Shown piece after piece: positions 1 to 52,467 of a stretch of 52,467 nt of DNA. The translations under genes and the position numbers were made by a program. The DNA lies in the IMG/VR virus record IMGVR_UViG_3300022746_000027, positions 1 through 52,467 of that record, one strand, 5' to 3'. The DNA is from a virus. The first letter of the stretch is position 1, and each line of letters begins with the position of its first letter. The notes beneath the pieces were generated by a model. It saw only the letters and a program-made list of their open reading frames with translations, made no database searches and was not told where the DNA came from.

Positions 1-1
1 T

Positions 2-1108
2 CAGTTAGTTTGGAGTAATGGAGGTGAGATTGGATGGATTGGAAGCGGTTATGTATCGAATAAGAGTGGAAAAATCACTCAAGCTACTTTAGGCATTTCG
101 GACTGGAACACATCAACATCACTAAAGATTATTCCATACGATTCAAACCTGAATAGAATTGGAACATCTGTCGCAACATTCACATCATCTCAGGGATCTG
201 GTATAGTTACAGCGCAATTTGATACTCCATTTGATGTCATAAAGGGTCAGACGTATTATCTTGGAATTGCGCCAAACGGATATATCAGTCTGTTGGGCGA
301 CGCATCAAATTCAATTGGATTCGGTAGAATGACTAGCGCAACCGGATACAACTCTCCACCTTCAACTTTAACTAGCGCAGGCGGAGGCAGCATCTATGAA
401 CCAACAAACTTCTTGTCTGGCTATCCAATTCCTGCTGCCATGAGAATGTATGCAAACAGTGCTGTTAAGGTGACAAATATAGTTGAAGCTCCATCAATTA
501 CATCGACATTCAACTTCGATGAGACTGATGGAACTAAACTTCAGGATATAAATCCAGCATTTTATGTATCAGCGGGTACAATGCAGACTTTGACTGGTAA
601 TCTAGTGTCTGTTGGAACTGGCGGCAACACTAAAATGGTGTATAGAAAGGGATTCGGAGCAAACCAGGCATCACAAGTAACTAAGCCGAATTCTAATAAT
701 AGATCTTTTTGGGTCAGTGTGCATTCTAACACAACAACAAATGACGATGGATATTCTCTTTATATCAGAACTTATCCAAATGCAGAGTTATATCGAGAAG
801 GATCATGGATCGCTGGTCCATATACACTCTCAGCAAACGCTGTTGAAAATACAGTCACAGCTAAAATCGAATCTGTGTTGCAGGCCAATGGATCGTTGAT
901 TATAAACTCATATTACAATGGATCTTCGATAGGATCTTACACGGATAATTATCCATTGCAGGTTGGAAAACCTGCATTTTGGTGCAGTACAAATGCAGGA
1001 AACGTTTCGAGTGATATTATTAGTCAATTCGTGGCTGTCGGTGAAGCGCCAAAGCAGCAGTTATATGCAAATGGAACATTTGTCGTTGGTGAGTACATAG
1101 AGAACTAA
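2..1108 (+). CDS. Tail fibre / virion surface protein, 5'-truncated by window edge
   Basis: The reading frame is open from base 2 without an upstream stop, so the gene begins before the window; the first internal start-like codon (TTG at 293) lies mid-domain and is not the real start. The visible 368 residues are Ser/Thr/Gly/Asn-rich with beta-strand character. The C-terminal half (from about FNFDETDGTKLQDINP) resembles a concanavalin/LamG-type jelly-roll such as is found in phage receptor-binding proteins, but I cannot name a family. It heads a run of fibre-like genes, so a role in host binding is inferred. A CTAAATA late-promoter-like box overlaps its stop codon. Confidence 0.7.
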   Translation, partial: QLVWSNGGEIGWIGSGYVSNKSGKITQATLGISDWNTSTSLKIIPYDSNLNRIGTSVATFTSSQGSGIVTAQFDTPFDVIKGQTYYLGIAPNGYISLLGDASNSIGFGRMTSATGYNSPPSTLTSAGGGSIYEPTNFLSGYPIPAAMRMYANSAVKVTNIVEAPSITSTFNFDETDGTKLQDINPAFYVSAGTMQTLTGNLVSVGTGGNTKMVYRKGFGANQASQVTKPNSNNRSFWVSVHSNTTTNDDGYSLYIRTYPNAELYREGSWIAGPYTLSANAVENTVTAKIESVLQANGSLIINSYYNGSSIGSYTDNYPLQVGKPAFWCSTNAGNVSSDIISQFVAVGEAPKQQLYANGTFVVGEYIEN

Positions 1109-1111
1109 ATA
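1105..1111 (+). promoter_or_regulatory. Late promoter box CTAAATA
   Basis: CTAAATA lies 21 bases before the ATG of the collagen-like fibre gene at 1133. It is one of a series of (C/A/T)TAAATA boxes in front of virion genes here and resembles the T4 late -10 element TATAAATA read by gp55-containing RNA polymerase. It has no -35 element, as in T4 late promoters. Confidence 0.6.
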
Positions 1112-1132
1112 GAGTATCATCGAGGATCAATA

Positions 1133-2272
1133 ATGGCACAGTTGCTCTCTACTATAATCACAGGTACTCTAAACGTATCTTCGAATGTTGCAGTTACAGG
1201 CAACATGAATGTCGCGTCGCAGGCTAACGTAGCTTCTCTGAGTATAGCTGGATATGGTCAAGTAATCAGTTCAGCTGGTGCTTGGACTGGAACTGGCGGA
1301 GGTGCTCAAGGTACTCAAGGTATTCAAGGTCTGACTGGAACTGGTTCTCAAGGAACTCAAGGTCTGACTGGAACTGGAACTCAAGGAACTCAAGGTCTGA
1401 CTGGAACTGGTTCTCAAGGAACTCAAGGTATACAAGGACTTCAAGGTCTGACTGGAACTGGTTCTCAAGGATCAACTGGTACTACTGGGTCTCAAGGAAC
1501 TCAAGGTATCCAGGGACTTCAAGGAACTCAAGGTATCCAGGGACTTCAAGGAACTCAAGGTATCCAGGGACTTCAAGGAACCCAGGGACTTCAAGGAACC
1601 CAAGGAACCCAGGGACTTCAGGGTACCATAGGAACACCAGTATCTGCGACAACAAACCAAATCATATACTATAATGGTACATTAGCGGCTGGTTCTCCCG
1701 ATATCACATACAATGTAGCGTCCAATACGACAACTATAGTCGGTAAACTGATTGCAAATAACTCAGCTAATGTCGCAGAACATGCTATAGGATTCTACTC
1801 TGCTCAGTTCAATGCTAATGCAAACTCATTCTGGCAAATATCTGTGCAGAACCAGAACACTGGAGCTAACGCATCATCTGATCTTGTTGCTCATGCCAAT
1901 GATGGCACCGATGCATCGTATTTCATAGATATGGGCATAAATAATACTGGATATAATGATCCTGCGTATTCTATTATGAAGCCGCATGATGCATATGTAT
2001 TCAATACAGGCGGAAATCTGATAATAGGTACTGCGACAGGTGGTGTAGCCAATGACGTTGTATTCATTGCTAATGGAACGACATCTGGACAAGAGACTGC
2101 CAGATTCTTTGGAGCGAATGGAACTCTTAGAATATCTAAGCAACTTATTCTCACAGATAATGTCGCGTTCAGCAGAAGTGGTACTACGTTAGGAAACATG
2201 CCTCAGATTACTGTAGGAACTACTGCTCACGCATCGCCTAGAGTTGGCGATCTTTGGGTTGATACAAACTAA
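1133..2272 (+). CDS. Collagen-like tail fibre protein
   Basis: The 379-residue protein has an N-terminal beta-rich head (residues 1-55). A collagen-like segment of G-T-Q, G-I-Q, G-L-Q and G-L-T triplets follows at roughly residues 56-165, then a C-terminal beta-rich domain ending in VGDLWVDTN. Gly-X-Y segments form trimeric shafts in phage fibres. The repeats contain almost no proline; Thr and Gln dominate instead. At DNA level the shaft holds three exact head-to-tail copies of a 27-bp unit (1496-1576), indicating recent slippage or recombination. It is probably a tail fibre or baseplate-attached fibre; the receptor is unknown. Confidence 0.75.
   Translation: MAQLLSTIITGTLNVSSNVAVTGNMNVASQANVASLSIAGYGQVISSAGAWTGTGGGAQGTQGIQGLTGTGSQGTQGLTGTGTQGTQGLTGTGSQGTQGIQGLQGLTGTGSQGSTGTTGSQGTQGIQGLQGTQGIQGLQGTQGIQGLQGTQGLQGTQGTQGLQGTIGTPVSATTNQIIYYNGTLAAGSPDITYNVASNTTTIVGKLIANNSANVAEHAIGFYSAQFNANANSFWQISVQNQNTGANASSDLVAHANDGTDASYFIDMGINNTGYNDPAYSIMKPHDAYVFNTGGNLIIGTATGGVANDVVFIANGTTSGQETARFFGANGTLRISKQLILTDNVAFSRSGTTLGNMPQITVGTTAHASPRVGDLWVDTN
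1496..1576 (+). repeat. 27-bp tandem repeat, three exact copies, in fibre shaft
   Basis: Copies at 1496-1522, 1523-1549 and 1550-1576 are identical. Each encodes nine residues, G-T-Q-G-I-Q-G-L-Q, so copy-number change keeps the frame and only alters shaft length. Confidence 0.9.
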
Positions 2273-2284
2273 TAGGATAGTAAA

Positions 2285-2668
2285 ATGCATTACGCAGTCT
2301 ATGAAATTGAGAGTAAAAATCTAGTCAGTATAGATCAAACTGAACCAATTGGTTTGGATCCAGTATACTCTTACGTTCAGGTGGAAAGTTACCTAGGAAC
2401 ATGGGATCCACAGACACTATCATTTATTCCAATTCCACCTAAGCAAAGAGCAATTGATAGAAAGGAATTCATAGAAAGATTAACGCCTGAAGAATGGGTA
2501 AATCTGTGCATAGCGAAAATAAATGATCCAGTTGTAACAGCAATTTTCGAGAGATTGTACATGATGGACGAAGTGTATCCAGACTCAGACTTCACCCAAG
2601 TCATGGCAACACATATAGTTGCTCAAGGATATCTAACTCAAGAAAGAATGAATGAGGTATTATCATAA
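2285..2668 (+). CDS. Small protein of the tail-fibre cluster, unknown function
   Basis: The 127-residue protein has an N-terminal part MHYAVYEIESKNLV of a type often seen in small phage proteins encoded beside fibres. A charged, helical C-terminal half follows (KEFIERLTPEEWVNL). It has no signal peptide or membrane segment. It sits between two fibre-like genes, and its stop overlaps the next start as TAATG, so translation is coupled. It could be a fibre-assembly chaperone or a minor baseplate component; neither is shown by sequence. Confidence 0.6.
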   Translation: MHYAVYEIESKNLVSIDQTEPIGLDPVYSYVQVESYLGTWDPQTLSFIPIPPKQRAIDRKEFIERLTPEEWVNLCIAKINDPVVTAIFERLYMMDEVYPDSDFTQVMATHIVAQGYLTQERMNEVLS

Positions 2669-3504
2669 TGCTATTCTCATCGGTATCAAGTGAATTCAAT
2701 TGGTGGGTAACTAACAATAGCACACCATCAGTGAATATGGGAACAGCAATAACTCCCGGCACTGCTCCTGCATGGGGAACATGGACTCAATTGATTCCTT
2801 CGACTAGCGTAACTGAAGATGTTTATGGTGTTCTGATTTGTATAAACTCATTCTCAACATCTGCTACAGTTAGAAATGTTCTAATTGATATAGGAGCAGA
2901 TAACTCTGGTGGCGGAACGTACAGAACTCTTATTCCATATCTAATGGGTGGACACGCATCTAACTACGATCTAGGTGGAATATGGTATTATTTCCCTCTA
3001 TTCATATCTAAGGGTCAAGCTATTGGCGCCAGAGCAATGGGCAACGCTATTAGTGCTGGACGTATATTGATTACGCTATTCGGTCAGCCAAAGAATCCCG
3101 ACTCAGTAAAAGTTGGAACTAAAGTATTCTCGTTTGGAGAAACTACATCGACTGCTACTGGCACCGCATATACACTAAGCACATCTTTGGGAGCAAATAC
3201 TCAAGTTGGTTCTGCGACAACTATGCCTTTGTGGTGGTGGCAGTGTGGCTACACTTCAATCGATTCAACAATAACTCCTCAGAAATGTATACACTTGAAT
3301 GTTTTGGGCGGCGATGCTACAAATAAGAAGTATCTACTACAGAATGTGCCTATAGTAGCAACTACAGTTGAACAGATAATGCTTATTCCATATTTGAATG
3401 GATATAATACTTTGGCATCAGGTCAAAACGTTTATATGTCCGCTCACTCTTTGGGTGCAGCAGATACTTCGCCATCTGTTATGTGTTGGGGTTTAGGCGG
3501 ATAA
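2668..3504 (+). CDS. Putative virion surface protein
   Basis: The 278-residue protein is rich in Gly, Ser, Thr and aromatic residues, including a WWWQCG stretch near residue 190. It has no charged linker or membrane helix and looks like an all-beta structural protein. The start is ATG with GAGG upstream, overlapping the preceding stop. I do not recognise a family. Position and composition suggest a fibre or baseplate appendage. The internal pattern (two halves, each ending in a hydrophobic strand and a polar loop) hints at two similar beta domains, but this is weak. Confidence 0.6.
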   Translation: MLFSSVSSEFNWWVTNNSTPSVNMGTAITPGTAPAWGTWTQLIPSTSVTEDVYGVLICINSFSTSATVRNVLIDIGADNSGGGTYRTLIPYLMGGHASNYDLGGIWYYFPLFISKGQAIGARAMGNAISAGRILITLFGQPKNPDSVKVGTKVFSFGETTSTATGTAYTLSTSLGANTQVGSATTMPLWWWQCGYTSIDSTITPQKCIHLNVLGGDATNKKYLLQNVPIVATTVEQIMLIPYLNGYNTLASGQNVYMSAHSLGAADTSPSVMCWGLGG

Positions 3505-3516
3505 TCGGAGAAATAA

Positions 3517-3864
3517 ATGGCAATCGCTGAATATAAGACAGGATCTGGCGTCACAATATCTACTACAGAATATTCTCTGGTTACTCCAGGAACTACATTA
3601 GCAACTGACGCTACAGATGGAGTATATCAAGTATTCATAAATCCTACTGCAATGGCAGCGGGTGACGAATATCTTTTCCAAGTAAAAGAAAAGGTAGCAA
3701 CTACTTCATCTCAAGCTACAGTATATTCTCTGACATTAGAAGGTGCACAATCATATCCTCTTGCATTTCCAAGTCTAATATTGATGCACGGATGGGATGT
3801 CACCGTAAAGAAAATAGCTGGCACAGATAGAGCATTTGACTGGTCTATCCGTAAGGTAGCATAA
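3517..3864 (+). CDS. Small virion-associated beta protein
   Basis: This is a 115-residue protein with start ATG and a GGAG ribosome site 7 bases upstream. The sequence alternates short hydrophobic strands and turns (for example YSLVTPGTTLATDATDGVYQVF) and ends in FDWSIRKVA. This style is common for small phage proteins beside fibres that count or cap polypeptide trimers. The function is unknown. It is translationally coupled to the next gene through TAATG. Confidence 0.6.
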   Translation: MAIAEYKTGSGVTISTTEYSLVTPGTTLATDATDGVYQVFINPTAMAAGDEYLFQVKEKVATTSSQATVYSLTLEGAQSYPLAFPSLILMHGWDVTVKKIAGTDRAFDWSIRKVA

Positions 3865-4058
3865 TGTCCTGGACATTTCAGCCTCTCCTACCAGCATCCG
3901 CTGATTTATTAGCCGCCGCTGGAAGTACAGGACAAATCAAAGTGTGGAACGGATCCCAATGGATAGCTAAGCCAGTAAAATATTGGAATGGATCAGCTTG
4001 GACAGTAAAACCTGTGAAATATTGGAATGGTTCTCAATGGACCATAACACCATATTGA
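3864..4058 (+). CDS. 64-residue protein with three W-N-G-x-x-W repeats
   Basis: After about 25 residues the protein consists almost entirely of three copies of a 12-14 residue unit with the core K-x-W-N-G-S-x-W (KVWNGSQW, KYWNGSAW, KYWNGSQW), each followed by a Lys-Pro-Val or Thr-Pro linker. The same W-(N/D)-G-x-x-W motif occurs once in the 373-residue and once in the 965-residue neighbouring proteins. This fits a small beta-hairpin module, perhaps a carbohydrate-contacting or oligomerising unit. No family is recognised. The start overlaps the upstream stop. Confidence 0.65.
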   Translation: MSWTFQPLLPASADLLAAAGSTGQIKVWNGSQWIAKPVKYWNGSAWTVKPVKYWNGSQWTITPY

Positions 4059-4068
4059 GTAGATTCTA

Positions 4069-5190
4069 ATGGCAGATTTTCCTACTAATCCAACTATAGG
4101 TCAGACGTTTACTGCAACAGATGGTACACTATGGACTTGGGATGGATATTCTTGGATAGCTTCGGGTGGATACGGATCTACTGGAGGTGGTGGAGCGACT
4201 CCATTCACAGTTCCCAATAACGTCGGTCTAACTTATGCTAGTGATGTATTGAGTACATCATATAATACAACTATGTCTGATAGTGTAAATAGTGTAGTTG
4301 TAGGTGGAGCAAGTGCATTACCAGCATCTACATGGAAGACGAAGAATCTCGTCCAGGTACTAGATACGATTTTATTTCCAGATCAGTATCCAACGTACAC
4401 TATACCCACACTAAGTTTCAGCGGCTCGCAATCTGGCACTAAGGAAATTGGACAGACTATTTCACAGGTCACAAGTTCTACTGGTACAGAGAATGATGCT
4501 GGCGTATTCAACTCAATCGCTATTAGAAGAAACAGTTCTAACATCAGCGTGAGTGGATCTCTAACTGCTGTTAGCACGACTGATATTGCTGCTCAGTATG
4601 GATACACAGATCCAAATAATCCAAATTACACATACACATATGGATATACTGATTCTTTCACTGTAGTATCTGGAACTACAACGTGGAATAGCTTTGCAAA
4701 TTATAGCGCAGGTTTAGCCAAGAATAATAACAAGGGTGTAAGTGATGATAGAGCGTTTGCGATTAGATCTACTTCTGCTCCTCAGTCTGCTTGTACATCG
4801 TTCACTTCTTCGTCGGTTTCTGTAACTGGAATCTATCCATACTTTTGGGGTAAGTCTAGTACGCAGCCAACGGCATCTTCAATCGCGTCGTCTATAGCTG
4901 CTGGAACAGCTAATAAGGTTCTATCAGACTCTACTGGAACTATTACAGTTACATATAATGCAGCATCAGAATATATTTGGGTCGCTCATGTTGCAACAAG
5001 TACATCTAAAACTGTCTGGTACAATACTGCTCTAAATACAGGGAGCATTGGTGCAGGACAGTTTATTCTTGCGCCAGTAACTCAAAATGTAAACTCTCCA
5101 GACTCGTACTGGTCAGCAGTTTCATTCAAGGTCTACATTAGCGGATATGCTTCGTCTACAAGTGGATCGATTGAGTTCCGTAATAGCTAA
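4069..5190 (+). CDS. Putative tail fibre / adhesin protein
   Basis: The 373-residue protein opens with MADFPTNPTIGQTFTATDG and LWTWDGYSW. That N-terminal module recurs in phage fibre proteins and matches LWTWNGSSW within the 965-residue fibre downstream. The rest is Ser/Thr-rich and beta-predicted, with conserved-looking strands such as TPFTVPNNVGLTY and a tyrosine-rich DPNNPNYTYTYGYTDSF loop near residue 185. There is no catalytic signature. It is likely a baseplate- or fibre-attached adhesin. Confidence 0.65.
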   Translation: MADFPTNPTIGQTFTATDGTLWTWDGYSWIASGGYGSTGGGGATPFTVPNNVGLTYASDVLSTSYNTTMSDSVNSVVVGGASALPASTWKTKNLVQVLDTILFPDQYPTYTIPTLSFSGSQSGTKEIGQTISQVTSSTGTENDAGVFNSIAIRRNSSNISVSGSLTAVSTTDIAAQYGYTDPNNPNYTYTYGYTDSFTVVSGTTTWNSFANYSAGLAKNNNKGVSDDRAFAIRSTSAPQSACTSFTSSSVSVTGIYPYFWGKSSTQPTASSIASSIAAGTANKVLSDSTGTITVTYNAASEYIWVAHVATSTSKTVWYNTALNTGSIGAGQFILAPVTQNVNSPDSYWSAVSFKVYISGYASSTSGSIEFRNS

Positions 5191-5200
5191 GAGATAATAG

Positions 5201-8098
5201 ATGTCAATTCTACTGAACGATAATCTGAATATTAGTGCACCGAAACCAACTGATAATAGATTTGGTCCATATGCAGATCTAGCATCTGCATTAGCTTCAG
5301 TTCCATCTGGAATAAGATATGTTGGTCTTACTGTAGGCATACTAACAGGTGCAGTAGTAGAAGAATATTGGTTCAATGATGGTATTCTCGATACAGACCT
5401 CATCATCAAATCTGGTACACAGGGTGTTACAGGTTCTCAAGGAACTCAAGGTATCCAGGGACTACAAGGTTCCCAAGGTACTCAAGGTATACAAGGTATT
5501 CAGGGCATTAGTGTGCAGGGTATCCAGGGACTACAAGGTTCCCAAGGTACTCAGGGTGTACAAGGCAGACAAGGTACTCAAGGAGCTATAGGCACAGGAC
5601 TACAGATCAAAGGCACTGTATCAACATCGAGTGCTTTACCTGGTTCTGGAAATACTAATGGCGACGGATACATTACTACTGACACAGGTCACTTATGGAC
5701 TTGGAACGGATCTTCGTGGACAGACGCGGGTAATGTAACGGGTCCTCAAGGAACTCAAGGACTTCAAGGTCTTACTGGAACTGGCACTCAAGGCACTCAA
5801 GGAACTCAAGGTATCCAAGGCACTCAAGGTCTTACCGGATCTGGCACTCAAGGAACTCAAGGAACTCAAGGACTTCAAGGTCTTACTGGAACTGGCACTC
5901 AAGGAACTCAAGGTATCCAAGGTCTTACTGGATCTGGTTCTCAGGGAACTCAAGGTATCCAAGGCACTCAAGGTCTTACCGGATCTGGCACTCAAGGAAC
6001 TCAAGGAACTCAAGGACTTCAAGGTCTTACTGGATCTGGTTCTCAGGGAACTCAAGGTATCCAAGGCACTCAAGGTATCCAAGGTCTTACCGGATCTGGT
6101 GCACAAGGTATTCAAGGTATACAAGGCACTCAAGGTATTCAGGGTAGAGATGGCACTGCTGTCGCTCAAGGTTCTCAGGGAACTCAAGGTATTATAGGAT
6201 CACAAGGTCCAGGTGGTCTTGCTCAGTGGGCTAGAAAAACCGCTAATTATACAACAAGCACAAATGAACGCATTATAGCAGACACAACTGGTGGTACATT
6301 TACGATTACCTTACCAGCGACGCCTGTATTAGGTAATTACGTTGTAATTTCTGATGGTGGTAACTGGACGATAAACAACTTGATTGTAGCAAGAAATGCG
6401 TCCACTATAGAAGGTAGTGCGTCAGATCTTACTGTTGATGTTGGTGGTATTACATTAGAATTCATTTATGATGGTACTACTTGGCAAGTGACTGCTACTA
6501 CTGGTCAAAGAGGTATTCAAGGCTCACAAGGTACTCAAGGTCTCACTGGATCTGGTGCTCAAGGCACTCAAGGACTTCAAGGTCTGACTGGTATTCAGGG
6601 ATCACAAGGCACTCAAGGTCTCACTGGATCTGGTTCTCAGGGAACTCAAGGCATACAAGGGCTTCAAGGTCTGACTGGTATCCAGGGTACTCAAGGCACT
6701 CAAGGACTTCAAGGTCTAACTGGCATTCAAGGCTCACAAGGTACTCAAGGACTTCAAGGTCTTACTGGAAGTGGTGCTCAAGGTTCTCAGGGTATCCAAG
6801 GAAATCAAGGCACTCAAGGTCTAAGTGGATCATTTGCTGGTCAAGGTATTCAAGGAACTCAGGGTATTATAGGATCACAAGGTCCTGGTGGTCTTGCTCA
6901 ATGGGCTAGAAAAACCGCTAATTATACAGCAATATCTAATGAGCGTATTATAGCAGACACAACTGGTGGTACATTTACAATCACTCTTCCTGCATCACCA
7001 GTATTAGGTAATTACCTAATCATTTCAGACGGTGGTAACTGGACGATAAACAACCTGATTGTAGCAAGAAATTCGTCTACTATAGAAGGTAGTGCATCAG
7101 ATTTGACTGTTGATGTTGGTGGAATCACACTAGAGTTTATATTCGATGGTACCACTTGGCAAGTGACTGCTACTACTGGTCAAAGAGGCATTCAAGGTCT
7201 GACTGGTATTCAAGGAACTCAGGGACTTCAAGGTCTCACTGGATCTGGTTCTCAAGGTGCTCAAGGTCTGACTGGTATTCAAGGATCACAAGGCACTCAA
7301 GGTCTTACTGGATCTGGTGCTCAAGGTACTCAAGGTATTCAGGGACTTCAAGGAACTCAGGGACTTCAAGGTCTTACTGGATCTGGTGCTCAAGGTGCTC
7401 AAGGACTTCAAGGTACCCAAGGGCTTCAAGGTCTCACTGGATCTGGTGCTCAAGGTGCTCAAGGACTTCAAGGTACCCAAGGGCTTCAAGGTCTCACTGG
7501 ATCTGGTGCACAGGGTTCTCAGGGTATACAAGGACTACAAGGTTCGCAGGGTACTCAAGGAACTCAAGGTATACAGGGACTTCAAGGTACCCAAGGGCTT
7601 CAAGGTCTGACTGGCACTCAAGGTACAGCAGCTTCAGCTACAACTCTAACAGCAACAACAACATCAACTGGTCCATACTATCTAACTGGTGTGGGTGCAA
7701 TAGGATCAGTGCAATCACCAGTAGCTAATGCAAGCGTTTATATAACTGGTAATTCAATCTTCAGTTATGGAGCAACTCTATCTGGTTCTTTATTTGAGAC
7801 TAAACAAGCACTTTCCTCAGATGTCATTGATCTAAAAACTGGAAACTATTTCTCTAAAACCATAAGTGCCACAACAGCATTTACAGTAACAAATACTCCA
7901 TCATCGGGTACAGTAGCATCATTAGTATTGGATCTTACAAATGGTGGAGCATTTACAACAACATTTTGGACAGGTATGAAATGGGCAGGAGGAACTGCAC
8001 CCACTCTAACTGCATCGGGTAGAGATGTTCTAGGATTCTTTACACATGATGGCGGAACAACTTGGACTGGACTACTATTAGGCAAGGACGTCAAGTAA
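5201..8098 (+). CDS. Large collagen-like tail fibre, 965 residues
   Basis: This is the largest gene of the window. It has an N-terminal attachment domain (about 1-70), a first collagen-like stretch, an LWTWNGSSW hairpin (about 165-180) and a second long G-T-Q/G-I-Q/G-L-T stretch. It then has a beta domain beginning QWARKTANYT, a third collagen stretch, a near-identical second copy of the beta domain, a fourth collagen stretch, and a C-terminal tip (LKTGNYFSKTISATTAFTV to the end). The tip resembles that of the 157-residue protein at 9928. The repeats carry an exact 60-bp tandem duplication. It is probably the long trimeric fibre that determines host contact. Confidence 0.8.
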   Translation: MSILLNDNLNISAPKPTDNRFGPYADLASALASVPSGIRYVGLTVGILTGAVVEEYWFNDGILDTDLIIKSGTQGVTGSQGTQGIQGLQGSQGTQGIQGIQGISVQGIQGLQGSQGTQGVQGRQGTQGAIGTGLQIKGTVSTSSALPGSGNTNGDGYITTDTGHLWTWNGSSWTDAGNVTGPQGTQGLQGLTGTGTQGTQGTQGIQGTQGLTGSGTQGTQGTQGLQGLTGTGTQGTQGIQGLTGSGSQGTQGIQGTQGLTGSGTQGTQGTQGLQGLTGSGSQGTQGIQGTQGIQGLTGSGAQGIQGIQGTQGIQGRDGTAVAQGSQGTQGIIGSQGPGGLAQWARKTANYTTSTNERIIADTTGGTFTITLPATPVLGNYVVISDGGNWTINNLIVARNASTIEGSASDLTVDVGGITLEFIYDGTTWQVTATTGQRGIQGSQGTQGLTGSGAQGTQGLQGLTGIQGSQGTQGLTGSGSQGTQGIQGLQGLTGIQGTQGTQGLQGLTGIQGSQGTQGLQGLTGSGAQGSQGIQGNQGTQGLSGSFAGQGIQGTQGIIGSQGPGGLAQWARKTANYTAISNERIIADTTGGTFTITLPASPVLGNYLIISDGGNWTINNLIVARNSSTIEGSASDLTVDVGGITLEFIFDGTTWQVTATTGQRGIQGLTGIQGTQGLQGLTGSGSQGAQGLTGIQGSQGTQGLTGSGAQGTQGIQGLQGTQGLQGLTGSGAQGAQGLQGTQGLQGLTGSGAQGAQGLQGTQGLQGLTGSGAQGSQGIQGLQGSQGTQGTQGIQGLQGTQGLQGLTGTQGTAASATTLTATTTSTGPYYLTGVGAIGSVQSPVANASVYITGNSIFSYGATLSGSLFETKQALSSDVIDLKTGNYFSKTISATTAFTVTNTPSSGTVASLVLDLTNGGAFTTTFWTGMKWAGGTAPTLTASGRDVLGFFTHDGGTTWTGLLLGKDVK
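6193..6516 (+). repeat. Fibre beta-domain repeat, copy 1
   Basis: About 320 bp from within GSQGPGG-LAQWARKTANY to TTWQVTATTGQRG is repeated at 6868-7191 with about 90 percent identity by eye. Both copies begin after the same G-S-Q-G-P-G-G motif and end at the same ATTGQRGIQG junction, so the unit is a beta domain plus its collagen boundary. Confidence 0.85.
6868..7191 (+). repeat. Fibre beta-domain repeat, copy 2
   Basis: This is the second copy of the domain described at 6193-6516. Most differences are synonymous or conservative (for example TTSTNERI versus TAISNERI), which suggests duplication followed by drift under the same structural constraint. Confidence 0.85.
7381..7500 (+). repeat. 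Exact 60-bp tandem duplication in fibre shaft
   Basis: Bases 7381-7440 and 7441-7500 are identical over all 60 positions, and similarity continues on both sides. The unit encodes 20 residues of collagen-like shaft. Perfect identity, including third codon positions, points to a very recent in-frame duplication. Confidence 0.95.
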
Positions 8099-8099
8099 T

Positions 8100-9338
8100 A
8101 TGAGCGTTCGTGACATTGTAATGGCTGCTGCTGGAGCATCAACTAAACAAGGAATATTTCGAGTAGCGTCCAGTAGTACACAGAATAGTGCAGCGGGAAC
8201 TAGTATAGTAATTAATAAACCTTCAGGCGTTATAAAAGACGATCTTCTATTAGCATTTATTGTCACTGCAACGTCGGCTTCCGCAACCCTGCTTACTGGA
8301 TGGACTCTAATCAAAAGTACAGGAAATAATCCAGGCGTCCTGCTGGCCTATAAGTATGCTACAGATTCAGAGCCATCGACATATACATGGTCTCAAGGAA
8401 GTTCACAAACCTTATCGGGCTCTATAGTAGCATATAGAAATGCTGTGTTTGATGTTGCAGCATCATTGTTTACAAGTAGTGCTAATCCTCTAGTATCTAC
8501 GGCGATCACAGTCACCAGCAATAATAGTATTTTGATTGGATTTGCTGCTAGAACTGCGGCGAGCATATCAATAACAGAATCTGGATCTATGACTAATATC
8601 GTCACAGATAATGATGCTACTACACCATCATATGCAATATTCGAACAGGCGGTGAATTCAGGAACTACTGGAACTAGATCGTTCACTGTAGGATCAGCAA
8701 CTAATGTCTGTTCTATATTATTCTCATTGAGACCTATACTTTCTACGCCCACATACATAGGCAGTCAAACTACTCAGAATACTGTAGCTGGTGCTACTGT
8801 AGTGATAAATAAACCATCTGGTACAGCAGAAGGCGATCTTATGGTAGTCTTTTTGACCGCTGACGGTAACCAGACGTATACAGAACCTAGTCCTTGGGTG
8901 GAAGTATTAGATCCAAGTGGAAATCCACCCACAGTAATAGCATACTTAGTTGCCGGTGCGTCTGAGCCGTCCAGCTACACATTTACAGGAAATCAGAATA
9001 CTAAACTTCTAAGTGGTTCTATACTAACATTTAGAGGAGCTGCATACGATACTGTAGGCGTTTCTACTAACGGATCGTCTAGTCCAATTTCTCCAGCTGG
9101 AATTACAGTATCTACGGATGGATCAAGATTAATAGGATTTTGTGTTGTCGCTACAGCCTCAATCACTATGACTGAAAGTAACTCTTTGATGAGCGCACTT
9201 GTAGTGGAAAATGATTCAACAAAATCATCGTATGCAATTTTCGATCAGATAGTTGCTTCTGGTGCGACTGGAACAAGAACTTTTGTGGGAACTGGTAATT
9301 CCAATAGCGCAGTTCTAATTTCAATAAAACCAGCGTAA
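8100..9338 (+). CDS. Duplicated-domain virion protein
   Basis: The 412-residue protein is built from two homologous halves of about 195 residues (roughly 15-210 and 218-412). Each half has the series T-Q-N-(S/T)-x-A-G-x-(S/T), V-I-N-K-P-S-G, D-L, a central SEPS-(T/S)-Y-T motif, LSGSI, I-G-F, an S-Y-A-I-F-(E/D)-Q motif and a terminal strand. It has no catalytic motif and is Ser/Thr-rich, like a secreted or virion beta-sandwich. It starts 1 base after the long fibre stop, with AAGGA upstream. It is likely an adhesin or fibre-associated decoration; the pattern resembles repeated beta-sandwich domains in phage and bacterial surface proteins. Confidence 0.7.
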   Translation: MSVRDIVMAAAGASTKQGIFRVASSSTQNSAAGTSIVINKPSGVIKDDLLLAFIVTATSASATLLTGWTLIKSTGNNPGVLLAYKYATDSEPSTYTWSQGSSQTLSGSIVAYRNAVFDVAASLFTSSANPLVSTAITVTSNNSILIGFAARTAASISITESGSMTNIVTDNDATTPSYAIFEQAVNSGTTGTRSFTVGSATNVCSILFSLRPILSTPTYIGSQTTQNTVAGATVVINKPSGTAEGDLMVVFLTADGNQTYTEPSPWVEVLDPSGNPPTVIAYLVAGASEPSSYTFTGNQNTKLLSGSILTFRGAAYDTVGVSTNGSSSPISPAGITVSTDGSRLIGFCVVATASITMTESNSLMSALVVENDSTKSSYAIFDQIVASGATGTRTFVGTGNSNSAVLISIKPA

Positions 9339-9348
9339 AGGATAAACA

Positions 9349-9903
9349 ATGTATGCTAAGATAGTCAACGGAGAAGTAGTAAAGTATCCATATACTCAAG
9401 CAGATTTAGTTGCACAATATCCAAATTCATGCGTTCCTGTTGTTTGGACAGATTCTTTTTGTGCAGAAGAGAACCTAGTGATAGTCGTACAAACAGGAGC
9501 TCCTGAACATAACAGTCTCATAGAGATAGCAGAGATAGTTGGCGCAGCTTATGATTCGGTAAATAACAGATGGGTTACCAATTGGTCAATTCGAAACAAA
9601 ACAGCAGAAGAACAGACTGAGTTTTTAGATAATTTGAAGAACGGAATCAGTGTCGCAACCCAAGATAGACTCGATTCATTTGCTAGAACTAGAGGTTATG
9701 ACGATATCAAGTCTGCCACAGGCTACGCAGGTTGCTCGATTGCTAAATACGATATAGAAGGTTCATACTGTAGAGATATTCGTGCCCAAACGTGGGATGC
9801 TCTGTTTCAGATTCTAGCAGATGCACTAGCAGGAAATAGAGCGATACCGACAAGTTACTATGATATCGAAGCAGAATTACCACAACTTGTTTGGCCAAGC
9901 TAA
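9349..9903 (+). CDS. Putative tail fibre assembly / fibre-associated protein
   Basis: The 184-residue protein begins MYAKIVNGEVVKYPYTQADL, an N-terminal pattern common to small phage proteins encoded beside fibres (an I-V-N-G-x-V-x-x-Y-P-Y strand pair). The C-terminal half is helical, with a conserved-looking FARTRGYDDIKSATGYAG segment and a WDALFQILADALAG helix. Phage fibre-assembly proteins are similar in design but I cannot assign a named family. The start is ATG with AAAGGA upstream. Confidence 0.6.
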   Translation: MYAKIVNGEVVKYPYTQADLVAQYPNSCVPVVWTDSFCAEENLVIVVQTGAPEHNSLIEIAEIVGAAYDSVNNRWVTNWSIRNKTAEEQTEFLDNLKNGISVATQDRLDSFARTRGYDDIKSATGYAGCSIAKYDIEGSYCRDIRAQTWDALFQILADALAGNRAIPTSYYDIEAELPQLVWPS

Positions 9904-9906
9904 ATA
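9900..9906 (+). promoter_or_regulatory. Late promoter box CTAAATA
   Basis: CTAAATA spans the stop codon of the previous gene and lies 21 bases before the ATG at 9928, the same geometry as the box at 1105. Confidence 0.6.
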
Positions 9907-9927
9907 ATATAAAACTGGAAAAGTATT

Positions 9928-10401
9928 ATGGCAACATTATCATCACTAATCAATTATTCTATCCAAGGTGTTCAGGGAGCTACTGGATCGCCTTGGGGCG
10001 GCGGAACGTTCACTGGCGACACAACTTACAACGGAAATGCAATAATTTCCCCGAAATTACAGGCAGCTAGAGAAGCTGTAACTGCTTTAGGCTCTCTGTC
10101 GGGAACTCTTTCGATTGATTGTAGCCTATCGAATATTTTTAGTGCTACTCTAACTGGTGCAATCACGACATTTACAGTTTCGAATGTGCCTGCGTCTGGC
10201 GCGTATTCATTTACTCTGGTACTCACGCAGGGTGGTGCTGGTGGATATCCATATAGTATGGTATATCCATCAGGAACTAAATGGACAGATAGTGTTGTTG
10301 CTGTACTAGGAAATGCTGTTAATAAAATTGATGTACTAACATTCTTTACTATAGATGGTGGAACTACTTGGCTAGCAGGTCACTCACTTGCTAACCTCTA
10401 A
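9928..10401 (+). CDS. Short fibre protein with shared C-terminal tip domain
   Basis: The 157-residue protein carries a single short collagen-like stub (SIQGVQGATGSPWGG, about residues 11-25). A domain follows that aligns with the C-terminus of the 965-residue fibre: both have a strand near TFTVSN/AFTVTN, then a hydrophobic FTLVL/LVLDL strand, a W-T/KW segment and a C-terminal FFT-x-D-G-G-T-T-W motif. It is probably a trimeric fibre tip or alternative receptor-binding tip. It has no enzyme motif. Confidence 0.65.
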   Translation: MATLSSLINYSIQGVQGATGSPWGGGTFTGDTTYNGNAIISPKLQAAREAVTALGSLSGTLSIDCSLSNIFSATLTGAITTFTVSNVPASGAYSFTLVLTQGGAGGYPYSMVYPSGTKWTDSVVAVLGNAVNKIDVLTFFTIDGGTTWLAGHSLANL

Positions 10402-10419
10402 AGGAGATTGGAGACAATT

Positions 10420-10758
10420 ATGAGTATCATTAAGATCAAAGATGTGTACCTTTACACTGCATTAACATCTAATGCTAACGACAGTTTAGCAGCTATTGAA
10501 TGGTTAGATCAGAACAATATAAATTACACAATGTTGAGTTATGGTGCAGATGAAGAAACACAAAATAATGTTCTATCAGCATTAAGTACATGGTGGTTCT
10601 GTGATCCAGTTACCAACGTAGTAGATCGTCACACATTCACTCAATTTCCTTTTGTAGTGTATGATGCGATTGATGACCAGTACGAAAAAACAAAAAGATA
10701 CTTAGAAGGAATTTCAGCAATCACTTCAAGTAATCTAGTGGAACTGAGCGCACTATAA
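10420..10758 (+). CDS. Small soluble protein, thioredoxin-like fold possible
   Basis: The 112-residue protein starts MSIIKIKDVYLYTALTS. I chose the ATG at 10420 because GGAG sits 6 bases upstream (10410-10413); a TTG 12 bases earlier is in frame but overlaps that site. The sequence VYLYTALTSNANDSLAAIEWLDQNNINYTML resembles the beta-alpha-beta start of glutaredoxin-like domains, and TQFPFVVYD resembles the cis-proline strand, but the CxxC motif is absent. It sits between fibre genes. The function is unknown. Confidence 0.6.
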   Translation: MSIIKIKDVYLYTALTSNANDSLAAIEWLDQNNINYTMLSYGADEETQNNVLSALSTWWFCDPVTNVVDRHTFTQFPFVVYDAIDDQYEKTKRYLEGISAITSSNLVELSAL

Positions 10759-10768
10759 GGTGAATTAA

Positions 10769-11917
10769 ATGCCACTATTGGGTACACAACTAAGAAGAAG
10801 AGTGCTCGCACAAGCGGGTAGTACTCCAGTATACACTACAAATGGTCCATCATTCAACGCACCATATGGAGTGAGAGAAGTTACAGTAGCAGGTAAAGCA
10901 GGCAGAGGTCAAGCTGGTATACCAGCTTCAGTAGGAACTGCAGGAAATACTGGTCTTACGAATGGAAATAATGGAACAGGTGGTGGCGCAGGCAATGGCG
11001 GCAATGGCGGTGGTGGTGGCGCAGGCGGAAAAGATGGAGGCATCTTTGGATCCACAATAAAAACTGGTGGAACTGGCGGCACTGCAGGAACTGGTGCAAC
11101 CGCTGGTACTGCAGGTACAACTGGAGGATCATCACAACAAAACACAACACCAGCAGGTAGTGGTGGACCTGGAGGAAATTCTTCATGGGGCGGTGGTGGT
11201 GCTGGTGGTGCTGGTGGTGACGGCGCTGGTCCTAGTCCAGTTCAAGGTGGCAGCGGTGGCGGAGGTGGCGGCAGCGGCGGATCAGGATTTTCTGGAGGTA
11301 CGGGGAATTCTGGTCAAGCCGGTTCTCCTGGAACCGGAGCAGTTAATCCTACACCAGGAGGTGCTGCCACAGCTGGAGGACTGACAAGATTCAGCACATC
11401 AAATATAGCATTATGGCCAGGCGGTGCTGCAGGAAATCCAGGCAATAAAGCCAATAACGCAAATAATGGAACTGGAGGTCCTGCGGGTGCATCCGGAAGT
11501 CCTGGTAATGCAGGAAATCCAGGTGGATCTGGCGGCGGAGGTCGCGGTGGAGTTGGCGGATCAGGAGCAGTCTCAAGTGGAAGTGCTGGTACTACTAACG
11601 CTACTCCAGGACCAAGTGGTCCTGGAACAAATGGTGCTGGCGGAACAAATAATTCACCTCCTGCATCAGGAACTCCAGGTGGTGCCGGCAACGCAGGATC
11701 AGCTGGAAGTGATGGAAATTCAACGGTTCCAGCTATGGCAGCTACTCCAGGAACTACAGGAACAGTAAATTCAGCTGGAGCAGCTCCTACAGTTTCGCTA
11801 TCGAATGTCACTGTTAGCGTAGCAGCTAAAACTAATTACTCATTAACTATAGGAGCAGCTGGAGATGGTACAACGCCTAGTAGAGGATCGATTCAGGTAA
11901 GCTGGGCAAGACAATAA
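10769..11917 (+). CDS. Glycine-rich adhesin-like protein
   Basis: The 382-residue protein has a short N-terminal head (about 1-50) and a long Gly/Ala/Asn/Ser/Thr-rich body with many runs such as GGGAGNGGNGGGGGAGG. A conventional C-terminal strand segment follows (VSLSNVTVSVAAKTNYSLTIG), ending SIQVSWARQ. Glycine-rich runs of this type form polyglycine-II helix sandwiches in the gp38 adhesins of some T-even phages. The C-terminus resembles that of phage glycine-rich tail proteins. A receptor-binding role is therefore plausible but inferred. The gene ends next to a late-promoter-like box. Confidence 0.7.
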   Translation: MPLLGTQLRRRVLAQAGSTPVYTTNGPSFNAPYGVREVTVAGKAGRGQAGIPASVGTAGNTGLTNGNNGTGGGAGNGGNGGGGGAGGKDGGIFGSTIKTGGTGGTAGTGATAGTAGTTGGSSQQNTTPAGSGGPGGNSSWGGGGAGGAGGDGAGPSPVQGGSGGGGGGSGGSGFSGGTGNSGQAGSPGTGAVNPTPGGAATAGGLTRFSTSNIALWPGGAAGNPGNKANNANNGTGGPAGASGSPGNAGNPGGSGGGGRGGVGGSGAVSSGSAGTTNATPGPSGPGTNGAGGTNNSPPASGTPGGAGNAGSAGSDGNSTVPAMAATPGTTGTVNSAGAAPTVSLSNVTVSVAAKTNYSLTIGAAGDGTTPSRGSIQVSWARQ

Positions 11918-11920
11918 ATA
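11914..11920 (+). promoter_or_regulatory. Late promoter box ATAAATA
   Basis: ATAAATA overlaps the stop codon of the glycine-rich protein and lies 29 bases before the ATG at 11950. It matches the recurrent virion-gene box. Confidence 0.55.
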
Positions 11921-11949
11921 GACCAGTCGTTTTTACTACTGGATTTATT

Positions 11950-12699
11950 ATGCTACAGAAATTGTTTCGAAGCGTATTCAAGGATGATACTATTGAATTT
12001 CTTTGCGAGGAAGAGGACTATGGTATTATGCCTGCTCCCTTTCCCGCAAAGAAAGATATCCCAGACTGGTTCAAGGCTCTACCAACTAAACTAGGCAACA
12101 AGGGATTCAAAACATCTACTATCAAGAGATGTATGCCGTTCTTAGATGCTCTGAGTGTTGGATACATTATTCCACTTGCTGCTGATGTAGAGTTTACATC
12201 AAATGAAGATGCGACTGGTGTAGAATACAAGTGGAATTTCCATAAGCCTATGGTGGAGAATCACGGCAAAGAGCAGATAACTGCACCTAAGAGTCCTAAT
12301 CCTCTGGGAGATAAGCCACCCATAAAGTTTCTAAACTACTGGAGAATCAAGACACCACCAGACTATTCTCTTCTATTCATTCCTCCACTCAATAGAATTG
12401 AACCAAGATTTGTTTGCTACTCTGGTCTAGTTGATGCTCCATACTATGAGCGTGAGAATGTCAATTTTCCATTCTTCTTCCTGCAGCCAAATTTCTCTGG
12501 CATAATTGAAGCTGGTACTCCCCTGATGCAAGTTATTCCAATCAAAAAAGATAATCTACTGCCCAATTATAGAGAACGTGTAATCGATGAATCTGAAAAA
12601 ATGGAATCTAATAGATTGCGTGGAGTTAGGGATCTGATCCACGAATCGATCTATAGAGACAAGATGCACACTAAGCTACCAAAGAACAAAAAGGTATGA
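11950..12699 (+). CDS. Conserved phage protein of unknown function
   Basis: This is a 249-residue soluble protein with several aromatic/proline motifs (KDIPDWFKALP, IPPLNRIEPRFVCYSG, NVNFPFFFLQPNF, GTPLMQVIPI). It reads as an all-beta core with a basic C-terminal tail (KLPKNKKV). I recall similar proteins in other T4-like phages beside 2OG oxygenase genes, but cannot give a function. It ends 1 base before the oxygenase start and shares its late-promoter-like box, so the two are probably co-expressed. Confidence 0.6.
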   Translation: MLQKLFRSVFKDDTIEFLCEEEDYGIMPAPFPAKKDIPDWFKALPTKLGNKGFKTSTIKRCMPFLDALSVGYIIPLAADVEFTSNEDATGVEYKWNFHKPMVENHGKEQITAPKSPNPLGDKPPIKFLNYWRIKTPPDYSLLFIPPLNRIEPRFVCYSGLVDAPYYERENVNFPFFFLQPNFSGIIEAGTPLMQVIPIKKDNLLPNYRERVIDESEKMESNRLRGVRDLIHESIYRDKMHTKLPKNKKV

Positions 12700-12700
12700 T

Positions 12701-13303
12701 ATGTCAGACTATAAATTTTATCCTAATCCTCAAAAAGATGTTGAAGTTGAACCATATATTACTTGGGAAGATGGCTTCACAGACGAAGAATTGAATGCAA
12801 TCGAATCATATTGCGACGCAAATCTGATAAAGGATAAAGCGCAGGTAGGATCAGATGAGTCTGGTAGAGTGGATGAAGCATACAGATCTTCGAATATTGG
12901 ATGGATCGAAAATACACCAGATACCGCTTGGTTCTACGATAAGATGGCATATATCACCAGAATGCTAAACAGTCAATTCTACAATTTCGATATCTACGGA
13001 TTTGTGGAGCACTTTCAATACACAGTATACGATTCAAGTGAAAATGGACATTACACATGGCACTTAGATGCTATGGCTGGTGGTGTGCCAAGAAAACTGA
13101 GTGTAGTGCTCCAACTAACTGATCCAGTAGACTATGATGGAGGTGAACTTGAGATTATGGATAGAGCAACTCCACTCAAAGTAGAACGAAAACGAGGATT
13201 AGTAGCAGCTTTCCCCTCGTATCGACTACATAGAGTTTCACCTGTAACGAGGGGTATTAGAAAAACAATCGTTATTTGGTCATGCGGTCCAGCTTTCAAG
13301 TAA
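12701..13303 (+). CDS. 2OG-Fe(II) dioxygenase (prolyl-hydroxylase type)
   Basis: The 200-residue protein has the double-stranded beta-helix signature of 2-oxoglutarate and iron dependent dioxygenases. It has H121-x-D123 in GHYTWHLD, the distal iron ligand H177 in PSYRLHRVSP, and the 2-oxoglutarate-binding Arg187 ten residues later. The strand GGELEI precedes the second half, as in prolyl 4-hydroxylase-like enzymes. Such genes are frequent in T4-like cyanophages. The substrate is unknown. Its position amid collagen-like fibre genes suggests a virion protein target, but the collagen repeats here are proline-poor, so another residue or substrate is possible. Confidence 0.85.
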   Translation: MSDYKFYPNPQKDVEVEPYITWEDGFTDEELNAIESYCDANLIKDKAQVGSDESGRVDEAYRSSNIGWIENTPDTAWFYDKMAYITRMLNSQFYNFDIYGFVEHFQYTVYDSSENGHYTWHLDAMAGGVPRKLSVVLQLTDPVDYDGGELEIMDRATPLKVERKRGLVAAFPSYRLHRVSPVTRGIRKTIVIWSCGPAFK

Positions 13304-13304
13304 A

Positions 13305-13311
13305 CTAAATA
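13305..13311 (+). promoter_or_regulatory. Late promoter box CTAAATA
   Basis: CTAAATA immediately follows the oxygenase stop and lies 35 bases before the ATG at 13347. Confidence 0.6.
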
Positions 13312-13346
13312 GAATATAATTTCAACTCTAGCGAGAGAATATCTCC

Positions 13347-14930
13347 ATGGCATACGCAGAACTAACAATAGACCAGGGTACAACATTCCAGACTACCATG
13401 GATCTAACTAGCGATGATGGTTTACCCCTAGATATCACGGGATATTCTTTTACCGCACAGATTAGCAAGTCATACTTCAATACATCTGTAGTAGCGACTC
13501 TTACACCAACTATTCTAGATGCTGCGAATGGTTCACTTCAGCTTGCCCTAACATCGGGCCAGACAGCCGCAATCAAGGCTGGTAGATATCTCTATGAAGT
13601 GAAGATGACTAATCCTAGTAGTGTCACATCTAGAATTGTCGAAGGTATTGTTACCATTACACCACAAGTAGCTGGCGGCACTAGTGGAGGATCATCTGGA
13701 GGAACTGGTGCGCAGGGAACTCAGGGTACTCAAGGCATTCAAGGACCAGCGGGCGGTGGAACTGGTGGCGGTGGAACTGGTGCGCAAGGTACGACAGGTG
13801 CAACTGGCTCGCAGGGAACTCAAGGTATTCAAGGTAGACAGGGAACAACTGGAACAGGTGTTCAAGGATCTGCTGGATCTGTCGGCACTCAAGGTGTTCA
13901 AGGACCTGCTGGATCTGGATCTTCCATCATCGTCCGCGATGAAGGCACACAACTAACAGCATCAGTTACTTCCATCAACTTCACTGGTGCAACTGTAACT
14001 GCTACAAATAGTGGTACTGCTGTAACAGTTGATGTCACTGGAAGCGGCGGTTCAGGTGCAACTAATCTATCTGTTGCTAATACAGCATCATCTGTCACAG
14101 TCGCAAGTGATACAGGCACAGATGCAATCATCGAATCCGCAACAGGATCTGCTGCTGGTGTCCTAAGCGCGGCAGATAAAACGAAGATTGATGGATTTCA
14201 GGCTCAAATAGATTTGAGAGCAAACATTGCTTCACCGACGTTTACTGGAACTGTTTCTGGTATTACAAAATCTATGGTTGGTTTAGGAAACGTCGATAAC
14301 ACTAGTGATGCCAATAAGCCTGTATCCACAGCTACTCAAACAGCACTAGATCTAAAAGCAAACATCGCAAGTCCTACATTCACTGGAACTGTTTCTGGCA
14401 TCACGAAATCTATGGTTGGTCTAGGAAACGTAGATAATACCAGCGATACTAATAAGCCTGTGTCTACAGCTACTCAAACAGCACTAGATCTAAAGGCTAA
14501 CATTGCTTCACCGACGTTTACAGGAACTGTTTCTGGTATCACGAAATCTATGATTGGTCTAGGCAACGTAGATAACACTAGTGATGTCAATAAGCCTGTG
14601 TCTACGGCTACTCAAACAGCTTTGAATCTAAAAGTAGATAAAGTAACTTGGACAGATATCACATCTAACGTTACAGTAACGTCGGGTGGAAAATATTTCG
14701 TAGATACATCAGCAGCAAGAACCATTACTCTGCCAGCATCACCCACAAAGGGCGATGAGATTAGATTTGTGGATTCTATTGGTACAGCATCCACATTCAA
14801 CTTCACTATTGCAAGAAATGGCAATAATATTGGCGGTTTAGCAGAAGATATGACTGTGAGTGTAAACTATGCTGCATTTGGACTAGTGTTCTTCGGCTCA
14901 ACTGCTGGCTGGTTACTACTTGATAAGTAA
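13347..14930 (+). CDS. Tail fibre protein with collagen and GLGNVDNTSD repeats
   Basis: The 527-residue protein has an N-terminal beta-sandwich attachment domain (about 1-110, LTIDQGTTFQTTMDLTSDDG) and a short collagen-like segment (about 118-195). Three tandem copies of an approximately 47-residue unit follow (ANIASPTFTGTVSGITKSMV and GLGNVDNTSD-x-NKPVSTATQ, about 290-430). These repeats are typical of phage long-fibre shafts. The C-terminal domain (RTITLPASPTKGDEIRFVD) is homologous to the repeated beta domain of the 965-residue fibre. It is probably a fibre shaft protein. Confidence 0.8.
   Translation: MAYAELTIDQGTTFQTTMDLTSDDGLPLDITGYSFTAQISKSYFNTSVVATLTPTILDAANGSLQLALTSGQTAAIKAGRYLYEVKMTNPSSVTSRIVEGIVTITPQVAGGTSGGSSGGTGAQGTQGTQGIQGPAGGGTGGGGTGAQGTTGATGSQGTQGIQGRQGTTGTGVQGSAGSVGTQGVQGPAGSGSSIIVRDEGTQLTASVTSINFTGATVTATNSGTAVTVDVTGSGGSGATNLSVANTASSVTVASDTGTDAIIESATGSAAGVLSAADKTKIDGFQAQIDLRANIASPTFTGTVSGITKSMVGLGNVDNTSDANKPVSTATQTALDLKANIASPTFTGTVSGITKSMVGLGNVDNTSDTNKPVSTATQTALDLKANIASPTFTGTVSGITKSMIGLGNVDNTSDVNKPVSTATQTALNLKVDKVTWTDITSNVTVTSGGKYFVDTSAARTITLPASPTKGDEIRFVDSIGTASTFNFTIARNGNNIGGLAEDMTVSVNYAAFGLVFFGSTAGWLLLDK
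14213..14638 (+). repeat. Three tandem ~141-bp shaft repeats
   Basis: Three consecutive units encode A-N-I-A-S-P-T-F-T-G-T-V-S-G-I-T-K-S-M, then GLGNVDNTSD and NKPVSTATQ. The units differ mainly at synonymous positions, indicating an older duplication maintained by selection on the protein. Confidence 0.85.
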
Positions 14931-14939
14931 GGATCTATA

Positions 14940-15164
14940 ATGTCAACCTATAAATCAATAAAAGACAAGTTCACATCGACAGATGCGAATACACTCATAA
15001 CTCAGAATAAGACACTAGCACAGCTTGTCGATAATAATGGACTCTTCACTGGTGTGGGACTAGTTGGAGGTAATTCGAATTCTCAGATTATCGTAGTCTC
15101 GACTGCGTTTCCTGATGATGCTGACGGTAGAGCAAACGGGACAATCTACATTAGAGTTGCCTAA
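14940..15164 (+). CDS. Small fibre-cluster protein, unknown
   Basis: The 74-residue protein starts at ATG with AAGGA 7 bases upstream. It has a helical N-terminus (STYKSIKDKFTSTDANTLIT) and a beta C-terminus (SQIIVVSTAFPDDADGRANG, then TIYIRVA). It is coupled to the next gene through TAATG. It may be a small virion or fibre-cap protein; no family is recognised. Confidence 0.55.
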   Translation: MSTYKSIKDKFTSTDANTLITQNKTLAQLVDNNGLFTGVGLVGGNSNSQIIVVSTAFPDDADGRANGTIYIRVA

Positions 15165-16522
15165 TGGATATTTACATCAAGAATGGCGGCACATACTCTA
15201 ATAATATACAGGGTGTGTATCAAAAATATGCCGGAACATACCACGTTGCTGCTGGAACGTTCCACAAGAGCGCGTTGACATATAATTCACTAGGTCTAGT
15301 GTATCAGAACTTCGACTATCTTGCCGTAGTTGGTTCTTCAACGACAGCATATACATTCATCTCACATCCTAACTTAGGATTCCAGGGGCATGCTGCTAGA
15401 CAACAATATTGTTCAGCTGGTATCGATCTTCCTATTCTGACAGATCTGGCAATTTCAGGTGCGACTTGCGAAACTCTCCGCGACCAAACTAATGGCGCGA
15501 TAACAACGATGAATCTTGCTACTATGGCATCTGCGGGCAAAAAAGTCGGATGCATCATCAACATTGGTTCGAACAACATCGGTGGTACATCTTACGCTAG
15601 TGCGAACCAAGCATTCAAGGACTCAATGACTACTGCTATTACGCAGATAGTTCAGAAGATTCAGACTGCGGGTGGAGTTCCTATTCTAGGGTCTATCAAT
15701 CCTAGATATCAAGCATCCGCCCTTTATAGAGAGTGGAATGACAATCTGATTATTCCTCTAGCGCGTACTCTAACACCAGACTATGTTCCACTTGTGAACG
15801 GAGTACCTACGCCAGTATACGATCTTCACACATTCTATGGTAGAAACCAAGCTGCTTATCCAACAACTGGCGTCAATGAATGGTTCTTGACAGATAACAC
15901 CCACCCAGGTCAAGCTGGTATGACTGGTATTAGATCATACACATCCACTCAACTGAGACTATTTGCATCTGTTCCTAAGATGACTAGAAGAAACTCTGTT
16001 ATCTTTGGTGCTCACGGATCCAACGCATATAAAAACTATGGCGGAATCAATCTAGCAAATACAGGCACTCCTACAATCACTTCAGTCATAGATAGAGAAG
16101 GTAATGTGATATCAGGTGCTACTTTCACGCATACCGCAAATGCTTGGGGAACTACTGCTAGAGGTAACGCTGGTGAATGGACAGTTGGTTGGGAACACGA
16201 TCACATTCAAAAGCAGTATCTATATCACTCAACAACATCATGGACTGCAACTCTGACTCTAGGTGCATCATACGCAAATAAATCTGGTACTCTGTATGTG
16301 ACATATAATACAAAAAATAACAGAACATCGCAGATAACTTGTAATGGAATAAACTATCAGATAAGCGGTTATATGGGTGGTGCCTTGACTGGCATCATCA
16401 AGATAGATGTTCCGTATACGTTAGATTCAAGTGGTTCAGTTCAAATAACTATCGCTAACGTTAGTGGCGGATTTCCAGGAATATCTGGATTAGAGTATGT
16501 GTTTGACTGGCTGTATCAGTAA
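15164..16522 (+). CDS. SGNH/GDSL hydrolase-domain tail protein
   Basis: In this 452-residue protein, residues 1-50 form an N-terminal repeat-rich attachment segment. Residues 52-265 look like an SGNH hydrolase: block I is VVGSSTT with the nucleophile Ser at 58 or 59, Gly99 is in AISGAT, block III is IGSNN (134-138), and block V is D244-x-x-H247 in DNTHPG. The C-terminal 180 residues are beta-rich. SGNH domains on phage tails deacetylate or cleave esters of host surface polysaccharide. GDS is changed to GSS and GxND to GSNN, so activity is plausible rather than certain. Confidence 0.7.
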   Translation: MDIYIKNGGTYSNNIQGVYQKYAGTYHVAAGTFHKSALTYNSLGLVYQNFDYLAVVGSSTTAYTFISHPNLGFQGHAARQQYCSAGIDLPILTDLAISGATCETLRDQTNGAITTMNLATMASAGKKVGCIINIGSNNIGGTSYASANQAFKDSMTTAITQIVQKIQTAGGVPILGSINPRYQASALYREWNDNLIIPLARTLTPDYVPLVNGVPTPVYDLHTFYGRNQAAYPTTGVNEWFLTDNTHPGQAGMTGIRSYTSTQLRLFASVPKMTRRNSVIFGAHGSNAYKNYGGINLANTGTPTITSVIDREGNVISGATFTHTANAWGTTARGNAGEWTVGWEHDHIQKQYLYHSTTSWTATLTLGASYANKSGTLYVTYNTKNNRTSQITCNGINYQISGYMGGALTGIIKIDVPYTLDSSGSVQITIANVSGGFPGISGLEYVFDWLYQ

Positions 16523-16533
16523 CGGAGTTATAA

Positions 16534-17295
16534 ATGGCTACACCAACAACTAGAGTAGAATTCAAGGACTACTGTTTACGTCAGCTAGGCTTTCCAGTCA
16601 TTGATATCAATGTCGATGACGACCAGATAGAAGATAGAGTGGACGATGCGCTACAGAAGTTTGCTGAGTATCATTACGATGGTACAGAAAAGCAATATCT
16701 AAAGTACATGATAACAGAGAGTGATTATGCGAATAGGTACTTGAGTTTGCCAGATACAATTATTGGTGTATCTAGAGTATTGCCAATAACAAGTTCTGCT
16801 GTATCGAACAACGGTTCGAACTTCAACATATTCGATCTAAACTACCAACTAAGATTGAATGAACTATATGAGTTCACATCATCTTCATATCAGCATTATT
16901 GGATTGCTAGAAGTCATATCCGTATGCTAGAAATGATTCTCACTGGCGAGAATCCAGTTAGATTCAATAAGAAGCACAACAGACTTTATGTTGATATGAA
17001 TTGGGATGCTCAAGAAGTACCGAAGAACAATTTTATCATCATAGAATGTCTAGAAGTGTTGAATCCTGAGCAGTATGGTAACGTATTCAATGACTCATGG
17101 CTGAAAGAGTATGGTACTCAGCTAATCAAAAAGCAATGGGGATCTAATCTAACGAAGTATGCAAACTACACATTGCCTGGTGGTATCGTCATCAATGGCG
17201 AAAAAATCTATGCAGATGCATCGGCAGATATCATTCGACTAGAAGAAGTATTACGCAATACATACGAAGAACCGCCTGGATTCTTAGTGGGATAA
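16534..17295 (+). CDS. 13: Neck protein, gp13-like head completion
   Basis: The 253-residue protein has the gp13 N-terminus of T4-like phages: TRVEFKDYCLRQLGFPVIDI, then a D-D-Q-I-E-D-R-V-D-D-A-L-Q-K-F helix and YLSLPDTIIGVSRVLPI. gp13 forms the neck ring below the portal that closes the filled head and lets the tail join. It is somewhat shorter than the T4 protein (about 309). It is followed after 3 bases by gp14, as in T4-like genomes. The start ATG has CGGAG upstream. Confidence 0.9.
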   Translation: MATPTTRVEFKDYCLRQLGFPVIDINVDDDQIEDRVDDALQKFAEYHYDGTEKQYLKYMITESDYANRYLSLPDTIIGVSRVLPITSSAVSNNGSNFNIFDLNYQLRLNELYEFTSSSYQHYWIARSHIRMLEMILTGENPVRFNKKHNRLYVDMNWDAQEVPKNNFIIIECLEVLNPEQYGNVFNDSWLKEYGTQLIKKQWGSNLTKYANYTLPGGIVINGEKIYADASADIIRLEEVLRNTYEEPPGFLVG

Positions 17296-17298
17296 ACC

Positions 17299-18171
17299 AT
17301 GCCAACTTCACCATACTTCAACAACCAGAATGCTACTAGAGAACAATGGCTACTAGAAGATCTTACCATTGAGTCTATTCGCAATCATGGTATAGATATT
17401 TGGTATATACCAAGGACATCATACGATCATCTTGACGAACTATTCGGAGATGATCCTGTGAAATATTTCGATAGGGCAATCAAACTAGACTGCTATCTAG
17501 AGACGTTCCAAGACTATGGTGGAAACAAGGAATTTTTCTCTAAGTTTGGTCTACAGGTAGATGAATCAGCAAAACTAGCAGTCGCAAGAAGAACATTTGA
17601 GAAGTTGGTTCCTAGAACTCTTCGTAATCTACCAAAAGAAGGTGATCTTCTGTATTTACCTGTACAGATGAAACTAATGGAAATCAGATTCGTAGAAGAA
17701 GAGAGAAACTTCTTTCAGTTGGGTAGAGACTCCAGAAATCCATACATGTATGTAATGTCTGTTGAGGCATTCAAATACAACGGCGAGTTTATGAACACTG
17801 GTGTATCTGAAATAGATGATATTGTGGATGGACTTGCACAATCTATCACTCTAGAAGTTACCAATACGGGTATCTCATTCGAACGTGGTGAAGTCATTTA
17901 TCAGGGCAGTTCTCTCCAGACATCAACAGCTAGATGTATTGTCGCAGAATATGATAGACCAAACAATGCGCTGAGAGTAAGACACATTAGAGGTCAATTT
18001 ACTCTAGCAGATATTCATGGCGTCACATCTGGAGCAACTGGTACAATTACATTTATGAATGAACAAGAAGATTCTACGCCAGATAGATTCTCAGATAACG
18101 TACAGCTGGAAGAAGAAGCAATTGCAATTCTTGATTTCAGCGAGAAGAATCCTTTTGGTGAGGTTAGCTGA
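17299..18171 (+). CDS. 14: Neck protein, gp14-like head completion
   Basis: The 290-residue protein matches the gp14 pattern: LLEDLTIESIRNHGIDIWYI followed by PR and DELFGDDP, then a FFSKFGLQVD segment (T4: FFSNFGMQV). gp14 makes the second neck ring with gp13. The C-terminal part holds GVTSGATGTITFMNE, a small beta insertion seen in T4-like neck proteins. Its stop overlaps the next start (TGATG), indicating coupled translation with gp15. Confidence 0.88.
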   Translation: MPTSPYFNNQNATREQWLLEDLTIESIRNHGIDIWYIPRTSYDHLDELFGDDPVKYFDRAIKLDCYLETFQDYGGNKEFFSKFGLQVDESAKLAVARRTFEKLVPRTLRNLPKEGDLLYLPVQMKLMEIRFVEEERNFFQLGRDSRNPYMYVMSVEAFKYNGEFMNTGVSEIDDIVDGLAQSITLEVTNTGISFERGEVIYQGSSLQTSTARCIVAEYDRPNNALRVRHIRGQFTLADIHGVTSGATGTITFMNEQEDSTPDRFSDNVQLEEEAIAILDFSEKNPFGEVS

Positions 18172-19172
18172 TGTTAAGCAATCAACACTTTTACCATAGA
18201 ACAGTTAGAAAGCTAGTTGTTTCTTTTGGAAATATATTCAACAACCTAAAGATGTTCAGATACGCTACAGATGGTGTAACTGAAGTTGAGAGGATCGTTG
18301 TTCCTTTGGCATACGCATCGAAGGAAAAATTCTATAAGAGAATCACAGAAGATCCTGAACTGACTAAGCAGACTCAGATCATTCTACCCAGAATGTCATT
18401 CGACATGAATGGTATTACTTACGATCCTTTGAGAAAGATATCTTCGCATATTGACAATTTCTCTGAGGGTACGTCAGCTGGTATGGCTAGACGTATCAAG
18501 ATGACTCCGTACAACTTCGATTTCAACGTAAACATCTTTGTTCGCAATACCGAAGATGGAATGCAGATCGTAGAGCAGATACTACCTTATTTCAATCCAG
18601 ACTACACTATGACAATAGATTTTCTTGGAATGGATAATCTAAAACTTGATATACCGATCGTTTTCAATAGCATCACATACGATGATTCGTATGAGGGTGA
18701 TTCTGAGTCTACTAGAACACTAGTTTGGACTATGAATTTCACTGTCAAAGGATATCTGTTCGGTCCACCATATGAGGACAAGATCATCACAAAGTCTACT
18801 GCAAATGTATTCAACGACATCATAGCAGACTCATCATCTAAGGAACTCATCTTCTGGTCAAATGATAACAACGGAATCAAATTTAAGCAAGATGAAGTTG
18901 TGTATCAAGGTGAAAAGCCAAATGAAGCTACGATGAAGGCTTTTGTGTATAGTTTCAACGAAGAAACGAATCGCATGATCGTGAGCGACTATAATGGAGA
19001 ACTGAGATATAATACATATCTGACAGGCGCTTCCACTGGCGCTAGATATAATGTCAAGTCATTCTCTGTTGTGACAAATCAACTAATCAACATAGAAGTT
19101 ACGCCAATTCCACTTACGGCAAATGCGAATGATGCGTTCGGGTTCAGCACAACTATAATAGAGTATGTATGA
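18171..19172 (+). CDS. 15: Tail sheath stabiliser and completion protein, gp15-like
   Basis: The 333-residue protein has an N-terminus (HFYHRTVRKLVVSFGNIFNN) that matches the start of T4 gp15 (fibre-less tail terminator). gp15 is the hexameric ring that caps the sheath and tube and docks to the neck. Internal motifs include MSFDMNGITYDPLRKI and MTIDFLGMDNLKLDIP. The C-terminal region contains YLTGASTGARYNVKSFS, a segment similar in style to GVTSGATGTITF of gp14. It is about 60 residues longer than T4 gp15. The next gene starts at ATGA overlapping its stop. Confidence 0.85.
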   Translation: MLSNQHFYHRTVRKLVVSFGNIFNNLKMFRYATDGVTEVERIVVPLAYASKEKFYKRITEDPELTKQTQIILPRMSFDMNGITYDPLRKISSHIDNFSEGTSAGMARRIKMTPYNFDFNVNIFVRNTEDGMQIVEQILPYFNPDYTMTIDFLGMDNLKLDIPIVFNSITYDDSYEGDSESTRTLVWTMNFTVKGYLFGPPYEDKIITKSTANVFNDIIADSSSKELIFWSNDNNGIKFKQDEVVYQGEKPNEATMKAFVYSFNEETNRMIVSDYNGELRYNTYLTGASTGARYNVKSFSVVTNQLINIEVTPIPLTANANDAFGFSTTIIEYV

Positions 19173-19588
19173 TTGAAACTAATAAAACTCTAGACTCGAT
19201 TCTAGAAACTGAATTTATACCAGCGAATGAAGTAGACCAAACTAAAGAAACACTTCCAATGGTTCCTACTGGTAGTGTTTCAGTAGAGGAAGACTTCGAC
19301 TATTCTCGTAGAAATTACCACGACCTACTAGAGAAGGGTGGTCTTGCGTTAGATGGTATTCTAGAAGTAGCAAAGGAATCGCAGCATCCTAGAGCGTATG
19401 AAGTCGCAGCTACTTTGATGAAAAATCTAGCTGATATGACTGATAAACTCCTATTGCTCCAGAAGCAAAAGAAAGATTTGACAGGTGAAGCGCCAGCAGC
19501 ACCGAAACAAACAGTTAATGTTGATAAGGCAGTATTCGTTGGAAGTGCTGCCGATTTACTAAAGCAGATAAAGAATGGAAATAATTGA
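19169..19588 (+). CDS. 16: Terminase small subunit, gp16-like
   Basis: The 139-residue acidic protein has a predicted helical hairpin (about 45-105: DYSRRNYHDLLEKGGLALDG, ESQHPRAYEVAATLMKNLAD). It lies immediately upstream of, and overlaps by 14 bases, the large terminase gene, as gp16 does in T4. The small terminase forms a ring that regulates the packaging motor and recognises DNA. The motif RAYEVAATLMKNLADMTDKL is characteristic of T4-like small subunits. T4 gp16 is 164 residues, so this is slightly compact. Confidence 0.85.
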   Translation: MIETNKTLDSILETEFIPANEVDQTKETLPMVPTGSVSVEEDFDYSRRNYHDLLEKGGLALDGILEVAKESQHPRAYEVAATLMKNLADMTDKLLLLQKQKKDLTGEAPAAPKQTVNVDKAVFVGSAADLLKQIKNGNN

Positions 19589-21200
19589 GAAGATAAAGCA
19601 TTACCTAGGCAACCCGCACCTGAAGAGGATTGGTGTTGTCCAGAAGATGGATGATGCTAAGGTAGCTGAATTCATCAAATGTTCTCAGGACCCAACATAC
19701 TTCATTCAGAACTATGTGAAGGTCATTACACTAGATCGTGGATTTGTGAACATCGACCTGTATGATTTCCAGAGACAGGCTATTGAGGAAATCAACACAA
19801 ATCGTAGAGTCATAGTAAAAGCTGGTCGTCAGGTTGGTAAAACAACGATGATTGTCGGATACGTTTTATGGTATGTTCTATTCAATACCGATAAGACAGT
19901 AGCTATTCTAGCTAACAAAGCTCCCACAGCGCGTGAAATTCTATCAAGAATCAAGATTGCGTATGAAGCACTCCCTCTGTGGCTTCAACAGGGTGTAAAG
20001 ACTTGGAACAAAGGTGACATCGAACTTGAAAACAACTGCCGTATCATGGCTACGTCTACTGCATCGTCAGCTATTCGTGGTTTCTCTATCTCGCTTCTAT
20101 ATCTGGACGAGTTCGCGTTCGTACCAACTAATATCGCAGATGAGTTCTTCACATCTGTTTATCCAACGATTTCTTCTGGTACTCAGTCTAAAGTCCTAAT
20201 CAGTTCTACGCCTAATGGCATGAACCACTTCTATAGAATGTGGACAGATGCTATTGAGAATAGAAGTGGATTCAGAGCAATCGAAGCTAATTGGCGTCAA
20301 GTTCCTGGAAGAGATGATTCTTGGGCTGAAGATCAGCGCAAAGTCCTAGGAGAAGAGAAGTTCCAGCAGGAAATGGAATGTGAGTTCCTTGGATCTGTTG
20401 GCACTCTAATATCTGGTAGGGTACTAAAGCAATTGACGTTCAAGACTCCCAAGACTGACGCAGGAGTTACTGGGCTAAGTATCCATGAAGAACCAACGTC
20501 GAGACACAGATACATAATGACGGTAGACACCTCTAGAGGCAAGGGAATGGACTATTCCGCCTTCACCGTAATAGATGTCACCGATGTTCCGTATAGACTT
20601 GTCTGCACATATAAAGATAACGACATATCTCCAATCAACTATCCAGCCATAATCCAAAGGATAGCAAAATACTACAATGAAGCGTATGTCCTGGTAGAAA
20701 TCAACGACAATGGACAGCAAATCTCCGATATCCTCTTCGATGAATTTGAGTATGAGAATATCCTGTCTACGGTGGAGAAGGATAAGAAGATCACCCTATC
20801 ATGGGCGTCAGCGGGTAAATTTAATCGAGGAATCAGAACCACGAAGTCCGTAAAGAGACTTGGCTGCAGCCTAATGAAGAACATCATTGAATCACACAAG
20901 ATTTCGATTCAGGATTATGATGTTATTCGTGAACTGGCTACTTTTATAAATAAAGGAAATACATACGAAGCAGATGCGGGATCGCACGATGATCTGGTAA
21001 TGTGCCTAGTATTATTTTCCTGGATGACTAATCAGACGTTTTTTGCAGACTTATGCGACACAAATATCAAGGATAAGTTGTATAGAGACCAGATGAAGTT
21101 GATCGAGGATGATATGTTACCTTCTCCAATTCGCGGTGATCCACTTGAAGATACTAGATTCGTGGCAGATGGTTCGGTTTGGGATATAGTCAAATTCTAG
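19575..21200 (+). CDS. 17: Terminase large subunit, gp17-like packaging ATPase/nuclease
   Basis: The 541-residue protein has an N-terminal ATPase with Walker A G84-R-Q-V-G-K89-T, Walker B LLYLDE (174-179) and coupling motif SSTPNG (210-215). Its C-terminal RNase H-fold nuclease has the catalytic Asp318 in TVDTSRG and a late HDD acid cluster (GSHDDLVMCL). It is the motor that translocates DNA into the prohead through gp20 and cuts concatemers at headful. It is shorter than T4 gp17 (610), mainly at the N-terminus. A TATAAATA occurs inside the gene (20945-20952) but has no nearby start. Confidence 0.95.
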   Translation: MEIIEKIKHYLGNPHLKRIGVVQKMDDAKVAEFIKCSQDPTYFIQNYVKVITLDRGFVNIDLYDFQRQAIEEINTNRRVIVKAGRQVGKTTMIVGYVLWYVLFNTDKTVAILANKAPTAREILSRIKIAYEALPLWLQQGVKTWNKGDIELENNCRIMATSTASSAIRGFSISLLYLDEFAFVPTNIADEFFTSVYPTISSGTQSKVLISSTPNGMNHFYRMWTDAIENRSGFRAIEANWRQVPGRDDSWAEDQRKVLGEEKFQQEMECEFLGSVGTLISGRVLKQLTFKTPKTDAGVTGLSIHEEPTSRHRYIMTVDTSRGKGMDYSAFTVIDVTDVPYRLVCTYKDNDISPINYPAIIQRIAKYYNEAYVLVEINDNGQQISDILFDEFEYENILSTVEKDKKITLSWASAGKFNRGIRTTKSVKRLGCSLMKNIIESHKISIQDYDVIRELATFINKGNTYEADAGSHDDLVMCLVLFSWMTNQTFFADLCDTNIKDKLYRDQMKLIEDDMLPSPIRGDPLEDTRFVADGSVWDIVKF

Positions 21201-21205
21201 AAAGA

Positions 21206-21212
21206 CTAAATA
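21206..21212 (+). promoter_or_regulatory. Late promoter box CTAAATA before tail sheath gene
   Basis: CTAAATA lies just after the terminase stop and 39 bases before the sheath ATG. Separate strong late transcription of the abundant sheath protein is expected. Confidence 0.6.
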
Positions 21213-21251
21213 CAATAAGATTTTTCAGTTCCTTATAACAGGAGTATACAA

Positions 21252-22979
21252 ATGGCATTTCAAGTATCACCAGGCGTGAACACTTCAGAAGTTGATCTAA
21301 CCACAGTCGTTCCAGCAATCTCATCATCCACTGGCGCCATTGCTGGCGTTTTTCAGTGGGGTCCTGTAAACGAAATTCGTCAGATTTCGAATGAACTGGA
21401 GCTAGTAAGCAACTATGGTCGTCCAGACACAAATACAGCAACGTCGTTCTTCACTGCTGCAAACTTCCTAGCATATTCAAATGATCTAAGAGTTTGTAGA
21501 GCAGCAAATACAACTTCGTATAATGCATTTGCTCCTCTCGCTTCTCAGGATCTATTTGCTGGCAACACCACTCAGATCAAGAATGAAGCAGCATACGAAA
21601 CTAGCACAGTATATACATCTGGTGTAGTAAACACCATGTTTGCTGCTAGATACCCAGGATCTATGGGCAACTCTCTAAAGGTAGAGTTGTTTGCTAATAG
21701 CAACACCACTCTATGGAATAGCTGGGCATATTCGTCACTATTCGACAACAAGCCAGGCACTTCACATTTCGTCTCTGTGAATTTCAACGCAGCGGCTAAT
21801 GACGAACTACATCTAGTTGTTATCGATGAGGACGGCAAGTTCACTGGTTCTCCAGGAACAGTTCTAGAAAAGTTCACTGGTCTATCTAAGGCTACAAATG
21901 CCAAGGACGAAACTGGACAGAGCATCTATTACAAGAACTACATTCTTCGTAATTCGAAGTATATCCTATGGTCGGGTACACCAGAAGATGCTGCTGGCGC
22001 AACTACTACTTGGGACGTTGCAGCTAATACAACTCACATCTTCACACAAACTGCTGGAAATGACACAGCATTCTCATTTGTGGGTGGTACAGATCAGTCA
22101 GTACCAGATTCTGCTCTAAACACAGCATACGATCTGTTCTCTGACGTTGAAAACATCGACATCTCCCTACTTCTAACCGCTGCACATAGCGCAGCAGTTG
22201 CAGGTCACGCTGTTGATCTAGTAGAAGGCAGAAGAGATTGCGTAGTGTTCGTTTCGCCAACCCTTGCAAATACGACATCTGCTACAGCATCTACCGATAT
22301 TACAAACTATCGTAACGTTGCTCTAAACAAGTCATCTTCGTATGCTGTGATGGACAGCGGCTGGAAGTATCAGTATGATAAGTATAATGATATCTACCGC
22401 TGGATGCCTCTAAACGGAGACATTGCAGGTCTTTGCGCTCGTACTGATAATGACCGTGATCCTTGGTTCTCACCAGCGGGTCTAACTCGCGGTCAGATCA
22501 AGAACGTAATCAAGCTATCGTACAATCCAAACAAGTCGAACCGCGATACACTATACAAGGCTGGTGTAAATCCAGTTGTATCTTCACCAGGTGAAGGCAC
22601 ATATCTGTTTGGCGATAAGACTCTTCTTGGACGTCCATCAGCATTCGACCGTATCAATGTTCGTAGACTGTTCATTGTTCTTGAGAAGTCAATCTCCAAG
22701 GCAGCTAAGTCGAGCCTATTCGAATTCAATGATGAATTCACTCGCGCACAGTTTGTAAATCTAGTTGAGCCTTTCCTAAGAACTGTACAAGGTCGTCGTG
22801 GTATCTATGACTATCGCGTTGTGTGTGATTCAACGAATAACACAGCAGAAGTTATCGACCGTAATGAGTTTGTAGGCGACATTTACATTAAGCCAGCTAA
22901 GAGCATCAACTTTATCCAGTTGAACTTTGTTGCTGTTCGTACTGGAGTTGCCTTTGAAGAAATCGTAGGCAAGTTCTAA
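21252..22979 (+). CDS. 18: Tail sheath protein, gp18-like
   Basis: The 575-residue protein has the T4-like sheath N-terminus (FQVSPGVNTSEVDLTTVVPA, then FQWGPVNEIRQISNELEL). It also has the conserved C-terminal core FLRTVQGRRGIYDYRVVCD and INFIQLNFVAVRTGV, which provides the strand exchange of contractile sheaths. Its role is to form the contractile outer tail tube. T4 gp18 is 659 residues; the difference lies in the variable outer domains. It is preceded by a late box and ACAGGAG, and followed by gp19 after 29 bases. Confidence 0.95.
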   Translation: MAFQVSPGVNTSEVDLTTVVPAISSSTGAIAGVFQWGPVNEIRQISNELELVSNYGRPDTNTATSFFTAANFLAYSNDLRVCRAANTTSYNAFAPLASQDLFAGNTTQIKNEAAYETSTVYTSGVVNTMFAARYPGSMGNSLKVELFANSNTTLWNSWAYSSLFDNKPGTSHFVSVNFNAAANDELHLVVIDEDGKFTGSPGTVLEKFTGLSKATNAKDETGQSIYYKNYILRNSKYILWSGTPEDAAGATTTWDVAANTTHIFTQTAGNDTAFSFVGGTDQSVPDSALNTAYDLFSDVENIDISLLLTAAHSAAVAGHAVDLVEGRRDCVVFVSPTLANTTSATASTDITNYRNVALNKSSSYAVMDSGWKYQYDKYNDIYRWMPLNGDIAGLCARTDNDRDPWFSPAGLTRGQIKNVIKLSYNPNKSNRDTLYKAGVNPVVSSPGEGTYLFGDKTLLGRPSAFDRINVRRLFIVLEKSISKAAKSSLFEFNDEFTRAQFVNLVEPFLRTVQGRRGIYDYRVVCDSTNNTAEVIDRNEFVGDIYIKPAKSINFIQLNFVAVRTGVAFEEIVGKF

Positions 22980-22985
22980 TAAATA
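22979..22985 (+). promoter_or_regulatory. Late promoter box ATAAATA before tail tube gene
   Basis: ATAAATA overlaps the sheath stop codon and lies 23 bases before the tube ATG; an AAGGAG ribosome site follows. Confidence 0.6.
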
Positions 22986-23008
22986 GATTAGGATAAGGAG
23001 TTTATCAA

Positions 23009-23572
23009 ATGGCATTTAATGTAGACCAATTCAGATCAACACTAAGATACGATGGAGCACGTCCTAATCTGTTCGAAGTGTTCCTACGTTTCCCAGACTA
23101 TGTTGAACTAGGTCCTCTAGCTGGCAGTCAAGCACGTTTCATGTGTAAGACTGCACAGCTTCCAGGATCAACAATGGGTGTAGTAGAAGTACCATACTTC
23201 GGACGTCAGGTAAAGGTTGCTGGTAATAGAACATTCGCAGAATGGTCAGTAACAATCATCAACGACGAAGATTTCACTATCCGCAATGCATTCGAAAGAT
23301 GGCATCGTGGCATCAACGGAAACGTTAGCAATCTTCGTGAAGCACCATCGTCAACTGGCGCAAACACTTATGCAGTCGATGCAAGTGTTTATCAGTATAG
23401 TAAGATGGGCGGAATTCCTATCAAGTCGTACAAGTTTACGGGTCTGTTCCCATCAGACATCGCTGCTGTCGACCTAGATTGGGGTTCGAATGATTCTATC
23501 GAAGAATTCTCGGTTACTCTATCGTATCAGTATTGGGTAACTCAAGATACTTCAATCGCAAATCCTGCGTAA
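23009..23572 (+). CDS. 19: Tail tube protein, gp19-like
   Basis: The 187-residue protein shows the gp19 fold signature: NLFEVFLRFPDYV strand, FMCKTAQLPGSTMGVVEVPY, then the WSVTIINDEDFTIRNAFERW segment and a final FSVTLSYQYWV strand. It forms the inner tube through which DNA passes. A second, divergent gp19-like gene lies at 30314. The gene is followed by a strong stem-loop terminator, closing the tail operon. Confidence 0.92.
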   Translation: MAFNVDQFRSTLRYDGARPNLFEVFLRFPDYVELGPLAGSQARFMCKTAQLPGSTMGVVEVPYFGRQVKVAGNRTFAEWSVTIINDEDFTIRNAFERWHRGINGNVSNLREAPSSTGANTYAVDASVYQYSKMGGIPIKSYKFTGLFPSDIAAVDLDWGSNDSIEEFSVTLSYQYWVTQDTSIANPA

Positions 23573-23579
23573 ATTGTGA

Positions 23580-23587
23580 TATAAGTA
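23580..23587 (+). promoter_or_regulatory. Late promoter-like box TATAAGTA before portal gene
   Basis: TATAAGTA differs from the T4 late box by one base and lies directly against the terminator stem, 46 bases before the portal ATG. If used, its transcript would begin around or inside the terminator hairpin, so use is uncertain. Confidence 0.35.
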
Positions 23588-23618
23588 GAGAGGGAGTAAT
23601 CCTCCCTCTCTTTTCTTT
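23588..23618 (+). terminator. Rho-independent terminator after gp19
   Basis: A perfect 9-bp stem (GAGAGGGAG and CTCCCTCTC) with a 5-base loop TAATC is followed by TTTTCTTT. It separates the tail tube gene from the portal gene. Confidence 0.9.
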
Positions 23619-23633
23619 GATATGGAGTAATAC

Positions 23634-25208
23634 ATGGCTGGAATAAATCTATTTGGCTGGGAAATCGTAAAGAAGAAGGGGCTTGCTCCTGAGCAAAAGC
23701 CTTCTATTGCCGTCCCGCAGACCGACGATGGTGCATTTACAATCAATGCATCTAGTCTCGGTGGCTACTATGGCACGTATCTCAACCTAGAGACTGCATT
23801 CAAGAACGAGAATGAACTAATTTCTCGTTATCGTACTATGTCGATGCAGCCCGAGTGTGAGCAAGCTATCGATGATATCGTCAACGAAGCAATCGTTAGA
23901 GACGAAGATGGTAAATCAGTTCAGATTATCTTAGATGATCTTCAGCAAACTGATGACATAAAGAACATGATCCGCGAAGAATTCAAGGGAGTTCTTCGTA
24001 TGCTAGACTTCGACAATGCTGGCGCTGATATTTTCCGTCGCTGGTATGTTGATGGTAGACTATTCTACCAGGTTCAAATTGATGAAAAGAATCCTAAGCT
24101 AGGCATTCAAGGTCTAGTCTTTCTAGATCCTAGAAAGATTCGCAAAGTACGCACAGTTGTAAAGGAAAAAGATCCTAGAACTGGCATCGAATTTGTGAAG
24201 GGAACTCAAGAATTCTATGTGTACAACGAGAAATCGATGTCACAAAGCAACATGGTAATGTCTAGCCCTGTAGACGCTGCCGTAAAGATTTCATTGGACT
24301 CTGTTGTGAATATCAACTCAGGTCTAATGGACGCATCACGCAACATGGTTCTATCTTATCTGCATAAGGCAATCAAACCAATCAATCAGCTTCGAATGAT
24401 CGAAGATGCTATTGTTGTGTATAGACTATCTCGCGCACCAGAACGTAGAGTATTCTACGTTGATGTTGGTAATCTGCCTAAGATGAAAGCAGATCAGTAT
24501 ATGCAAGACATTATGACCAAGTTCCGCAATAAGGTCGTATACGACAGCGGAACTGGTGAAGTCCGTGATGATCGCAAGTTTACTTCAATGATCGAGGACT
24601 TCTGGATTCCTAGACGTGGTGAAGGTAAGAATACTGAAATCACTACTCTACCAGCTGGTCAGAACCTAGGCGAACTGACTGACGTAAAGTATTTCGAGCA
24701 GAAGCTATACAAGGCTCTGAATGTACCTGTGTCTAGACTAGAATCTGCTCAGGGATTCACACTAGGGCGTTCGAATGAAATCACTAGAGACGAACTGAAG
24801 TTCAACAAGTTTGTTGAGAAGCTTCGCAATAAGTTTAGCACTCTATTTGATGAATTGATGAAGCGCCAGCTTGCTCTAAAGGGCATTGCTTCCGTTGAAG
24901 AGTGGGATGAAATCAAAGAGTACATCCACTATGACTTCATGGAAGATAACAACTTCGCAGAACTTAAGGACGCAGAACTAATTGCTAATCGCGTACTTAT
25001 TCTAAATAGTGTCGTACCGTATGTTGGAACATACTATTCGATGCAGTGGGTTCGTAAGAATATTCTACATCTGACTGAAGAAGAAATCGAAACTATGCAG
25101 GCAGAAATAGAACAGGAACAAGAAATGATGACACGCATCGCTCTTGCTCAAACAGCACAACAAGCGGCTGCAACACCAGCTAGTTCGCTAAATAATACAC
25201 AACAGTAA
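23634..25208 (+). CDS. 20: Portal protein, gp20-like
   Basis: The 524-residue protein equals the T4 gp20 length. Recognisable segments are RYRTMSMQPECEQAIDDIVN near residue 65, FRRWYVDGRLFYQ, SIEDFW-type MIEDFWIPRRGEGKNTEI and VPVSRLESAQGFTLGRS. It is the dodecameric ring at the head vertex that nucleates prohead assembly and docks the packaging motor and neck. The C-terminus is Gln/Ala/Thr-rich. The order portal, core proteins, protease, scaffold, capsid is the T4 order. Confidence 0.95.
   Translation: MAGINLFGWEIVKKKGLAPEQKPSIAVPQTDDGAFTINASSLGGYYGTYLNLETAFKNENELISRYRTMSMQPECEQAIDDIVNEAIVRDEDGKSVQIILDDLQQTDDIKNMIREEFKGVLRMLDFDNAGADIFRRWYVDGRLFYQVQIDEKNPKLGIQGLVFLDPRKIRKVRTVVKEKDPRTGIEFVKGTQEFYVYNEKSMSQSNMVMSSPVDAAVKISLDSVVNINSGLMDASRNMVLSYLHKAIKPINQLRMIEDAIVVYRLSRAPERRVFYVDVGNLPKMKADQYMQDIMTKFRNKVVYDSGTGEVRDDRKFTSMIEDFWIPRRGEGKNTEITTLPAGQNLGELTDVKYFEQKLYKALNVPVSRLESAQGFTLGRSNEITRDELKFNKFVEKLRNKFSTLFDELMKRQLALKGIASVEEWDEIKEYIHYDFMEDNNFAELKDAELIANRVLILNSVVPYVGTYYSMQWVRKNILHLTEEEIETMQAEIEQEQEMMTRIALAQTAQQAAATPASSLNNTQQ
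25188..25194 (+). promoter_or_regulatory. Late promoter box CTAAATA inside portal 3' end
   Basis: CTAAATA lies in the last codons of the portal gene, 31 bases before the ATG of the next core gene. As a short motif inside coding sequence it is less secure than the intergenic boxes. Confidence 0.45.
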
Positions 25209-25225
25209 TTGCTCGGAGAATCTCA

Positions 25226-26110
25226 ATGAATTCCAAAGAACTTCTAGAATCGATCATGGTAGAAGAACAAGACACAGTGAATGATGTATTCATCAATCTC
25301 ATGGCAGAAAAGCTATCGGATGCTCTTGAAGTTCGCAAGGTTGAACTTGCATCTGAGATTATGATAGACGAATCTGCTGAGTTCGAAAAGACTGCTAAGA
25401 AGTATGCTAAGGCAGAGAAAGAAGATGCCGAAAAAGAATACTCTTATGGCACGAAGATCAAAAACACGAAGCAAGAGAATAAAAGAACTGCTGATATGAA
25501 AGCATCATTTCTCAAGCGTTTTGCTACTGAAGAAGTCGAGCAGATCGATGAAGCATCATACAGGGATAATCAGATAGCTTCCAGAGAAGCTAATGAAAAT
25601 GAAAGAGAGTATCAGAGAAAAACTACAGCAAAAAATAAAAGAAAAGAAAATTTGGCAAATTGGAAAACCAATCATCCTGAAGATTTTTCTGCACATAAAA
25701 AGAGATTAGAAGTTGCAAGAAAGCTAAAAAGAGCATTGGAATCTCACATCAGTACACTAGAAGATTCTACAACAAAAAACGCAGGTAGCAAAAACAGACT
25801 ATCGAAAGCAGATCACGCTCTATTCACGAAGCATCTGAATAGAATGAAGCATCTGAATAGAATGATGGAAGCACTAGAACCAGGTTCCTCTTCTGCCAAT
25901 CAAAAGCAACTATCTATGCACAATACAAATCTTCAAAGAATGGGCGTCGCTTCATCGGATAAGTCTAAAGTGATGAACGCTATCAAGGCGCATCTAGCTG
26001 GTCGTAGACTAAATATGAATCAGAATAACACTCTGATTGATTATCTGGGTCAGACTGGCGGGCTTCAAAATGTATCGGCTGCAGTTCGCAACAAGGCACT
26101 GAAGAAGTAA
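25226..26110 (+). CDS. Prohead core / internal head protein candidate
   Basis: The 294-residue, highly charged, helical protein (Lys, Glu and Asn rich) lies between portal and protease where T4 has core genes 67 and 68. It contains three sites fitting the gp21 protease consensus (L/I-x-E before A/S/G): L6-L7-E8|S9, I47-D48-E49|S50 and I107-D108-E109|A110. That suggests it is cut during head maturation. No catalytic domain is seen. The repeated HLNRMKHLNRMMEAL near residue 210 is a local helix duplication. The product name is inferred from position and cleavage motifs. Confidence 0.6.
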   Translation: MNSKELLESIMVEEQDTVNDVFINLMAEKLSDALEVRKVELASEIMIDESAEFEKTAKKYAKAEKEDAEKEYSYGTKIKNTKQENKRTADMKASFLKRFATEEVEQIDEASYRDNQIASREANENEREYQRKTTAKNKRKENLANWKTNHPEDFSAHKKRLEVARKLKRALESHISTLEDSTTKNAGSKNRLSKADHALFTKHLNRMKHLNRMMEALEPGSSSANQKQLSMHNTNLQRMGVASSDKSKVMNAIKAHLAGRRLNMNQNNTLIDYLGQTGGLQNVSAAVRNKALKK

Positions 26111-26112
26111 AA

Positions 26113-26331
26113 ATGAAGTTCAAAGAACTTAGAGAGTCATTGAATCCTGATACTCCAGAGACATCACCAGCTCCCATGCTGGTGTTACGTCGCAGAGGTA
26201 TCAGGATTTTCCCAGATGGCAGAAGAGTTGCTCTCTACACGAACGATAAGTATAATCTGGTTTTCACTATTCCTTACGGACTATCAAAGATGAGTAGTGA
26301 AACTCCAATCACTGGAGCAAAAAATGGTTGA
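26113..26331 (+). CDS. Small core-region protein with N-terminal cleavage tag
   Basis: The 72-residue protein begins MKFKELRESLNPD, where L6-R7-E8|S9 fits the gp21 protease consensus. The rest is a short beta-like domain (APMLVLRRRGIRIFPDGRRV). It overlaps the following gene by 8 bases. It probably belongs to the prohead core or is packaged in the head; the function is unknown. Confidence 0.55.
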   Translation: MKFKELRESLNPDTPETSPAPMLVLRRRGIRIFPDGRRVALYTNDKYNLVFTIPYGLSKMSSETPITGAKNG

Positions 26332-26650
26332 AGTAAAAGATGCGCTAAATGCAATTCTTTCCGAAAAGCTAGATATGCTCAAGTCTTGCATTGGTGTAGA
26401 ACTAGATGAAGCTAGAATAAAAGTCGTAAAGGCTCGCGTTCGTAATGGCAAAGTTCAGCGTAGAAAGAAAGTATCCAATGTAAAGGGATACACAATGCGC
26501 GGTGGCAAACTAACACGCATGTCTGCAAAAGAAAAGCTAGATAGAAAGCGTGGTGCGAGAAAAGGTAAGATCAAGCGCAAAGCAAAAATGGCTCGCGCTA
26601 TGATAAAGCGTAAAAGATCACTCCGTAAAAGAGCATCACTAGGACTCTAA
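26324..26650 (+). CDS. Small, very basic prohead core protein
   Basis: I start at ATG 26324 (GGAG 7 bases upstream) rather than the in-frame GTG at 26297. This gives 108 residues. Residues 1-30 are acidic and helical and hold L27-D28-E29|A30, a good gp21 cleavage match. The remainder is dominated by Lys and Arg (KAKMARAMIKRKRSLRKRAS). Position matches T4 gene 68. After cleavage the basic part could stay with the packaged DNA. The function is inferred. Confidence 0.65.
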   Translation: MVEVKDALNAILSEKLDMLKSCIGVELDEARIKVVKARVRNGKVQRRKKVSNVKGYTMRGGKLTRMSAKEKLDRKRGARKGKIKRKAKMARAMIKRKRSLRKRASLGL

Positions 26651-26651
26651 A

Positions 26652-26978
26652 ATGAAATCTTTCAAACAACTCTATGAAGAAACTAAAGCACCTAAAGCGA
26701 AGTCAGACGAAAACAACGCAGCTGGTATAGCTAAGAACAAGAAACTAGTTCTAGACCATCACGCTAATATGCTAAAGGCTGGGTACAAGTATTCCCACTC
26801 CGAAGAACGTGATGGATGGGGTGATGATGTTGAGACTCATCATCATTACATCTCTAAAGATGGTGGGCACATGAAAACAATGACTTATAGCTCATATGCT
26901 CACGGGTTAGGTCATAAGTTGAGAGTGGGTTACACAAAACGTAAACTACAAACAAATCATCCAGACCTAAAAGGATAA
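26652..26978 (+). CDS. Small head-region protein, possible internal protein
   Basis: The 108-residue protein begins MKSFKQLYEETKAPKAK, very like the capsid-targeting N-terminus of T4 internal proteins (MKTYQEFIAE). L7-Y8-E9 is followed by Glu rather than Ala, Ser or Gly. The body has a His-rich centre (VETHHHYISKDGGHM) and a basic C-terminus. It lies immediately before the protease. A role as a protein packaged inside the head is suggested by the N-terminus only. Confidence 0.55.
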   Translation: MKSFKQLYEETKAPKAKSDENNAAGIAKNKKLVLDHHANMLKAGYKYSHSEERDGWGDDVETHHHYISKDGGHMKTMTYSSYAHGLGHKLRVGYTKRKLQTNHPDLKG

Positions 26979-26987
26979 GGCTCTAAA

Positions 26988-27632
26988 ATGAAACTAATCT
27001 CAGAAGCAGTAGAAGATGTAAAGGTCATCGTTGAAGAAAAGAACGGTGTCAAGAATCTATACATCACTGGTCCATTCTTGGTTGCTGAAACCAAGAATCG
27101 CAATGGGCGTATCTATAAGAGTGATACTCTAGCTAGAGAAGTGAATAGATACAACGAAGAGTATATCAAAAACAACAGAGCATTCGGTGAACTGAATCAT
27201 CCAGATTCAGTCAATATCAATCTAGATCGCGTATCGCATCTAGTAACTAGCCTGAAACAAGAGGGTAACGTCTTTGTTGGTAAGGCAAAAATTCTTGAAA
27301 CACCTATGGGTAAGATCGCAAAGGCTCTAATGGAGGGCGGTGCTTCTCTAGGTGTATCATCACGTGGCATGGGTTCACTCAAAGAAGTGAATGGTGTAAA
27401 CGTGGTGCAAGATGACTATTATCTAGCTACAGCGGCAGATATCGTGGCTGATCCTTCTGCACCAGGTGCCTTTGTACAAGGTATCATGGAAGGTAAAGAG
27501 TGGGTATGGGATAACGGCATCGTAAAAGAAGTCAATATCAACGCATACTACGAAGAAATGCAGAAGGCAAAGTCGAAGCAAATTGAAGAGATCTCACTCA
27601 AGATCTTTGAAAATTTCCTCTCAAAAATCTAA
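26988..27632 (+). CDS. 21: Prohead protease, gp21-like
   Basis: The 214-residue protein is almost exactly T4 gp21 length (212). The serine-protease motifs of the herpes/T4 prohead protease fold are visible: H71 in GELNHPD and Ser124/Ser125 in LGVSSRGMG, after the family segment TKNRNGRIY. It degrades the core and trims capsid proteins before packaging. Its own N-terminus MKLISEAVED contains I4-S5-E6|A7, consistent with self-processing. Start ATG is preceded by AAGGATAAGG. Confidence 0.92.
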   Translation: MKLISEAVEDVKVIVEEKNGVKNLYITGPFLVAETKNRNGRIYKSDTLAREVNRYNEEYIKNNRAFGELNHPDSVNINLDRVSHLVTSLKQEGNVFVGKAKILETPMGKIAKALMEGGASLGVSSRGMGSLKEVNGVNVVQDDYYLATAADIVADPSAPGAFVQGIMEGKEWVWDNGIVKEVNINAYYEEMQKAKSKQIEEISLKIFENFLSKI

Positions 27633-27636
27633 TTTG

Positions 27637-27644
27637 TATAAATA
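27637..27644 (+). promoter_or_regulatory. Late promoter box TATAAATA before scaffold gene
   Basis: This is an exact match to the T4 late promoter -10 box, 25 bases before the scaffold ATG and after the protease stop. It is the best late box in the window and drives scaffold and major capsid. Confidence 0.75.
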
Positions 27645-27669
27645 AAATAACCGTAATAGGAGTTATCCA

Positions 27670-28884
27670 ATGAGTAAGACACTTGCTGAATCTGCTGCTG
27701 AGATTCTAAACACATCACTAGGAGCACCGAAAGATGCACCTAAGAAGATCGATGCAGAAATTGAAGATGCTACTAGTGAAGATGCCGATGGCAACCAACT
27801 AGACAATCCAGGAGCTAAGGCTTCTGCATCTATTTCTCAGAATCCACCTCCAGCTGCTAAGGGCGATCCAAAGTCTGTGAAGGCACATTCATATGTACAG
27901 CCAGGCACAGAAGTAGTTATGGAAGATGAGTCGGATGAAGAATCTGAAGTATCTCTAACAGAAGAAGAAATCGAAGAGTATCTGGACTCGCTTTCGGAAG
28001 AAGAACTAGCTGAACTAGTTGCCGAAGCAGAGCAGATTGACGAAGAAACTGATGAAGATTCTGATGAAGAAGAATCTGCTCCTCAGCTAACTCAAGAACA
28101 AATTGCAGAAGCTCGCGCTAATGCAATCAAGGATCTTGTGCAGAATAATATGGCATCTTGTCAGGAAGACGTGGATGCACTTTTCAATGGCGAATCGCTA
28201 TCTGAAGAGTTCCGCACCAAGGCAACAACTATATTCGAAGCTGCTGTACGTTCGCGTGTAGAAGCTATCGCTGCTCAAGTTGTAGCCGAAAACGAAAAGA
28301 TTCTAGAAGATTCAATCGAATCGATCCAAGAAGATCTAACAGAACAAGTAGATGGCTACTTGAATCATGTTGTGGAAGCTTGGATGGAAGAAAACCAACT
28401 AGCTATTGAGACTGGTCTAAAGGTAGAAATCACCGAAGACTTCATCAATGGTCTAAAGACACTATTTGCCGAACACTACATCGAAGTGCCAGAAGATAAG
28501 GCAGACGTTGTAGAAGAAATGGCTGCTGCTGTACTTGCCGCCGAAGAGAAGCTTTCTGAACAAGCTGAAGTTCTAGCTGCAACTACAAAGGCATTGAACG
28601 AAGCCAAGGCAACAGAAATTCTTCGTAAGATCTGTGAAGGTCTGACCGAAGTACAAGTTTCGAAGATCAAGTCGCTCGCAGAGGGCGTAGAGTTCACCTC
28701 AGATGGTGAGTATACTGAGAAACTGAATACGATCCGTGAAAACTATTTCCCATCGGGCAAGATCAAGAATGCTGCGCCAGAAGTTGTTGTTGAAACAACC
28801 GACGAAGCATCTGCAAATGCACCGAAGGATCCAGTCATGGATTTCTACGTCAATGCGATCACTAAGCAACTACCTAAAATCTAA
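27670..28884 (+). CDS. 22: Prohead scaffold (core) protein, gp22-like
   Basis: The 404-residue acidic, helical protein lies between protease and major capsid, the position of T4 gp22. The N-terminus MSKTLAESAAEIL contains L5-A6-E7|S8 and an internal QIAEARANAIKDL contains I-A-E|A, both matching the gp21 cleavage rule. It is the internal scaffold around which gp23 assembles and is degraded after assembly. It is longer than T4 gp22 (269) because of an acidic, Ser-rich insertion (about 85-145). The C-terminal helix MDFYVNAITKQLPKI may bind the shell. Confidence 0.88.
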   Translation: MSKTLAESAAEILNTSLGAPKDAPKKIDAEIEDATSEDADGNQLDNPGAKASASISQNPPPAAKGDPKSVKAHSYVQPGTEVVMEDESDEESEVSLTEEEIEEYLDSLSEEELAELVAEAEQIDEETDEDSDEEESAPQLTQEQIAEARANAIKDLVQNNMASCQEDVDALFNGESLSEEFRTKATTIFEAAVRSRVEAIAAQVVAENEKILEDSIESIQEDLTEQVDGYLNHVVEAWMEENQLAIETGLKVEITEDFINGLKTLFAEHYIEVPEDKADVVEEMAAAVLAAEEKLSEQAEVLAATTKALNEAKATEILRKICEGLTEVQVSKIKSLAEGVEFTSDGEYTEKLNTIRENYFPSGKIKNAAPEVVVETTDEASANAPKDPVMDFYVNAITKQLPKI

Positions 28885-28898
28885 AGGAAGGTAATCAA

Positions 28899-30215
28899 AT
28901 GTATCTATCAGAAACACATGTAAACAAGTGGGGTCCTGTTCTGGACCATCCTGATCTACCAAAGATCAGCGATCCACACAAGCGTTCGGTAACTGCTCTT
29001 GTTCTTGAGAACCAAGAGAAGGCACTACGCGAAGAAGCTGCTGCTATGGGCAAGCTATGGGAAACTACACCAGCTAATGCTGTTGGTGGCGGTATGTCCC
29101 CAGTTGTCGGCGGCGAAGGTAACATCAAGGGCTTTGATCCAATTCTAATTGGTCTAGTTCGTCGTTCGCTACCTAACCTAATGGCATATGACGTTTGCGG
29201 CGTGCAGCCAATGACCGGTCCAACTGGACTGATCTTTGCAATGCGCACCAAGTACGGCAATCCATCGTCAGGCACGGAAGCATTCTACAACGAAGCTAAC
29301 ACTGCATTCTCTGGTACTGGTTCGCACCAGAACAACGATCCGTTCGGTAATGCTGCGTTCGTTCTAGCTAACACTGGTACTCCAGTGACCACATCTGCTG
29401 GTGAAGACTTTGGTGGCGCAACAACTCTAAACGAAATGGGTTTCACCATTGATCGTGTGTCAGTTACAGCTAAGACTCGCGCCCTAAAGGCAGAGTATTC
29501 GCTAGAACTAGCACAAGACCTAAAGGCAATCCATGGTCTAGATGCAGAATCGGAACTGTCGAACATTCTTTCGACTGAAATTCTTGCAGAAATCAACCGC
29601 GAAGTAATTCGCACGATCTATGCAACTGCAAACGTTGGCTACACTGGTACGTCAACTGCTACATTCAACTTGAACTCGACATCAGATACATCTGGTCGTT
29701 GGGCAGTTGAAAAGTTCAAGGGTCTTCTATTCGCAATCGAACGCGCAAGCAACAAGATTGCTAAGGATACCCGTCGTGGCAAGGGCAACATGCTAATCGT
29801 CTCAACAGACGTAGCATCGGCTCTAGCAATGACCGGACTTCTAGACTACAACTCGGCTCTATCTAACAACACAAACCTAACCGTTGATGACACCGGTAAC
29901 ACCTTCGCTGGTGTTCTATTCGGTCGTATCAAGGTCTATGTTGATCCATACTCGGTAACGGGTTCGGATTACGTTGTTGTTGGCTACAAGGGCGCAACAC
30001 CATATGACGCTGGTATCTTCTATTGCCCATACGTTCCTCTACAGATGGTACGTGCAACCGATCCAGCTACCTTCCAGCCTAAGATTGGCTTCAAGACCCG
30101 TTACGGTCTAGTAGCAAATCCATTCTCGACTGGTGGTGGAGCAACTTCGGGTACAATCACCAACGGAACAAACGTATACTATCGCAAGTTCCGCGTTGAT
30201 AATCTAGTAGGCTAA
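28899..30215 (+). CDS. 23: Major capsid protein, gp23-like
   Basis: The 438-residue protein has the T4 gp23 signature VRRSLPNLMAYDVCGVQPM and GPTGLIFAMR. L53-W54-E55|T56 aligns with the T4 cleavage point FLTE|A, so about 55 residues are probably removed on maturation. The HK97-like fold is expected. T4 gp23 has 521 residues; the outer insertion domain is reduced here. Codon use is the most biased of the window, as expected for the most abundant virion protein. A terminator follows. Confidence 0.95.
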   Translation: MYLSETHVNKWGPVLDHPDLPKISDPHKRSVTALVLENQEKALREEAAAMGKLWETTPANAVGGGMSPVVGGEGNIKGFDPILIGLVRRSLPNLMAYDVCGVQPMTGPTGLIFAMRTKYGNPSSGTEAFYNEANTAFSGTGSHQNNDPFGNAAFVLANTGTPVTTSAGEDFGGATTLNEMGFTIDRVSVTAKTRALKAEYSLELAQDLKAIHGLDAESELSNILSTEILAEINREVIRTIYATANVGYTGTSTATFNLNSTSDTSGRWAVEKFKGLLFAIERASNKIAKDTRRGKGNMLIVSTDVASALAMTGLLDYNSALSNNTNLTVDDTGNTFAGVLFGRIKVYVDPYSVTGSDYVVVGYKGATPYDAGIFYCPYVPLQMVRATDPATFQPKIGFKTRYGLVANPFSTGGGATSGTITNGTNVYYRKFRVDNLVG

Positions 30216-30250
30216 TAGCTGAACGAATAATAATAATAACTAAGTGACTC

Positions 30251-30286
30251 AAGGGAGGTTCTTTAAGAACCTCCCTTTTTTATTTC
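30251..30286 (+). terminator. Rho-independent terminator after major capsid gene
   Basis: AAGGGAGGTTCT and AGAACCTCCCTT form a 12-bp stem around a three-base TTA loop, followed by TTTTA. It closes the head operon. Confidence 0.9.
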
Positions 30287-30288
30287 AG

Positions 30289-30295
30289 CTAAATA
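30289..30295 (+). promoter_or_regulatory. Late promoter box CTAAATA before gp19 paralogue
   Basis: CTAAATA directly follows the capsid terminator and is 18 bases before the ATG at 30314. Confidence 0.6.
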
Positions 30296-30313
30296 AAGCA
30301 GAGAGGTGAATCA

Positions 30314-30859
30314 ATGTCAGCACTAACTAGAAATCCAACAGTAAAAGATTTGATGCAGTCTACTAAGTTTAGACTAGTATTCAATAGACTGCCTAATGTA
30401 ACGTTTTTCTGTCAGACTGCAACATTGCCTGGCGTGTCTCTTACTGAAGTGCCTCGTAATACACCATTCATCGATTTATACTCACCTGGCGAAAAGCTGA
30501 TATATGATCCTCTGACAGTATCGTTTCTTGTCGATGAAGATTTGAGGGCGTGGCAAGAAATCCACGACTGGATCAGAGGAATGACATTCCCAACAGACTT
30601 CAAAGAGTACAGAGACTTGGATCTTCTAAATCCAAACACAATATCAAGATCTAAGAGTCCTAGAGGATTTCCGCAGTTCTCAGATGCGACGGTTTCTATC
30701 TATACCAACAAAAATAATCCACACATAAGAATTCACTTGAAGGATGTATTTCCTATCTCACTAGATGGTCTTCAGTTTAGTTCTATGGATAGTGCTGAGA
30801 ATATCATTACCGCAACATCATCGTTCAGATTTTCATACTACAACATAGAAAGACTTTGA
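30314..30859 (+). CDS. Second gp19-like tail tube family protein
   Basis: The 181-residue protein repeats the gp19 pattern: FRLVFNRLPNVTFFCQTATL followed by PGVSLTEVP, then LTVSFLVDEDLRAWQEIHDW and a final SSFRFSYYNIERL strand. It is clearly paralogous to the tube gene at 23009 but divergent. In T4, gp48 and gp54 at the baseplate share the tube fold, so this may be a tube initiator, terminator or minor tube component. It has its own late-type box; its stop codon lies inside the -35 of the uvsY promoter. Confidence 0.8.
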   Translation: MSALTRNPTVKDLMQSTKFRLVFNRLPNVTFFCQTATLPGVSLTEVPRNTPFIDLYSPGEKLIYDPLTVSFLVDEDLRAWQEIHDWIRGMTFPTDFKEYRDLDLLNPNTISRSKSPRGFPQFSDATVSIYTNKNNPHIRIHLKDVFPISLDGLQFSSMDSAENIITATSSFRFSYYNIERL

Positions 30860-30884
30860 CAAACATATGATACAGTGCTATACT
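30856..30884 (+). promoter_or_regulatory. Sigma70-type promoter for uvsY
   Basis: TTGACA (30856-30861), a 17-base spacer and TATACT (30879-30884) form a near-consensus host promoter. ACAGT and ACTGT form a 5-bp inverted repeat around the -10. It lies 30 bases before the uvsY ATG and marks the change from late structural to early/middle expression. Confidence 0.85.
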
Positions 30885-30913
30885 GTGCTAGTGTCTAACT
30901 ATCAAAGTGAATT

Positions 30914-31366
30914 ATGAGCAAGCTTGAAGCGCCATCTCTAACTGAAATTATGGAGTCTTGGAACAAAGACTCTGTGATTGATGATACTAACCCAGGAACA
31001 GAAATTCTCCGTATTCCTGCTCTACACAATAAGTACAACAAGTACCTAACGCTCCACAATCTCGCATCCAAACGTGCAAATGTAGAATTGCAAAAGCTTC
31101 GAAAGTTGAAGTGGGCATACTACTCAGGTAAGATGGACAATGAAGAACTCAAGGAACATGGATGGGTACCATTTCCATTCATCCTAAAGTCCGACATCAC
31201 AACGTATCTGGACGGCGACATAGATATTACTGACCTTCAACGTAAGAAAATTTATCACGAAGAAGCCGCAAATTATTGCCAGAACGTTATGAAGGAACTG
31301 AATAATCGTACCTGGCAGTTGAAGGAATTTATGGCTTGGTCTAGATTCCAAAATGGTCAATATTGA
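30914..31366 (+). CDS. uvsY: Recombination mediator, UvsY-like
   Basis: The 150-residue protein (T4 UvsY 137) matches in the central and C-terminal parts: LRKLKWAYYSGKMDNEELKE (T4: ARLDYYSGRGDG) and WQLKEFMAWSRFQ. UvsY loads the UvsX recombinase on single-stranded DNA coated with gp32, driving recombination-dependent replication. In T4, uvsY and uvsW are also neighbours; here a small ORF separates them. Confidence 0.85.
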   Translation: MSKLEAPSLTEIMESWNKDSVIDDTNPGTEILRIPALHNKYNKYLTLHNLASKRANVELQKLRKLKWAYYSGKMDNEELKEHGWVPFPFILKSDITTYLDGDIDITDLQRKKIYHEEAANYCQNVMKELNNRTWQLKEFMAWSRFQNGQY

Positions 31367-31371
31367 AGTTG

Positions 31372-31379
31372 TATAAATA
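31372..31379 (+). promoter_or_regulatory. Late promoter box TATAAATA between uvsY and uvsW
   Basis: This exact T4 late box follows uvsY by 5 bases. The ORF downstream is a probable endonuclease remnant; the box would also give late expression of uvsW, which in T4 is a late gene. Confidence 0.65.
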
Positions 31380-31431
31380 GAGATGCAGGTCACGATACGG
31401 GAATATCCACCTGCTCTAACACTAAACAGGA

Positions 31432-31920
31432 GTGCCAGCATGGTCTCTATGCGAAACACTAGAGATATCATTTGAAGAAAATCCATCTATAAGCGATCAG
31501 GAATTGAGTAAGATTCCTGAAGATGCTGAATTAGCCATCTCAGCTGGTGGCGGATCTACAACAGCAGGTAAAAGATGGGTTACAAACGGAACGCTAGATA
31601 GACTAGTAGAGAAAGATTGTACCATAGAAGATGGATGGACTTACGGTAGATGTAAGTGCATCTTCAACGATCCAGCCAAGCAGAAAGAGTTCGGATCTAA
31701 GGCTGATGTAACAAAACGTGGTGCCGCTATCAAAAAAGCATGGGATAGTGGAAAGATGGATGTTAGAGATCACTCTAAATGTGGTAGTAAAGGCGATAAA
31801 AATCCGTCCAAAAGACCTGAAGTTAGGGCAAAGATAAGGAATGCGGCACTAAAAGAGTCTAAAGTTCGTTCAGATAGAATGAAGAGGGTCAAGCCTTGGC
31901 AGTACAGATACGACAAATAG
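31432..31920 (+). pseudogene. Homing-endonuclease-like ORF, probably 5'-broken
   Basis: The 162-codon frame encodes motifs common in the C-terminal DNA-binding parts of phage homing endonucleases: KRWVTNGTLDRLV, GWTYGRC and GAAIKKAWDSG (NUMOD-like), followed by a very basic tail. No GIY-YIG or HNH catalytic core is present. The best ribosome site (AGGAG, 31428-31432) points to ATG 31440 in another frame, which stops after 11 codons (MVSMRNTRDII). That suggests a frameshift or deletion has removed the nuclease core. The 3' end overlaps the uvsW start by 25 bases. Confidence 0.6.
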
Positions 31921-33341
31921 ACAATAGCTATATTCATGTAGAATGTGAAGATTCTATAGCAATGGAATTACAGCAGTTCTTTACGTTCGAAGTTCCAGGA
32001 GCAAGTTTTTCTCCTCAATTCCGTAACAAATTTTGGGACGGAACTATAAAATTGTTCAACTTTCGAACACGAAAGGTCTATGCTGGTCTTTCTCGCCACG
32101 TTGAAGAGTTCTGTAAGTCTAATGACTACGAATACAAATTAGATCTATTTGATAGTGGACTCGGTGAGCCTACTCTAGACTTTGTGAAGAAACTCAATCT
32201 TCCAATGGAACCAAGAGACTATCAGCTACTCGCTTACATGTACGCACTCACTAAGAAAAGATGCGTAGTAGTATCTCCAACTGCATCAGGCAAATCTCTG
32301 ATGATCTATATGATGATGACTTGGCTCTTATCTAAGGGTAAGAAGCAGGGTCTTTTGATAGTACCTACAATTTCACTTGTAGAACAGATGTATAGCGATT
32401 TCAAATCGTATGGGCTAGACGTAGAAAAGTATTGCCATAAGATCTATGGAGGTCTAGACAAAGCACCTACTAGCCCTATTACTATTTCAACATGGCAGTC
32501 TATCTACGATTTGCCAAAAAAATATTTCGCGCAGTTCGATTTCGTCATAGGTGATGAGGCGCACACATTCAAAGCAAAGTCACTAACCGACATAATGACG
32601 AAACTGATAAATTGTGACTATCGCATAGGAACTACTGGTACGCTAGATGGTTCTAAAGTGAACAAACTAGTGCTAGAGGGGCTTTTCGGTCCATCTAAGA
32701 AAATCGTCAGTACGAAAGAATTGATGGACAAAAAGCATATAGCTGATTTCAACATCAAGTGTATCGTACTGAAATATCCAGACGAGGTCTGCAAAACCAT
32801 GAAGGGAGTCTCATATCAGGATGAGATGGAATTCTTGGTATCGAACGAAAGCAGAAACAACTTCATACGCGATCTTGTTGTGAACCTGAAAGGAAATAGT
32901 CTGATTCTATATACATATGTAGAGAAGCACGGCAAAGTTCTATTTGATCTAATTGAAGAAAAAGTGTATAATAGAAAGGTATTCTTCGTTCATGGTGATA
33001 CTGATGTCGATGACCGTGAGTCAGTTAGACTTATCACAGAAAAAGAAAACGATGCAATTATCGTGGCATCTTATGGGACATTCTCTACAGGAATCAACAT
33101 AAGAAATCTGCACAATGTAATATTTGCATCTCCAACTAAGAGTAGGGTTCGAACCCTTCAGTCGATAGGCAGAGGTCTTAGATTAGGAGACAATAAAGAT
33201 AGTGCAGTATTGTATGATATTGCAGATGATCTACGCTATAAGTCATATACCAATTACACAATCAAACACTATGAAGAAAGAGTTGGTATGTATAGCGAAG
33301 AACGGTTCAAGTTCAAAATCCACAATGTGAGTATCAAATGA
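31896..33341 (+). CDS. uvsW: UvsW-like DNA/RNA helicase
   Basis: This is a 481-residue superfamily 2 helicase (T4 UvsW about 500). Its N-terminal UvsW-type domain (IDNSYIHVECEDS, FWDGTIKLFN) is followed by Walker A in SPTASGKS (127-134), DEAH at 220-223, the TTGTLDGS motif and the C-terminal IGRGLRLGD motif VI. It unwinds R-loops and branched DNA, switching origin-dependent to recombination-dependent replication. The start is TTG, fixed by alignment to the T4 N-terminus. It overlaps the preceding ORF, and its stop overlaps the next start (ATGA). Confidence 0.92.
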   Translation: MAVQIRQIDNSYIHVECEDSIAMELQQFFTFEVPGASFSPQFRNKFWDGTIKLFNFRTRKVYAGLSRHVEEFCKSNDYEYKLDLFDSGLGEPTLDFVKKLNLPMEPRDYQLLAYMYALTKKRCVVVSPTASGKSLMIYMMMTWLLSKGKKQGLLIVPTISLVEQMYSDFKSYGLDVEKYCHKIYGGLDKAPTSPITISTWQSIYDLPKKYFAQFDFVIGDEAHTFKAKSLTDIMTKLINCDYRIGTTGTLDGSKVNKLVLEGLFGPSKKIVSTKELMDKKHIADFNIKCIVLKYPDEVCKTMKGVSYQDEMEFLVSNESRNNFIRDLVVNLKGNSLILYTYVEKHGKVLFDLIEEKVYNRKVFFVHGDTDVDDRESVRLITEKENDAIIVASYGTFSTGINIRNLHNVIFASPTKSRVRTLQSIGRGLRLGDNKDSAVLYDIADDLRYKSYTNYTIKHYEERVGMYSEERFKFKIHNVSIK

Positions 33342-33742
33342 ATCCAGAAACAATCAGATATATCCGTCTAAAGAACAGCGACGAAATCATCGCTTATGTC
33401 CATGAGAGTAAGACTAAATACATCTGCTCTCGTCCAGTATTGCTATTCGTGGTGAATATGTTTGAAGATGGTAAGCAGCTTCTAAATTCCAGAGAGTATC
33501 TACCACCTACAATTGTACAGGATCAGGTCGTGTCTTTCGACAAGAAAGATGTTGTTTTCTGTGGTACTGTACTAGAATCCTTCAAGTCTGAGTATATTGA
33601 AATGAGTGATTACTTTTTCAATTTGGATCTGATTCAGTCTAAGACTTCTGTAAAGAAGCCTACTGGAGAAGATTCTAAGAAGGATAAGGTAGTGTCGATT
33701 GTAGAAGCGTTGATCGACAAGAAGAATAAGCCTGTTCACTAA
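33338..33742 (+). CDS. Small protein with possible Sm-like fold
   Basis: The 134-residue protein has an N-terminal strand pattern (ETIRYIRLKNSDEIIAYVHE, then SRPVLLFVVN) that resembles Sm/Hfq-like small beta barrels in phage genomes. A charged helical tail follows (KKPTGEDSKKDKVVS). It is translationally coupled to uvsW by ATGA. An RNA-binding or polymerase-associated role is possible from fold type and the adjacent gp55, but it is not shown. No other motif is seen. Confidence 0.6.
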   Translation: MNPETIRYIRLKNSDEIIAYVHESKTKYICSRPVLLFVVNMFEDGKQLLNSREYLPPTIVQDQVVSFDKKDVVFCGTVLESFKSEYIEMSDYFFNLDLIQSKTSVKKPTGEDSKKDKVVSIVEALIDKKNKPVH

Positions 33743-33771
33743 AGTATCTTATAGTATTCTTAGAGTAATAC

Positions 33772-33800
33772 TTACTGAAACACGACACAGACATTATACA
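33772..33800 (+). promoter_or_regulatory. Sigma70-like promoter before gp55
   Basis: TTACTG (33772-33777), a 17-base spacer and TATACA (33795-33800) stand 27 bases before the gp55 ATG. The -35 is weak, the -10 good. Confidence 0.55.
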
Positions 33801-33827
33801 AATTGATTGAGGACTAGTCAAGTTATT

Positions 33828-34385
33828 ATGGCAAAAAAACACTACATCGACAACACACAGTTCCTAAGTGAAATGGTAGCATACAGGAAGGCAGTTAGGC
33901 TTGCTAAGAAGGAAGATCTTCCTAAGCCTAAACTGCCTAACTACGTTGGTAGCTGCTTTATGAAAATTGCAGAGAACCTCTCACATAAACCCAACTTTCT
34001 GTCGTATTCTTTCAGGGATGAAATGATATCAGACGCAATCGAGAACTGCGTCATGTATGCTGATAATTTCAATCCAACTAAGTCGAAGAATCCATTCGCA
34101 TACTTCACTCAAATAGTATACTACGCATTCTTGCGTAGAATACAGAAGGAGAAGAAACAACTGTATGTGAAATACAAGTCCACAGAGTACATGGGAGTAA
34201 CTGATGACCATGACCAGCTGGAAGGTGAGAATGGATATACCAGACAGTTTGAAATGTATGACAACATCGCTGAGTTTATCGAAAATTTCGAGAACGCCAG
34301 AAAGATGAAAAAGAAGTCTAAGCTAAATCTGGAGAATTTCATTGATGAAACTGACGATGACGATTTGCAATCCACCACAGCCTAG
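33828..34385 (+). CDS. 55: Late sigma factor, gp55-like
   Basis: ATG 33828 gives 185 residues, exactly the T4 gp55 length; an in-frame TTG 21 bases upstream is not used. Matching segments are FLSYSFRDEMISDAIENCVM (T4: [20 protein letters not shown]) and NPFAYFTQIVYYAFLRRIQK followed by EKK. gp55 replaces sigma70 on host RNA polymerase and recognises the late -10 box only; that fits the TAAATA boxes before virion genes in this window. The co-activator gp33 is not identified. Confidence 0.92.
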   Translation: MAKKHYIDNTQFLSEMVAYRKAVRLAKKEDLPKPKLPNYVGSCFMKIAENLSHKPNFLSYSFRDEMISDAIENCVMYADNFNPTKSKNPFAYFTQIVYYAFLRRIQKEKKQLYVKYKSTEYMGVTDDHDQLEGENGYTRQFEMYDNIAEFIENFENARKMKKKSKLNLENFIDETDDDDLQSTTA

Positions 34386-34393
34386 TGTACAAT
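34365..34393 (+). promoter_or_regulatory. Sigma70-like promoter before gp47
   Basis: TTGCAA (34365-34370), a 17-base spacer and TACAAT (34388-34393) lie at the gp55 3' end, 37 bases before the gp47 start. Confidence 0.65.
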
Positions 34394-34430
34394 ATACCAG
34401 TATCCATATCACTTACAGGGTGAAATTTCC

Positions 34431-35492
34431 TTGAAAATTGCAATTTTAGGCGACACTCACTTCGGAAGTCGCAACGATAGTCTAGTATTTCATAATCTGT
34501 TCAGATCCTTTTATGAGAACACATTCTTTCCATACCTGAAGGAACATGGTATTGATACTGTGATTCAGCTAGGGGATCTGTTTGATCGTAGGAAATACAT
34601 CAACTTCCAGTCCCTTGCTCTAGCCAAAGACTATTTCTTTGAGCAGCTGGAGTCAAATGGAATTACACTTCACACTCTGCTGGGTAACCATGACATCTTC
34701 TATAAGAATACGCTAAACGTGAATTCCACTGGACTTGTGCTTGGTGAATTCAACAACGTGAAGATGTATGATAAGCCAACTAAGGTGACATTCGATAGCC
34801 TAGAAGTGGACATTGTGCCTTGGATCTGCCAAGAGAATGAACAAGAGATTATGGAATTCATAAGCAACTCCAAGTCCGACATCTGCTTTGGTCATTTTGA
34901 ATTCGCTGGATTTGAGATGGACAGGGGTAACGTATGTCAAGAAGGGCTGGATGCAAATAAATTCAAGCGATACGAACTCATACTGACAGGTCATTTCCAC
35001 CATAAGTCTAGAAAGAGTAATGTCTACTACATTGGCACACCATACGAAATGACATGGTCGGATTGTAGCGATATGAAGGGCTTTGTAGTATTCGATACAG
35101 AAACTCGAAAGCATGAATTCATTGAGAATCCAAACACAATCTATCGAAAGGTCAACTACGATGATAGTGACATGTATATTGGTGATTTGAATGAGGACAT
35201 GTTTTCTCAGTACGCGGGTAAGTTCGTAAAGATCATTGTAACCAAGAAAAACAATTCATTCCTGTTGGAGACTTTTGTTGACTATATGATGAAGGCAGGA
35301 GCCATCGACGTATCTGTAATTGAAGATTTCACCGAACTAGTATCGAGTGATGATGTTCCAGACGTAGATCAGGCAGATGATACTACGACGATCTTGGAAA
35401 AATACATCGACTCCATCGAGATTGACTTGAATAAGTCCAAACTAAAGAGTATAATCAAAGAGATTTATACAGAGGCTCTGACAATAGAATGA
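34431..35492 (+). CDS. 47: Recombination nuclease subunit, gp47-like (SbcD/Mre11)
   Basis: The 353-residue calcineurin-type phosphoesterase shows all metal motifs: GDTHFG at residues 7-12, GDLFDRR, GNHD, and GHFHHKS. With gp46 it resects DNA ends to single-stranded tails for UvsX and helps degrade host DNA. The start is TTG; the translation MKIAILGDTHFG aligns with T4 MKILNLGD, and the first in-frame ATG would remove the catalytic motif. It overlaps gp46 by ATGA. Confidence 0.95.
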   Translation: MKIAILGDTHFGSRNDSLVFHNLFRSFYENTFFPYLKEHGIDTVIQLGDLFDRRKYINFQSLALAKDYFFEQLESNGITLHTLLGNHDIFYKNTLNVNSTGLVLGEFNNVKMYDKPTKVTFDSLEVDIVPWICQENEQEIMEFISNSKSDICFGHFEFAGFEMDRGNVCQEGLDANKFKRYELILTGHFHHKSRKSNVYYIGTPYEMTWSDCSDMKGFVVFDTETRKHEFIENPNTIYRKVNYDDSDMYIGDLNEDMFSQYAGKFVKIIVTKKNNSFLLETFVDYMMKAGAIDVSVIEDFTELVSSDDVPDVDQADDTTTILEKYIDSIEIDLNKSKLKSIIKEIYTEALTIE

Positions 35493-37198
35493 TACTGTTC
35501 AAAACATTGAAGTGGCGAAATTTCCTTTCAACTGGCAACATCTTTACCGAGATTCAACTAAACAAGCATCCTAGTGCATTGATTGTAGGTGAGAACGGAG
35601 CGGGTAAGTCTACGCTATTAGATGCTCTGACATTCGCACTCTTCGGTAAGCCATATCGAAATATCAACAAGCCACAGTTGGTAAATTCAGTCAACAATAA
35701 GGACTGTCTCGTAGAACTGACATTTCAGATAGCAGACAAAAACTACATGATTCGTCGTGGACTAAAGCCTGCTGTGTTTGAGATTCTAGTAGATGGAACT
35801 CTCCTGAACCAAGATGCGAGGTCTAAGGACTATCAGGACACTCTTGAGAATACAATCATCAAGATGAATTACAAGTCTTTCACGCAGATAGTTATTCTTG
35901 GCGCAGCATCGTTTACTCCATTCATGCAACTATCTGCATCAGATAGACGAGCAGTTATCGAAGATCTTTTGGATATCCAGATCTTCACTAACATGAATAG
36001 CATCGTTAAGGAAAGAGTTAGTTCGCTCAAGACTGAAATGGCTGAACTCAAGATCAAGCTGGATTCTGTTAAAGAGAAGATCGAACTTCATAAGTCACAT
36101 ATTGACGCTATGAAGAGAAACAACACAGAGACGATCAGTAAGAAGCAAAGACAGATCCTAGAACACAACAAGACTCTGATCGAGTTGAACATCAACAAAG
36201 ATAAAGTCGAAGCTGAAATTGAAAGTATGCTGACTGAGATTGCAGATAAAGAGTCTGTGCGTGTGAAAGAAAAGAAGCTAAATGCGTTCGAAGTGAAGAT
36301 TGAAACATCGAAGTCTAAGCTTGAGAAAGAGATTAGGTTTTATACTGATAACGATAACTGCCCTTCGTGTAAGCAGACAATCAATGTAGATTTCAAGTCA
36401 ACTATCGTTGAGCAGAATAATTCTACATTAGAAGATTATGTCGATGGGCTAAAGAAACTAGCAGAACAGAAGGATATTCTGTATTCACGAATAGCGAATA
36501 TCGAGAAGATTCAGAATGCAATCAGTAATCTAGAAGCTAATGTGACTACCACGATAACTAGTATTTCACACACTAAGAAGTACATTCGCAATCTTGAGTC
36601 TGAGATAGAAGAACTATCTGAGTCTAAGTCTATTAGCACAGATACTAAAGATCAATCAGAGAAGCTTCTAGCTGAATTGACATCGCTAGTCGAGCGAAGA
36701 AAAGGATCAGCAGAGGAAAAGCAATACTACGATGTCGCTGCTACCCTTCTGAAAGATGGAGGCATAAAGAGCAAGATCATCAAGCAGTATCTTCCTGTGA
36801 TAAACAGACTTGTGAACAAGTATCTTGCTAGTATGGATTTCTTTGTGAACTTTAACATCGATGAGGAATTCAAAGAAACCATCAAGTCTAGACATAGAGA
36901 CGATTTCAGCTATGAGTCTTTTTCAGAGGGTGAGAAGCAGAAGATCGATCTATCGCTACTGTTGACGTGGCGATCTGTTGCTAGATTGAAGAATAGTGTC
37001 AATACAAACCTTCTGATATTGGATGAGACTTTCGATTCATCACTAGACAGCAAGGGTACAGATAGCTTGCTTCAAATTCTACATACACTACCAGAGAATA
37101 CAAACGTGTTCGTTATCTCACACAAGGATCAACTACACGATAAGTTCTCTCACTCTATCCGCTTTGAGAAGAAGCAGAATTTTTCGAGGATTTCATAA
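35489..37198 (+). CDS. 46: Recombination nuclease ATPase subunit, gp46-like (SbcC/Rad50)
   Basis: The 569-residue SMC-type ATPase (T4 gp46 560) has Walker A in GENGAGKST (34-42), a long coiled coil with the zinc hook C291-P-S-C294, the ABC signature SFSEGEKQKIDL near 475-486, and Walker B LLILDETFDSS near 508-518. It holds and moves DNA ends for the gp47 nuclease. It overlaps gp47 by 4 bases and shares one base with the next gene (TAATG). Confidence 0.95.
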   Translation: MILFKTLKWRNFLSTGNIFTEIQLNKHPSALIVGENGAGKSTLLDALTFALFGKPYRNINKPQLVNSVNNKDCLVELTFQIADKNYMIRRGLKPAVFEILVDGTLLNQDARSKDYQDTLENTIIKMNYKSFTQIVILGAASFTPFMQLSASDRRAVIEDLLDIQIFTNMNSIVKERVSSLKTEMAELKIKLDSVKEKIELHKSHIDAMKRNNTETISKKQRQILEHNKTLIELNINKDKVEAEIESMLTEIADKESVRVKEKKLNAFEVKIETSKSKLEKEIRFYTDNDNCPSCKQTINVDFKSTIVEQNNSTLEDYVDGLKKLAEQKDILYSRIANIEKIQNAISNLEANVTTTITSISHTKKYIRNLESEIEELSESKSISTDTKDQSEKLLAELTSLVERRKGSAEEKQYYDVAATLLKDGGIKSKIIKQYLPVINRLVNKYLASMDFFVNFNIDEEFKETIKSRHRDDFSYESFSEGEKQKIDLSLLLTWRSVARLKNSVNTNLLILDETFDSSLDSKGTDSLLQILHTLPENTNVFVISHKDQLHDKFSHSIRFEKKQNFSRIS

Positions 37199-37776
37199 TG
37201 GGCGAAAAGAAGATCAAATTCATTGACGGTAACATGTTTGAGTATGAGATCTTAGATCTCGTAGATGAATATGACCCTATACTACATGAACCCACTGTTC
37301 CTGTGGACTTCGATGTAATGTCTGGTGCTGAGATTTCATATGTCGCAACTTCTCTAGCAGAGACATTAGATAAGCTTCAAGGTTTAGGGCTTAGTGCTAA
37401 TCAGGTAGGTATCAAGCATAAGATCTGTGCTATCAATATGGGAGAGAAGATCTGGATGCTAATCAATCCAGAAATTATTTCCAGCAGCGAAGCTGTCAGC
37501 GACTACAATGAGGGGTGTCTATCTTTCCCTGGCTTGTACCTCAAGATCAAAAGACCACAAAGTATCGTGGTGAAATTTCAGGCATTCAATGGCGACTTTG
37601 TGGAACAGCAGTTCGATGGACTGACTGCTACCGTCATTCAGCATGAGATTGACCATCTGAATGGTATCTGCTATACTTCTAAGGTTAGTCCCATCAAACT
37701 TGAAATTGCAAAGAGAAAAACCAAGTCCAATCTCAAGAAAATGCGAAAGGCTCGCAGCAGAGGGCTAAGTTATTGA
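37198..37776 (+). CDS. def: Peptide deformylase
   Basis: The 192-residue protein has three complete peptide deformylase motifs: GLGLSANQ (62-69), EGCLS (105-109) with the metal ligand Cys107, and QHEIDH (148-153) with His149, Glu150 and His153. The enzyme removes the N-formyl group from new proteins. T4-like cyanophages carry similar genes, where they may support synthesis of virion or host photosystem proteins. The C-terminus is basic. The last bases carry the conserved upstream box of the next promoter. Confidence 0.93.
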   Translation: MGEKKIKFIDGNMFEYEILDLVDEYDPILHEPTVPVDFDVMSGAEISYVATSLAETLDKLQGLGLSANQVGIKHKICAINMGEKIWMLINPEIISSSEAVSDYNEGCLSFPGLYLKIKRPQSIVVKFQAFNGDFVEQQFDGLTATVIQHEIDHLNGICYTSKVSPIKLEIAKRKTKSNLKKMRKARSRGLSY

Positions 37777-37827
37777 TTCTATTGAGGTTTTTGGAGTTGA
37801 CTTTTTGACTGGTTAGAAGCATACTGT
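37766..37827 (+). promoter_or_regulatory. Promoter with conserved upstream box, copy A
   Basis: TAAGTTATTGATTCTATT (37766-37783) stands 31 bases before TTGACT (37797-37802), with a -10-like ATACTGT at 37821-37827. The same 18-base box at the same distance occurs at 40086 and 50860. It drives the VWA/HEXXH gene. Confidence 0.75.
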
Positions 37828-37849
37828 CCTCAAGATACGAGGAGACACT

Positions 37850-40072
37850 ATGAGTCTAACTAATACAAAATCTGTTCTGGCGAAGCTTCTGGCTTCGGAG
37901 AATATCACTGTTCAGCATGGTGCGGTGAAAACCGCATACTTCGATATGAAGAATCGGGTTCTTATGTGCCCGACTTGGGTCGACATGGACGGTGACATCT
38001 ATGACCTTGTCATGGGTCACGAAGTTGGTCATGCCCTGGAGACTCCCGCTCAGGGCTGGCATGATGCCCTTGTTGATGGTCAGAAAAAGAAGTTTAAGTC
38101 TTTCCTCAATGTCATTGAGGATGCGCGCATTGAAAAGAAGATCAAGCGCCGTTATCCTGGTCTGGCTAGGTCATTTGCTAACGCATATAAGTCGCTGTAT
38201 GAGCGCGACTTTTTCGGCATCAACAAGCTGCCGGATACTGACAAGCTTGGAATTATCGATCGGATAAACATTCGATTCAAGCTTGGTGCGCACGTTATCG
38301 TCCGCTTCAATGATGAAGAACGAGAATTCGTGCGTGAAGTGGAAAACGCCGAGACCTGGGAACAGGTTGTAGATATCGCCAATCGTGTCTATGCTTATGC
38401 ACAATTGCATGAGAAGGACAAGATTAATTCAATTACCGATCTGAAAGATTATATCCGCGAGGCTATGAAAGACCTCACTGGGGATATGGAGACAGAGGAT
38501 GCGTCCGATGATGACTCCGACGATTACTCGGATGATGAGGACGATGAAATTGACGGAGGAGACTCCTCTAGTGATTCGGTTGGCGATGAATCTGAGGAAG
38601 ATTCTGAGGAAGATTCTGAGGAAGATTCTGAGGAAGATTCGGCTTCCGGTGGTGGTGAGGATGAGGACGATGGTGAGCCGCAGTCGGTGACTGATAGTGC
38701 CTTCCGTCAGCGTGAATCGGAACTGGTGAACAGTTCTGGTGTCGTCAGTATGCTGGAACTTCCTGAGCCGAATTTGAAGAAGATCATCAAGGCTAATTCT
38801 AAGCACCTTCTGGATTTTGAAGGTGCGATGAAGGATATGCTCAGACGGACTGATAATGTTCTGGGTCGGAATCATGTTGCATACGAAACCCTGACTCGCA
38901 CTGCCGTATTTAATTTCAACAAGAATAATCGCAAGTATATTGCGCATATCCTGAAGGAATTTGAAATGCGCAAGTCGGCGACGCAGTATGCCCGTGCGCA
39001 GACTGCAAAGACTGGCGAACTGAACATGAATGCTCTTCATGGATATCGTTTCACTAACGACATCTTCAAGAAAATTTCAATCGTTCCTAAGGGTAAGAAC
39101 CATGGCATGATTCTGTTTGTGGATATGTCTGGTTCTATGTTCCACATTCTGCGCAATACGATTGAGCAGCTTTTGGTTCTTGTTTCTTTCTGCAAGAAAG
39201 CTAACATTCCGTTCGATGTTTATGGATTCAGTAATGACTATTATGGTGGGCTTGTTGATGCTGGGCTCGACGGCAATGCTTCCGAGAAGTTTACTTCTAG
39301 TGCGAGTGTAGACAGGTCAATTCAATTCACTGGATACTATTTCCATCTCAACCATATGATTGGTTCGGGTCTGTCGAAGTCCGCATACTCTCGGTCATTC
39401 GCTGCACTTGCTGTTGTTGCGGATCAGTTCTCCAAGAGTGGTTATATGAGTAATATTGACCAGATGACTTGGGCTAATGCTGGCTTCGGACTGAACACAA
39501 CTCCGACGCTCGAAACGCTGGCAGCATCTAGGAAGATCATCACTGATTTTCGTATTGCCACTCGCGCGGATATCGTGAACGTTGTTTATCTGACTGATGG
39601 TGTTGGCGATTCTAACTGGAGGGCTGGTAATACCAGTCGTTATTTCGGCAAGGGTACTGTTAACTATATCGTAGATAAGAATACGCAGAAGAAGCGGCGG
39701 GTGACTGATAGCAATATGCAGTCTGCCATGACTGAACTTGTGCGGGATGTCACTGGTTGCAAGCACATCGGATTCTATCTCGTTCCTCGCAGTAGTCTCC
39801 GTCGTGAATTGAGATACACCGTGCGCAACTTCAATGATGCCAAGGAAATGAAGGAGTGTGTGCGAAAGAATAACTTTTTCTCTATTCCTACTCTTGGGTT
39901 CGACAACTATTACTATGTTGGTATTGATTCTTCCAATATCGATGACGGCGATCTGAATGTGAACGTTGGTATGTCTAAGTCTAAGATGGCGTCTAACTTC
40001 AAGAAGTTTCAGCTTGGTAAGTCTAGCAACCGAGTCCTCGTGAGTCGGTTTGCCCAGGAAATCGCAGCATAA
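37850..40072 (+). CDS. HEXXH plus von Willebrand A protein (CobT-like)
   Basis: The 740-residue protein has a zinc-metallopeptidase-like HEVGH at 57-61 (GHEVGHALETPAQGWHDAL) in its N-terminal domain. The middle is a strongly acidic low-complexity segment (about 205-290). The C-terminal von Willebrand A domain has the MIDAS D425-x-S427-x-S429 (VDMSGSM) and a later TDGVGD. The VWA part resembles CobT, the partner of the CobS ATPase; a CobS/MoxR-like gene lies 0.6 kb downstream. Together they may be a MoxR-VWA chaperone that remodels or metallates a target. Arg codons are mainly CGN, unlike virion genes. Confidence 0.8.
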   Translation: MSLTNTKSVLAKLLASENITVQHGAVKTAYFDMKNRVLMCPTWVDMDGDIYDLVMGHEVGHALETPAQGWHDALVDGQKKKFKSFLNVIEDARIEKKIKRRYPGLARSFANAYKSLYERDFFGINKLPDTDKLGIIDRINIRFKLGAHVIVRFNDEEREFVREVENAETWEQVVDIANRVYAYAQLHEKDKINSITDLKDYIREAMKDLTGDMETEDASDDDSDDYSDDEDDEIDGGDSSSDSVGDESEEDSEEDSEEDSEEDSASGGGEDEDDGEPQSVTDSAFRQRESELVNSSGVVSMLELPEPNLKKIIKANSKHLLDFEGAMKDMLRRTDNVLGRNHVAYETLTRTAVFNFNKNNRKYIAHILKEFEMRKSATQYARAQTAKTGELNMNALHGYRFTNDIFKKISIVPKGKNHGMILFVDMSGSMFHILRNTIEQLLVLVSFCKKANIPFDVYGFSNDYYGGLVDAGLDGNASEKFTSSASVDRSIQFTGYYFHLNHMIGSGLSKSAYSRSFAALAVVADQFSKSGYMSNIDQMTWANAGFGLNTTPTLETLAASRKIITDFRIATRADIVNVVYLTDGVGDSNWRAGNTSRYFGKGTVNYIVDKNTQKKRRVTDSNMQSAMTELVRDVTGCKHIGFYLVPRSSLRRELRYTVRNFNDAKEMKECVRKNNFFSIPTLGFDNYYYVGIDSSNIDDGDLNVNVGMSKSKMASNFKKFQLGKSSNRVLVSRFAQEIAA
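38591..38638 (+). repeat. 12-bp tandem repeat, four exact copies
   Basis: Four exact copies of TCTGAGGAAGAT encode the acidic S-E-E-D repeats of the linker in the VWA protein. Copy number can vary without changing the frame. Confidence 0.9.
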
Positions 40073-40084
40073 AGCTGCGATTTC
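40058..40084 (+). terminator. Stem-loop spanning the VWA gene stop codon
   Basis: GAAATCGCAGC and GCTGCGATTTC form a perfect 11-bp stem around ATAAA, which contains the TAA stop. No T-run follows, so it may act as a 3'-end stabiliser or partial terminator rather than a classical terminator. Confidence 0.6.
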
Positions 40085-40085
40085 G

Positions 40086-40144
40086 TAAGTTATTGATTCT
40101 ATTAGAGTTTTTTGTATTGAGTTTTCGTCGTATTCTAGTACAAT
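40086..40144 (+). promoter_or_regulatory. Promoter with conserved upstream box, copy B
   Basis: The 18-base box (40086-40103) is 31 bases before TTGAGT (40117-40122). A 16-base spacer and TACAAT (40139-40144) follow. The expected transcription start is near 40151. Confidence 0.8.
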
Positions 40145-40171
40145 GTTTACATGATGAACGAAGGACAGTAT

Positions 40172-40369
40172 ATGAATCTTCTACAGTTTACCGAGATTGC
40201 TCGGGCGGCTGTTCCGATGACGGAAACGGACCATGATATGTTCAATGGTGCGCCCGAGGGATCGCTGATAGCTTTCAGCGAAACTGCGGTCTATATCATC
40301 TCCGAGACTGAGGTTTCCATCATCACGGAAGATGATTGTGTTCGGTTCGAACTTTCTGAATTGATTTAA
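40172..40369 (+). CDS. Small acidic protein, unknown
   Basis: I take ATG 40172 (AAGGA 6 bases upstream). In-frame ATGs at 40151 and 40154 lie at the expected transcript start. This gives 65 acidic residues (MNLLQFTEIARAAVPM, then an antiparallel beta pattern IAFSETAVYIISETEVSIIT). It lies in the operon leading to the MoxR-like ATPase. No family is recognised. Confidence 0.6.
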   Translation: MNLLQFTEIARAAVPMTETDHDMFNGAPEGSLIAFSETAVYIISETEVSIITEDDCVRFELSELI

Positions 40370-40376
40370 TTCGCAC

Positions 40377-40676
40377 ATGAAGAAAACACCTCGACGATTT
40401 ATGCTTCCAGTGGAAGTAATCCGCAATGAAACGGGATTCAAAATGATCCGTGGTTCAATTGTGGTTGTTGTGCGCGAATTGATTGATCGTAGAATGCCTC
40501 GGTATTATGGCCGCCATCCAAGTGGAATTTATAGTGTTTACTATAAAAACAAAAAGGTCGCGTCATATCGATGCGGCTTTGAATCAGAAGTCATCGAAGA
40601 TTTTCAACGTGGTGTGTTGGCGGGAGTTGATGTTCCCAGTGTAATGTTTCCTGATTTGTCTTTAAGATTTATTTAA
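40377..40676 (+). CDS. Small basic protein, unknown
   Basis: The 99-residue basic protein starts 8 bases after the previous stop, without a clear ribosome site, so translation may depend on coupling. A hydrophobic IVVVVREL strand and a YGRHPSGIYSVYYKNKKVAS beta hairpin suggest a compact beta fold. It has no membrane segment. It is co-transcribed with the MoxR-like gene. Confidence 0.55.
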   Translation: MKKTPRRFMLPVEVIRNETGFKMIRGSIVVVVRELIDRRMPRYYGRHPSGIYSVYYKNKKVASYRCGFESEVIEDFQRGVLAGVDVPSVMFPDLSLRFI

Positions 40677-40690
40677 TTGAGGTCTATATA

Positions 40691-41899
40691 ATGCGAAAGT
40701 CTAATTATGATGCTGCTGCGCGAGAGAAGGTCTTGGCTGATCTTCGGGCGTATTACAAGTCGGATACTGTTTCTCCGAAACAACTTCGTGAATACTCTGC
40801 GGAAAAGAATATCGATTATCCGTATTTCATCGATCGGGAACGCAAGATTGCCCGTGGCGTATGCTCCATCGCATCGAATGGAATTCCTGTGACTTCGGCT
40901 CCCAAGCCGAAGCTTCCGAAGCTTTGGAAGTCCCCTAAGTCGGTAGAGTCTACCGTCGAGGAATCGTCTTCGGTTGCTGCTAACGTTGTCCATATGTCCT
41001 CGAAGAGGATGCTAAACGTTACCGAGTCTTTCATTCCCGAGAAGAATAAGACTTATGTCCCGTTCGGGTTCTTCGGCGACTTGAAGAATATCATCAAGTC
41101 TGGGATTTTCTATCCCGTGTATATCACTGGTCTGTCTGGTAACGGCAAGACGTTTATGATTGAGCAGGTCTGCGCAGCCCTTGGGCGCGAGTTGATCCGT
41201 GTGAATATCACTAAGCGTACTGATGAAACTGACTTGATCGGTTCATATGAATTGATCGACGGTAATACCGTTCGACGTGAAGGTCCTGTCGTGACTGCTA
41301 TGCGTCGCGGCGCTGTGCTCCTTTTGGACGAGACTGACCTTGGCACGGAAGATCTTCTGTGTCTCCAGCCGATCCTCGAAGGCAAGCCGTACTTCGACAA
41401 AAAGACTGGCGAAGTCATCAATCCTGCGCAGGGTTTCAATGTCATTGCGACTGCTAACACTAAGGGTAAGGGATCGGACGATGGCCGATTCATCGGTACT
41501 AATGTACTGAATGAGGCGTTCCTCGAGCGATTCGCTATCACGGTCGAGCAGGAATATCCGCCTGTTGCAACTGAACGTAAGATTCTGGAAAGGAATTTTG
41601 CCGAGTATGGTTGCGATGATGCTAATTCGGCTACGTTCATCGATCGGCTTATCACTTGGGCTGATGTTATCCGTAAGACGTTTGCCGATGGAGCTATCGA
41701 TGAGATTATCTCCACTCGCCGTCTGGTGCATATCGCAAAGGCGTATAGCATCTTCGGGAATCGCATGAAGGCTATCGAACTGTGCTTGAATAGGTTCGAT
41801 ACTGAAACTAAAATTGCATTCTCGGATCTGTACACTAAGGTCGATGCTGATGCTGTCGCGCCCTCGCCCGAGGCTATGAATCTAGACAATCCGATCTAA
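40691..41899 (+). CDS. CobS/MoxR-type AAA+ ATPase
   Basis: The 402-residue AAA+ protein has Walker A G147-L-S-G-N-G-K153-T, Walker B VLLLDETD (209-216), sensor 1 in VIATANT (251-257) and the MoxR/CobS feature RTDETDLIGSYE. The approximately 100-residue N-terminal extension is helical and basic. CobS-like genes are common in T4-like phages. The VWA partner CobT-like gene is just upstream. The pair may insert a metal or remodel a protein complex rather than make cobalamin, because no other cobalamin gene is present. Codon use is CGN-rich for Arg. Confidence 0.85.
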   Translation: MRKSNYDAAAREKVLADLRAYYKSDTVSPKQLREYSAEKNIDYPYFIDRERKIARGVCSIASNGIPVTSAPKPKLPKLWKSPKSVESTVEESSSVAANVVHMSSKRMLNVTESFIPEKNKTYVPFGFFGDLKNIIKSGIFYPVYITGLSGNGKTFMIEQVCAALGRELIRVNITKRTDETDLIGSYELIDGNTVRREGPVVTAMRRGAVLLLDETDLGTEDLLCLQPILEGKPYFDKKTGEVINPAQGFNVIATANTKGKGSDDGRFIGTNVLNEAFLERFAITVEQEYPPVATERKILERNFAEYGCDDANSATFIDRLITWADVIRKTFADGAIDEIISTRRLVHIAKAYSIFGNRMKAIELCLNRFDTETKIAFSDLYTKVDADAVAPSPEAMNLDNPI

Positions 41900-41905
41900 A
41901 ATGAT

Positions 41906-41934
41906 TTGACATACCACTAATATTGTGGTATAAT
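41906..41934 (+). promoter_or_regulatory. Consensus sigma70 promoter with embedded 21-bp palindrome
   Basis: TTGACA (41906-41911), a 17-base spacer and TATAAT (41929-41934) are perfect consensus. The spacer lies inside an inverted repeat, ATACCAC-TAATATT-GTGGTAT (41911-41931), which overlaps both elements and looks like an operator. Confidence 0.9.
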
Positions 41935-41938
41935 GAAT

Positions 41939-41972
41939 AGCATTGGAAGGGATGCCACACCCTTCCAATGCT
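41939..41972 (+). promoter_or_regulatory. Strong leader stem-loop at the transcript 5' end
   Basis: AGCATTGGAAGGG and CCCTTCCAATGCT form a perfect 13-bp stem with loop ATGCCACA. It begins 5 bases after the -10, so it would be at the very 5' end of the mRNA. It could protect the transcript from decay or act as an early termination/regulatory element. No T-run follows. Confidence 0.8.
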
Positions 41973-42002
41973 GATTTGCAATTGTGGCGTTACTGTTGAG
42001 GT

Positions 42003-42293
42003 ATGAATATGTCAGCTACCGAATCTATGCTAAATTATCTGATGAAGGGAAATTCCGTGACTGCTCGCCAGGCACGAACTATGTTCAAGGTCGAACACAT
42101 TAGCACAATTGCTTATCGTCTCCGAAACGAGGGTGTTCCGATCTATACTAACCGCGAAACTAATTCGCGCGGCGAAAACGTTTTCGCCTATCGCATTGGC
42201 ACTCCGAATGCCAAGTATCTGAGTCACATGAAGTCGCGTCATCTTGGTCGCGCTCGAAAGACCCTTTACACTAAGGCTCTTTCTGCTGCCTAA
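42003..42293 (+). CDS. Winged-helix-like DNA-binding protein candidate
   Basis: The 96-residue basic protein has an N-terminal segment LNYLMKGNSVTARQARTMFK followed by STIAYRLRNEGVPIYTNR, the helix-turn-helix plus wing pattern of small phage regulators. The C-terminus is Arg/Lys-rich. It has its own consensus promoter with palindromic operator, a leader hairpin and a terminator, so it is a single-gene unit and plausibly autoregulated. Many phages encode this type; its targets are unknown. Confidence 0.7.
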   Translation: MNMSATESMLNYLMKGNSVTARQARTMFKVEHISTIAYRLRNEGVPIYTNRETNSRGENVFAYRIGTPNAKYLSHMKSRHLGRARKTLYTKALSAA

Positions 42294-42315
42294 TCTCGTC
42301 CTGAGATAGGATACG

Positions 42316-42350
42316 GGGACTAGAATTGTTCTGATTCTAGTCCCTTTTTC
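42316..42350 (+). terminator. Rho-independent terminator after winged-helix gene
   Basis: A perfect 11-bp stem (GGGACTAGAAT and ATTCTAGTCCC) with a 7-base loop is followed by TTTTTC. Confidence 0.92.
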
Positions 42351-42352
42351 TT

Positions 42353-42381
42353 TTGCATTCTATCGTGGAATGCTATATACT
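42353..42381 (+). promoter_or_regulatory. Sigma70-like promoter before glycosyltransferase cluster
   Basis: TTGCAT (42353-42358), a 17-base spacer and TATACT (42376-42381) form the promoter. GCATTC and GAATGC (42355-42373) form an inverted repeat across the -35 and spacer. It drives the gene at 42413 and the coupled genes after it. Confidence 0.7.
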
Positions 42382-42412
42382 GTAACACAATACTATGATG
42401 ACTTGGTAATTT

Positions 42413-42994
42413 ATGGTAAAAGAAAGTGCAGCATATGACAACTATCTGGATGTTGAGAGCCGTCTCAATGATTCTTATAGACCAACCCTAGAGTCTATTC
42501 TAGGAGAAGTTATTGATACTCCAATTGTCGATAACACTAAAGCAAAGAAATCTAATGACCCGGATCTTTGGAAGAAGATCTATGTCCATTTCCGAACTAC
42601 GGAAGACATCGTGGACTTCTGCAAGCGTATTGGTCATGTTATAGATGCTAAGACCAAGGATATTTGGTTTCCTATGGCGTCTGGATCTGCGCTATTTGAT
42701 TCTACTCAAGATCCTATAGAATCCGTTGACGCTTCGCTAGTAGAGCCGAAGTCTGTTATTGAAGTTGCAGATAAAAGAAATGATGATTGGAAGAAGCATT
42801 GGGTAGGAATGCCCGAGTATGTGCAGGAGAATAATCCTGCACATAAATCCATAACTGTAAAGTTTAGATCACAGACAGATTATGATACGTTCAGTCAACG
42901 TATCGGTCAAGAATTGTCAGATAAGACTAATGCCATTTGGCATCCTAAACTGACTCGTACACCTAATTTTCTATTGCGATGGATTGAGGAATGA
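42413..42994 (+). CDS. Protein with two copies of a phage DNA-modification-associated domain
   Basis: The 193-residue protein consists of two similar segments, about 55-100 and 125-190. Each has K-x-I-x-V-x-F-R-(T/S)-x-x-D/E, a central (D/T)F-C/S-x-R-I-G helix and a closing K-T-(K/N)-x-I-W-(F/H)-P. I recall this domain attached to DNA methyltransferases or ParB-like proteins in other phages; here it stands alone and duplicated. The second copy is preceded by WVGMPEYVQE. Its role is unknown. It is coupled by ATGA to the glycosyltransferase-like gene. Confidence 0.65.
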   Translation: MVKESAAYDNYLDVESRLNDSYRPTLESILGEVIDTPIVDNTKAKKSNDPDLWKKIYVHFRTTEDIVDFCKRIGHVIDAKTKDIWFPMASGSALFDSTQDPIESVDASLVEPKSVIEVADKRNDDWKKHWVGMPEYVQENNPAHKSITVKFRSQTDYDTFSQRIGQELSDKTNAIWHPKLTRTPNFLLRWIEE

Positions 42995-43842
42995 TCGAAA
43001 AAATATTTATTCCCACCGTTAAGCGAAGCGACAATCAAATTACGTTTGAGAATCTGCCTACTGAACTCCAGTCTAAGGTAGTTATGGTAATAGATCCATC
43101 TGAGCGTAGTAAGTATTCATATCCATGTGAATATCTAGAATTACCCACCAACATCATTGGTAGTTGGACTCAGCTTGCCCAGACTAGAAAGTTTATTCAT
43201 CAGACCGCTGGTAATATCAAGTATGTTATGGCTGATGATGATTTGATTCTATACAAGAGAAACAGTAAGTATTGGTCTGATACTAGTGATATGGAAGCAT
43301 CTAAGCGAGTAGCTTCAAAGGATGAGATTCTCCGTCTATTTGAAACTGCATCTAAGTGGTTAGATAGTGAAACTATTGGAATAGTTGGACTATCTGATAA
43401 CAAAGTGCCTCCAGCAAATACGGAGTATTCTGATACAAAGGGTGTGTTCACATTTTTGTTCTTAGATGGCAAGAAGATATCTAAGATTGCAGATCAGCTA
43501 GAAACTTCTGTTCGTGTTGCAGAAGATCTACTGTTTCTGTTTGAGTGCTTGTCTGTTGGTATCGACACTAGAATGTCTAATGAGTTCCTATATATCAATA
43601 AGAGCGAATCTGCATCATTCGAATCTAGTAGACCAATTTGGGCAGATATGTTCAAAGACAAGCAACCAGATGATTACTTTCAAACAGATGAACACTATGA
43701 TGCGCTACGTTATATCCAACAGAAGTTTCCAACTGGTATAGAAATCTTCAAAGAAGATGGTAGAATGAAAAACATAAAGACTTGGAAAAAAGTATTAAAC
43801 TGTAAGAAGTCTGATTCTCTGGAGAATTTCTTTAATGACTAA
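42991..43842 (+). CDS. Glycosyltransferase-like protein (GT-A type)
   Basis: The 283-residue protein has an N-terminal Rossmann-like start (MIEKIFIPTVKRSDNQITFE), a substrate-loop AQTRKFIHQTAGNIKYVMAD and an acidic triad D-D-D (MADDDL) in the place of the DxD metal-binding motif of GT-A enzymes. The later VRVAEDLLFLFECL segment could hold the acceptor-site acid. It may transfer sugar to modified DNA bases or to a surface polymer. The second and third genes of the cassette have the same general fold. Confidence 0.65.
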   Translation: MIEKIFIPTVKRSDNQITFENLPTELQSKVVMVIDPSERSKYSYPCEYLELPTNIIGSWTQLAQTRKFIHQTAGNIKYVMADDDLILYKRNSKYWSDTSDMEASKRVASKDEILRLFETASKWLDSETIGIVGLSDNKVPPANTEYSDTKGVFTFLFLDGKKISKIADQLETSVRVAEDLLFLFECLSVGIDTRMSNEFLYINKSESASFESSRPIWADMFKDKQPDDYFQTDEHYDALRYIQQKFPTGIEIFKEDGRMKNIKTWKKVLNCKKSDSLENFFND

Positions 43843-44773
43843 TCCACGTTATCCCGTATACATCGTATCCAAGGGTAGAGCAGACACGATGATTACATCG
43901 AAGTCTTTGTCTCGTATGGATGTTCCCCACTACATCATCATTGAACCACAGGACGAAGAGTCATACAAACAAGCGATTGTCAATTTCAGTCTGCGGAATG
44001 TTACGCTGCTGATAGCACCGTTCTCTAACCATGGGGATGGACCAGGTCGTGCTAGAAACTGGGCGTGGGATCACTCGATTAGTATTGGTGCAGATGCACA
44101 TTGGGTACTAGATGATAATATTTCAGACTTCTATCGACTCAATCGTAATGAGCGTATTCGTGTAGAGTCTGGTGTATTCTTCCGAGTAATGGAAGACTTC
44201 TTCGATAGATATGAGAATCTTTATATCGCTGGTCCTCAATATCGATTCTTCATCGCTCCAAATCAGAAGTATCCGCCATTTGTTACTAACACCAGAATCT
44301 ACTCAACCCTACTGATTCGCAATGATTGTAAGCATCGTTGGCGTGGTAGATACAATGAAGATACTGATATCTGCTTGCGTGTACTGAAAGATGGAGACTG
44401 CACGGTGCAATTCAATGCGTTCATGCAGGGCAAGTGTGCTACACAGACTGTGAAGGGTGGCAATACAGATGAATTCTATCATAAGGAATTTGTTGAAGAT
44501 CCAGAAGCAATAAAGAAACAGCGATATCATGCTGCTGGTACTATCAACAAGTCTCAGATGCTTGCTGATATGCACCCTGATGTTGCCACCGTTGTTTGGA
44601 AGTATGGTCGTTGGCACCATCATGTCGATTACACACAATTCAAAAAGAATAAACTGAAACTAAAAGATGGTGTGACACTACCTAAAAGTGGTGTCAATAA
44701 TTATGGAATGAAACTGGTAACACTTGTGTCAGAAGATCAAGTTACGCCTAATGGTATTGTACTAGGAGAATGA
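43835..44773 (+). CDS. TET/JBP-associated-type glycosyltransferase
   Basis: The 312-residue protein begins RYPVYIVSKGRADTMITSKS and continues VPHYIIIEPQDEESYKQA, APFSNHGDGPGRARNWAWDH and HWVLDDNI. This order of motifs is characteristic of the TET/JBP-associated glycosyltransferase family described in phages. DDNI is the metal-binding acidic motif, and RYNEDTDICLR a conserved acceptor segment. The family is thought to glycosylate hydroxymethylated pyrimidines in DNA. No base hydroxymethylase is present in this window. It overlaps the previous gene by 8 bases. Confidence 0.8.
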   Translation: MTNPRYPVYIVSKGRADTMITSKSLSRMDVPHYIIIEPQDEESYKQAIVNFSLRNVTLLIAPFSNHGDGPGRARNWAWDHSISIGADAHWVLDDNISDFYRLNRNERIRVESGVFFRVMEDFFDRYENLYIAGPQYRFFIAPNQKYPPFVTNTRIYSTLLIRNDCKHRWRGRYNEDTDICLRVLKDGDCTVQFNAFMQGKCATQTVKGGNTDEFYHKEFVEDPEAIKKQRYHAAGTINKSQMLADMHPDVATVVWKYGRWHHHVDYTQFKKNKLKLKDGVTLPKSGVNNYGMKLVTLVSEDQVTPNGIVLGE

Positions 44774-44776
44774 TAT

Positions 44777-45592
44777 ATGCAACTTGAAGTGTCCGTCGAA
44801 AAATTGAGAACTAAAAAGCTATTTGTGGCTACTCCAATGTATGGAGGGCAATGTCTTGGAATGTACACTAAATCGTGTCTTGATTTGCAGGCAATCTGTG
44901 CTAACTACGGCATCGAAGTCCGTTTCTCATTCATCTTCAATGAGTCTCTAATCACTCGCGCAAGAAACTATCTTGTCGATGAATACTTGCGTTCAGGATT
45001 TAGTCATCTACTGTTTATAGATGCCGATATCAACTTTGATCCTCGTGATGTCATTGCACTTCTGGCTATGGACAAGGACATCGTTGGTGGTCCTTATCCT
45101 AAGAAGTCGATCAAGTGGAGCTCCGTACTTGAAGCTGTGAAGAAAAAGCCAGACATCACAGCGGATGAACTTTCGAAGGTAACTGGCGATTTCGTATTCA
45201 ATCCAGTTCCTGGAACTGAGAAGTTCTCTGTTGGTGAGCCAATCTCTGTTCTCGAAATCGGCACTGGTTTTATGTTGGTAAAGCGAGAAGTCTTTGATAA
45301 GATGGCTGCAGCTTATCCCATGATTCACTATAAGCCAGATCATATTGGTCAGGCTAACTTCGATGGTAAGCGTTACATCCACGCATACTTCGATACAGTC
45401 ATTGATACTGCCGATAGTATTACTGGTGGTGGATCAGATCGATATTTGTCTGAGGACTATATGTTCTGTCAGATGTGGCGAAAGATTGGTGGAGAAATCT
45501 GGCTGTGTCCTTGGATGAGAACCATGCATGTTGGAACATATGCGTTCACAGGCGATCTGCCTATGATTGCTCAATTGGTTGGCAGTCTATGA
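44777..45592 (+). CDS. Family-2-like glycosyltransferase
   Basis: The 271-residue GT-A protein shows KLFVATPMYGGQC at its N-terminus, FNESLITRARNYLVDEYLRS, the metal-binding DADINF (LFIDADINFDP) and GGPYPKK, a set typical of phage glycosyltransferases also found in T4-like cyanophages. C-terminal SEDYMFCQMWRKIG carries the conserved ED-Y acceptor motif. Its acceptor may be DNA or a capsule/LPS sugar. It starts 4 bases after the previous stop and overlaps the dNMP kinase by ATGA. Confidence 0.8.
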   Translation: MQLEVSVEKLRTKKLFVATPMYGGQCLGMYTKSCLDLQAICANYGIEVRFSFIFNESLITRARNYLVDEYLRSGFSHLLFIDADINFDPRDVIALLAMDKDIVGGPYPKKSIKWSSVLEAVKKKPDITADELSKVTGDFVFNPVPGTEKFSVGEPISVLEIGTGFMLVKREVFDKMAAAYPMIHYKPDHIGQANFDGKRYIHAYFDTVIDTADSITGGGSDRYLSEDYMFCQMWRKIGGEIWLCPWMRTMHVGTYAFTGDLPMIAQLVGSL

Positions 45593-46281
45593 TAATTGGA
45601 CTAGTGGGATTTATTGGAAGTGGAAAGGGATCTGTTGCCGACTTCCTTGTAGATAACCATGGGTATGACAAAGAGTCCTTCGCAAGTAGTGTGAAGGACG
45701 CAACTGCTGCTATATTTGGATGGGATCGTCGGATGCTTGAAGGAGATACTGTCCACTCTAGACGTTGGCGAGAAGAACCAGATTCGTGGTGGTCTGCTAA
45801 GATGGGTAAAGACTTTTCTCCCAGAATGGCATTACAGTTGATGGGAACCGAAGCTGGAAGAAATGTCTTCCATGAAGATATCTGGATCAATTCACTGGAA
45901 CGACGATTGCATCCGAATAGAAATGTTGTGATCGCTGACGTTAGATTCCCAAATGAAATTGCAATGATTCAACGGATGGGTGGTGCAATTGTTTGGGTTA
46001 GGAGAGGTAATCTCCCTGAGTGGTATCATACTGCATATGAGCAAAATACCACAGATCCTAATAATTATTGGCTATTGGAGGATGCTGGCGAACTGATGGA
46101 ACAGAAGCATCCTGGGATTCATTCCAGTGAATGGTCGTGGATTGGTCATCAATATGATATTAGTATGGACAACAATGGCACCATAGATGATCTACGCAGA
46201 AACGTTGACAACCTGGTAAAAAGTGTGTATAATATTCCTTTGAGTGTTGAGGGTAATGAGGTATACAATGAAACTATCTAA
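45589..46281 (+). CDS. 1: Deoxynucleoside monophosphate kinase, gp1-like
   Basis: ATG 45589 gives 230 residues, close to T4 gp1 (241). The P-loop is GFIGSGKGS (7-15). Later motifs are a MALQLMGTE segment (T4: RRLMQALGTDL), NVVIADVRFPNEIAMI (T4: YYIVPDTRQDHE) and GGAIVWVRRG. The kinase phosphorylates dNMPs, including modified ones in T4. Location after the glycosyltransferases fits nucleotide supply for modified DNA. Its 3' end contains the clamp promoter. Confidence 0.85.
   Translation: MIIGLVGFIGSGKGSVADFLVDNHGYDKESFASSVKDATAAIFGWDRRMLEGDTVHSRRWREEPDSWWSAKMGKDFSPRMALQLMGTEAGRNVFHEDIWINSLERRLHPNRNVVIADVRFPNEIAMIQRMGGAIVWVRRGNLPEWYHTAYEQNTTDPNNYWLLEDAGELMEQKHPGIHSSEWSWIGHQYDISMDNNGTIDDLRRNVDNLVKSVYNIPLSVEGNEVYNETI
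46205..46233 (+). promoter_or_regulatory. Consensus sigma70 promoter for the sliding clamp
   Basis: TTGACA (46205-46210), a 17-base spacer and TATAAT (46228-46233) lie inside the kinase 3' end, 34 bases before the clamp ATG. Both hexamers are perfect consensus. Confidence 0.88.
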
Positions 46282-46933
46282 TGAGACTATTGAAATTTTG
46301 AAAAACTACTCTGCTATCAACCAGAGTATTCAAGTGAAGGCTGGATCAACTATCAGTACGATTTCAGCCCTAAAGACTGTTCTAGCTAATGCAACTGTAG
46401 CTGAGACTTTTCCTAGGGACTTTGCGATCTACGATCTAAACAAGCTTCTAGCTAAGATCTCTCTCTACAAGGACTGTGATCTTGAATTCGAATCCGATCG
46501 TGTAGTAATCTCTACTGCGCATGGAAGTTCTCATATCAAGTATTGCTCGCCCAGCGTGATCGTAACTCCTCCAAATAAGACTCTTAGCATTGGAGTTGCA
46601 GACTATTCATTCAGTCTTCCTGAGAATGTTCTGGAACTTCGACGCAAGGACGCTGGTCTTTCGAGTTCGCCTAACTTTGTTTTCCGTGGGGACGGAAAGA
46701 CAGTCCTCTTCGTATCGACTGATGTGAAGGACGATTCTGCTGACGTTGGATACTCTGCTATTGGTAAGACTGATGCTACTTTCGAGATTGTGATGAAGGT
46801 TGAAAACTTCAAGATGATCGATGGCTCATACAACGTTGAAATTTCGAAGAAGGGTCTTTCGAAGTTTACGCACTCTGATGGTAAGGTCGAATACTTTATC
46901 GCAATCGAAGCTGCTCAGTCTAAGTTTGGTTAA
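46268..46933 (+). CDS. 45: Sliding clamp, gp45-like
   Basis: ATG 46268 (GAGG 6 bases upstream) gives 221 residues starting MKLSNETIEILKNYSAINQS, matching T4 gp45 MKLSKDTTALLKNFATIN (228 residues). The DFAIYDLNKLL and MKVENFKMIDGSYNVEISKKG segments also match. The trimeric ring tethers DNA polymerase and, in T4, activates late transcription with gp33/gp55. The frame extends upstream to 46244 but that start lacks a ribosome site. Confidence 0.93.
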   Translation: MKLSNETIEILKNYSAINQSIQVKAGSTISTISALKTVLANATVAETFPRDFAIYDLNKLLAKISLYKDCDLEFESDRVVISTAHGSSHIKYCSPSVIVTPPNKTLSIGVADYSFSLPENVLELRRKDAGLSSSPNFVFRGDGKTVLFVSTDVKDDSADVGYSAIGKTDATFEIVMKVENFKMIDGSYNVEISKKGLSKFTHSDGKVEYFIAIEAAQSKFG

Positions 46934-46945
46934 TAGAGGTACATT

Positions 46946-47209
46946 ATGAAGCTAACTGAAACACAGAAGAAAGACATCAAGAACTGCCTGACTGAGATCA
47001 GCAATTCATATACCCGTATCGAGGCTGAACGTGACCTAATCAAGGATGTTCTAAATCGTATGCAGGATGAGTTTGAGATGAATAAGAAGCTTTCGCGTAA
47101 GCTTGCGCGTGTATTCCATAAGCGCAATATTGCCGAAGAAATCGCAGCGAATGAAGAACTGACTGAAACTTACGACCAGATCGTTCCTAACACAGAAGGT
47201 CGCGGCTAA
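46946..47209 (+). CDS. Small helical protein, unknown
   Basis: The 87-residue, charged, all-helical protein (TETQKKDIKNCLTEISNSYT, FEMNKKLSRKLARVFHKRN) resembles a small coiled-coil. The start ATG has GAGG upstream, 13 bases after the clamp stop, so it belongs to the clamp operon. It may bind a replication protein; no family is recognised. A GC-rich structured stretch follows. Confidence 0.6.
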   Translation: MKLTETQKKDIKNCLTEISNSYTRIEAERDLIKDVLNRMQDEFEMNKKLSRKLARVFHKRNIAEEIAANEELTETYDQIVPNTEGRG

Positions 47210-47212
47210 GCT

Positions 47213-47296
47213 ATATACTATTAGGGACGCCCTTTGGGGCGAGCAATCCGCCAGACTGCCCTCGCGGGAATTCACCCTCCCCGTCCCACATATATT
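47213..47296 (+). ncRNA. GC-rich structured intergenic element
   Basis: Between the clamp operon and the GIY-YIG-like gene lies a GC-rich island in an AT-rich genome. GGGACG (47224-47229) pairs with CGTCCC (47282-47287). Inside, GCCC-TTTG-GGGC and CCC-TCGC-GGG form hairpins, giving a closed multi-branch RNA. A -10-like TATACT (47214-47219) stands just upstream, without a good -35. It does not satisfy a tRNA layout. It could be a small RNA, a processing site, or the footprint of an insertion. Confidence 0.45.
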
Positions 47297-47308
47297 ATGA
47301 GGTTCTAT

Positions 47309-47875
47309 ATGAACTATGATCTGTTTGGTGAAGCTATACAGTTGGATGCTAGATTTGATATGATTACGGATATCGTAGACTCAAATTTCAAAAACAACAT
47401 CACATCTGTAAGTGGAATGACTGTAGACAATAAGCTTCAACTCTTAAAAGAAGCTGGCGTGTTGCGGCAGTCTGGTTGGTATCAGATCATTCGATATGAT
47501 ACTCTGGGTGAAGTTGATTACATCTATACAGGATCTTCTATCTCAAACACCCTGAATAGGATGCATAGATTCTTTAGAGCAGTTTTCGAAGAGTATTCAA
47601 ACGGTGATCCACCATATCGATTCTCGGATAAGTATCGTAACTTGTATGGCAAAAACATACAGAATACTTTCATATCATTTTTCTTTCCAGATAGTGCAAT
47701 CTTAGGATCGATTGATGAGTCTACGATAAGACTGGTAGAACGAGAACTTATTAGACGATCTAAAACGAAATACGGCAGCGCAGTTGCCAATATCGATGAT
47801 AAGCCAAAAAAAGCTGCTTTATCGGAATCTAAAGTGAGGTCTAGGCGCCAAGGATATACGCCGCTTCCTATTTGA
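47309..47875 (+). CDS. GIY-YIG nuclease-like protein, possible homing endonuclease
   Basis: ATG 47309 (GAGG 6 bases upstream) gives 188 residues; the frame stays open to 47234 through the structured element. GWYQIIRYDTLGEVDYIYTG followed by SS and a downstream R-x-x-R-x-x-R... helix (NTLNRMHRFFRAVF) fit a GIY-YIG core (G-W-Y and Y-I-Y-T-G). A Glu-bearing TIRLVERELIRRS helix could be the third catalytic part. The C-terminus is basic. It sits between gp45 and gp44, a place where intron-less homing endonucleases often insert in T4-like phages. Confidence 0.6.
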   Translation: MNYDLFGEAIQLDARFDMITDIVDSNFKNNITSVSGMTVDNKLQLLKEAGVLRQSGWYQIIRYDTLGEVDYIYTGSSISNTLNRMHRFFRAVFEEYSNGDPPYRFSDKYRNLYGKNIQNTFISFFFPDSAILGSIDESTIRLVERELIRRSKTKYGSAVANIDDKPKKAALSESKVRSRRQGYTPLPI

Positions 47876-47924
47876 TAAATGAACCAGCTGGTTGGATCCC
47901 AGGTTTAGTGAGAAGGAATAAATT

Positions 47925-48875
47925 ATGATGAATGTGAATATGAATGAATCTTTGTGGGTGGAACGATACAGGCCACATAAAGTGGCAGACTGTATTCTTC
48001 CTGATGATCTAAAGAATACGTTTCAACAATACGTCGACCGCAAAGAAATTCCTCATCTGCTTATTTGTGGTACAGCTGGAACTGGAAAGACCACAATCGC
48101 TCGGGCGTTGTGTGAGGAAGTTGGATGCGATTATCTAATCATCAATGGTTCTGATGAAAACGGAATCGATACGTTTAGAACGAAAATCAAGAATTATGCT
48201 TCATCTATGTCATTTAGTGGTACTAAGAAAGTAATCATCATCGATGAAGCAGATGGTCTGAACCCAAATAGCGTCCAACCTGCTATGCGAGCAGCGATGG
48301 AAGAGTTTGCGCATAACTGCACTTTCATTATGACTTGCAACTATAAGAATCGAATTATCGATCCGCTACACAGTCGATGTGCTGTCATCGAATTCAAGCT
48401 TCGCAAGGAAGATAAGCCGAAGATGGCTTCTCTGTTTATGAAGCGAGCAGCACAGATTCTAAAGAACGAGGGTGTAGAATTCGATGCTCCTGTTCTTGCA
48501 GAAGTTGTTAAGAAGCATTTTCCAGACTATCGCCGTGTTCTGAATGAACTACAGCGATATGCTGTAAGTGGTAAGATCGATGCTGGTATTCTGGCATCTG
48601 TTGCTGATGTCTCATTGTCTGAACTCATAAAGTCGCTAAAGGCGAAAGACTTCAGTTCTATGCGTAAGTGGGTATCTGAAAATAGCAACGATGATAGTGT
48701 TAGAATTTTCCGTAAGATCTATGACGGTCTATATGACTACATGGAAAAGGGATCAATTCCTCTTGCGGTTGTAGTTCTTGCGAAGTATCAGTATCAAGCT
48801 GCGTTCGTTGCTGACCAGGAACTAAATCTCGTTGCTTGTATGACCGAAGTCATGTCAGACTGTGAGTTTGTGTGA
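47925..48875 (+). CDS. 44: Clamp loader ATPase subunit, gp44-like
   Basis: The 316-residue AAA+ protein (T4 gp44 319) has LWVERYRPHKVADCILPDDL at the N-terminus, Walker A GTAGTGKTT (49-57), DEAD box (107-110) in VIIIDEADGLN, sensor/SRC motif with arginine finger R151 in LHSRC, and a C-terminal collar domain. With gp62 it loads gp45 at primer ends. The stop overlaps the gp62 start (TGATG). Confidence 0.95.
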   Translation: MMNVNMNESLWVERYRPHKVADCILPDDLKNTFQQYVDRKEIPHLLICGTAGTGKTTIARALCEEVGCDYLIINGSDENGIDTFRTKIKNYASSMSFSGTKKVIIIDEADGLNPNSVQPAMRAAMEEFAHNCTFIMTCNYKNRIIDPLHSRCAVIEFKLRKEDKPKMASLFMKRAAQILKNEGVEFDAPVLAEVVKKHFPDYRRVLNELQRYAVSGKIDAGILASVADVSLSELIKSLKAKDFSSMRKWVSENSNDDSVRIFRKIYDGLYDYMEKGSIPLAVVVLAKYQYQAAFVADQELNLVACMTEVMSDCEFV

Positions 48876-49255
48876 TGGCAGATTTATTCAAAGAAATCCT
48901 ACCGTCGATTCTCCAGACTAAGAAGTATGCACTTCTAACTACGCAGGATGAATCATCGTATCCTCACTTCATGGTGGGTAGAGCATTATCATACTATCCT
49001 GATACTGTTTTGCTTGCTAATGAAGTGAACAAGATTCCCCATATCGACAATAAACTCAAATACGATCTATTGCTAAATAGTATCAAGCCTTACAAACGCC
49101 AATATAAAAAATGGCATAAGAAGGTTTCCGACGATGATTTGAGTACGATCAAGGAATATTATGGCTATTCAGATGCTAAGGCAATCGAAGCCCTGTCTAT
49201 TCTTAGTGACGATCAAATCGCCGAACTAAGAAAAAGAACATATAAGGGTGATTGA
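48875..49255 (+). CDS. 62: Clamp loader small subunit, gp62-like
   Basis: The 126-residue protein is shorter than T4 gp62 (187) but carries the matching YPHFMVGRALSYYPDTVLLA segment (T4: YSKFMVENALSQFPECMP) and KPYKRQYKKWHKK (T4: RGKRYGKWAK). The start is ATG 48875, one base overlapping the gp44 stop; the GTG one codon earlier is less likely. It forms the fifth clamp loader subunit together with gp44. Confidence 0.88.
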   Translation: MADLFKEILPSILQTKKYALLTTQDESSYPHFMVGRALSYYPDTVLLANEVNKIPHIDNKLKYDLLLNSIKPYKRQYKKWHKKVSDDDLSTIKEYYGYSDAKAIEALSILSDDQIAELRKRTYKGD

Positions 49256-49256
49256 T

Positions 49257-49655
49257 ATGGTTAGCACATTGGTAGAGATTGAACTAGCTGAGAAGAACGA
49301 CTTTCTGAAAGTAAGAGAAACGCTTACCCGTATTGGCATCGCAGCGAAGAATCAGGACATACTATATCAGTCATGTCATATTCTACACAAGCAGGGTAAA
49401 TACTACATCGTACACTTCAAGGAGCTATTTGCACTAGATGGAAAGCCCAGTAATATTTCTGATAGCGATATTGCTCGTCGTAACACTATCGCAAATCTAA
49501 TCGCAGAGTGGGGACTAGTCAAGATTGTTGACACCAACAGAACCCAGGATCCAGTTGCGCCACTAAGTCAGATCAAGATTCTATCGCATAAGGACAAGGG
49601 TAATTGGGAACTAGTTGCCAAGTACAACATCGGCAAAAAGAAGCGTGAAGATTGA
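49257..49655 (+). CDS. regA: Translational repressor RegA
   Basis: The 132-residue protein (T4 RegA 122) shares FLKVRETLTRIGIA, LYQSCHILHKQGKYYIVHFK and the C-terminal WELVAKYNIGKK with T4 RegA almost word for word. RegA binds the ribosome site of early mRNAs, including clamp loader genes in T4, to block initiation. I start at ATG 49257 with AAGGG 8 bases upstream; a GTG at 49248 overlaps the ribosome site. The last bases overlap the deaminase start. Confidence 0.95.
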   Translation: MVSTLVEIELAEKNDFLKVRETLTRIGIAAKNQDILYQSCHILHKQGKYYIVHFKELFALDGKPSNISDSDIARRNTIANLIAEWGLVKIVDTNRTQDPVAPLSQIKILSHKDKGNWELVAKYNIGKKKRED

Positions 49656-50071
49656 AAGATAAATTCATACGATTCTATCTAGACACCGCTGAATTGGCGG
49701 CGAATGATCTATCACATGCTCGGAGACTGAAAGTGGGTGCGGTGATCGTTAGAGGTGATCGCACTCTGTCTTACGGATACAATGGTACACCACCAGGTGA
49801 AGATAACAATTGTGAAGACCTGATAGATGGTATACTAGTGACGAAGCCGAACGTCATCCATGCCGAAGATAATGCAATCAGAAAGGTGCACAAAGAGGGT
49901 GAAGTCTGTCATGGCGCCACAATGTTTACCACTCACGCTCCATGTAAAGGCTGTGCGGAAAAGATTGCAAGTGCTGGTATAGTTACTGTATACTATAGAA
50001 ACAAGTATAGATCCCAAGACGGGCTGGAACTATTGAAACTTATGGGCATAGAGGCTATTCATTATGATTGA
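49652..50071 (+). CDS. cd: dCMP deaminase
   Basis: The 139-residue zinc deaminase has H70-A-E72 (IHAEDNAI) and P97-C98-K-G-C101, the catalytic and metal-binding motifs of cytidine/deoxycytidylate deaminases. It converts dCMP to dUMP, feeding thymidylate synthesis. It is smaller than T4 Cd (193), which has an extra zinc domain. The start is TTG, overlapping the RegA stop (TTGA). The fact that dCMP is deaminated argues for thymine-rich DNA metabolism but does not identify base modification. Confidence 0.92.
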   Translation: MKDKFIRFYLDTAELAANDLSHARRLKVGAVIVRGDRTLSYGYNGTPPGEDNNCEDLIDGILVTKPNVIHAEDNAIRKVHKEGEVCHGATMFTTHAPCKGCAEKIASAGIVTVYYRNKYRSQDGLELLKLMGIEAIHYD

Positions 50072-50567
50072 AGTGATTATGTTAGATATGGATGGAGTGT
50101 TGTGTGACTTCAGCCAAAAGTACAATGAGTTGTTTGGTATGTATCCAGACAAGACTCCAAAGAAAAAGTGGAAAGCTAATTGGGAAGAGTTTGTCTTGGG
50201 TGAACACTTCAAGACACTAGAATGGCATGAGCATGGTAGAGAGTTGTATGAGGGTGTCAAGAAACACGCACTATACAATGGCATCAAGATTGAGATTCTA
50301 ACATCTGCTGCTGGTGACGCGATGATCGATAGTATTGCTTATCAGAAAAGAAAGTGGCTTCTGAATAACAACATCAAACATCGATATGCACACATTGTTC
50401 CGGGAAAGAAGTATAAGAAGGACTTCGCTGATCCTAAACATCTACTGATCGATGATATGGATGTCAATGTCGCCCAGTTTAGAGTTGCGGGTGGTAATGC
50501 TATTCTCCACAAGACTGCCAAAGACACACTAGAGCAATTGACTAGCGGAAACTATGCCAGCCTTTGA
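50064..50567 (+). CDS. HAD-family 5'-nucleotidase-like phosphatase
   Basis: The 167-residue protein has the HAD motif D8-M-D10-G-V-L at the N-terminus, an ILTSAA motif II and a C-terminal LLIDDMDVNV motif (DD). This is the 5'(3')-deoxyribonucleotidase type carried by many phages. It removes phosphate from nucleotides or trims the pool during DNA synthesis. It overlaps the dCMP deaminase by 8 bases and the next gene by 14 bases. Confidence 0.85.
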   Translation: MIEVIMLDMDGVLCDFSQKYNELFGMYPDKTPKKKWKANWEEFVLGEHFKTLEWHEHGRELYEGVKKHALYNGIKIEILTSAAGDAMIDSIAYQKRKWLLNNNIKHRYAHIVPGKKYKKDFADPKHLLIDDMDVNVAQFRVAGGNAILHKTAKDTLEQLTSGNYASL

Positions 50568-50793
50568 TTGGTGGCTCAAATGGACATCGACTGGATTGCT
50601 TATAGCAGGATCGATTCTAACCAGCATCAATCTATATCCAGTAAACATCATTTTCAGTTTTGCCGGGAATGCGGGCTGGGCATGGGCAGGCTGGCGCATG
50701 AGAGAGCCGAGCCTGTGGGTAGTCTCGCTAGTGCTGCTGGCGATCTATTCCAGCGGGCTGTGGATCGCTGGAGGACACTTTCCAAGCCCGTAG
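50554..50793 (+). CDS. Small membrane protein
   Basis: The 79-residue hydrophobic protein has about three transmembrane segments (LLIAGSILTSINLYP, NIIFSFAGNAGWAWAGWRM, VVSLVLLAIYSSGLWIAG). An N-terminal WWLKWTSTGLL amphipathic start resembles small phage and alphaproteobacterial membrane proteins. It starts inside the upstream gene. Its role could be in membrane modification or superinfection, but this is not known. Confidence 0.6.
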   Translation: MPAFDWWLKWTSTGLLIAGSILTSINLYPVNIIFSFAGNAGWAWAGWRMREPSLWVVSLVLLAIYSSGLWIAGGHFPSP

Positions 50794-50808
50794 CACTCTA
50801 TACCAGGG

Positions 50809-50850
50809 GTCTGGAAAGACTCGCTCCAGCGGCTTCCTAGAGCGTTCCAG
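50809..50850 (+). terminator. Imperfect stem-loop after membrane-protein gene
   Basis: CTGGAA with CGCTC pairs with GAGCG with TTCCAG around a bulge and a GC-rich loop. No T-run is present. It sits just upstream of promoter copy C, in the same arrangement as the stem-loop before copy B. Confidence 0.45.
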
Positions 50851-50859
50851 AGGGTCTCG

Positions 50860-50921
50860 TAAGTTATTGATTCTATTAGAGAATTCCGAGTTGAGTTTTC
50901 CCAGGAATCTAGTATTATAAT
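50860..50921 (+). promoter_or_regulatory. Promoter with conserved upstream box, copy C
   Basis: The 18-base box (50860-50877) stands 31 bases before TTGAGT (50891-50896). A 16-base spacer and TATTAT (50913-50918, or TATAAT at 50916-50921) follow. The ATG of the next gene lies at the expected transcription start. Confidence 0.8.
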
Positions 50922-50924
50922 CCT

Positions 50925-51173
50925 ATGAAAAGCGAAAACGAATTGAAGGTTGGGGACGTAATTAAGTCCCTGGATTTCATCAATATTGATGATACTTATT
51001 TCATCGGTAAGGTTGTGTCTATCGATGAGGAAGCTGGCACGTTCCGTGCTAAGTCTATATCCCGAATCTTCCTTGGTAGTACTGCAAAAGAATTCAACGA
51101 ATTCTTCGCGGCTCCCCTGCCGGGAATGATGATGCTGGATGACATCGGTACACGAATTGAGGTGCTCGCGTGA
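50925..51173 (+). CDS. Small acidic protein, possibly leaderless
   Basis: The 82-residue protein MKSENELKVGDVIKSLDFIN has a short SH3-like strand pattern (DTYFIGKVVSIDEEAGTFRA). Its ATG lies 6 bases after the -10 of promoter copy C, so the mRNA would have essentially no leader. It is coupled to the next gene by GTGA. No family is recognised. Confidence 0.6.
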   Translation: MKSENELKVGDVIKSLDFINIDDTYFIGKVVSIDEEAGTFRAKSISRIFLGSTAKEFNEFFAAPLPGMMMLDDIGTRIEVLA

Positions 51174-51373
51174 ATTGGAATCTTGAAGGTCTTTCTGTTC
51201 GTGGCATGTACATGGGCAAATTCCCTGTTGTTGGCACGGTCGAATTGTCTCGCGTAAAGTATGGTGGAGAAGTTTCCCACCACGTTGTGCTGGATGAGTC
51301 AATCGAGGTTTTCGGTGCGATTCGGGATCGTGTGATCCTCGAACATAAGTATGTCACGCAGGTGAATGGCTAA
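51170..51373 (+). CDS. Small beta protein, unknown
   Basis: The 67-residue protein begins at GTG 51170, overlapping the previous stop (GTGA). Pattern: WNLEGLSVRGMYMGKFPVVG and TVELSRVKYGGEVSHHVVLD, an antiparallel beta layout. It is coupled to the next gene by TAATG, so the three genes form one operon. The function is unknown. Confidence 0.55.
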   Translation: MNWNLEGLSVRGMYMGKFPVVGTVELSRVKYGGEVSHHVVLDESIEVFGAIRDRVILEHKYVTQVNG

Positions 51374-52146
51374 TGAGTAAAATCACACTTTTGAATATTG
51401 ACGCCAACGCAAAAACGGTGAAGGGTCAGAAGAAAGGCTATATGACAGCCATTCTATATCTAGCGCCGTTCAAGCTTTCGGGCTATCAGGTTTGCCCGAC
51501 GGCAGAAATTTCTGGCTGCGTTGCCGACTGTCTTAATACAGCCGGGCGTGGTGGCATGGCTCGAAAGGACGCTGAATCTATCAATGTCGATGGATTCGAG
51601 GTTAAGCTGAATTCGGTTCAGAATGCCCGCATCGCCCGCACTCGGTTCTTCTTCGAGGACCGTGTGTCGTTCATGTATCAGTTGGTAAAGGAAATCGAGG
51701 CGGCTTATGTCAAAGCCGCTAAGAACGATCTTACTCTGGTTGTACGTCTGAACGGCACTAGTGACATCCGTTGGGAGGACGTGATTCTTCCTGGCTATAA
51801 TGTCAATATCTTCGAAAAGTTTGACCAGATTCAATTCTATGATTACACCAAGATTCCGAATCGTCGGGTCAAGGACATCAAGAATTATCATCTTACATTC
51901 TCCGTGTCCGCTCGCAAGGAATTTTACCCAATCTGGGATAAGGCTCAGAAATTCTATGGTCGTGGCATGAATTATGCTGTTGTGTTCAAGGGTAAGAAGT
52001 TGCCCGAGGCATATCAGGGCTATCGTGTCATCAATGGCGATGAATCGGATCTTCGGTTCCTCGATGATAAGGGCGTTGTGGTTGGATTGATTGCTAAGGG
52101 TCGTGCAAGAAAGTCGACCAGTGGGTTCTGTGTGGAGGCTGCGTAA
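51373..52146 (+). CDS. Cys-containing GP88-like phage protein
   Basis: The 257-residue protein has an N-terminal motif YLAPFKLSGYQVCPTAEISG followed by C-V-A-D-C-L and TAGRGG, with four cysteines in a C-x(n)-C-x(3)-C arrangement resembling the GP88-type proteins of phages. Conserved-looking RLNGTSDIRWED, QFYDYTKIPNRR and LTFSVSARKEF segments follow. A metal- or cluster-binding enzyme is possible. Arg codons are CGN-rich, as in the MoxR-VWA region, and both are headed by the same promoter family. Confidence 0.6.
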   Translation: MSKITLLNIDANAKTVKGQKKGYMTAILYLAPFKLSGYQVCPTAEISGCVADCLNTAGRGGMARKDAESINVDGFEVKLNSVQNARIARTRFFFEDRVSFMYQLVKEIEAAYVKAAKNDLTLVVRLNGTSDIRWEDVILPGYNVNIFEKFDQIQFYDYTKIPNRRVKDIKNYHLTFSVSARKEFYPIWDKAQKFYGRGMNYAVVFKGKKLPEAYQGYRVINGDESDLRFLDDKGVVVGLIAKGRARKSTSGFCVEAA

Positions 52147-52356
52147 ATGACAAAATTTTTAGCTGTTGGTATTGCACTTGGATTTGTTGCATTGTTTTCT
52201 TTTATTCTGTCATATCCAGTATACTTACTGTGGAACGGCTGTCTCGTTGATGCTGTTACAATCGTAAAGCCTGTCACATGGCTACAGGCATGGGGTATCA
52301 GCGTACTATTCGCATTACTTGTAAAGTCTAGTGATGCTAAGGTGGAGCTAAAGTAA
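52147..52356 (+). CDS. Small two-helix membrane protein
   Basis: The 69-residue protein has transmembrane segments at about 6-28 (VGIALGFVALFSFILSYPVY) and 47-60 (AWGISVLFALLVK), joined by a short loop with one Cys. It begins directly after the previous stop. It may be an inner-membrane protein of the takeover phase; its function is unknown. Confidence 0.6.
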   Translation: MTKFLAVGIALGFVALFSFILSYPVYLLWNGCLVDAVTIVKPVTWLQAWGISVLFALLVKSSDAKVELK

Positions 52357-52467
52357 TGTATAGATCATCTGCACTCATAGTAAAGCCGCGAATTCCTTTT
52401 GATCCTGCTAATAGGCAGCATCAGCTTGACTTCGCTGAATTTATCAAGTATAATAACTGGAGAAGTG
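52356..52467 (+). CDS. Truncated gene at window end, unknown
   Basis: A frame opens at ATG 52356, overlapping the previous stop (TAATG), and runs to the last base. The 37 visible residues include IPFDPANRQHQLDFAEFIK, a pattern seen in many small phage proteins. The remainder lies beyond the window. Confidence 0.5.
   Translation, partial: MYRSSALIVKPRIPFDPANRQHQLDFAEFIKYNNWRS

Follow-up and report, generated by a model that had tools for sequence, protein, structure and literature searches.

Described relatives of the CobT-CobS pair

The joining of an HEXXH motif to a VWA domain is not new, as a first-pass annotation of the DNA studied here had taken it to be, and is already in the literature (PMC8651126, PMC7824862). 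The closest relatives of the present pair are the 'peptidase' of T4-like cyanophages (phrog_459, T4-GC 146; e.g. S-PM2p122) and its companion CobS (T4-GC 150). The same protein was named phage CobT, and its 'peptidase' label was regarded as a mis-annotation (Liu et al. 2021, PMC8651126). Iyer et al. (2021, PMC7824862) described, from group 2.2 jumbo phages, a MoxR-vWA pair that includes an N-terminal metallopeptidase; by that paper's description it has the same domains and pairing as ours, and ASV44728/ASV44729 are likened to our pair by this published description alone.

The bacterial cobaltochelatase subunits CobT and CobS (TIGR01651/PF06213+PF11775; TIGR01650) display the same domain order, a MIDAS-bearing VWA domain and an AAA+ partner. 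Another relative is the IncC plasmid VWA protein of Photobacterium pP91278 (598 aa), encoded in a bet-exo-DUF3150 cluster, which combines HEAAH, NVLEDCRIE and a VWA domain, matches PF06213 above the cut-off and has a CobS-like AAA ATPase nearby, although pP91278 is a conjugative plasmid rather than a phage and a DUF3150 gene lies between. A literature search for IncC cobS/DUF3150 found no report. Transfer of the SXT ICE falls at most 10-fold upon deletions of bet, exo, s067, s068 and s070 (PMC2791158), and the gene order suggests that s067 and s070 are the MoxR and VWA genes.

Layout and family membership of the locus

The window, i.e. the whole stretch of 52,467 nucleotides analysed (virus record IMGVR_UViG_3300022746_000027), encodes a CobT-like protein in which an N-terminal zincin-like domain, an acidic linker and a VWA domain follow one another, and, 3' of it, a CobS/MoxR ATPase with two small ORFs between (Table 1). 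All these parts had been recognized on first pass and are present.

Table 1. Features of the CobT-CobS locus (positions in the window)
Feature	Position	Strand	Evidence
17-bp element AAGTTATTGATTCTATT, then sigma-70-like TTGACT-17-CATACT	37767..37825	+	upstream of CobT
CobT-like protein, 740 aa ('peptidase', phrog_459)	37850..40072	+	ORF list, phrog_459 profile, tblastn
N-terminal domain, about residues 1-210	37850..38479	+	AF2, Foldseek, hhalign chain to CobT N-terminus
HEVGH motif, residues 57-61, predicted helix 48-64	38018..38032	+	motif scan, alignments, AF2
Glu90 of N87-x-x-E90-D91-x-R93, candidate third metal ligand, next helix	38117..38119	+	conservation, AF2
Acidic linker, predicted disordered, residues about 212-275	38483..38674	+	low pLDDT, repeat finding
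VWA domain, MIDAS D425-x-S427-x-S429, T551, D583	39092..39949	+	alignment, Foldseek
Second 17-bp element copy with TTGAGT-16-TACAAT	40087..40144	+	upstream of small genes and CobS
72-aa ORF, lineage-specific	40151..40369	+	without family match
99-aa ORF, lineage-specific	40377..40676	+	without family match
CobS/MoxR-type AAA+ ATPase, 402 aa	40691..41899	+	AAA_5, CbbQ_C, phrog_249 profiles
AAA_5 core of CobS ATPase	about 41117-41530	+	AAA_5 profile

The CobT-like protein belongs to the phrog_459 phage 'peptidase' (phage CobT) family, matching its profile over nearly the full length (E 8.7e-175; residues 2-739 of 740, profile 2-736 of 736) and lying in the order gp46 - pdf - CobT - CobS - gp45 - gp44, which fits the place of CobT-CobS between gp46 and gp45 in T4-like phages. 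Tblastn found relatives in 463 phage records, most of them from T4-like cyanophages; a search of viral contigs with a single sequence found none, and an alignment was needed. The cyanophage proteins, to which the window CobT is about 33% identical, likewise carry HEXXH, NxxED, the linker, the MIDAS and the gp46-gp45 position, whereas the pdf gene upstream and the two lineage-specific small genes inside the cluster set the window apart. Ochrobactrum phage vB_OspM_OC has the order gp47-gp46-pdf-CobT-CobS-glycosyltransferase-gp45-gp44, and its CobT (19% identity) bears HESAH instead of HEVGH. The window pair is the well-known 'peptidase' and 'cobS' of T4-like phages, a CobS-CobT type AAA+/VWA pair located inside the replication/recombination block.

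The ATPase matched AAA_5 (E 2.5e-20), CbbQ_C (E 1.9e-4) and phrog_249 (E 1.1e-111). CobS lies directly 3' of CobT in 66 of the 75 loci with enough flank, at a median gap of 92 bp in related loci, and on one contig of the group with non-adjacent CobS it was found elsewhere on the contig, showing that CobS is the conserved partner of CobT. As in MoxR-VWA chaperone pairs, the MoxR/CobS AAA+ gene adjoins one for a MIDAS-bearing VWA protein: D425-M-S427-G-S429 is intact, as originally noted, and T551 and D583 are present and invariant in the alignment of relatives. Foldseek matched the VWA domain to the NorD VWA and the midasin MIDAS domain, and both NorD (bound to NorQ) and the midasin MIDAS domain are partners of AAA+ rings. 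The linker has pLDDT < 50 over residues 212-271 and is coded with 12-bp tandem repeats (SEED). The 72-aa and 99-aa ORFs had been proposed to encode adaptors; they matched no family among the domain and phrog profiles and have no homolog in any related locus searched, where CobT and CobS are directly adjacent, which argues against that role.

The promoter and codon-usage features of the module are unremarkable. Copies of the 17-bp element do flank the module, but a promoter family dedicated to it is weakly founded, with three exact copies in the window, one of them at 50861. Codon use differs from that of the capsid and tail genes, as had been claimed, but is the same as in the neighbouring replication genes.

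The HEXXH site and the fold of the N-terminal domain

HEVGH is the single HEXXH of the protein. All 86 non-redundant relatives aligned, a sample seeded with HEV[GA]HAL, share H57, E58, H61, N87, E90, D91 and R93. Since this seed contains the motif itself, the search was repeated with VWA-only seeds, and in that HEXXH-independent sample HEXXH was present in 71/71 phage proteins and NxxEDxR in 72/72 proteins reaching the respective region. Judged from these alignments, the HEVGH motif is far beyond chance, and the conservation shows HEXXH and the downstream Glu, as a putative metal site, to be under strict purifying selection in T4-like phages.

The AF2 model of the N-terminal domain (pLDDT 86, pTM 0.82) places HEXXH on helix 48-64 and E90 on the following helix 79-101. 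Its best PDB fold matches in Foldseek were selecase/jannalysin, ArdC and PprI, each an HEXXH metallopeptidase or a relative of one; the first two had a probability of 0.98-0.99, but E was weak (0.16). The fold is predicted to be zincin-like, in agreement with the structure first expected around HEVGH, the geometry of side chains aside. With both HEXXH and the downstream Glu, the domain is a putative gluzincin-type metallopeptidase, and the earlier suggestion of a conserved HEXXH domain on a VWA protein paired with a MoxR/CobS ATPase is supported by conservation and predicted fold. A DUF2201 putative metallopeptidase-VWA identity (PF13203, DUF2201_N) was also considered and dropped, as no profile match was found in the window.

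Relation to the cobaltochelatase

Profile comparison with hhalign connected T4-like CobT to phage-plasmid/IncC CobT (E 5.7e-14) and the latter to cellular CobT (E 2.1e-7), with reversed decoys at E 0.05 or worse. The direct comparison of T4-like with cellular CobT was marginal (E 1.3e-4 over 37 columns), and the homology of the N-terminal domains is settled because the bridging sequences link both. By this profile chain, the HEXXH domain, initially described as added, is shown to be the standard CobT front domain with its putative metal-site motif intact. Phages and plasmids retain that motif, while the bacterial vitamin-B12 enzyme has lost it: the alignment finds it absent in 19/19 bacterial CobT sequences. 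The window protein gave no direct Pfam match to PF06213, and the window pair stayed far below the equivalog cut-offs of TIGR01651 (CobT, 16.6 bits vs 759) and TIGR01650 (CobS, 86 bits vs 559). The phage-family profile found nothing meaningful among PDB sequences, whereas phage-plasmid CobT reached the solved CobT structures 9uka and 21vt.

This homology of both subunits favors the published proposal (PMC8651126) that the pair acts as viral cobaltochelatase subunits, which would recruit host CobN, insert cobalt and raise the B12 supply for phage nucleotide synthesis. We nevertheless consider it unlikely. CobN (PF02514) was matched in 0/16 related virus contigs, although these may be fragments; their RNR is class I and not B12-dependent, and NrdJ had no match above cut-off in them. 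Plasmids of E. coli and Klebsiella also carry homologues with an intact HEXXH, and no CobN-family match was obtained in the E. coli control. Phage, phage-plasmid, plasmid and cellular CobS form separate clades, which argues against recent host-gene capture, in a tree that is unrooted, has long branches and unsettled bootstrap and gives no direction between cell and mobile element. The strict retention of the metal-site motif in phage CobT and its absence from bacterial CobT also speak against this proposal.

Proposed function in the replication phase

Genes of DNA replication or recombination adjoin the module in mutually unrelated elements: T4-like phages (gp46/gp45/gp44), phage-plasmids (DnaE, ligase or primase) and conjugative plasmids (ssb-bet-exo on IncC, recT-exo on a Proteus plasmid). 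The T4-like neighbourhood is inherited synteny and therefore counts as one observation, the phage-plasmids as about one more. Such a setting suggests action in the DNA replication/recombination phase, and the best reading, held tentatively and a little short of an even chance, is that the pair is an ATP-driven remodelling and proteolysis machine of that phase. CobS would form an ATP-driven ring, and the VWA MIDAS and the acidic linker would dock CobT onto this ring and a client protein, which the ring remodels and the gluzincin-type domain may cleave or grip. The client would be one of the DNA replication/recombination proteins of the phage or its host.

It is rather improbable that the pair serves virion assembly, remodelling structural proteins that the metallopeptidase processes, as proposed for jumbo phages of the same architecture, with a MoxR-VWA pair in the tail of an archaeal virus as precedent (PMC7824862): the genes lie in the replication block and not among virion genes, and homologues occur on conjugative plasmids, which make no virion. 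Similarly improbable is a non-catalytic metal- or peptide-binding N-terminal module in a pure AAA+/VWA chaperone. Bacterial CobT keeps domain and partner without the motif, and in two phage-plasmid relatives (Nican01, Acinetobacter) both histidines are gone while the CobT-CobS pair persists, so catalysis is not always needed; yet both histidines and the catalytic-type Glu58 are fully conserved in T4-like phages, and a purely structural role does not obviously demand E58. Phages use proteases against hosts, and sigma-70-like promoters precede CobT and the small genes, but the early host-takeover protease with two adaptors first suggested is very improbable considering the small ORFs without relatives, the core-gene position in the replication block and the lack of a known host target.

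Beyond the remodelling and proteolysis machine itself, it is conceivable, though doubtful, that the CobST of mobile elements (phages, phage-plasmids and conjugative elements) is an ancient ATP-driven metallopeptidase editing DNA replication/recombination complexes, and the bacterial cobaltochelatase CobST its domesticated relative with a dead peptidase site. Abundant marine T4-like phages carry the pair among their core genes, and in metagenomes it is counted as an auxiliary vitamin-B12 gene. Should the metal site prove catalytic, the vitamin-B12 reading of CobT would be wrong, and what is widely counted as an 'AMG' would be a protein-remodelling protease.

A known gene pair in a T4-like myovirus

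The window is a 52-kb fragment of a virus whose virion genes are followed by uvsY, uvsW, gp55, gp47, gp46, peptide deformylase, CobT, CobS, glycosyltransferases, gp45, and gp44, and its source is a T4-like myovirus. The first-pass annotation described the locus accurately: the 740-aa CobT ORF with HEVGH and MIDAS, two small ORFs, and an AAA+ ATPase are all present. The 402-aa ATPase, CobS, follows the small ORFs 3' of CobT and matches AAA_5 (E 2.5e-20), CbbQ_C, and phrog_249 (E 1e-111), and the phrog_459 ("peptidase") match spans the whole VWA protein (E 9e-175).

CobT relatives were found by tblastn in 463 phage records, T4-like cyanophages for the most part, with a best identity of 33–36% over most of its length. 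The order gp47-gp46-peptidase-CobS-gp45-gp44 recurs in their genomes, peptidase and CobS being separated by 0 to 6 unrelated genes. The cyanophage core genes include cobS (PMC3037559). Liu et al. (2021) reported cobST clusters in many tailed viruses and considered the peptidase label a mistake (PMC8651126), and Iyer et al. (2021) described a jumbo-phage MoxR-vWA pair with an N-terminal metallopeptidase on the vWA protein (PMC7824862). The architecture is therefore not new and represents a known phage gene pair.

Ochrobactrum phage OC, like many related contigs, also carries peptide deformylase 5' of CobT. The glycosyltransferases and deoxynucleotide monophosphate kinase between CobS and gp45 suggest glycosylated hypermodified DNA.

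Features of the window and of related loci
Feature	Coordinates	Description
Terminase, tail sheath, portal, scaffold, gp23	window 19.5-30 kb	
Peptide deformylase	window 37198-37776	PF01327, E 3e-39; immediately 5' of CobT
CobT ORF	window 37850-40072	740 aa; single HEXXH (HEVGH, residues 57-61), single VWA MIDAS (D425-M-S-G-S429)
Repeat tract of the acidic linker	window 38585-38644	12-bp tandem repeats (GAAGATTCTGAG, SEED); tract likely length-variable
Putative self-contained transcription unit	window 41906-42345	Perfect extended sigma-70 promoter (TTGACA-17-TATAAT, 12/12), hairpin, 96-aa winged-helix gene, intrinsic terminator in series
Hairpin	window 41939-41972	13 bp; directly after the promoter
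Genes between CobS and gp45	window 42991-46281	Two TET-associated glycosyltransferases (PF20691), weak Anp1-like glycosyltransferase, deoxynucleotide monophosphate kinase
Pseudoalteromonas phage XG4	L008 3890-6129	VWA and HEXXH halves in separate ORFs, VWA leading
IncC plasmid	L165 4570-7728	MoxR - DUF3150 - HEXXH-VWA adjoining Bet/RecT and Exo genes
Proteus plasmid	L166 3619-7917	As in L165

The HEXXH domain belongs to CobT

A Klebsiella phage CobT (HEVGH) matches PF06213, the Pfam CobT N-terminal family (E 1e-22), and CobT_C (E 7e-100), and an IncC plasmid VWA protein (HEAAH) also scores above the PF06213 cut-off. Profile comparison linked the T4-like N-terminal domain to these Klebsiella phage/IncC-type CobTs (185 columns, E 5.7e-14) and the latter to cellular alphaproteobacterial CobT (199 columns, E 2.1e-7), with reversed decoys at 0.05 or worse. 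By these matches, the HEXXH domain is the N-terminal domain of the CobT family rather than the addition that had been proposed. The window protein is thus a member of the CobT family with an intact putative peptidase site, and each published statement is half right.

Despite this kinship, a cobaltochelatase is unlikely. CobN was found in 0/16 related virus contigs, which may be incomplete; in these, B12-dependent NrdJ gave no match past the cut-off, and the ribonucleotide reductase small subunit present in six is class I. Homologues also occur on E. coli and Klebsiella plasmids, and no CobN-family match was found in the E. coli control.

Genomic neighbourhood

Replication or recombination genes neighbour the pair in every element type, namely gp46/gp45/gp44 in T4-like phages, DnaE, primase, and ligase in phage-plasmids, and ssb-bet-exo (IncC) or recT-exo (Proteus) in conjugative plasmids. 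Virion assembly, the role proposed for the jumbo-phage pair (PMC7824862), is accordingly given a low probability here. As CobS proteins of T4-like phages, phage-plasmids, conjugative plasmids, and cells group separately, the phage gene does not appear to be a recent host capture. In the SXT ICE, deletions of bet, exo, s067, s068, and s070 lowered transfer at most 10-fold (PMC2791158); we infer that s067/s070 are the MoxR and VWA genes.

Conservation and predicted structure of the site

H57, E58, H61, N87, E90, D91, and R93, together with the MIDAS residues, are identical in 86/86 non-redundant relatives. Because HEXXH had been one seed, the search was repeated with VWA-half seeds only, giving loci that in many cases overlap the first set: HEXXH occurred in 71/71 proteins extending that far, the lone apparent exception being truncated by a contig end immediately after the motif; NxxEDxR occurred in 72/72. 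Such invariance shows strict selection on the site. The AlphaFold2 model of the N-terminal domain (pLDDT 86, pTM 0.82) contains a beta hairpin and places HEXXH within helix 48-64 and E90 within helix 79-101. Its top PDB fold matches, M. jannaschii selecase, jannalysin, ArdC, and PprI, are HEXXH metallopeptidases or close relatives, with probabilities of 0.98-0.99 for the first two yet E-values of only 0.16; among the matches from the viral structure library are phage CobTs and proteins of haloarchaeal viruses. In the full-length model, linker 212-271 is disordered, and the VWA domain finds fold matches in NorQ-bound NorD and in the MIDAS domain of midasin.

HEXXH is found at the equivalent place in 0/19 aligned cellular CobTs, most of which keep a Glu at the position of E90. 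Two members on phage-plasmids, one from Nican01 and one from Acinetobacter, have lost the motif too. A non-catalytic chaperone is nonetheless about as improbable for the window pair as virion assembly.

Partner, expression, and proposed role

In 66/75 loci offering 3.5 kb of room or more, CobS lies downstream of CobT, and the median gap across all loci with CobS is 92 bp. CobT sits at another position in one locus group, of which an 87-kb contig carries a distant CobS. The host-takeover protease with small-protein adaptors, as first proposed, is very improbable: no homologues of the 72-aa and 99-aa ORFs were found in any related locus, closest relatives included, so these are lineage-specific insertions. 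The proposed dedicated promoter family amounts to a 17-bp element, present upstream of CobT, with three exact copies in the window, two of them flanking the module; each is followed by a sigma-70-like promoter. CobT codon usage does differ from that of capsid and tail genes; it resembles gp46/gp47, and so reflects its own gene block and is no argument for early takeover.

The original observation holds, its gene family is known, and the mechanism proposed for it is partly supported. Over all four alternatives we tentatively favour, at somewhat short of even odds, a CobS-CobT pair that would act as an ATP-driven remodelling or proteolysis machine in the replication phase.
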